Below are positions 1 through 29,024 of a DNA stretch of 29,024 nt, in pieces. A program made the position numbers and the translations under genes. The DNA comes from a virus. The stretch is taken from positions 1-29,024 of the IMG/VR virus record IMGVR_UViG_3300021389_000109; one strand, given 5' to 3'. The notes under the pieces are model-generated. The model was given only the letters and a program-made list of their open reading frames with translations, was not told the origin of the DNA and did not search any database. Each line of letters begins with the position of its first letter. Position 1 is the stretch's first letter.

Positions 1-1817
1 TAAATATCATATTGTAAATCTCCGGCCTGGTCATTATCTTTAAATAGTATACTTTCCATCTCATCATATAGGTCCGGATCTATGAAATCTAATAGCTCTT
101 CAATAAAATCTGCATAGTCTGTTGTATTAAAGAATTCGGTTGCAGTAATACAAGTCATTATCACATCGTCATTGCCCATTTGAGCCCCATAACTTCCATT
201 TGGCAATGTACCAAATAGTGATGCTTCTGTTACTGTAACTTCATCTGTTAAATCTAATCTATTTATCTTGTAAAGTTTAGCAAAGTTCTGACAGAAGATA
301 GCTTTATTGTCAGATTTTAGTTTTATTCCTGGTTTTATAGTCCTGGCATCATGTCTGTGCTTAAATTTAACTATCATCTCATCATCGAAATCATTTCTTT
401 GTGGAAAGATACTTCTTAGGTATTGAAATAGTACTGTACCATAAGTATTGTATTCCACAATCATCTTCACGTTTTCAGAGTTAAATATGTCTACTGATAA
501 TGTATATAAGACCTTTGCAAAATCTTCAATAACATGTTCGTTTGATTTAAACCTAGCAACTTGTGTAAATTTAAAGAAATCATACATTGCACCTGGATTA
601 ACAACATTTTTAATTTCTTCTGGATTCATAGCATCTACCTTAAAGACATTAATTACGGAAGAGTCGCCACCATTACCCTCAGCAATATCTACAGAGAATA
701 CCCAAAAGTTTTCTGCATCTTTACAAGTATCTATATCAAAATCAGGAGCCCATTCTAAAAAGCCTTTTGTATCAATACTAATATAATCGAATTCATCAAA
801 GTCATGGTAAATATATGGCTTCATTCTCTTTCTCATCTTCTTCATATCGACTGGGTCTAATAATAAGTTAGATGAGCTGACGAACTCATTTCCGTATTGT
901 TTATTAAATGCTTCTATTGAACCTAGGTTCGCTAATTCTCTTTCATACCATTCTTCATCTCTATCAGGGTGTTGCCACCAATCTATTCTTGTCGCTAGGT
1001 ATTCATTATCACCACGGTCTGCCGCAGCATAGATTTGATAGAACTTATTAAATCCATTCGGTGTAGATGTAATTGTTATTCTTGAGACTTTCGATGAGGA
1101 TAATGTAGGGTATACATTCTCATAGAAAGAATCAGCTATCGATGGATGGACGTGGGCAAACTCATCTAGGTATAAGTTGTGGATTGTAAAACCAATACCA
1201 GATTTTGCTGTGGTTGATTGTCCTATTAGTCGACAACCATTATCACATCGCACATTCATGACATCATATTTAATAATACCAGGTTTCATAAAGAACGGTA
1301 AGTTCTCAATTACTGTCTTGGCTTTATCAATAATTTCTTTTGTTGAATCAGATTTATTTGCAAGTAGCAGAGTATTCTTATCCATATTAAAAGTAACATA
1401 CCATGCATTAAAAATAGATGCAGTTACTGTTTTACCCATTTGTCGAGCAGCAAGCACAATATTAAATCTATCATTCTGGAAATTTCTTAACATTTCCTTC
1501 TGATAATCTCTCAGTTTTACCTGTTGAATACCCTCATCTGTCATTACTACTGCATACTTCTCTGCAAAGTAGACAATGTCCTTGGCACATCTAGCTAACT
1601 CACTAATTTCTTCATCGGTATATTCAAATACGATATTACCCTTCTTTAGAAACTGTCTACCCTCGTAGAATGGTAACTTAATCTTAGGACGATAACCCTG
1701 GTCCATAGCCACTAACAGATCATCGATCTGCCTGGTCGACCAGACAATTCTCTCCGAGGCTGCCTGTGGCCCTTCCTCTTTGGGAATCCATTTATTATCT
1801 CCTATTCCGTCTGACAT
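1..1817 (-). CDS. 17: Terminase large subunit, T4 gp17-like (partial at window edge)
   Basis: This is the ATP-driven DNA packaging motor and headful nuclease that docks on the portal. My reading of the minus strand from ATG at 1817 gives 605 residues with no stop before the window edge, close to the 610 aa of T4 gp17, so only a few residues are missing. Visible motifs are Walker A ARQMGKT (about 124-130, K129), Walker B LYLDEF (215-220, D218 E219) and the coupling motif TSTPNG (250-255). The C-terminal RNase H-fold nuclease shows acidic residues in VDIAEG (D377), VEYN (E455) and NDDVIM (D550/D551). It follows the small subunit with a 1-base gap, so the two are probably translated together. 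It has no promoter of its own and should be transcribed from the late promoter in front of the small subunit. Confidence 0.97.
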   Translation of the reverse strand, partial: MSDGIGDNKWIPKEEGPQAASERIVWSTRQIDDLLVAMDQGYRPKIKLPFYEGRQFLKKGNIVFEYTDEEISELARCAKDIVYFAEKYAVVMTDEGIQQVKLRDYQKEMLRNFQNDRFNIVLAARQMGKTVTASIFNAWYVTFNMDKNTLLLANKSDSTKEIIDKAKTVIENLPFFMKPGIIKYDVMNVRCDNGCRLIGQSTTAKSGIGFTIHNLYLDEFAHVHPSIADSFYENVYPTLSSSKVSRITITSTPNGFNKFYQIYAAADRGDNEYLATRIDWWQHPDRDEEWYERELANLGSIEAFNKQYGNEFVSSSNLLLDPVDMKKMRKRMKPYIYHDFDEFDYISIDTKGFLEWAPDFDIDTCKDAENFWVFSVDIAEGNGGDSSVINVFKVDAMNPEEIKNVVNPGAMYDFFKFTQVARFKSNEHVIEDFAKVLYTLSVDIFNSENVKMIVEYNTYGTVLFQYLRSIFPQRNDFDDEMIVKFKHRHDARTIKPGIKLKSDNKAIFCQNFAKLYKINRLDLTDEVTVTEASLFGTLPNGSYGAQMGNDDVIMTCITATEFFNTTDYADFIEELLDFIDPDLYDEMESILFKDNDQAGDLQYDI

Positions 1818-1818
1818 T

Positions 1819-2475
1819 TTATTCTTCTGTTGGTTCTACGTCTTCAATATCCTCTTCATTAGCACCATGAATACCTGCTTGAATTGCAGCCATTAAGTCT
1901 TTTGTACCTCTTTGGATATTTTTATTACCGACGTCTCCGCCCGCGCCTTCGATTTCTGATTGATTTGCTCGTTGTTGATATATTTCAATATCTCTAGCAA
2001 TTCTTTTAGTACCCTCCTCTGCGGCCATAAGATACATGGTCTGAGATTTAATAATATCTAACATTGATTTCTGTAGAGTTGCTAACACCTCAAACATTCT
2101 AGGCGCTAATTCACCAGAGTCAATAGTTTCTAATAGAGTAGTTAGGGCTTTTTCACCTGCCTGTAATTGATAGATTAATGACGACATTGTCATCTCATCC
2201 ATCTGTTTTTTAGCAGCAATATATTCGTCTTTTTCAATAATATCTGCGTCGAGATAAAATTTCATTAAAGACGTAATAGTCTTTTGTGCCTTTTTAGTTG
2301 CGCCGGCTTTTAGCTCTGTGTAATTAACCAGAGGTGCCATGGCAGTAGGCTTTGCTTGAATAGGTAGATCTTTAGGATCGTTTTCAACATCAAGAGGAGA
2401 GTCTCCAATTAAGTCATCTAATTCTTTCCTAATGTCGTCTGCCTGTTCAGCTATCGTTCTTTTCTTTTCACTCAT
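1819..2475 (-). CDS. 16: Terminase small subunit, T4 gp16-like
   Basis: This 218-aa protein sits directly upstream of the large terminase, as gene 16 does in T4. Small terminase subunits form rings that recognise DNA and regulate the motor. The stretch around residues 121-140 (APRMFEVLATLQKSM) aligns by eye with the SPRHMEVFATLMGQM region of T4 gp16, and the rest is largely helical and charged with an acidic C-terminus (EEDIEDVEPTEE). It is longer than T4 gp16 (164 aa), mostly through an N-terminal extension. The ATG at 2475 lies a short distance after a GATATATAT late-promoter-like element. No Shine-Dalgarno sequence is visible. Confidence 0.88.
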   Translation of the reverse strand: MSEKKRTIAEQADDIRKELDDLIGDSPLDVENDPKDLPIQAKPTAMAPLVNYTELKAGATKKAQKTITSLMKFYLDADIIEKDEYIAAKKQMDEMTMSSLIYQLQAGEKALTTLLETIDSGELAPRMFEVLATLQKSMLDIIKSQTMYLMAAEEGTKRIARDIEIYQQRANQSEIEGAGGDVGNKNIQRGTKDLMAAIQAGIHGANEEDIEDVEPTEE

Positions 2476-2491
2476 AATATGATATTATATA

Positions 2492-2500
2492 ATATATATC
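2492..2500 (-). promoter_or_regulatory. Putative late promoter upstream of gp16-gp17
   Basis: The minus strand reads TAGATATATAT 17-25 bases before the gp16 start. It matches the GATATATA core found upstream of other virion genes here and resembles T4 late promoters (TATAAATA). It is the only copy followed by T rather than A or G, and it sits in a long AT run. Confidence 0.6.
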
Positions 2501-2510
2501 TAGCAAATCC

Positions 2511-2529
2511 TTGTAACAAATTGTTACAA
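2511..2529. repeat. Perfect 9-bp inverted repeat between neck gene and terminase genes
   Basis: TTGTAACAA and TTGTTACAA are exact reverse complements separated by one A. The palindrome begins just after the stop of the 653-aa gene and lies about 11 bases upstream of the terminase late promoter. There is no T-run after it on either strand, so it is not a classical intrinsic terminator. It could be an operator or an RNA hairpin. Confidence 0.7.
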
Positions 2530-2530
2530 T

Positions 2531-4492
2531 TTACCTACTTTGGTTGTACTTTCTTAATTGAATAGAAGGAATTGCGTTATCAATAATGTGAGTTAATCTA
2601 TTATCTCTAACAATGTATTGTTGTAAAATATTCTTATGTTGATCTTTTCCTATAATCTTTGTATATAGTCTGATATTGGTCATCTTTAACTTACCCGGCA
2701 TAAGAGACCATTTCTTTGGAGAAACCCAACCAATAGGTGAACTAAGATCTATAGTCTGATTCATAACTTCAGTTAAAGTATCAGATACTGACATTTGTGT
2801 CAATGTATTACTCTTATTGTTTAGCTTGTAAACATAGGCTCCAGTACTATTAAATGAATTATTTATATTGTATACTATTCCATACCAATTATCATTTACT
2901 AAATTATCTGTAAATGGATAAGAGAATGTAAGTCCGTTAATATATGCTTTAACTGTTGAATTATTCACTGTTAATTTTAATCCCTTTTGATCTTGGAATC
3001 CATCAAATAAAACTTGTTCTGCATTTCCATTGGATAAATTAGGTTTAAACCATGCTGAGAACGCCAAATTATCAGTAACCTGTAATTGTGAGTGTTTATT
3101 ATACACTAGGCACTCAATACCTAAATCTTTTACTGATTCTAAATCGTAATGATTTTTACTAACAATAGTCCATTTATTTCTAATCTCTTTATCAGATATT
3201 GTAAGTCCGTTATGGATTCTTTCTCTAATACCATCTCCTACTTCAGAGTAAACAGTTTGATATTGTTCTGGTTTAGTAGACTGTCTGTATTCGTCTTTAA
3301 TCTCCTCACCAAATACTTCTTCAACACCAGTAAATAACTGATCCATTTCTTGTCCAATTGCCTGACCTGTTGCATCGTCTCCAACAATACTAGAAGTTCT
3401 CTCTTCATATTTTTTCAACATGACTCTCCAATAAGTCATATTCTGATTAAACTCATCAGCAAAACTTACAGAAGAAACTTCATACATTCTATTCATTCTA
3501 GGAATATACATATAGTCTCTTGGTCTTGGATGTATACCTTCTCCAAATGCTGATTCCATTTGACCTTTTGTAACATGGATTTCGAAATCTTCAAAGCCCA
3601 TACCAAAAATATCATATTGAAATTCTCTAGTTGGTAGCTCGTTATCCGGTACGAGTACTTTTAAATCACCATGTTCCTGTACGTTATAGAGTGAGTATTC
3701 CATTAAGATAACATCTCTTGATCTTTGATCCGGTTCTACTCTAAAGTATTTTACCGGGTGGCCCCACATATTAGCAGATAACTCACTAATCTCTTCATAA
3801 ATTGCGGTTGGTTTACTTAGGCTATATGGGTCGTAAACTGGGTCTGAACAATCTACCACGATATTTGTACATCCAGCAACGTATGGATCTGTACAGTCGT
3901 TACATATTTGTGGGCATGATTGAATAGTTCCCTGTTCGGTTTCTAATTCAAACGTAACTGATAGAAGACTTAAACTATGTAGACTAGATAATCTATATGC
4001 TTCTAATCTTACATCAATCCAAAGTGGTTTTGTAGGGTCAAATGTAATACCCATTAAATCTCTAGGTCCAATACCACTATTAAGTGGTCTTAATTCTGAC
4101 ATTTGACCGCCATCAGAATTTAATGTATCTTGAGACCATTTAAAATCGTAAGTAAAATAGTTGTCGCCATCTGGATATTCATACCATGTTGCTCCTGTTG
4201 CAGAAAAACCAGCAGGCTCTACCGTAGTAATTATATTACCGTTTATTGTATCTACTGTAAATACTTGAGAACCTACAATAAAGTTATTACCCTCTGATAG
4301 ATTAAAATTAACACCAGTACCTACAATTTGAGTTGAACCCTGTACTAGGTCTAATGTTCCTATTGAATTTGGAGAATTAACACCTACTAGAATATTCCAA
4401 GACGTAACCTTCTTTACGTTAGAATAAGGTTCTTGTAGTTTAGCGAAGAAGTAATCTCCAATTGTGTCCGCTGTAAAATTTATTACTGCCAT
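2531..4492 (-). CDS. Putative gp14-like neck protein with C-terminal lectin-like domain
   Basis: This 653-aa protein is encoded just upstream of gp16. Residues about 245-363 resemble T4-type neck protein gp14: an RPRDYMYIP motif (323-331), then RMYEVSSVSF and a closing MTYWRVMLKKYEE, like the RP..GDLIYLP ... LFEY pattern of gp14. The N-terminal 100 residues include a beta-rich stretch (GTLDLVQGSTQIVGTG) like segments common in phage fibres. A short region at 193-215 holds five Cys. Residues about 462-645 look like a LamG/concanavalin-type beta sandwich (LAFSAWFKPNLSNGN, then NDNWYGIVYNI). T4 gp14 is only 256 aa, so this would be a neck protein carrying an extra domain. Its own late-promoter motif overlaps the end of the gene before it. 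A virion role is likely; the gp14 assignment is by weak similarity and gene order. Confidence 0.55.
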   Translation of the reverse strand: MAVINFTADTIGDYFFAKLQEPYSNVKKVTSWNILVGVNSPNSIGTLDLVQGSTQIVGTGVNFNLSEGNNFIVGSQVFTVDTINGNIITTVEPAGFSATGATWYEYPDGDNYFTYDFKWSQDTLNSDGGQMSELRPLNSGIGPRDLMGITFDPTKPLWIDVRLEAYRLSSLHSLSLLSVTFELETEQGTIQSCPQICNDCTDPYVAGCTNIVVDCSDPVYDPYSLSKPTAIYEEISELSANMWGHPVKYFRVEPDQRSRDVILMEYSLYNVQEHGDLKVLVPDNELPTREFQYDIFGMGFEDFEIHVTKGQMESAFGEGIHPRPRDYMYIPRMNRMYEVSSVSFADEFNQNMTYWRVMLKKYEERTSSIVGDDATGQAIGQEMDQLFTGVEEVFGEEIKDEYRQSTKPEQYQTVYSEVGDGIRERIHNGLTISDKEIRNKWTIVSKNHYDLESVKDLGIECLVYNKHSQLQVTDNLAFSAWFKPNLSNGNAEQVLFDGFQDQKGLKLTVNNSTVKAYINGLTFSYPFTDNLVNDNWYGIVYNINNSFNSTGAYVYKLNNKSNTLTQMSVSDTLTEVMNQTIDLSSPIGWVSPKKWSLMPGKLKMTNIRLYTKIIGKDQHKNILQQYIVRDNRLTHIIDNAIPSIQLRKYNQSR

Positions 4493-4522
4493 ATTAAAAG
4501 AGTCAAAGCTCTACTATTTTTA

Positions 4523-4531
4523 TTATATATC
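4523..4531 (-). promoter_or_regulatory. Putative late promoter of the neck-like gene
   Basis: The minus strand reads CAGATATATAATAAAAATAG 31-39 bases upstream of the ATG at 4492. The motif GATATATAA also encodes the last two residues and stop (Asp-Ile-stop) of the 215-aa gene. Confidence 0.72.
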
Positions 4532-5170
4532 TGACTCCCAATCGGTGATTAAAAGGATTTCTGGATTATCATTCTCATAACCCTCCAGTGTTTGAATAAA
4601 AGCATTGGTTACTCCTAATACATCAGCTGTATTATTATTGTCTTGATATAGGTCTAATGTTCTTAAAAAATCAGCTAATTTAAAAACACCAAACTTTTGT
4701 TTTTGTTGTAATAAACCCGCCTTTTGTAAGACTACATTAGATAATTTTAATTCATGTTCGTTAAATAAATCAAACATACGAATACTTCCTCTAAGTACTT
4801 TAATATCATACTTAATAGTTTTAACTTGATCTACTTTGACAATTCTATTATAGCTTGAATTCTTATTTAGATTAACTTTAATATACTTTAGATTATTCAT
4901 TGTCTGTAGTATTTGCCAAATAAAATACACAGATGTAGCCTCTTTATGGATATTAATTTCACTAACTGTATGGAATCTATTAAGATCTGGTTTAAAGCCG
5001 TAGTTTAAATATTCTAACATACGATCCTTGGTAACCACCATACTATCTTCACCAGCAGTTCTAGCCTTTACATCTCTATTAATTATTCCCCACAGTTTTA
5101 AGTCAATTGAATTGTACTTGTAAAGTGTGATGTCGATAACCTCAGTAAACCAATCATTTTGTGTAGACAT
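4523..5170 (-). CDS. Unrecognised 215-aa protein between gp62-like and neck-like genes
   Basis: I do not recognise this protein. It is soluble-looking, with no signal peptide or membrane segment, and mixes acidic ends (start MSTQNDWFTEVIDI, end TDWESDI) with a basic middle (YIKVNLNKNSSYNRIVKVDQ). Its start overlaps the end of the gp62-like gene by 17 bases, so it is probably translated from the replication-cluster transcript, yet it leads straight into neck and terminase genes. In T4 the position before gene 14 is held by neck gene 13, but I see no convincing gp13 motif. It may be a divergent neck or tail-completion protein, or a replication accessory protein. Confidence 0.8.
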   Translation of the reverse strand: MSTQNDWFTEVIDITLYKYNSIDLKLWGIINRDVKARTAGEDSMVVTKDRMLEYLNYGFKPDLNRFHTVSEINIHKEATSVYFIWQILQTMNNLKYIKVNLNKNSSYNRIVKVDQVKTIKYDIKVLRGSIRMFDLFNEHELKLSNVVLQKAGLLQQKQKFGVFKLADFLRTLDLYQDNNNTADVLGVTNAFIQTLEGYENDNPEILLITDWESDI

Positions 5171-5582
5171 CTATTTGTTCTTCTATTTTTTTCAAATCAG
5201 CATAAAATGCCTCTTTGACAAATTGCTTTAATTCAGTAATTTCTCTATTACCTATATTGTTTTTATCCATATAGATTTGTAAAGCTCTTTCACTGGGATT
5301 ATATTTATCAGCCATATTCTTCTTAGCTTTTTTGGTTTTTGTATAGAACCAACCTGGAACTGATTTAAACCTGGAAGCTAACATTGACCAACTATCTACT
5401 ACGTTTGCGCCACTAATACCATTTACATTAAACAGTTGTGCGTTACTAGGGTATTTAATAGACATAAAACGATTAATCATGAAATGATGTCGCTTTTTAT
5501 TATGTTGTTTTATTTTCTTGTATAACGCTGGCTTTGTGAACATTATTTTCACAAAGTCAAACAGCTTTGTTTCGTCTAGCAT
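5154..5582 (-). CDS. 62: Probable clamp-loader small subunit, T4 gp62-like
   Basis: This basic 142-aa protein resembles the small clamp-loader subunit of T4-like phages, which joins the gp44 ATPase to load the sliding clamp. FMINRFMS at 34-41 parallels KFMVENALS of T4 gp62. VPGWFYTKTKK at 75-85 parallels the VPRGKRYGKWAK stretch. The C-terminal part (LQIYMDKNNIGNREITELK) parallels AKRYQVNTNDAINYKS. It is shorter than T4 gp62 (187 aa). In T4 genes 44 and 62 are adjacent; here the RNase H gene and a 52-aa gene lie between them. The upstream sequence CATATAATAAACATG has no Shine-Dalgarno and no late motif, which suits an early gene. Confidence 0.65.
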   Translation of the reverse strand: MLDETKLFDFVKIMFTKPALYKKIKQHNKKRHHFMINRFMSIKYPSNAQLFNVNGISGANVVDSWSMLASRFKSVPGWFYTKTKKAKKNMADKYNPSERALQIYMDKNNIGNREITELKQFVKEAFYADLKKIEEQIDVYTK

Positions 5583-5611
5583 GTTTATTATATGTTAATA
5601 AGTGGGAAAGT

Positions 5612-5770
5612 TTACCCAATTAATTCGCTAAATGCTTGTTGATATGCATCTACTTTTAGAATACCCGTATCTTCTATTTCACCTGCTAATCTAATAACTT
5701 CAGGTTTTAAACCATGGGCATTCGCTTCAGCCAATATTTCTTCTATTTGAATATAATCTGTCAGCGTCAT
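5612..5770 (-). CDS. Small 52-aa protein coupled to the RNase H gene
   Basis: This short reading frame starts MTLTDYIQIEEILAEANAHG and ends YQQAFSELIG. Its ATG overlaps the stop of the RNase H gene by one base (TAATG), the same junction used by at least five other gene pairs here, which supports translation by termination-reinitiation. The protein is acidic and predicted helical, with no recognised motif. It fills what would otherwise be a 187-base gap between the RNase H and gp62-like genes. A role with the clamp loader or nuclease is only suggested by its neighbours. Confidence 0.7.
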   Translation of the reverse strand: MTLTDYIQIEEILAEANAHGLKPEVIRLAGEIEDTGILKVDAYQQAFSELIG

Positions 5771-7032
5771 TAAAATAGTTTTTTAGTTGGATCTTTCTTT
5801 ACAGGTTTCTTAGTCTTTTTACCTACTAACTTCATTGGAGACTTAGGTTCTTCTGGAACATCCATACCCGCAAATGGGTCTGGTGCAAAATTAGCCTTCT
5901 TAGCTCCTTCTAACCAATCAGTACCTTCAAGTATTTTATCCATCTCCATGATAGACTCTTTAGACTCAATTGCACCTTCCCAGTCTTTTTCAATAGCAGC
6001 ATAAATAGCTTTAAGGATTGGATCTGGAATAGTCTTATTATGCAATAACATCAGAGCAATATTTGTGGTAAGTGTTGTCTTAATAAGATTAATAGAACTA
6101 TGACCAATTACTCTATAAATAATATCGGATAGAACGTCTTTTGCTTCAGTAGAGAATAAGAAGTCTACTGTAAAATCATTATACTCTTTAATGAATTGCT
6201 TCCAAATAACAGCTGCAGTCTTATCAGTAATAGAATAGTTTCTAAGTTTACCATTCTTCATTTCTTTCTGCCATGTTACAACTGATTGAATATTATCTGA
6301 TTTGTCACCGACAAGTATTTTCTTAAAGATAAATTCATCACAGTCAACCTCTTCTATTTTAACCTTGTTAGCACTGACCCAATCCATAATATCGTTCTGG
6401 TAAGCATCACGCAACATTGCGCCACCGCCCATATTAAATAACATATCATCATTTGATATTTCTGCTGTAGCTGAAGTTCCCATATCTTTTTGGAAACCTT
6501 TATATGCATATAGTGTTTTCTTAGTATTGTAATACCAGACAGTATGTGCGTCATTAGTTGTGGAGTAGTTTACTAACTGGATTAAGTCTCTATCACCAGT
6601 CCATACAATACATGATTTGCCTCTGGCATTTAGAGCAACAGACCATCCGAAGATAACATCATCTGCTTCTGCTCCTTGAATCTGATGTACAGTTACACCT
6701 TTACTAGCTACAATCTTTTGAAACTCTTCATAGACTGCATAGACCGATGGCCAATCTACAGTTTGATTTTGTTTTCTTGTACCTTTGTAATCTGATGCAG
6801 GAAATAGGTCCTTACGCCATGATTTAGAATCTACTGCCAAGACTACATCATCCACGAACATTTTAAGTTTACGCATTTCTGATGCAAAGTCAATAGACAG
6901 CTTACGCATAAACTGCGCACGTTGCTTATCATCGGCAAGTAGTTTACCTTGTTTTGGTTTTGGTAATACGAATAGTCTACTGAAGACAAAGTAGTTACCG
7001 TCGATTAATAGTGTATGTTTTCCCACTTTCAT
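5770..7032 (-). CDS. rnh: RNase H / 5'-3' flap exonuclease, T4 Rnh-like
   Basis: This nuclease should remove RNA primers and 5' flaps during lagging-strand synthesis. It has the PIN/FEN fold landmarks: LLIDGNY (D11), DYKGTRK (about 81-87), GAEADD (120-125; E122, D124, D125), TGDRDL (145-150; D147, D149) and VGDKSDN (241-247; D243, D246), the helix-hairpin-helix metal site. At 420 aa it is longer than T4 RNase H (305 aa). The extra length is mainly a C-terminal tail with prolines and lysines that ends in DPTKKLF. That KKLF ending matches the gp33-like protein and resembles the polymerase tail, so it may bind the sliding clamp. It lies downstream of gp44 with a 75-base gap and carries no late motif. 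Confidence 0.9.
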   Translation of the reverse strand: MKVGKHTLLIDGNYFVFSRLFVLPKPKQGKLLADDKQRAQFMRKLSIDFASEMRKLKMFVDDVVLAVDSKSWRKDLFPASDYKGTRKQNQTVDWPSVYAVYEEFQKIVASKGVTVHQIQGAEADDVIFGWSVALNARGKSCIVWTGDRDLIQLVNYSTTNDAHTVWYYNTKKTLYAYKGFQKDMGTSATAEISNDDMLFNMGGGAMLRDAYQNDIMDWVSANKVKIEEVDCDEFIFKKILVGDKSDNIQSVVTWQKEMKNGKLRNYSITDKTAAVIWKQFIKEYNDFTVDFLFSTEAKDVLSDIIYRVIGHSSINLIKTTLTTNIALMLLHNKTIPDPILKAIYAAIEKDWEGAIESKESIMEMDKILEGTDWLEGAKKANFAPDPFAGMDVPEEPKSPMKLVGKKTKKPVKKDPTKKLF

Positions 7033-7107
7033 ATCTTATGTTTGTTATGCTTTTCTAGTACTAATATACGAAAAATATTTGACATAGAAAAATTATTTAA
7101 CACTTTT

Positions 7108-8064
7108 TTAGCCTTTAATTATTCCTTGTATCTCATAAACGCAACTTAACATTGTGATTACAGGATCTATTACATGAACTCTCTGCTGTTGGTGTTTAGC
7201 TACAGAAATAATGATCTGTGGGATATGCTTGACCGATTGCAATTGTTCTTGTTGTATATATTCTACAAATTCTTCGCCTAGCGTCTGTAAAATATCATCT
7301 ACTCTATTAGCATAATTACTAACTAAAAGCTGATAGTTTTTAGCTGGATCTGTTTCGTTAAAGATTAATTCAAATACGTCTTTATAGACTGAGTTAAATC
7401 TCTTTACATCTCCAACTGTAATATTGTTTGTACCTTGAGTTTTAAACCCCTGTAGCTTGTTAAGCGTCGATCTAAGATCTGGGAAGTTACGCCTAACAAA
7501 TTCTACTAGAGCCTCTTTTTCAATTGTCATTTCTTCCTGTTTGCAAATATCATATACTCTACGAATATACTTCTTTGTCAACTCAGTTTCCTCTTCTTTA
7601 TCAAAGTCAAAGTTAATGACTTCAAATCTTGAGAGTATTGGGTCTGGCAACTTGTTAATATAATTACATGTTGCGATAAATCTTGAATTGGATGCAAATT
7701 GCTCCATTGTAGCACGAAGTGCTTTAAAAAACTGATCCGATACACCGTCAACCTCATCGAGGATAACTACTTTAAACATTCCAGGCTCATCCATAATTGA
7801 GACTGTAGAACAGAAATCTGTAATTCTAGTTCTAATTACATCTACAGATGTGTCTGTGGACGCGTTGATGTACAAATAAGGCAGTTCAAATTGATTTACA
7901 ATGGCTTTTGCAGTAGAGGTCTTACCTGTCCCAGGTGAGCCCGCAAACAGCATATTCTGGACTAGTCCATCTTTAAACTTATTCATAACTGCATCAGGCA
8001 GTATAAGTTCTTGTAAATTTTTTGGCCGATACTTTTCGGTAAAGAGTTGGTTTATTGATTGCAT
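7108..8064 (-). CDS. 44: Sliding-clamp loader ATPase subunit, T4 gp44-like
   Basis: This AAA+ ATPase opens and loads the replication clamp. From the N-terminus it shows the RFC-type start FTEKYRPKNLQEL, Walker A GSPGTGKT (42-49), Walker B ILDEVDG (101-107), sensor-1 TCN (132-134) and an arginine-finger motif SRF (145-147) in the place of the SRC motif. The length of 318 aa matches T4 gp44 (319 aa). It is the first gene of the left replication cluster and is divergent from the plus-strand 164-aa gene. A TATAAT box lies 17 bases upstream. The clamp gp45 itself is not in this window. Confidence 0.96.
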   Translation of the reverse strand: MQSINQLFTEKYRPKNLQELILPDAVMNKFKDGLVQNMLFAGSPGTGKTSTAKAIVNQFELPYLYINASTDTSVDVIRTRITDFCSTVSIMDEPGMFKVVILDEVDGVSDQFFKALRATMEQFASNSRFIATCNYINKLPDPILSRFEVINFDFDKEEETELTKKYIRRVYDICKQEEMTIEKEALVEFVRRNFPDLRSTLNKLQGFKTQGTNNITVGDVKRFNSVYKDVFELIFNETDPAKNYQLLVSNYANRVDDILQTLGEEFVEYIQQEQLQSVKHIPQIIISVAKHQQQRVHVIDPVITMLSCVYEIQGIIKG

Positions 8065-8080
8065 ACAACTTTGTTTAGTT

Positions 8081-8086
8081 ATTATA
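8081..8086 (-). promoter_or_regulatory. Possible -10 box (TATAAT) of gp44
   Basis: The minus strand reads GTACTATAATAAC 17 bases before the gp44 start, inside the 62-base divergent gap at 8065-8126. There is a weak GAAACA about 17 bases further upstream. It may be an early promoter read by host polymerase. If the host is a Bacteroidota, its usual TAnnTTTG -7 box is not seen. Confidence 0.35.
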
Positions 8087-8126
8087 GTACCAGATGGCTA
8101 AAATGTTTCATAGATAAATATACTAT

Positions 8127-8621
8127 ATGAGTATACGAATTGAGAAGACAGGAGGCCCTTGGCCAGCGAACCGATATGGTATTGTTCTAAAGTACTTACC
8201 GAGATTCTTAAGAAAGTTTCTAATAACACATAGGAATCTTGCTAAATGGTCGGATGATGACCAGTTTATGGCATGTGTCTTGAAAATACAAAGACCAAAC
8301 TCTAGAACTAATACCAAGATCTATTGGGATATAGTAAATGATAGAGCTATGGATGAAAAAGGACTAGAGCTTTCATATAATACTATTGATTGGTATTGTG
8401 CCATCTCGCTTAAACCTATTAGGGCTAAGTTTATGAATTTCGATTTAAAGAATTTCATACACCCTGAATATTATGATGTATTAGAAGCGCCGATGGTGGA
8501 TAGTCGTATACTTAAATCCTCAATTGACTTTCGTAAAAAATGTAAAAAACTCCTGCTCGAACAACGAGAGGAGTTTCTATTACTTGCTAAAAAGAACGCT
8601 AAGTCTAATCTATCTCTTTAA
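8127..8621 (+). CDS. Unrecognised 164-aa protein, only plus-strand gene
   Basis: This is the single credible plus-strand gene. It fills the gap between the divergent gp44 and the convergent coiled-coil gene, overlapping the end of the latter by 12 bases. The protein starts MSIRIEKTGGPWPANRYGIV, is rich in Lys, Arg, Trp and Tyr, and ends in a basic helical segment (about 130-164, with FRKKCKKLLLEQREEF). It has no signal peptide or membrane segment, and I do not recognise the family. A 64-aa frame opposite it is a shadow: this one is longer and accounts for the whole gap. Its location beside gp44 and separate orientation fit an early gene, perhaps a host-takeover or regulatory factor, which is an inference from context only. 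Confidence 0.8.
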   Translation: MSIRIEKTGGPWPANRYGIVLKYLPRFLRKFLITHRNLAKWSDDDQFMACVLKIQRPNSRTNTKIYWDIVNDRAMDEKGLELSYNTIDWYCAISLKPIRAKFMNFDLKNFIHPEYYDVLEAPMVDSRILKSSIDFRKKCKKLLLEQREEFLLLAKKNAKSNLSL

Positions 8622-10334
8622 AATTAATCTTATTTTATCAGCAACCGAGAAGGACTCATGTAATTTCTCTTCTTTCTGATTTAACCCTAGGTCTTCTTTT
8701 AAAGATTCCCAAGTTAATTCTTTGGATTCGTATTTAGCTTTTTGTTTTTTCTTAATTCCATCTATTTCCTCTTTCTTCTTAGCTCTTTCTAAATCTATTT
8801 CTGCATCTTTTACTGATGTTTCATCTTTAGGAATCACTTCGTCTTTTAATTCTTTTTCTTTATCTTTAAGCTCTTTCTTTTTTTGCGTTAGATCTTCAAT
8901 CTCGTCCTTTGCGACTTGAATTGCAGCATCCTGTGGAGAAGATTCGGCCTCTTCGACTTCCGGATCTGCTTTTGATAAAGTTTCTTTTGCTTTTGCAATA
9001 CCAGTATCAACTTTTTTAATCTCTTTAGGTATCTTTTTTAATTTCTTTTGGTCGCTTGTTAATGTTTTTTCTGCAGCAGCTAATGCTTTTTCAGCATTTT
9101 CAATTTCATCAGACTTAGGAGCTTCTTCTTTTTCAACATCTTCTTTTCCGTCATCTTTCATTAAAGCGTTACCAGTATCTTCCGTATCATCTTTAGTACT
9201 ACCTACTTTAGAATCTTTCTTATCGTAGTCCTCACCCTTTAATGCAGCTCTTTCGGCCTTTAACTCTTCTAGGTAATCTTCTAAGTAGTAGATACCTTCT
9301 TCTGTTTTAGCTTCTTGTTGTTTAAGTGCAGCTAGATCTGCCTCAGCTGACTTTTTCTTTGATGGATCTGTTTCGTCTACTAATTCTTTTTTCTTATCTG
9401 CAATTTGTTTCTTTAATGGTTCAAGATCTTCATCCTTTTCTCTATCGAGTTCGTTTTGAATTTTGCTGATTTGCTCTTCTAGCTTAGGATCGACATCTTT
9501 TGAAAGTTCTTTAATAGCAGCATCTGTTTCTTTAGATTTAGCGCCTATTTTTTTAAGCTCGTCAGCAGCCTCTTTTGCAGCATCGGATTTACCCTTTTCT
9601 TTTGCAATTCTACCCTTTTCTTTAAGACCTTCTAATTTTACTTCGTTAGTGATCTTTCTTTTAGTGCTTTTGTATAGATCTCCCTCAGTGCCTCCTGGCA
9701 TGTTTTCCTCATACTTAGACATTTTCTCACCGGCTTCTTCTAAAGCCTGTACTGCTTGTTCTTTTGCCTGTTCAAACTTCTCACTAACATCTGCCTTCTT
9801 TTCTTTAAGAGCTTTAATTGTAGCGATTGCTTTTTGTTGGATTGCGTCCTTCTTAGGACCCTTGGCCTCATCTCTAGCACGCTTCATTTGATCGATCTTA
9901 GCTTCGATCTTTTTTATTGCATCATATTGTTTTGCTGAAATAATATCTGCATTAGCTTCCATTGACAATTTCTTATAGTCACCTTTTAGCAATGCCATGC
10001 CTTTTACAAAATTAGCCTGCTTCTTAACAAAACCTATGATATTTGCTAGGCTTTCGTTTATTGGTCTATTTTCTTGAAAAAAAAAATCGTTATCTACGCT
10101 TTCGCTAATTCTTTTAGATAAAGTATCTAGATTAGTTAATATAGCATCAACATCTTTAATAATATCAGCTCTAACTTCTTCGCCTGTCTTAATAGAGGTT
10201 TGATTAGCTAAAACTGTATTCATATTTGCCTTCGCTACTGGAGCTATATTTTGCTCCGGATTGGAAATACTTCCCGTTTCGGCTTCGAAAGCCTCTTGTG
10301 TTAAAAGAGGTTTTATTGGTCTAAGTTTTGCCAT
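8610..10334 (-). CDS. Large charged coiled-coil protein (574 aa), probable late protein
   Basis: The protein is dominated by Lys, Glu, Asp and Ala with long predicted coiled coils from about residue 110 to 545. A short ordered N-terminus (AKLRPIKPLLTQEAFEAETG) precedes it. The C-terminal segment (LTWESLKEDLGLNQKEEKLHESFSVADKIRLI) looks like a small helical domain. I recognise no enzyme motif. It has its own GATATATAG late-promoter motif, which overlaps the stop of the glycosyltransferase gene. That points to late expression and possibly a structural, internal-head or core role. It ends convergent with the plus-strand gene with a 12-base overlap. Confidence 0.88.
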   Translation of the reverse strand: MAKLRPIKPLLTQEAFEAETGSISNPEQNIAPVAKANMNTVLANQTSIKTGEEVRADIIKDVDAILTNLDTLSKRISESVDNDFFFQENRPINESLANIIGFVKKQANFVKGMALLKGDYKKLSMEANADIISAKQYDAIKKIEAKIDQMKRARDEAKGPKKDAIQQKAIATIKALKEKKADVSEKFEQAKEQAVQALEEAGEKMSKYEENMPGGTEGDLYKSTKRKITNEVKLEGLKEKGRIAKEKGKSDAAKEAADELKKIGAKSKETDAAIKELSKDVDPKLEEQISKIQNELDREKDEDLEPLKKQIADKKKELVDETDPSKKKSAEADLAALKQQEAKTEEGIYYLEDYLEELKAERAALKGEDYDKKDSKVGSTKDDTEDTGNALMKDDGKEDVEKEEAPKSDEIENAEKALAAAEKTLTSDQKKLKKIPKEIKKVDTGIAKAKETLSKADPEVEEAESSPQDAAIQVAKDEIEDLTQKKKELKDKEKELKDEVIPKDETSVKDAEIDLERAKKKEEIDGIKKKQKAKYESKELTWESLKEDLGLNQKEEKLHESFSVADKIRLILKR

Positions 10335-10365
10335 CTTATATTTTTATTTTAAAATAAGTCTTTAA

Positions 10366-10374
10366 CTATATATC
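10366..10374 (-). promoter_or_regulatory. Putative late promoter of the coiled-coil gene
   Basis: The minus strand reads AAGATATATAG 32-40 bases before the ATG at 10334. It overlaps the last codons and TAG stop of the glycosyltransferase gene (Asp-Ile-stop). Confidence 0.65.
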
Positions 10375-11040
10375 TTCTTCTGTATCTGTTTCTTCATCAT
10401 CGACCCATTCTGGCCTCATGGACTGCCATGAGAGTGCTCTATCATCAGTTTCATGTAGGATTATAGTTTCTGAAGTAATAAATTCATTATAGAAATATTC
10501 TTTCTTAAATAAAGTTATATCCCAATCTATTATTCTGAGCAGTTCTCGCGATATATGCAGACCACTTAGGGGGTGGTTATACATACCATCATGCCACCTA
10601 CTAATAATATGTTTTAAATGATGGTTATTAGGAGTGGCCCCTAACACTGTAACATCTGCCATAAGACCATATTCTGTATCATTTTTTAACCCGGCAAATA
10701 TTTTACAATCTTTTGATAATTTAGATATGACTTCATTAAAAGACCTAATAGGTTTAGCATCCGTATCAACATAAATACCTCCCATTTTATCTAAGATTAA
10801 TAGCCTGACTCTATCTGCAACAAAAGCAGGTTGCATTAAATATTCACTACCAATCTTAGTCTTTACTCCTTTTAAGTACTCATCTTCAGCAAATATACCA
10901 TTAAATACCATATCATTATCCCACAGGATATGCTGCCAATCCGGATGCATGTCCTTCATCATCTGGATAAAATATTGATATTTTTTTGGAATAGGATCTG
11001 GTCCAATCCATATTTGATGAATAATCTTAGGTATACTCAT
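10366..11040 (-). CDS. Glycosyltransferase, GT32 / DXD-sugar-binding type
   Basis: This 224-aa enzyme has the hallmarks of the glycosyltransferase family with a DXD sugar-binding region (OCH1-like, GT32): an N-terminal IPKIIHQIWIGPDPIP (3-18), LWDN (39-42), FVADRVRLLIL (73-83) and GGIYVDTDAKP (87-97). The Asp-Thr-Asp at 92-94 should bind metal and the nucleotide sugar. It would transfer a sugar from a nucleotide donor; the acceptor is unknown. It lies between the capsid terminator and a late coiled-coil gene, with a late-like promoter of its own. The acceptor could therefore be a virion protein, DNA or a host surface glycan. The C-terminus is acidic (DDEETDTEEDI). Confidence 0.88.
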   Translation of the reverse strand: MSIPKIIHQIWIGPDPIPKKYQYFIQMMKDMHPDWQHILWDNDMVFNGIFAEDEYLKGVKTKIGSEYLMQPAFVADRVRLLILDKMGGIYVDTDAKPIRSFNEVISKLSKDCKIFAGLKNDTEYGLMADVTVLGATPNNHHLKHIISRWHDGMYNHPLSGLHISRELLRIIDWDITLFKKEYFYNEFITSETIILHETDDRALSWQSMRPEWVDDEETDTEEDI

Positions 11041-11060
11041 TGTTAGAATATGGTTTACCT

Positions 11061-11072
11061 ATTATATATAGA
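11061..11072 (-). promoter_or_regulatory. Variant late-promoter-like element upstream of the glycosyltransferase
   Basis: The minus strand reads TCTATATATAATAGG, about 21 bases before the ATG at 11040. It keeps the TATATAAT part of the late motif but has C in place of the leading G. Because a terminator precedes it, this gene needs a promoter here. Confidence 0.5.
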
Positions 11073-11092
11073 ACTTTTCTAAAGTTTAAAGC

Positions 11093-11121
11093 AAAAAAAA
11101 GGCCCTCAAAAGAGGGCCTTT
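11093..11121 (-). terminator. Intrinsic terminator after the major capsid gene
   Basis: On the minus strand AAAGGCCCTC and GAGGGCCTTT form a perfect 10-bp stem with a TTTT loop, followed by an unbroken T-run (A-run at 11093-11100 on the plus strand). It lies 26 bases after the capsid stop and should end that abundant transcript. Confidence 0.93.
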
Positions 11122-11147
11122 AATATAGTTATATGAACTTTACTAGA

Positions 11148-12533
11148 TTATAGTAATGTAACATCTTGAGCTAAAGTAATAGCGAAAGACTCATATTGAG
11201 TTTCTGGGTGGAATCCAGCTTCAACCAATGCGTATCTAGATTTTACAGCTACTTTAGGAGCCATAGTTCCTTCAACGATTGCTTGTACTGATTCAGCCAT
11301 TAAGTAAGGCATGAATACTAGTCCAGGTCCGTTACCGTCACCTTTTCTACCAACTAATACATTTAGATCACCGAAACCAATTGATGGGTCAGTGTAAATG
11401 TTAATACCAGCAACAGAACCTAAAGGATAGATTGAACCTGCAACTTGGTTAACAGTATTAGCCATTGGATATGCAACGAAACCAGCAACTGATTGTAATG
11501 CAGATGCAACCAAACCACCGACAACTGCGAAGTTACCAGCACCTCTTCTACCTCTTTGTGCGATTAAATTCGCAGAAGCAAGGATTGAAGTTAAGATTGA
11601 TCTATGTTGGTCAGCTTTAGTTTCACCACCTGCTAATGCACCAAATGATAAGTTACCTACACCGTCATTTCCAGCAGCTAAGGCTCTCATTTTACCTAAG
11701 ATGTGTTCGTTGATTGACTGAGTTAATTCATTAGTTAAAACTGCTTCTACTTGAGCAACAGCGTCAACACCGAATTGTTTAAGGTCTTGAACTTGCTCTC
11801 TAGTTACAGCAGCAGCTACTTGGAAAGTCTCTGCAGAAACTGATTTAGAGAATAAGCTTAAGCCCATTACTTTATCATTAGCTTGTTCACCGAAACCTCT
11901 TGACATTGGTTCGTAAGCAGCTTTGCCACCTTCAACACCAGCACCAGAGAATCCTGGAATGTGATCTTCTAATGCAGCAACTAGTTCAGCACCAGCATAT
12001 CTATCAGCGATAGAATTTTCACCAGCGTTTGCGTCTAATGCATCATTGATTTTGATAATTGGTTTACCATCGATTCTTGAAGTACCAGCATCAGTATCAT
12101 TACCAGCAGCGGCTTGGCCGACGTTAGCTTTGATGTAAGTTGGTGTTTCAGAACCTCCTACTTTACCACCTTCGTATACGAAGTCTAGGTAAGAAAGTAA
12201 TCCCATTGGTCCAGCCATAGGTACAACAGGTACTAGGTCTAAACCGATTGTTTGTGCAGCAACTTGCATCGCTAAAGGTAATAAAGTTGGAGCTTTGTCA
12301 CCTGAACCGTCTGCAGCGCCTGCAGTTGGGAACTTAGTTGCTCCCATACCGAAGATGTTACCACCTGCACCACCATTACCTAGTGTCATTACAGATGAAT
12401 CTTCATAAAGCTTGTGATTGTGGCAGTATTCTGACATCCAAGCTAGCTTTGAGCTTTCAGTTATACCAGTTGCTTCTTCGATAATCGGAGACCAAGTGTT
12501 TCTAACTTCAGCTTCATTAATTAAATTTGCCAT
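11148..12533 (-). CDS. 23: Major capsid protein, T4 gp23-like
   Basis: This 461-aa protein forms the hexameric shell. Its N-terminus (LINEAEVRNTWSPIIEEATG) matches the start of T4-type gp23 prosegments. After it comes a Gly/Ala-rich stretch, then APTLLPLAMQVAAQTIGLDL and PMAGPMGLLSYLDFVY (about 104-119), which parallel the gp23 region around PMNSPTGQVFALRAVY. It is shorter than T4 gp23 (521 aa). A possible maturation site for the prohead protease is after Glu44 in KLYE|DSS, fitting the (L/I)xE rule; this is a guess. It follows the protease-scaffold gene and precedes a strong terminator. Its leader is about 100 bases, much longer than those of other late genes here. Confidence 0.95.
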   Translation of the reverse strand: MANLINEAEVRNTWSPIIEEATGITESSKLAWMSEYCHNHKLYEDSSVMTLGNGGAGGNIFGMGATKFPTAGAADGSGDKAPTLLPLAMQVAAQTIGLDLVPVVPMAGPMGLLSYLDFVYEGGKVGGSETPTYIKANVGQAAAGNDTDAGTSRIDGKPIIKINDALDANAGENSIADRYAGAELVAALEDHIPGFSGAGVEGGKAAYEPMSRGFGEQANDKVMGLSLFSKSVSAETFQVAAAVTREQVQDLKQFGVDAVAQVEAVLTNELTQSINEHILGKMRALAAGNDGVGNLSFGALAGGETKADQHRSILTSILASANLIAQRGRRGAGNFAVVGGLVASALQSVAGFVAYPMANTVNQVAGSIYPLGSVAGINIYTDPSIGFGDLNVLVGRKGDGNGPGLVFMPYLMAESVQAIVEGTMAPKVAVKSRYALVEAGFHPETQYESFAITLAQDVTLL

Positions 12534-12630
12534 TTTGTTAAATTGTTTTTTTAATGGTTTTGTTTAAGCGTTCATTTCTGAACTCGACTTGCTTGAGTGT
12601 TCTGCTTCTGTCACTCTATATCGTCGATTA
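12534..12630 (-). promoter_or_regulatory. Long structured leader of the capsid mRNA
   Basis: About 97 bases separate the late promoter motif from the capsid ATG. The leader can form GAGTG/CACTC or, alternatively, ACTC/GAGT hairpins around GAACACTCAAGCAAGTCGAG, and it contains a tiny ATG-AAC-GCT-TAA frame at 12564-12575. No Shine-Dalgarno is seen; the last 30 bases are A-rich. Confidence 0.4.
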
Positions 12631-12631
12631 A

Positions 12632-12640
12632 TTATATATC
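12632..12640 (-). promoter_or_regulatory. Putative late promoter of the major capsid gene
   Basis: The minus strand reads AAAGATATATAATTAATC, starting immediately after the stop of the protease-scaffold gene. It would start a separate capsid mRNA. Confidence 0.72.
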
Positions 12641-12641
12641 T

Positions 12642-14378
12642 TTACTTTTTAAATCTTTTCTTTAAACTTTCAGCGTAGCTAGACACATCATATAGTGGCT
12701 CTTCTTTCTTATCAGCAACTGCTGATTCGTTAACTGCCGCTAACTTTTCTAGGTCAACTTTTACCTCTCTTAGATCTCTAGTTTCCCAGAAGTTTCTAAC
12801 TTGATACTCAGTATTTAGAGTATGGTAGTTCGCTTGAGCTTTGATTTGATTTTGTTTTCCTTCAGTTAGAGATTCAAACTTCTCTTTATATTCTGTAGGC
12901 ATTGCAGCCATAAAGAATGGTTCAGAATTTCTAGCTTCAACAACAGCATCTGCGTTTTCAATGATTGCACTGATTTGTGCTTCATTCATAAATGCTCTTT
13001 TTGTAACTCTATTTCTAACTTCAGTTTTTGCATCTTCATTTAGTGCATGGTAAGACTCTTGTATAGAACTTGATACTACATTTAAGAATGCAGGATTTTC
13101 ATTTTCTTTTACTTGAGCAGCTTCTACTAATGCATCTAATTTAGATGAAATTTCTTTTTTGTAAGTATCTAAAGCAGATTCTTCAACCTCTTCAGTTTCT
13201 TCAACCTCTTCAGTTTCTTCAACCTCTTCAGTTTCTTCAACCTCTTCAGTTTCTTCAACCTCTTCAGTTTCTTCAACCTCTTCAGTTTCTTCTACTTCAT
13301 CTTCTTCATGTGCTCCTTCTTCAGTAGCTTCAACTTCTTCTTCAACCTCTTCAGATTCTTCAGTAGTTTCTTCTTCAGCAACTTCTTCAGCACCTTCACC
13401 AGCTTCATCTTCTTCAGCAACTTCTTCAGTCTCTTCTACCTCTTCAGTTTCAGCAACTTCTTCAGTCTCTTCTACTTCTTCAGTTTCTTCAACCTCTTCA
13501 GTTTCTTCAACTTCTTCTTCGTTAGTAGTCTCTTCTGATTCTTCAGTAGCTTCAGTCTCTTCTACTTCTTCAGTTTCAGCAACTTCTTCAGTTTCTTCAA
13601 CTTCTTCAGTTTCTTCAACCTCTTCAGTTTCTTCAACCTCTTCAGTTTCTTCAACCTCTTCAGTTTCTTCAACTTCTTCAGTTTCTTCAACTTCTTCAGT
13701 TTCTTCAACTTCTTCTTCGTTAGTAGTCTCTTCTGATTCTTCAGTAGCTTCAGTTTCTTCAACCTCTTCTGTTTCCTCTACTTCCTCTTCGTTAGTAGTT
13801 TCTTCTTCAGTTACTTCTGGAGTTTCTTCTTCAGTTACTTCTGGAGTTTCTTCAGTTTCTTCAACCTCTTCAGTTTCTTCAACTTCTTCTTCAGTTACTA
13901 AGTTTTCGTTGATTGAAGTAGCAATATATTCTGCATATTCAGATACAGACTGTAAGTTTTCCTTTAAATAGTCAACATAAGATAAAAGGCTTTCTGCAGT
14001 TTCTGTACTAGAGTTGTTACTTTCAGCAACTTGATCAGCAAAATCTTTCACTTTACTAATAGATTCAGCTAAATGCTCAGAGTATTGAATACCTTGATCT
14101 AATTTTTCTGCAATATTTTCTGTATATGAAATGCCTTGATCAGCTTTTTCAGCTACATGTTCTGTATATTGGATTGATTCATCTAATTTGCCAGCTAAAT
14201 ACTCAACATATTCTGAGAGAGTATTGACGCTTTCAACGATGTGATCGTTATGAGACTTTACGTTCTCTAACGTGTCATCTTCACTGTTTGCTCCGATTGA
14301 CTCTTTTAGTGACTTGATTTCACCAGCTAAGTACTCAGAATACTTATGGAAATCTTCAGCCTTTACAAATTCTGCCAT
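12642..14378 (-). CDS. Possible nested scaffold protein from internal start
   Basis: In frame within the fused gene, ATG at 14378 (codon 205, MAEFVKAEDFHKYSEYLAGE) is preceded by AATAATAATAAAAAC. This A-rich leader is like those before true starts in this genome, and the ATGGC context matches several real genes. The product would be a 578-aa scaffold without the protease, analogous to the in-frame nested scaffold genes of lambda-type phages (lambda C/Nu3). This is inferred from position and start context; nothing in the sequence proves its use. Confidence 0.45.
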   Translation of the reverse strand: MAEFVKAEDFHKYSEYLAGEIKSLKESIGANSEDDTLENVKSHNDHIVESVNTLSEYVEYLAGKLDESIQYTEHVAEKADQGISYTENIAEKLDQGIQYSEHLAESISKVKDFADQVAESNNSSTETAESLLSYVDYLKENLQSVSEYAEYIATSINENLVTEEEVEETEEVEETEETPEVTEEETPEVTEEETTNEEEVEETEEVEETEATEESEETTNEEEVEETEEVEETEEVEETEEVEETEEVEETEEVEETEEVEETEEVAETEEVEETEATEESEETTNEEEVEETEEVEETEEVEETEEVAETEEVEETEEVAEEDEAGEGAEEVAEEETTEESEEVEEEVEATEEGAHEEDEVEETEEVEETEEVEETEEVEETEEVEETEEVEETEEVEESALDTYKKEISSKLDALVEAAQVKENENPAFLNVVSSSIQESYHALNEDAKTEVRNRVTKRAFMNEAQISAIIENADAVVEARNSEPFFMAAMPTEYKEKFESLTEGKQNQIKAQANYHTLNTEYQVRNFWETRDLREVKVDLEKLAAVNESAVADKKEEPLYDVSSYAESLKKRFKK

Positions 14379-14990
14379 GTTTTTATTATTATTTGTTTCT
14401 ATATTGGTTTCTGTAATTTCTTGTGCTACTTCTTGTTCGCCGTTCATTTCATAGATCCATAGACCTGAATTGTCGTCAAAACCGTAGGATTCATTTACTC
14501 TCTTTAACTCTGCATTAGCAAATCCAGGATCTGCAACTAAGTCATAAGTAAATAATTGTTTGATTTTAACTTTACCGTTTGATTCAACGGCACCAGCTGC
14601 TCTAGAAGAGATTTGTAAAGGTACACCAGCATCTACAAGCGCTTTAGCCTGTCTACCAGCGTCAGTATCTAGAAGTCTGATCTTACCCATTACGTGTTTG
14701 TTATCTTTGTCGTAGTAAAGTTCTTCAATTATGTGAGACACATTCTTAAGAGATACATCGAACTGTTGTGGGTGATCTAACTCACCTAATAGTTTAGAAG
14801 ATTTAATCTTATCTTGTAATTGCTGAATTTGAGGTACATACTCGTCTTCAGTGTAGATGCGATTATTTTTATTTTTGGAGTCAATTTCTCCAAAGATACC
14901 TTCTAGAATGTACTCTTTGTTCTCACCAGCAGCTACTTTTAACTGTGATGAAGACATTTCTACGATCAATAAGTCGTTTTTGTTTGCCAT
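12642..14990 (-). CDS. Fused prohead protease (gp21-like) and scaffold (gp22-like)
   Basis: One 782-aa frame appears to join two T4 prohead functions. Residues 1-185 are the gp21-type serine protease: YILEGIFGEID, NNRIYTEDEY, GELDHP (69-74, catalytic His73) and LQISSRAAG (125-133, Ser128/129), ending near VNESYGFDDNSGLWIY as gp21 proteins do. Residues 205-360 are helical with 14-residue repeats. Residues 365-610 are an extreme Glu-rich VEETEE repeat. Residues 611-782 are helical and end YDVSSYAESLKKRF, like SVYAKVASRF at the end of T4 gp22. T4 encodes gp21 (212 aa) and gp22 (269 aa) separately. An internal ATG at codon 205 could give a free scaffold. It lies in the T4 order between portal and capsid genes. 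Confidence 0.88.
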   Translation of the reverse strand: MANKNDLLIVEMSSSQLKVAAGENKEYILEGIFGEIDSKNKNNRIYTEDEYVPQIQQLQDKIKSSKLLGELDHPQQFDVSLKNVSHIIEELYYDKDNKHVMGKIRLLDTDAGRQAKALVDAGVPLQISSRAAGAVESNGKVKIKQLFTYDLVADPGFANAELKRVNESYGFDDNSGLWIYEMNGEQEVAQEITETNIETNNNKNMAEFVKAEDFHKYSEYLAGEIKSLKESIGANSEDDTLENVKSHNDHIVESVNTLSEYVEYLAGKLDESIQYTEHVAEKADQGISYTENIAEKLDQGIQYSEHLAESISKVKDFADQVAESNNSSTETAESLLSYVDYLKENLQSVSEYAEYIATSINENLVTEEEVEETEEVEETEETPEVTEEETPEVTEEETTNEEEVEETEEVEETEATEESEETTNEEEVEETEEVEETEEVEETEEVEETEEVEETEEVEETEEVEETEEVAETEEVEETEATEESEETTNEEEVEETEEVEETEEVEETEEVAETEEVEETEEVAEEDEAGEGAEEVAEEETTEESEEVEEEVEATEEGAHEEDEVEETEEVEETEEVEETEEVEETEEVEETEEVEETEEVEESALDTYKKEISSKLDALVEAAQVKENENPAFLNVVSSSIQESYHALNEDAKTEVRNRVTKRAFMNEAQISAIIENADAVVEARNSEPFFMAAMPTEYKEKFESLTEGKQNQIKAQANYHTLNTEYQVRNFWETRDLREVKVDLEKLAAVNESAVADKKEEPLYDVSSYAESLKKRFKK
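13161..13895 (-). repeat. 18-bp coding minisatellite (VEETEE repeat) in the scaffold
   Basis: The plus strand shows tandem copies of TCTTCAACCTCTTCAGTT, with CAACCT/CAACTT/TACTTC variants, encoding the hexapeptide VEETEE. Perfect runs occur around 13180-13290 and 13575-13700. They are interrupted by variants such as VAETEE and by a duplicated ATEESEETTNEEE block near residues 414-427 and 486-499. The array covers about 245 residues and is almost entirely Glu, Thr and Val. Confidence 0.95.
13911..14243 (-). repeat. 14-residue repeats in the scaffold coiled coil
   Basis: Residues 250-360 of the fused protein contain near-repeats such as IQYTEHVAEKADQG, ISYTENIAEKLDQG and IQYSEHLAESISKV, plus more degenerate LSEYVEYLAGKLDES and VSEYAEYIATSINEN. 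The spacing of 14 equals two heptads, as expected for a regular coiled coil built by internal duplication. Confidence 0.8.
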
Positions 14991-15012
14991 ATCTATGGTT
15001 TATCTATTTTTA

Positions 15013-15021
15013 TTATATATC
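15013..15021 (-). promoter_or_regulatory. Putative late promoter of the protease-scaffold gene
   Basis: The minus strand reads AAGATATATAATAAAAATAG, 23-31 bases before the ATG at 14990. Its first 19 bases from GATATATAA nearly repeat those of the neck-gene promoter at 4531. Confidence 0.75.
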
Positions 15022-15052
15022 TTGTTGTATTATGCAATTATCTTAATATCTT

Positions 15053-15403
15053 TTAAACGCCCGCTAATGGATCTTCTTCTCCATCTCCAGCAGCATCTTC
15101 TTCCTTCTCCTTCGCTTTCTCCTCTTCAGCATCTTCAGCCTCTTTATCTAGATAATAGGCTGCTAAAATATCCATCTCTCCTTCAGCGAAAGAATCAACA
15201 CCATACTCGCTATAGAAGTACTCTTTAAATTCATTCTCTGTTTTAGATGCAGTAATAGCTCCTAAGATTTCTGCTGATTTAATAGTTGGACCAGCATCTA
15301 AAGTTAAGTCTTCGACATAAATTTTAGAGTCTTCTCCTGCCTTTAAGGCATCTTCAGATACAAACTCTTCAAAGGTTCTGATAATTTTAAAATCGTTTTT
15401 CAT
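15053..15403 (-). CDS. Small acidic prohead-core-like protein (gp67/gp68 position)
   Basis: This 116-aa protein lies between the portal and the protease-scaffold gene, where T4 keeps its prohead core genes 67 and 68. It begins with KIIRTFEEFVSED, has an ordered middle (KIYVEDLTLDAGPTIKSAEI) and ends in a strongly acidic tail (about 85-116, DKEAEDAEEEKAKEKEEDAAG). Acidic content and position fit an internal core protein, but I see no diagnostic sequence match. Its late-promoter motif lies so close to the ATG that the mRNA may have no leader. Confidence 0.8.
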   Translation of the reverse strand: MKNDFKIIRTFEEFVSEDALKAGEDSKIYVEDLTLDAGPTIKSAEILGAITASKTENEFKEYFYSEYGVDSFAEGEMDILAAYYLDKEAEDAEEEKAKEKEEDAAGDGEEDPLAGV

Positions 15404-15406
15404 AAT

Positions 15407-15415
15407 TTATATATC
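15407..15415 (-). promoter_or_regulatory. Putative late promoter almost touching the core-protein start
   Basis: The minus strand reads AGAGATATATAAATTATG, so only a few bases separate the motif from the ATG at 15403. If initiation occurs at the T4-like distance, the transcript would begin at or very near the start codon. Confidence 0.68.
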
Positions 15416-15436
15416 TCTTTTTCTACAGAATCTAGG

Positions 15437-17032
15437 TTATAGTGCATTAGGGTCCTCTTGTTCAGGCTCCTCTGCGTTGTCTTTAGCCTCCTTTGCCTTA
15501 TAGGCTTTGTTAGCTCTAATCTCGTCATCCGTTAGTTTTAGGTATTTAGTTACCAGATATTCTTGATCGAAATAGTATTCTTCTTCCATAGTTTCTGGAT
15601 TAGTAGTCATTAATGAATCTCTCATGCTTGAGATAAAGTCTAATCTTAGCTGCATGATTTCCTGCTCTTTTAATTCAGCAAATACATTCTCTTCATTAAA
15701 TCTTAAAGCTACTTGAGTTTTAAACTGTGGATCGTCTTGGAATTCAGGGTACTTAAGACACATTTGAATATACAGTGGCTTAACTAATATCTCTTGGAAG
15801 ACTGATCTTAAACGTTTGATAAATTTACCAAACTTAATTTCGTCTCTTACCATCCCATCACCTGCTAGGGCATAGTCACCACCATCATCTTCGTATAAGA
15901 ATCTATTGTAAGGAATTTTTGAGACCTCTTTCATTTTATCAGAGAAGTACTTAAGTGCCTCTGTATCTGATAGATCTGGTCCTTCACCTCCAAGAGTTTC
16001 GATTTCTGGTTGCTCACCATCTTTAGAAGGTAACCAATACTCTTTATTAAATTGTAACATTGGCTTACCGTCTGTAGTTAATGAACCTGATTCAAAATCA
16101 AAGTCAACAACTTCTTTATAGTTATTCATTAACTGAGCTAACGATTGTTTTGCTCTAGTTTTAGATTTACCACCAACAGGAATAATAAACTTCATTCTGA
16201 ATGAAGCATTAGTCACTGCCCAGATTACTCTGGTGTGTTCCATAATTCTAAGTAGGTTAAATGATCTAACTAATCTTTCAACGTAACTAACTCTAGATGC
16301 AGTCGAAAGTGAAGAGTATGCAATGTAAATAATTTGAGAATCATATAACACTCTTTCTTTTACTGGATCATCTTTATATTGTACCCATACTTTCTTACCA
16401 TCGTCTTTATTAAAGCCTGGCATTAGGGTAATTGGATCAATCTCTTTAAAACCAATAATCTCCTTTTGGTCTGGGGAATAAATTATTTCAAAAGATAAGT
16501 AACCATCAACTAGGAATTTTCTAAAGAAGTACCATGCTGATTGTTCACCATTAAATCCAAAGTAGTGATAGATTTGTCTAAAGTATTTGTTAAGGTCTTT
16601 ATTAACCTGATCAGAGACATCAAGTCCCATAATTGAAGGCTGTGCAAAGAAATTCTTTTCATCATATACAACTGCTTCATCACAAAGTATATCTAAAATA
16701 TCTTCAATCTCATCATTTAATGAGAATCTTCTTAATTCATCTCTTTTACCAGGGTAATCAATATCAAAGAACGGTACGTTCTTCTTCATATTAATATCAC
16801 CCATTGATAGTGCGGCAAACGCACCATAAATATCATCATTGTCTAGGCCGAACGGGTTCATCTCTCTATAGCCAAACTGGTCTTCCATTGGGCCAATCGC
16901 TTGAGATTGTCTTAATACCATATCATCATAACGCATGCCAAAAGAACTTAGCGTTTTCAAAGCGTTTGAAAGGCTAAATGGTCTGCTGTTTGAACTAAAT
17001 GGTCCGTTTCTTTTTTCGGTAAATCCTGCCAT
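15437..17032 (-). CDS. 20: Portal protein, T4 gp20-like
   Basis: The dodecameric portal sits at one capsid vertex, nucleates head assembly and is the channel for packaging. At 531 aa it matches T4 gp20 (524 aa). Characteristic stretches include the RFSLNDEIEDILDILCDEAV region (about 100-119), the clip/stem-type EYWLPSKDGEQPEIETLGGE and ALKYFSDKMKEVSKIPYNRF, which parallel WLPRREGGRGTEIETLPGG and YFQKKLYRALNVPTSRL in T4-type portals. The C-terminus is charged (AKEAKDNAEEPEQEDPNAL). The gene has its own late-promoter motif between itself and the 193-aa gene. Confidence 0.97.
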   Translation of the reverse strand: MAGFTEKRNGPFSSNSRPFSLSNALKTLSSFGMRYDDMVLRQSQAIGPMEDQFGYREMNPFGLDNDDIYGAFAALSMGDINMKKNVPFFDIDYPGKRDELRRFSLNDEIEDILDILCDEAVVYDEKNFFAQPSIMGLDVSDQVNKDLNKYFRQIYHYFGFNGEQSAWYFFRKFLVDGYLSFEIIYSPDQKEIIGFKEIDPITLMPGFNKDDGKKVWVQYKDDPVKERVLYDSQIIYIAYSSLSTASRVSYVERLVRSFNLLRIMEHTRVIWAVTNASFRMKFIIPVGGKSKTRAKQSLAQLMNNYKEVVDFDFESGSLTTDGKPMLQFNKEYWLPSKDGEQPEIETLGGEGPDLSDTEALKYFSDKMKEVSKIPYNRFLYEDDGGDYALAGDGMVRDEIKFGKFIKRLRSVFQEILVKPLYIQMCLKYPEFQDDPQFKTQVALRFNEENVFAELKEQEIMQLRLDFISSMRDSLMTTNPETMEEEYYFDQEYLVTKYLKLTDDEIRANKAYKAKEAKDNAEEPEQEDPNAL

Positions 17033-17052
17033 AATATATTATTATTTCTGTT

Positions 17053-17061
17053 TTATATATC
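17053..17061 (-). promoter_or_regulatory. Putative late promoter of the portal gene
   Basis: The minus strand reads TGAGATATATAAAACAG, directly abutting the TGA stop of the 193-aa gene and 21-29 bases before the portal ATG. Confidence 0.72.
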
Positions 17062-17643
17062 TCATTTATTTAAGTGGTTTCTGAACATAGCTCTAATAGC
17101 TCCAATTGACTTACCATCTAATTGGGTAAAATCACAGAGTGCCATTCTTGGCCAGTTCTCGTAACCTACAACTGCTTGTTGTGATTTACGACTAGGGATA
17201 TATTGTCTAATCGCGAAATCGAACCCAGCTCTACTTAAGAATTGTTTTGCACCATCCCAACTAAAACTTAAAGGTCTTTGGGATTTTGCTGGTTTACTTG
17301 ATTGTCCTTTAATAAAACCGGAGTATCTCTCGTATACTACATCTAACAATTCTTCTTTGACATTGGGTGGTAACATGTTTAGATTAATGCCACAGTCATT
17401 ATTGCCAGCGGAATCCAGTGCTAATACACATGGATTTCTATCCCACCATTCGGCATACTTAGGGTCATCATATCTAAATACATAAATTTGTCCAGGTCTA
17501 AACCTAGTTGCTGTTTTTTGAACCATGGTTTCTCTAATAGATTTCCTAGAGTTCTCAAACCAAGCTTCAGCTTCTCCTTTAGCTCTAGTTTTACCACCAG
17601 CATTTTTACTTAACTCTCTTATTTCTTTTTTAACCAGGCCCAT
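17062..17643 (-). CDS. Conserved-looking 193-aa protein downstream of gp4
   Basis: The gene starts on the stop of the gp4 gene (TAATG), so it belongs to the gp55-gp4 operon. A central RFRPGQIYVFRYDDPKYAEWW (about 47-67) is followed by RNPCVLALD and CGINLNMLPPNVKEELLD. This resembles a motif (F.PG..Y.F.YDP ... P.VL ... G.NLH.LP) I recall from uncharacterised proteins of marine T4-like phages. The N-terminus is basic and helical. T4 has baseplate gene 53 at this spot, and the length is similar (196 aa), but I do not see gp53 sequence features, so I leave it unnamed. A virion-assembly role is likely from context. Confidence 0.85.
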   Translation of the reverse strand: MGLVKKEIRELSKNAGGKTRAKGEAEAWFENSRKSIRETMVQKTATRFRPGQIYVFRYDDPKYAEWWDRNPCVLALDSAGNNDCGINLNMLPPNVKEELLDVVYERYSGFIKGQSSKPAKSQRPLSFSWDGAKQFLSRAGFDFAIRQYIPSRKSQQAVVGYENWPRMALCDFTQLDGKSIGAIRAMFRNHLNK

Positions 17644-18122
17644 TATTTAAGAGTTTTTTCTGTTAAGACGATAAACCTCCAGTTTCTATTTTCACACCAG
17701 GATTTAGCATAAGCATACTTGTCTCTATTCTTAATGTATTGTTCTGCTAAAAACTTATATGAATTAAGCGCCTTCTTAGATTTAGTTTTAGGGGGTAGTG
17801 GTTTTTTAATCTGTGCTTCTGGTTTAATTTCAACCAGCCATTCGATAGGTCCCTCTTCTTCTGTACCTTTAGTTTTCATATAGAAGTCTGGATAATAAGT
17901 ATGTTCTCTTTTATCCATAGTCGAGCGGTATTTAATTTGTACCGGCTCTGAAGACCATTTTAATACGTTATCTTTAGTATCGCACATAATACAAAACTTT
18001 CTTTCCCAAGAGGAACGATAAATGATTGGTGTTGGACCAATATATTTATCAGGATTTTCAGGTGTATAATAACCTTGTACAAATCCAGAGTTACTGCTGG
18101 GTTTTAAGTTCTTTATCGACAT
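17643..18122 (-). CDS. 4: Head completion nuclease-like protein, T4 gp4-like
   Basis: T4 gp4 (also called gp50/65) finishes the DNA-filled head before tail joining and has a TnsA/PD-(D/E)XK nuclease-like fold. This 159-aa protein (T4: 150 aa) aligns well by eye. YYTPENPDKYIG and IIYRSSWERKFC (about 34-44, Glu40) match T4 KWVPKNISKYRG and ITYRSNWEKFFF. YYPDFYM (76-82, Asp79) matches RYFMDIWM. WLVEIKP (95-101, Glu98 and Lys100) matches FIEIKP. The candidate active-site set E40, D79, E98, K100 is complete. It is coupled to gp55 upstream and to the 193-aa gene downstream by one-base TAATG overlaps. Confidence 0.93.
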   Translation of the reverse strand: MSIKNLKPSSNSGFVQGYYTPENPDKYIGPTPIIYRSSWERKFCIMCDTKDNVLKWSSEPVQIKYRSTMDKREHTYYPDFYMKTKGTEEEGPIEWLVEIKPEAQIKKPLPPKTKSKKALNSYKFLAEQYIKNRDKYAYAKSWCENRNWRFIVLTEKTLK

Positions 18123-18499
18123 TAGATGTTAAACATACCGGATTCTCCATCACCACCTTTAGTGTTAATACGATCCATTGACAATGTATTTTTATATTTA
18201 GTCGGGTGGATTTTATTCCAACCTTTAGCGTAACCACGTTTTGCTATCTCTGTGAAATATGCAAATGCGTTAGTATACTTAGGGTTGAAGTTTCTCCAGT
18301 ATTTTAATAGGTCTAATATCGCAAATTGTAAACAGTCATTCCTATCATCCTCATTCAGATAAACTAATTTTCTAATTGCTCTTTCAGAGATTAGTATTAG
18401 CATTTTTTCTGCATCAGGTGTTAGTTTGTCCTGTTCCTTAGATAATACGATCTGATCGTATAAATCTCTGTTATTTAAGTAATTCTTTTTTCTAGGCAC
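18122..18499 (-). CDS. 55: Late sigma factor, T4 gp55-like
   Basis: gp55 is the small sigma-70-family protein that directs host RNA polymerase to T4 late promoters while touching the sliding clamp. The N-terminus (KNYLNNRDLYDQI, 5-17) matches YNYVNNKELLQAI of T4 gp55. The core (ISERAIRKLVYLNEDDRNDC to YTNAFAYFTEIAKRGYAKGW, about 37-94) follows its sigma region-2-like pattern, including HNF..TKYKNPHAYIT. It is 125 aa versus 185 in T4. The tail ends GESGMFNI, which may replace the T4 clamp-binding LDFLYE. The start is GTG at 18499; no upstream in-frame ATG was seen. A terminator lies just upstream, so it needs its own promoter, probably not a late one. Confidence 0.88.
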   Translation of the reverse strand: MPRKKNYLNNRDLYDQIVLSKEQDKLTPDAEKMLILISERAIRKLVYLNEDDRNDCLQFAILDLLKYWRNFNPKYTNAFAYFTEIAKRGYAKGWNKIHPTKYKNTLSMDRINTKGGDGESGMFNI

Positions 18500-18519
18500 A
18501 GTTTTCTTCTAATTGATTA

Positions 18520-18530
18520 CTAGTTATATG
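18520..18530 (-). promoter_or_regulatory. Possible non-late promoter element of gp55
   Basis: Between the upstream terminator and the gp55 GTG the minus strand reads CATATAACTAG. Similar CATATAA[CT] boxes lie upstream of uvsX and the gp62-like gene. It is a weak, short match. Confidence 0.3.
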
Positions 18531-18562
18531 AAAAAAAGCCCATTTGTTTCGAAATGAGCTTT
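18531..18562 (-). terminator. Intrinsic terminator after the 395-aa gene
   Basis: On the minus strand AAAGCTCATTT pairs with AAATGGGCTTT (11 bp, one G-U pair) around a CGAAAC loop, followed by a run of T. It separates the upstream late block from the gp55 operon. Confidence 0.88.
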
Positions 18563-18590
18563 TCCTATAAATTAATATAAAGCGAGGAGC

Positions 18591-19778
18591 TTATATGTTA
18601 TCTTCTTCTGAGATATTAATCTTGTACTTCTCTACTCTGAATGGCTTGTCTTCAACAAAAACAGTTAGAATATCATTCTTACCTGCTTGGTTAAATTCAA
18701 CAGCATCAACTTTTAGAGCTGCACCTTCTGGTAGACCTTCAACTTCACCTTTAGTAGTTGCGTTTACATAACCGTCTTCAATAGATAGAGTTTCTTCTTC
18801 TAAAATTGAAATCTCTTCTTTTAGTTTAGAAATTTCAGTTTCGATTAGGTTATCAGCTGCTTTAATATCTGGTAAGTTTCTGTCTGCTTCTGCTAATCTA
18901 CCTCTTTGGTCATATAAGAACGCTAACATTTCTTTGTAAAGAGAAATCTTTTCATTCTTCATTTCAAGTACTCTATTAGCCTCTTCTAGTAAATCAGAGA
19001 ATTGTTCTGTTACGTCAGCACCTGTATTTTCTGCAACATATTGAATTGCAGCACTTGCCAACATCTTTTTAAATTTAGAAATTTTAGTTTCTTCGTTTAC
19101 TCTATAAACAAAAGCATTACCCTCAGCTCTCATAGTAGCTACGGTAATTTGATTTGATTTAGATTCTACTACAAAATCTAAAACTTTAAATGATTTAAAG
19201 TTTTTTGCTGCAATTTGGAATGCTTCTAGTAAAGACTTATCAGCATATTTAATATAACCAATAGTAAAAAATCTTTCTGCTAAAGACTCATTGCTATCAA
19301 TTGGTATTTCAATATTACCAGCAAAGAATGTGTTTGATTCGGCTACATATCTAAATTCAATTACTAAAGATTTACCTTTAGACTCAGCAATTAACATGCC
19401 AGTATCTTCAATCTCTTTATTTACTTTAGAAAGGGCATCACCTTTATTACCTGAAAGTCTTATATTTTTTGCAGATTCTTTTAAGAAATCTAGCTTATCA
19501 TGTAATTCTAGGAATTGACCAAAGTTCTTAACAGAACCTTCTTCTATTTTAGTAATTGATCTTTTTCTATTATAGTCATAGTAAAATGAAACTCCTGTTT
19601 CATTAATATCGAATACTTTATTAGCAGCTACTAGTGTCTGAAATAGATCATTAGTTTCAGTAATTGTTTCGATATGACTGCCTGTAATTTTAAAGTTAGC
19701 TCCGGCTGAATGGAAGATATGACCCTGTCCATGCTCTAAAACTGGAGATGTAACTTTGTTATTAACTGTATTTGTCAT
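18591..19778 (-). CDS. Unrecognised 395-aa late protein with C-terminal coiled coil
   Basis: I do not recognise this protein. The best start is ATG at 19778 (MTNTVNNKVTSPVLEHGQGH). A longer frame begins at TTG 19784, six bases upstream, with no reason to prefer it. The N-terminal two-thirds is mixed alpha/beta with paired phrases such as FRYVAESNTFFAGNIEIPI. Residues about 260-330 form a coiled coil (EEANRVLEMKNEKISLYKEM, then ETEISKLKEEISILEEE), and a beta-like tail ends ISEEDNI. A late-promoter motif upstream and a terminator downstream make it a single-gene late unit, so a virion or assembly role is likely. Confidence 0.85.
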   Translation of the reverse strand: MTNTVNNKVTSPVLEHGQGHIFHSAGANFKITGSHIETITETNDLFQTLVAANKVFDINETGVSFYYDYNRKRSITKIEEGSVKNFGQFLELHDKLDFLKESAKNIRLSGNKGDALSKVNKEIEDTGMLIAESKGKSLVIEFRYVAESNTFFAGNIEIPIDSNESLAERFFTIGYIKYADKSLLEAFQIAAKNFKSFKVLDFVVESKSNQITVATMRAEGNAFVYRVNEETKISKFKKMLASAAIQYVAENTGADVTEQFSDLLEEANRVLEMKNEKISLYKEMLAFLYDQRGRLAEADRNLPDIKAADNLIETEISKLKEEISILEEETLSIEDGYVNATTKGEVEGLPEGAALKVDAVEFNQAGKNDILTVFVEDKPFRVEKYKINISEEDNI

Positions 19779-19804
19779 TATCAAGTTATTTTTGTTTTCT
19801 TATT

Positions 19805-19813
19805 CTATATATC
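19805..19813 (-). promoter_or_regulatory. Putative late promoter of the 395-aa gene
   Basis: The minus strand reads GATGATATATAGAATAAG, 27-35 bases before the ATG at 19778 and just after the gp15-like stop. Confidence 0.68.
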
Positions 19814-19819
19814 ATCATA

Positions 19820-20911
19820 TTATTCGTCAATGTTATCACCCCATGGGAAGCGCTTAGCTTTGACTGTATATTGATCGCCCTGTAGTGCTGCATCTGCCTG
19901 ACCACTAATTGGATTTAAGTTGTTACTGTTACCAATTGTAAACATTCTATTTGCCTGTTTTCTACGTCTAGTAACTCTCTTAATTTGACTTTCTGTTGTA
20001 AGTTGTTTACCTAAATCTGCTGTAACATCTGAACATGAGATGCCCTCTTCTACTTTAATCCACAATTGACCATTAGATTCCCATTTAGCTGGTTTGTAAC
20101 TATCAAAGTAAACACTTGGTGTTTTACTTGGATCTAAGAAGCTATTAGGATCTTCATAGTCTGCACAAATAACTCCAGACGGGAAAGCGGTAGAAGCCGC
20201 GTATGTGGTTCTTGTATATTTTCTATAAGTATCTTCTTCAAAATCAAACGAAGGTACGAATGAATTAATCTCTAAACTAAATGTTACTTTGTGGTTTGAT
20301 TTATCATCAAAAGAATATTCAATTGGTCGCTCTTGTGTATAATCATCTGGCATCATATATTCAGATGAAATTCTGTAAGTACCCTCTTCTAAATGACCTG
20401 CGTCAATATGATAGAAATTAGCCTTATACATTTTCTTAACAAGGGCCTCTGTAACTTTAAATAGATCTAATTGACTAGATACTAATATCTCTACATCAAC
20501 TCCTATTAAGCATGGAATCATTTCAAATTCTGCTACATAACCTTCCATTAGGCCATCGTTATTCATCATCATATAGTTACCCATATTCCTCTTATTAACA
20601 AGTTTAGAAGGGTCTACTGCAAATGATGTTAGATTAACAATACCTCTTGGTACCTTATCATAATTACCATCTGCGAACTCACCATCAGGATCACAGGTCT
20701 CTCCATTTACATTTGAGAATAATAAATTGTCCTTTAAGAAATTTTCATCTCCAGATACGGCATAAAAGAATGGTACGTCTATCTCTACCCTTTCGTCATT
20801 ACTAATCTGTCTATGGAAACTCAATTTAGAGTTTAGGTCAGCCAATAGACCCACCACAATGTGTCTAATAACTGAATCATCTTTGTTAAATTTTAAGTTG
20901 TATGTAGCCAT
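19820..20911 (-). CDS. 15: Tail completion protein, T4 gp15-like
   Basis: T4 gp15 caps the tail sheath and tube and joins them to the neck. This 363-aa protein (T4: 272 aa) shows the same series of segments: NSKLSFHRQISNDERVEIDVP FFYA at about 27-51 parallels FSNIQIKRQLESGDKFIRVP ITYA; EGYVAEFEMIPCLIGVDVEI parallels IKMIYELSIFTRYEDDM; HKVTFSLEINSFVPSFDFEE parallels RIEWSLTFEVNGWMYPPVDD. The extra length is at the C-terminus, which has a basic stretch (IKRVTRRRKQANR). T4 places gene 15 next to 13, 14 and 16; here it is about 15 kb from the terminase genes. The late-promoter motif nearly touches the ATG. Confidence 0.72.
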   Translation of the reverse strand: MATYNLKFNKDDSVIRHIVVGLLADLNSKLSFHRQISNDERVEIDVPFFYAVSGDENFLKDNLLFSNVNGETCDPDGEFADGNYDKVPRGIVNLTSFAVDPSKLVNKRNMGNYMMMNNDGLMEGYVAEFEMIPCLIGVDVEILVSSQLDLFKVTEALVKKMYKANFYHIDAGHLEEGTYRISSEYMMPDDYTQERPIEYSFDDKSNHKVTFSLEINSFVPSFDFEEDTYRKYTRTTYAASTAFPSGVICADYEDPNSFLDPSKTPSVYFDSYKPAKWESNGQLWIKVEEGISCSDVTADLGKQLTTESQIKRVTRRRKQANRMFTIGNSNNLNPISGQADAALQGDQYTVKAKRFPWGDNIDE

Positions 20912-20914
20912 AGG

Positions 20915-20923
20915 TTATATATC
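20915..20923 (-). promoter_or_regulatory. Putative late promoter almost touching the gp15-like start
   Basis: The minus strand reads GGTGATATATAACCTATGG: only three bases lie between GATATATAA and the ATG at 20911. Together with the upstream terminator this makes a compact stop-start junction and suggests a leaderless mRNA. Confidence 0.7.
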
Positions 20924-20937
20924 ACCTTTTATTAGAA

Positions 20938-20968
20938 ACAAAAATGGCCAATATCTCTATTGGCCATT
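20938..20968 (-). terminator. Intrinsic terminator after the 254-aa gene
   Basis: On the minus strand AATGGCCAATA and TATTGGCCATT form a perfect 11-bp stem around GAGA, continuing into TTTTTG. It lies 29 bases after the stop of the 254-aa gene. Confidence 0.92.
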
Positions 20969-20997
20969 CTTTACATTAATGTGATTTTATATAGTTT

Positions 20998-21762
20998 TTA
21001 CTCACATGTACCTGGTTTTGGATCTCCATCATAACCAACCCAGTTAGTATCAGCAGTTGGAGCGGTTACTACATAGCTATTAACTTCATTAAATGCTGCT
21101 GGCGTTTCGCCATTCCATAATACCGTATTAATTTGATATGCTGAACCTTCAGCCAGTGCCAGACCTTGGTCAAATCGGAATATAAATTGCTCTTCGCTTC
21201 CACAAGGTTTTACTAGATAATAATCATAATTTTGAGGAGCTTCAGTTGTTGCACTAGTTGTTGCAGTTGCAGTAAAGTTAGTCCAATGTGAACCTGAATT
21301 AATATAGTTCTCAGCGGCTGTGATATTGTTAATTGCATTCGGGCCATTACCCTCTAAGTTTGCAATCTCGCTGACCAATGCGATAAACTCATCGTTGGTC
21401 CATGCTTTATTTCCACTACCTTTAAATGCAATTCTTGCAGTATTTGGGTCACCTGGAGTACCATCACCACTCGGGTTATTTGGAAGTGAGTCGTGTGGTT
21501 GGTCACCTATTGAATTAAACAATTGAGGATAACCTACACCGTTAGAAGATTCTACAGCATGAACTGTATATGCAATAATCTGCACATGTTGATCTTCATT
21601 AGGTCCAACTTGCCAAACCATACCTGCGTTGTCAGGAACTGCACCTAGAGAGTTTTGATCTGCGGATGTGCTTTGAACTAATAAGAATGCTTCATCGCTG
21701 TAACCCGATACGCCATAAGTTGTGTTAGTTGGCTTTATGCCGAAATATCTTGCTGTTGCCAT
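20998..21762 (-). CDS. Unrecognised 254-aa probable virion protein
   Basis: The protein is rich in Asn, Thr, Ala, Gly and Ser, low in Lys, and predicted beta-rich, as is common for exposed virion proteins. It starts MATARYFGIKPTNTTYGVSG. The C-terminal part has YDYYLVKPCGSEEQFIFRFD and ends KPGTCE, giving two Cys that frame a possible small beta domain. I do not recognise a family; a decoration, tail or adhesin component is possible. It has its own late promoter and its own terminator, so it is a monocistronic late gene, which usually suits an abundant structural protein. Confidence 0.85.
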   Translation of the reverse strand: MATARYFGIKPTNTTYGVSGYSDEAFLLVQSTSADQNSLGAVPDNAGMVWQVGPNEDQHVQIIAYTVHAVESSNGVGYPQLFNSIGDQPHDSLPNNPSGDGTPGDPNTARIAFKGSGNKAWTNDEFIALVSEIANLEGNGPNAINNITAAENYINSGSHWTNFTATATTSATTEAPQNYDYYLVKPCGSEEQFIFRFDQGLALAEGSAYQINTVLWNGETPAAFNEVNSYVVTAPTADTNWVGYDGDPKPGTCE

Positions 21763-21791
21763 ATTTTAATTTCTTTATTTTGTTTGTTTTA

Positions 21792-21800
21792 TTATATATC
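21792..21800 (-). promoter_or_regulatory. Putative late promoter of the 254-aa gene
   Basis: The minus strand reads AGAGATATATAATAAAACAAAC, 30-38 bases before the ATG at 21762, immediately after the gp46 stop. It marks the switch from the replication block to the virion block. Confidence 0.72.
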
Positions 21801-21804
21801 TCTA

Positions 21805-23475
21805 TCAATCTATACTTTCGATGGTAAATTTAGAGAATCCATTTTCTCTATATATTTGAATCTTCTTGTCAAATATCTCATGTGGTAGTACTGAGTGATT
21901 AATTACAAAGGTATTTATCTTATGTTCCTTAATTACTTGATTAAGTATCTTAAGTATATTGTAAACTCCATCATGGTCTACCGAAGATAATAACTCATCT
22001 AAGAATAAGAGGTTTAATTGTGGGAATCTTAATTTTAAGATCTTAATAATTGCCACAATCACGATAAAGTCAGCCTTCTTACGCTCTCCTGTTGAAAGTG
22101 TCATAGGATTAATGTCTTCACCTAGGTGATTAATAATACAATTAAACTTCTCATCAAATCTAATATGAAATTGCAAGTGCATCGTTTGAGCCATTGCAGC
22201 TATATTAGTATTAAGTCCTGGTAGAATAGTTTTAACTGCTAAGTTCTTTACGCCATCTTCACCTAATACTTGTTCTACAATCTCCATAAAATTATAGTCA
22301 CCATTTAGCTGATCTTTGCTTGCAGATTTCTTAGTCTCTTTCTCTTCAAACTCTGTAATAAGTCCTCTTAAGTGATCGAAGTCAGCTCCTTCTGGAGTAT
22401 CTTTTAATTTCATTAGCTCAGCTTTAAGACCTCGCATTGTCACCTTATTATCTGAGATCTGACCTTCTAAATCTAGTTTAGCAGTTCTAGCTTCAAGGAC
22501 TTTATCTTGTAAAACATCCATCTCTGCTTTAATAGACTTAATATCATCTGTACTGGTTCCAATCTTTTCGCTAAATGAATCTTTTTGAGATTTATGCCAA
22601 TCAGAAGTTAATTTAGTTTCACATGTTGGGCAATGTCCGCTCTCATATAACTTTAACTTCTTATTTAGATAATCTATTTCTCTTTTAATATCTCCGGCTT
22701 CAGTTCTCTTTTCGTTATATTCTTTATTGAACCTATTCATCGCATCTTCTTCCTTCTGGCGATTAGCTTCAATATCTAATACTGTTTCATGTAGAGTAAC
22801 TAACTGATCTTTTAATTCTTGAATCTTAGATTTATTTGCAGTAGCAGATTCTTCTAGTAGAGTATTTAGTTTACCCCTAACTGAAGCAATAGAGTCTAGA
22901 ATCTGATTTAACTCAGCATCATAAGCATCAATATCAAATTTAATATCTCTACGCTCATCTTTGATTTGCCTCTGCATATCATTAAGAATAGAGAAACCAA
23001 ACATTCTGTCAATAATCTGCTTCTTATCTTGATTTGACATTGTCAAGAAAGATTTAAAATCATTTACTGATAGAATAATTATATTTTTAAATACATGATA
23101 TGGAATACCAAATACTTCATCTTCTAAATACTCTTGTACAGATTTCTTACCCGCCTTATCGAATTCAACGCCGTTGATTAATACACTAAATTTATTTGGT
23201 GAAATACCACGCTCTATTTCTATCACCATCGTACCACACTTCAAACCGATCTTTACATGAAGTTCTTTATTAATACGATTAGGTAAGTCTGCTAACTTTA
23301 CACCTTCAACTTTACCATAAAGAGCATAGATAATTGCATTAGCAATAGTTGTTTTACCATCACCATTTTTACCCAATGTTAAAAATAACTCTGAGTCGTC
23401 ATGTTTAAAATCTATTCGTTGTCTTTGGTTTCCGTATGAAGCAAAGTTCTTAAACTCAATATAGTCTATTCTCAT
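21805..23475 (-). CDS. 46: Recombination nuclease ATPase subunit, T4 gp46-like
   Basis: gp46 is the Rad50-like SMC ATPase that works with gp47 to resect DNA ends for recombination-dependent replication. Landmarks in 556 aa (T4: 560 aa) are Walker A GKNGDGKT (35-42), a long coiled coil interrupted by the zinc-hook CPTC (282-285), the ABC signature LSTGE (460-464), Walker B LLFLDEL (489-495) and a switch His in VINHS (about 524-528). The ATG overlaps the gp47 stop by one base (TAATG), so the two subunits are translationally coupled. Confidence 0.97.
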   Translation of the reverse strand: MRIDYIEFKNFASYGNQRQRIDFKHDDSELFLTLGKNGDGKTTIANAIIYALYGKVEGVKLADLPNRINKELHVKIGLKCGTMVIEIERGISPNKFSVLINGVEFDKAGKKSVQEYLEDEVFGIPYHVFKNIIILSVNDFKSFLTMSNQDKKQIIDRMFGFSILNDMQRQIKDERRDIKFDIDAYDAELNQILDSIASVRGKLNTLLEESATANKSKIQELKDQLVTLHETVLDIEANRQKEEDAMNRFNKEYNEKRTEAGDIKREIDYLNKKLKLYESGHCPTCETKLTSDWHKSQKDSFSEKIGTSTDDIKSIKAEMDVLQDKVLEARTAKLDLEGQISDNKVTMRGLKAELMKLKDTPEGADFDHLRGLITEFEEKETKKSASKDQLNGDYNFMEIVEQVLGEDGVKNLAVKTILPGLNTNIAAMAQTMHLQFHIRFDEKFNCIINHLGEDINPMTLSTGERKKADFIVIVAIIKILKLRFPQLNLLFLDELLSSVDHDGVYNILKILNQVIKEHKINTFVINHSVLPHEIFDKKIQIYRENGFSKFTIESID

Positions 23476-24590
23476 TATTTGTCGGTGTCATAATTGTAGG
23501 CACATTGTGTGTACAATTGTTTTAACTTGCTCTTTAGTTTTAGAGCTAAATCCTCGTCTTGTTTCATACTATCAACATACATATTGCAAAGATTAAGAAT
23601 ATTATAGTTCTTATACATCTCTTCAATTTCGCTAATATCATAAAAATCTTTATCGATATATGAATCTTCTTCATAGATATTCGGCTCTAGTTTTCTAGAA
23701 ATTTGTTGGATCTCATTAACCAGTTTGCTCAATGCATTGGTTGTAGCGATCTGCGATGGTACGAATAGATCTACAAAGTTATTTTTTATTTGCTCCTTAA
23801 ACTTGCCAAGAGGCATATCATATAGCGCTTTAATATTATATCTTAAGAACTTAGGGGAAATATGATTCTCGAAGAATGTTTCTTCCATATCTTCTAAGTT
23901 GACTAGATCAAATCCTTTTGAATTATCTCTATCGGATCTTGTTAATTGGTATGGTACACCGACCATTAGTAGTTTGCCACGTTCCTGTCTATAGTGAATA
24001 TGTCCACTATAAACTCTTGTATACTTATCATAGATGTTAGAATCCGTACCATGCTCATTTTTAACTTTAGCATTAAGGTAAATACCTCTAACTTCTGAAT
24101 GACAATATACAATATCTGCCTGTGGGTATTCTGCAAGAGTTTCTGCTTCATGTTCTGCGTCTCGCCTCCATGGCATTAGGAGAACTTTCTTACCAGACCA
24201 ATCTAGTAATTCAGGCTCTTTATATACTTGTACATTAGGAATCCATTTTAAACTATCAATAGATGAAATATCATTTGACTTCTTAGCCCAAATATCATGG
24301 TTACCACAAATTACATAACATGGTAAAATTTGACCTAGTCTTTCAAAGAGGTCAACTGCATAGCTTAAGACTTTAATATTAATAGATTGTCTATTGTCAA
24401 AAGTATCTCCTACTTGTACTAGGACATCTCCAGGTTGTACGTGCTTCTTTAATGTTGGAATAAACATATTTTCAAAGAAGTCTTTTTGAATATCCAGCCA
24501 CTCTACTGAATTTGCTCTTACACCAAAGTGTAAGTCTCCAAGGATCCAAACTCTTTTAGCTCCTTGTTTAATTACCTTGGGTTCAATCAT
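23475..24590 (-). CDS. 47: Recombination nuclease subunit, T4 gp47-like
   Basis: gp47 is the Mre11-like metallophosphoesterase nuclease partner of gp46. All metal-site motifs are visible in 371 aa: GDLHFG (18-23), GDTFDNR (61-67), GNHD (96-99), CHSE (163-166) and SGHIHY (195-200). Length is close to T4 gp47 (339 aa), with a slightly longer C-terminus that should bind gp46. Its ATG directly abuts the TAA stop of the upstream 145-aa gene, and its own stop overlaps gp46, forming one tight unit. Confidence 0.97.
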   Translation of the reverse strand: MIEPKVIKQGAKRVWILGDLHFGVRANSVEWLDIQKDFFENMFIPTLKKHVQPGDVLVQVGDTFDNRQSINIKVLSYAVDLFERLGQILPCYVICGNHDIWAKKSNDISSIDSLKWIPNVQVYKEPELLDWSGKKVLLMPWRRDAEHEAETLAEYPQADIVYCHSEVRGIYLNAKVKNEHGTDSNIYDKYTRVYSGHIHYRQERGKLLMVGVPYQLTRSDRDNSKGFDLVNLEDMEETFFENHISPKFLRYNIKALYDMPLGKFKEQIKNNFVDLFVPSQIATTNALSKLVNEIQQISRKLEPNIYEEDSYIDKDFYDISEIEEMYKNYNILNLCNMYVDSMKQDEDLALKLKSKLKQLYTQCAYNYDTDK

Positions 24591-25028
24591 TTAAAATAAC
24601 TTTTTAATATTCTTCTTCTCTAAAATACCTGTTTTTGCATCCAGCTCTTGGATAAGATCTTCCTTATATACATTAGAAAGTGAGCTATAAAATTTTGCTG
24701 GTTTAATATCAAAGTAAATACACATTTCACTAAATAAATCTATCTTAGACCAATTGCTTCCAATTTCATCTATGATATATCCGTAAACGTCATTAACGTC
24801 ATTCTTTTTTAATTTATTACATTTGCCCTGAGCGTCGATGTCATTAAATACTTTAAATCTAGACTTTAAAATTAATTCATGAATAAGTCTAGCTATCATA
24901 TCGTAATGAATTCTTTCTTCTTCGTCTTGGTCATTTCTAACAGATGGGTCTAGCTCAAAGCTAATAGTACCCAATTCAAATTCTGGTGTATCAAAACTAT
25001 TATTAAAAATTTTATCATTTTTTGCCAT
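24591..25028 (-). CDS. 145-aa protein, candidate gp33-like late transcription coactivator
   Basis: The gene lies between helicase gp41 and nuclease gp47. The N-terminal half is acidic (SVRNDQDEEERIHYDMIARL). The C-terminal segment about 92-145 (WSKIDLFSEMCIYFDIKPAK, then FYSSLSNVYKEDLIQELD, ending NIKKLF) resembles the layout of T4 gp33: a helix pair (SYLEATTAFLEENSIPETQF), then a helical IIEKIQSEAIDENLL, then a hydrophobic clamp-binding tail (LDFLL). gp33 bridges RNA polymerase and the sliding clamp for late transcription. The similarity is weak and judged by eye; an unrelated replication accessory protein is the alternative. The final KKLF matches the RNase H tail. Confidence 0.45.
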   Translation of the reverse strand: MAKNDKIFNNSFDTPEFELGTISFELDPSVRNDQDEEERIHYDMIARLIHELILKSRFKVFNDIDAQGKCNKLKKNDVNDVYGYIIDEIGSNWSKIDLFSEMCIYFDIKPAKFYSSLSNVYKEDLIQELDAKTGILEKKNIKKLF

Positions 25029-25044
25029 ATTGTTTTGTTTATTT

Positions 25045-26361
25045 TTAAATGCTATGAATACTTGATGTACTAATATCTTCGGTCTCTATTAAGCGCATAA
25101 AGTTGTAGTCAACATTTAGTTTACACTTATTACCTTTACCTTCACCATCTCTGATCTTTAATACCTTTAACCAATATTCTTGGTTGGCACGCATTAAGTC
25201 GTCTTGGATAATACCAAGCATTACATCAGCGGTATGTGATAGACCTGCAGATTCTGCAACATCCGTCATGGAAATATCTGAAGAGTTATAGCCGTTTCTA
25301 TTTATTTGGGTTGCGGTGACAATCAACCAATTATTACGAATCCCCATAGCACGAAGGTCCTCTGCAATTTGCTTGATCTTCATATATGTATTCTCCGTAT
25401 TTTGGTTACGATAATTGGCTAAGATATTAATATAGTCAATTACCACTGCTCCTACTTTAATTTGTAATTCCTCTTCAATCTGAGCAACATAGGCTTCAAT
25501 ATCTAAAACTGTAGCTTGAGATGTTGGGAATTGTTTTACATAAAGATTTCCAGGTGGAGTAAATCCATCTCCAACCGTTTCTAATCTTCTCTTAATATGG
25601 TCCCTGTTTTTTGCCTTCTCAGCATAATCATTTATATTAATGTTAAGAAGATTAGAACCAATTCTTTTTACGAATTTATGTGCTGCCATCTCTGCAGTAA
25701 TAACCACAGTGTTTGTGCCCATTTTAACAAAGTTAGCTGCATCATTAGCTAGGTAAATAGATTTACCAATATTCTGTTCTCCAGCATAGACTACTAGATT
25801 ACCACCCTTGTCATATCCACCACCTAACATTCTATCTAAGAAGTTGTAGCCTGTACTAACTTTCTCAGATTCTTTCTGGTCATGTGAATCAAATTCAAAG
25901 AAGTTAAGACCAAGATCAGAATTAAATGTTAGATTATTTCTATCGTTAATTAAGCCTTTGACTTTAGTAACGATTGCGTCTACATTTTCTGGATTAACAT
26001 CTGTGGTTTTAATATATTCAATAGTATCTGTTAAGGACGTATTGAATGTTCTCCACTTAATCCAAGATTCTGCAGTATTAGTCAACCATTCCTCATCATA
26101 CTTATCTAGGTCAACATCAAAGACAATATCTAAAATACTATCTGATACTCGCTCTTTTGATTTAGGATGATTTTGGACTAAGAGTTTAAGATTCTCTTTA
26201 GTTGGTGTCTCATTAAATTTAGTATAGAACTTATTAGCTAAAAAACTCAAGGCATCAATCTCTTCTGATGTGTAGAAGTTAAACTTAATTGCCTGTAAGT
26301 ATTTTGGCTTCTCTAATGAGAGTCTAAAGAAAATCTTTTCAAAGTCTTGTCCGAACTGCAT
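25045..26361 (-). CDS. 41: Replicative DNA helicase, T4 gp41-like
   Basis: This DnaB-family hexameric helicase unwinds the fork and partners with primase. It has a helical N-terminal domain (1-160), the RecA-like motor beginning STGYNFLDRMLGGG (169-182), Walker A GEQNIGKS (194-201), an ITAEM motif (221-225) and Walker B VVIDY (306-310). TATQINRNGY and AESAGLSHTADVMLGI then give the sensor and arginine-finger region. At 438 aa it is a little shorter than T4 gp41 (475 aa). It is in the middle of the right replication block, 9 bases after the oxygenase gene; no late motif precedes it. Confidence 0.96.
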   Translation of the reverse strand: MQFGQDFEKIFFRLSLEKPKYLQAIKFNFYTSEEIDALSFLANKFYTKFNETPTKENLKLLVQNHPKSKERVSDSILDIVFDVDLDKYDEEWLTNTAESWIKWRTFNTSLTDTIEYIKTTDVNPENVDAIVTKVKGLINDRNNLTFNSDLGLNFFEFDSHDQKESEKVSTGYNFLDRMLGGGYDKGGNLVVYAGEQNIGKSIYLANDAANFVKMGTNTVVITAEMAAHKFVKRIGSNLLNININDYAEKAKNRDHIKRRLETVGDGFTPPGNLYVKQFPTSQATVLDIEAYVAQIEEELQIKVGAVVIDYINILANYRNQNTENTYMKIKQIAEDLRAMGIRNNWLIVTATQINRNGYNSSDISMTDVAESAGLSHTADVMLGIIQDDLMRANQEYWLKVLKIRDGEGKGNKCKLNVDYNFMRLIETEDISTSSIHSI

Positions 26362-26370
26362 GTTATATTT

Positions 26371-26952
26371 TTACTGTTCTATGGTTAAAAGTCCTTTTTG
26401 TTTAGAATAAGGTTCATCTTCCCACAGGTTGATTGCTATAGCGTTTCTAATACCGCGTGTTACTTGCTGTACCATGTGTAGGTCTTGTCCAGCTTGAAAG
26501 ACAATGAATCTATTAGGTTTTGCTTTGAGGATCTCTGGAGTTGAATCTCTACCGTCTGTATATACTGCAAGATCTCCACCATCGAAGTCTTGTCCTGCTG
26601 GATAATATACACTACCTATAATTGGACTTACAACTTCACCCGACTCTTCCCACCAAGCCTCATCTTTATCGAAATGAATGTTTAGATTATCTGACCAGCC
26701 GTCTTCAACATTTTTAGCTGTTTGAATACCAGTCCAGTATTCAAATCCATCAATGTTGTAAGAAGCCGCAACTGGACAGTGTGTTCCCCAAACATATTCG
26801 ATTACTTTTTTTGTTGTATTATTTGCTGGTGTGTTCCACCAACCGTTCCAATACTTATAGTTACCTGGATCTTTAAATATATCTTGGTAATTATCTTGTA
26901 TCTCTTTTAGTAGATTCTCGTCTTTAATAAAATTGTCAAATACTGCTATCAT
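26371..26952 (-). CDS. 2OG-Fe(II) oxygenase (prolyl-hydroxylase-like)
   Basis: This 193-aa protein belongs to the 2-oxoglutarate/iron dioxygenases that are frequent in marine T4-like phages. The iron ligands should be H93 and D95 in NIHFDKDEAWW and H159 in QDLHMVQQV; an arginine in the following TRGIRNAIAINLW (R166 or R169) would hold 2-oxoglutarate. GSVYYPAGQDFDGGDLAVYT supplies the jelly-roll strand pair typical of the family. The substrate is unknown: protein, nucleobase or metabolite hydroxylation are all possible. The ATG overlaps the stop of the 99-aa gene (TAATG). Lying between UvsX and helicase, it would be expressed with replication proteins. Confidence 0.88.
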   Translation of the reverse strand: MIAVFDNFIKDENLLKEIQDNYQDIFKDPGNYKYWNGWWNTPANNTTKKVIEYVWGTHCPVAASYNIDGFEYWTGIQTAKNVEDGWSDNLNIHFDKDEAWWEESGEVVSPIIGSVYYPAGQDFDGGDLAVYTDGRDSTPEILKAKPNRFIVFQAGQDLHMVQQVTRGIRNAIAINLWEDEPYSKQKGLLTIEQ

Positions 26953-27251
26953 TATTCAAATGGGTTAATTAAAATTTTGAAGGCCTCTTTACCGGGCTCT
27001 TCGTTGGTTTGTTCACATAAACCCAGTGTTACCAGTTCTTTTGCAGATTCTAAAATTTTATCTGGCTTAGATTCTGGAAATCTATAAGTCTTTAATGCAT
27101 GTAGGGTAAAACTACCTTTATATCTGTCTGGATTTCTATTACAGAGTTTTACTTCAGCTTGTAAAACATCCAGTGCAGTAGGATAATCTGGCAGATCTTT
27201 TTCTATCCCTAGGATATACTTAATCGGCAGTTTATCTTTATTAATCTTCAT
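26952..27251 (-). CDS. Unrecognised 99-aa protein downstream of UvsX
   Basis: The start overlaps the end of uvsX by 11 bases and the stop overlaps the oxygenase start, so it is firmly part of this operon. The protein mixes Lys and Glu and could form a small winged-helix-like fold (helices around DYPTALDVLQAEVKLC and DKILESAKELVTLGL, then a strand EAFKILINPFE). I see no named motif. Position suggests a recombination or replication accessory protein; that is only context. Confidence 0.8.
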   Translation of the reverse strand: MKINKDKLPIKYILGIEKDLPDYPTALDVLQAEVKLCNRNPDRYKGSFTLHALKTYRFPESKPDKILESAKELVTLGLCEQTNEEPGKEAFKILINPFE

Positions 27252-28353
27252 CTTCTGCTGCTAGAAGTTCATCTACATTAAGCTCTCTATGTTCAGTGCT
27301 GTAATTAAAAAGTGGCTGAATTTTCTTTTCAATTTTTTGTAGTACTTCTTCAGTAAATACTTTTTCTGAAAAGAATTCTGCATTAGGTACTGCTTCGTCA
27401 AGGTGTTTACAAATCCAACCTCTTGCAGTAGCTTTAGGGGTTTTAACTCCCTTTTCAATACTACCCTTTGCAATTCCGATTTCCTCCCAATCAATATATT
27501 GTTCTAGTCCAACGTATCTGTTCATACCTTCAGTAAAATGTAGGTGGAACTTAATTGGATGTGGTTTTGCAAAACGATTTTTATTTGGTTTAGCAGTTAC
27601 AATAATACCAGTCTTTTCACCGCCCTCTTTAAGCTGTGCTTTCCCTAAGAATAGAACAATTGATGCTGCATATTCTGGTCCAGTACCACCACCTGCTACC
27701 GTCTGTGAAATAAAGGATTGTGTTTGGTATGTGTGGTTAGTAAAGATAAATGGTATCTTAAGATCTGCAAGTGGAGTCATAATAATTCTAAAAATAGACT
27801 TTAAGATTTTAGATCTAGTCATATCAGATTTTTCTGATCCTGTTTTAGCATCTTCAATTTCTTTTGCAGTTGCTAAGTTACCAGCTGAATCTAAGATAAT
27901 CATTACTTTAGGTGTTTCACCACCAGCTCTTTTTACCTCTTGCATTTTAGAAGTAATTGTAGTTACAGATTGACGGAAGTCTTGTACTGTATTACATGGT
28001 TGGTAATTTACTTTATTAGTATCAATACCAAACTTCTTCATTAACTCTCTATCAACTGCTGCTTCTGAATCATAAAAAATAACGCTATAGCCCATATCAA
28101 TTGCTCTTGCGATAGAGTTTAAGATTAAGTATGTTTTACCAGTTCCTGAAGGACCTGCAATTGAACAAGATCTATTATTCGGCCAACCATTAAATAATGA
28201 TCCGCTTACACATGCGTTAAGATGATAATTACCAGTGTCTATCCACTCTGTAACTTCACTAAAACTAGAATGTTCCATAACGGAACCTAACGGATTAATA
28301 TCTGCTAATTCTTTATTAATGTCATCAAAACTAAATGATTTCTTTTTTGCCAT
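27241..28353 (-). CDS. uvsX: RecA-like recombinase UvsX
   Basis: UvsX forms filaments on single-stranded DNA and drives strand invasion for recombination-dependent replication. In 370 aa (T4: 391 aa) it shows LNACVSGSLFNGWPNNRSC (45-63), Walker A GPSGTGKT (67-74), VIFYDSEAAVD (91-101, with catalytic Glu98), Walker B MIILDSAGNL (151-160) and TNHTYQTQSF with a following GGGTGPEYAASIVLFL, typical of T4-type UvsX. The acidic C-terminus (LNVDELLAAEDED) is also typical. A 47-base gap upstream contains CATATAAC and CTATATAAC boxes but not the late GATATATA motif. Confidence 0.96.
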   Translation of the reverse strand: MAKKKSFSFDDINKELADINPLGSVMEHSSFSEVTEWIDTGNYHLNACVSGSLFNGWPNNRSCSIAGPSGTGKTYLILNSIARAIDMGYSVIFYDSEAAVDRELMKKFGIDTNKVNYQPCNTVQDFRQSVTTITSKMQEVKRAGGETPKVMIILDSAGNLATAKEIEDAKTGSEKSDMTRSKILKSIFRIIMTPLADLKIPFIFTNHTYQTQSFISQTVAGGGTGPEYAASIVLFLGKAQLKEGGEKTGIIVTAKPNKNRFAKPHPIKFHLHFTEGMNRYVGLEQYIDWEEIGIAKGSIEKGVKTPKATARGWICKHLDEAVPNAEFFSEKVFTEEVLQKIEKKIQPLFNYSTEHRELNVDELLAAEDED

Positions 28354-28361
28354 TGTATTCT

Positions 28362-28371
28362 TTTTGTTTAT
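28362..28371 (-). promoter_or_regulatory. Possible early/middle promoter element of uvsX
   Basis: In the 47-base gap before uvsX the minus strand reads ACCATATAACAATAAAC, with a second CTATATAACATC just upstream (28388 and below). The CATATAA box is shared with the regions before gp55 and the gp62-like gene. Support is weak because AT-rich boxes arise easily by chance. Confidence 0.3.
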
Positions 28372-28400
28372 TGTTATATGGTAAGATGTTATATAGTTTC

Positions 28401-28610
28401 CTAGACTTTATCTAGTACATTATCATCACCAAACTCTTCTTTTTCCTTAGCTCTAAGCTCATTAAGTTCTTTAGTAAGCTCTTTAGCTTTATCGGAAAGA
28501 TTTTCTATACCTAATTGAACATCTGCTAAACCATGTAAGATTCTTTGATATTCTCTAACGTAAATCTGTTGTTTTACTGGAAGGTCTTCTAGATTAATTG
28601 AATTTTCCAT
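28401..28610 (-). CDS. Small 69-aa coiled-coil protein
   Basis: The ATG overlaps the stop of the 62-aa gene (TAATG), supporting real translation. The protein is helical and charged (LADVQLGIENLSDKAKELTK, then ELNELRAKEKEEFG) with a clear heptad pattern from about residue 30 to 57. No family is recognised. It is co-transcribed with the polymerase end and the 62-aa gene. Confidence 0.75.
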   Translation of the reverse strand: MENSINLEDLPVKQQIYVREYQRILHGLADVQLGIENLSDKAKELTKELNELRAKEKEEFGDDNVLDKV

Positions 28611-28798
28611 TAGTCGTATCCAAGTATTACATCATCTCTAGTATCTTCATCATCAAAAATATTTAATTGATTAGGATTTGTTACGTTTTTTCTTTGTTCC
28701 CAATAAACTTTCCTTACATTTTTACCAAGTTCTTGGTCGTTGGGGTATTGTTCTACTAGGTCCATGATTCGTTTAAAATTGCTAATTGGTTTATCCAT
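28610..28798 (-). CDS. Small 62-aa protein with clamp-binding-like QLNIF box
   Basis: The gene starts 10 bases after the polymerase stop and is coupled to the 69-aa gene. The basic N-terminal half (NFKRIMDLVEQYPNDQELGK) is helical. The second half contains NPNQLNIFDDEDTRDD, in which QLNIF (residues 43-47 by my count) fits the bacterial beta-clamp binding box QL(S/D/N)(L/I)F. A role as a small clamp-associated replication factor is an inference from that motif and its place after the polymerase gene. No named family is recognised. Confidence 0.75.
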   Translation of the reverse strand: MDKPISNFKRIMDLVEQYPNDQELGKNVRKVYWEQRKNVTNPNQLNIFDDEDTRDDVILGYD

Positions 28799-28808
28799 GT
28801 TCTTTATT

Positions 28809-29024
28809 TTAAAATAATGCCGAAGCGTAAATTAGGTTTGTATCTAATGTTTGAAGGCCTATTGCTTTCAATACTCTATTGAGTGGGTCAATCATACACT
28901 TTTCAAATTGTGTATCATAGTCTACTTTAGGTGCTATCTCATAAGGATGATCTCCTGGAAGATATGCGTAGACTTCAGAGATTGGTGTTTTACAGTTATA
29001 GATTTTAAGCTTCTCACCGTTACC
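28809..29024 (-). CDS. 43: C-terminal end of DNA polymerase, T4 gp43-like (partial)
   Basis: The last 71 residues of a longer protein enter from the right edge. The frame is open to the window end. It reads KLKIYNCKTPISEVYAYLPG, then APKVDYDTQFEKCMIDPLNR and VLKAIGL, ending LIYASALF. This parallels the end of T4 gp43 (HWMDYTVLLEKTFIKPLEGF, then KKASLFDMFDF), where the final residues bind the sliding clamp. Position at the head of the uvsX/gp41/gp47/gp46 block also fits. Only the thumb end and clamp tail are visible, so catalytic motifs cannot be checked here. Confidence 0.82.
   Translation of the reverse strand, partial: GNGEKLKIYNCKTPISEVYAYLPGDHPYEIAPKVDYDTQFEKCMIDPLNRVLKAIGLQTLDTNLIYASALF

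Follow-up and report, generated by a model that had tools for sequence, protein, structure and literature searches.

Phage-encoded glycosyltransferases (GTs) are already known; what is new in the locus described here is another phage group and a recurrent position of the gene. The closest described systems are those of mycobacteriophages. Virion glycosylation in the mycobacteriophages Che8, Corndog, and Myrna was described by Freeman et al. 2023 (as cited in excerpts of PMC12619734, PMC12363180, and PMC11256854), and the first two of these papers cite sugar on both the capsid and the tail-tube proteins. The first-pass annotation of our locus had called capsid glycosylation by a phage enzyme unusual, a judgment that these reports do not bear out. 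The mycobacteriophage systems resemble the present one in that the GTs are phage-encoded; the acceptors reported for them, capsid and tail-tube subunits, are the proteins whose genes precede the GT genes in separate lineages here. They belong to other phages and hosts, and sugar is reported on their virion proteins, whereas the activity of the enzyme described here is predicted from sequence; the GT genes of mycobacteriophage Maravista, as described, lie near the 3′ end of the genome. Nine records matched our protein at E 0.01, none of them named as a mycobacteriophage.

Two further comparisons can be made. The Moraphages, as portrayed in excerpts of PMC12619734, are large aquatic phages near the Lak phages, with predicted Bacteroidota hosts and with four putative glycosyltransferase orthogroups among their core; as here, the acceptors are unproven. 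The alpha- and beta-glucosyltransferases of T4 share with our enzyme the phage-encoded transfer of sugar in T4-like phages; unlike them, our protein has no match to the T4 glucosyltransferase Pfam family at E 0.1. Among the titles and opening lines of abstracts listed from the open-licence literature on glycosyltransferases and virion glycosylation, we found no description of a GT32 gene placed behind a capsid gene.

The window, by which we mean the whole stretch of DNA analyzed, is a linear virus record of 29,024 bases. A megablast search of its first 25,000 bases against phages returned zero matches. Its minus strand carries a T4-like head module in the order head closure, end protector, portal, protease, capsid, coiled-coil protein, and gp44-like clamp loader. 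Compared with annotated phages, the capsid protein is closest to that of an unannotated 462-kb phage (49% identity), followed by the Lak phages (∼37%). The relatives of this protein suggest a Bacteroidota host. The GT gene had been placed directly behind the capsid gene, after a terminator, and this arrangement stands: the capsid gene (11148-12533) adjoins the GT gene, with a stem at 11098-11121 between them. The features of the locus, in window coordinates, are as follows.

7108..8064, minus strand: gp44-like clamp loader, closing the capsid-to-gp44 interval at its far side (phrog_168, E 7e-74)
8127..8621, plus strand: 164-aa gene, a marker of the capsid-to-gp44 interval (comparison with the loci of relatives)
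8610..10334, minus strand: charged coiled-coil protein, 574 aa, of variable length in relatives (no Pfam family at E 0.1)
10362..10377, minus strand: late promoter serving the coiled-coil gene; it covers the final 12 bases of the GT gene (profile score 13.8)
10366..11040, minus strand: GT32-type glycosyltransferase gene, 224 aa, DTD at residues 92-94 (Pfam; model pLDDT 86.6)
11060..11090, minus strand: 31-base conserved block upstream of the GT gene, its putative own promoter, TATATATAATA (identical in the window and in L002/L003)
11098..11121, minus strand: intrinsic terminator between the capsid and GT genes (10-pair stem and T-run; 0 of 100 shuffles as good)
11148..12533, minus strand: major capsid protein, gp23-like, 461 aa (PF07068 Gp23, E 3.3e-46)
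12584..12627, minus strand: RNA hairpin in the capsid mRNA leader (folding energy against shuffles; conservation among leaders)
12628..12643, minus strand: late promoter of the capsid gene (profile score 18.3)

Several neighbors of the GT gene have features of their own. The prohead protease gene (12642-14990, minus strand) carries a long acidic repeat (EEVEETEEV) as a fusion, which may serve as a built-in scaffold. The protein encoded at 8610-10334 is a coiled coil rich in Lys, Glu, and Ala that ranges from 287 to 856 aa among relatives, where its C terminus often carries an L-x-E site; in the window this is KLHE before the last 15 residues. Such sites resemble those cut by T4 gp21, and the protein is a candidate internal head or scaffold protein. 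In loci that carry the GT, kin of the 164-aa gene (8127-8621, plus strand) are neighbors of the gp44 gene; most other loci have an ORF of about that size at this place. The 462-kb relative has an OrfB/IS605-type transposase-like gene (L082:15732-16601) at a distance of 2 kb behind its capsid gene.

The leader of the capsid mRNA contains the hairpin at 12584-12627 (minus strand), with a folding energy of −15.8 against −6.9 in shuffled sequences (z = −3.8). Its loop, GAAGCAGAA, follows the pattern GAAG(C/A)A(G/A)AA in 52 of 53 distinct leaders, the exception being L015. Thirty-seven leaders have TCGAC/GTCGA as the outer stem and 14 have TCGAT/ATCGA, a compensatory change (C-G to U-A); the inner stem, which was chosen for pairing, has 13 sequences among the 52 of 53 distinct leaders. 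All 91 matches to the pattern in the loci examined fall just before the capsid gene (75 by script, 16 by comparison of positions), and no Rfam family matches the hairpin at E 1. It is possibly a translational or stability control of capsid synthesis.

The GT gene is an ATG-start ORF of 224 codons on the minus strand, and its reading as a GT32-type enzyme with a DTD motif is confirmed. The protein matches PF04488 (Gly_transf_sug) with E 2e-13 and 51.3 bits, above the cut-off of 23, and does so again in the genome search; at E 0.1 the only Pfam families recorded are PF04488, PF12919, and PF05704. Matches below cut-off are to TcdA/TcdB (23.4 against 23.6) and, weakly, to Caps_synth. Five residues, W11, R77, D92, D94, and H196, are invariant in an alignment of 36 phage sequences, some of them as little as 29% identical to the window protein; these are active-site residues with catalytic roles in the family. 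An AlphaFold2 model (mean pLDDT 86.6, pTM 0.85) has as its nearest solved folds YeGT (Z 18.4, rmsd 2.6 over 180 residues), PaToxG (17.0), SetA (16.5), and the fungal Och1 (16.0). These four act on proteins or glycans; they are GT-A enzymes, whereas the T4 glucosyltransferases are GT-B. By its Pfam score, its DxD motif and conserved active-site residues, and its GT-A fold, the window protein is of the GT32 type. It differs from its solved GT32 (PF04488) neighbors, which it resembles in Pfam match, DxD, and fold (Z 16 to 18), in being a bare catalytic domain of 224 aa. A shared fold does not reveal the acceptor.

The transcription signals give a different picture from the one first drawn. The terminator (10 pairs followed by a T-run) was equaled in 0 of 100 shuffles. 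A terminator before the GT gene is not a general rule: we find one at only nine of 62 distinct GT starts. The first-pass annotation had also reported a late-like variant promoter. We scored this region on a late-promoter profile (consensus AAAGATATATAAAAAA) built from relatives, in which 189 of the 207 distinct regions preceding four structural genes hold sites of this kind; the profile leans to GATATATA, because its sites were first found with a GATATATA seed. The GT gene scores −0.5, against 16.4-18.3 at the four modeled genes of the window. The coiled-coil gene scores 13.8 and four other window genes (20998, 18591, 2531, and 1819) 11.6 to 18.9; the genes for DnaB, UvsX, the clamp loader, and the exonuclease stay at or below 1.4. 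The register at the GT gene that looks most like a late promoter by eye scores −8. At the GT gene a T precedes ATATATAA, as in only two of 237 such cores in relatives, both at portal genes (the cores lie upstream of capsid, portal, protease, DS116, and coiled-coil genes, near-copies included). We therefore rejected a late promoter as evidence on the timing of the GT gene. A low score is nevertheless compatible with late transcription, since the operon-internal genes for head closure (−0.5) and end protector (−7.8) also score low.

The 31-base block upstream of the GT gene is identical in the window and in its nearest relative, L002/L003. Because the GT proteins themselves are only 64% identical, the block is probably functional, yet it is probably not a typical late promoter. 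It contains an AACTTT-AGA-AAAGTT inverted repeat. A sigma70-like match within it (10 of 12) is no evidence of a promoter, since the scan found fewer sites in total (22) than in shuffled sequences (33.6). Read-through into the GT gene from the capsid promoter is possible.

How often the position behind the capsid gene is occupied can be judged from 80 relatives selected by capsid protein (MCP), out of 589 matched, among which the gene order around the capsid gene is nearly constant. Seven of these records have a GT32 gene: six in the capsid-to-gp44 interval (L002, L003, L024, L041, L073, and L074) and one, L019, outside it. Only in L002 and L003 does the gene lie between the capsid and coiled-coil genes, as in the window; in the other four it comes after the coiled-coil gene, the L024 copy being on the opposite strand. 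When records are collapsed at 97% MCP identity, GT32 is present in five of 49 clusters, four of the five in the interval. The interval makes up 5.1% of the representative bases (binomial for four of five, 3e-5, a value that overstates independence because the clusters are still related).

Among 53 complete intervals (near-copies included), nine hold ORFs of at least 50 aa beyond the coiled-coil and 164-aa genes. Seven of these nine contain a GT: GT32 in six records, of which L074 has a TOD1-like GT as well, and GT2 in L079. L045 and L063 have non-GT insertions. The interval does not draw every GT family, because GT2 matches over cut-off occupy six places in 44 records and only one of these (L079) is in the interval, with five outside; we therefore discarded the idea of a magnet for all GTs. 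The capsid of L041, which has the GT, is 98.2 and 97.1% identical to the capsids of L043 and L049, which lack it. Since near-identical capsids occur with and without the GT and most relatives are without it, the capsid does not need the enzyme, and a conserved partnership of the two is rejected. The GT is an accessory gene, and the interval that holds it is variable.

A profile search with the GT found 290 related viral contigs (near-copies included); a scan of viral contigs with the single GT sequence had found zero relatives. We typed the gene context of 80 of the 290, using one representative for each locus group and extending by BLAST clusters. Eighteen loci fall within the interval or next to its 164-aa and gp44 genes (with the capsid gene visible in 15), 13 are in baseplate modules, five directly behind the tail-tube gene, eight behind a long tail fibre, and nine near a DNA ligase gene. 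Seven form a single group, one member of which (L150) has terminase and portal behind the GT; the context of the remaining 20 is unassigned or mixed. Other GT relatives stand among non-structural neighbors: a halogenase, an alcohol dehydrogenase, or further GTs.

The tree separates 54 of the 59 phage rows from 23 bacterial rows (branch 99/98); the other five, L159-L163, fall among bacteria. With this separation, and with the best 80 of 127 bacterial matches at ≤41% identity over ∼100 residues, a recent host origin of the GT is rejected. The interval GTs fall into two lineages: the window GT and that of L084 group with the baseplate pair L086/L087, and the other nine rows form a clade of their own. 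The branches are long, which lowers confidence in the exact joins. A single clade of interval GTs is rejected (p-AU = 4.6e-5); the same test for the tail-tube group gives only P = 0.034. Contexts were labeled before the first tree, and the one-clade test was run after it.

The best-supported reading, which we hold tentatively, is that the acceptor is a structural protein of the virion. It is favored because the GT clade recurs in structural modules, because two separate lineages have come to lie in the capsid-to-gp44 interval, and because five of six interval-GT contigs longer than 80 kb, one of them 205 kb, have no match to the thymidylate synthase family (PF00303), although the contigs may be incomplete. 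The first-pass annotation had argued for a virion or lysis-phase acceptor from late timing; the virion reading survives on these three grounds, and the promoter argument does not. Under this reading, a small soluble GT32-type enzyme would transfer sugar from a nucleotide donor to a phage structural protein during the building of the particle. The likeliest acceptors would be the capsid protein itself or some other head protein that is abundant and encoded by a neighboring gene, and the sugar might alter the particle surface in recognition, stability, or adsorption. Several results count against it. The profile gives no late promoter, most relatives lack the GT, five of the six GT2 places lie outside the interval, GT relatives also occur among non-structural genes, L019 has its GT32 outside the interval, and one contig (G004) combines an interval GT with two PF00303 genes. 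Among 18 aligned capsids, no insert or Ser/Thr enrichment is tied to the GT, and the Ser+Thr content of the coiled-coil protein is not raised where the GT is present (31 proteins).

It is somewhat unlikely, though the foremost alternative, that the enzyme instead modifies a host surface glycan (O-antigen or capsule) during infection and so hides the receptor from competitors or keeps progeny off debris. For GTs in a tail-fibre hypervariable region, the authors of a pelagimyophage survey prefer a host-surface reading (excerpts of PMC7029224). Some GT relatives have sugar-gene neighbors (a galactosyl transferase-like gene for L155, a UDP-glucose dehydrogenase gene for L110), one GT lineage lies behind the tail fibre, where a host-surface function would also fit, and the weak Caps_synth match points the same way. 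A host glycan, however, does not readily explain why separate lineages lie behind capsid and tail-tube genes, and no membrane segment is seen in the GT sequence by eye.

A selfish or nearly neutral accessory gene, in an interval that tolerates insertions and with an acceptor unrelated to its neighbors, is in our view quite improbable. The interval does change fast, as the variable length of the coiled-coil gene indicates; it has received non-GT insertions in two records, and the terminators before nine GT starts are as expected of independent insertions. Against neutrality, a GT is present in seven of the nine occupied complete intervals, and the active-site residues are kept throughout the 36 sequences, down to the most divergent.

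The least probable explanation, which we consider improbable by a similar measure, is that the enzyme acts like those of T4 and adds sugar to a hydroxymethylated base in the phage DNA. DNA glycosylation is known for T4-like phages (excerpts of PMC12838424), and PF00303, which covers thymidylate synthase and its hydroxymethylase kin, is matched in six of 35 records (G004, G009, G011, G042, G043, and G045). In G004 two such genes, one divergent, accompany a GT32 in the interval; in G009 two accompany a GT2 in the interval; and of the five GT-clade contigs whose GT lies outside the interval, three have a match (G042, G043, and G045, with none in G041 and G044). A match may equally be an ordinary thymidylate synthase. 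PF00303 is absent from the window, which is only a 29-kb fragment of its genome, and is not matched in G001, G002, G003, G005, G006 (205 kb), G013, or G018, all with GT32 in the interval. A search of nine large relatives for the T4 glucosyltransferase family gave one sub-threshold match, with stops inside, and a Tet_JBP search gave no matches, controls included, and so carries no information. Gaps in the contigs, and other routes to modified bases, limit the weight of these absences. The record of L079 (G009) has at 128326-133769 a cluster of thymidylate synthase, a divergent relative, and a second GT2, separate from the GT2 behind the capsid gene. This is likely a DNA-modification cluster, and its GT2 is the likelier DNA enzyme of the two.

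Returning to a structural protein as acceptor, a wider proposal can be framed, which we consider unlikely. The GT32 genes of T4-like phages may have moved repeatedly to positions directly behind the gene of their acceptor (capsid/head core, tail tube, fibre, or baseplate); the neighbor would then name the glycosylated protein, and the sugar coat would be swappable via one small gene. If the acceptor is DNA or a host glycan, some other account is required of why the GT genes lie behind those for capsid and tail tube. If it is a virion protein, glycosylated particles would be known from T4-like phages as well as from mycobacteriophages, in the former through a different enzyme clade. Genome position would then predict the acceptor, a testable rule for many metagenomic phages (the 290 contigs, near-copies included), and models of phage surface chemistry, decay, and recognition would change.
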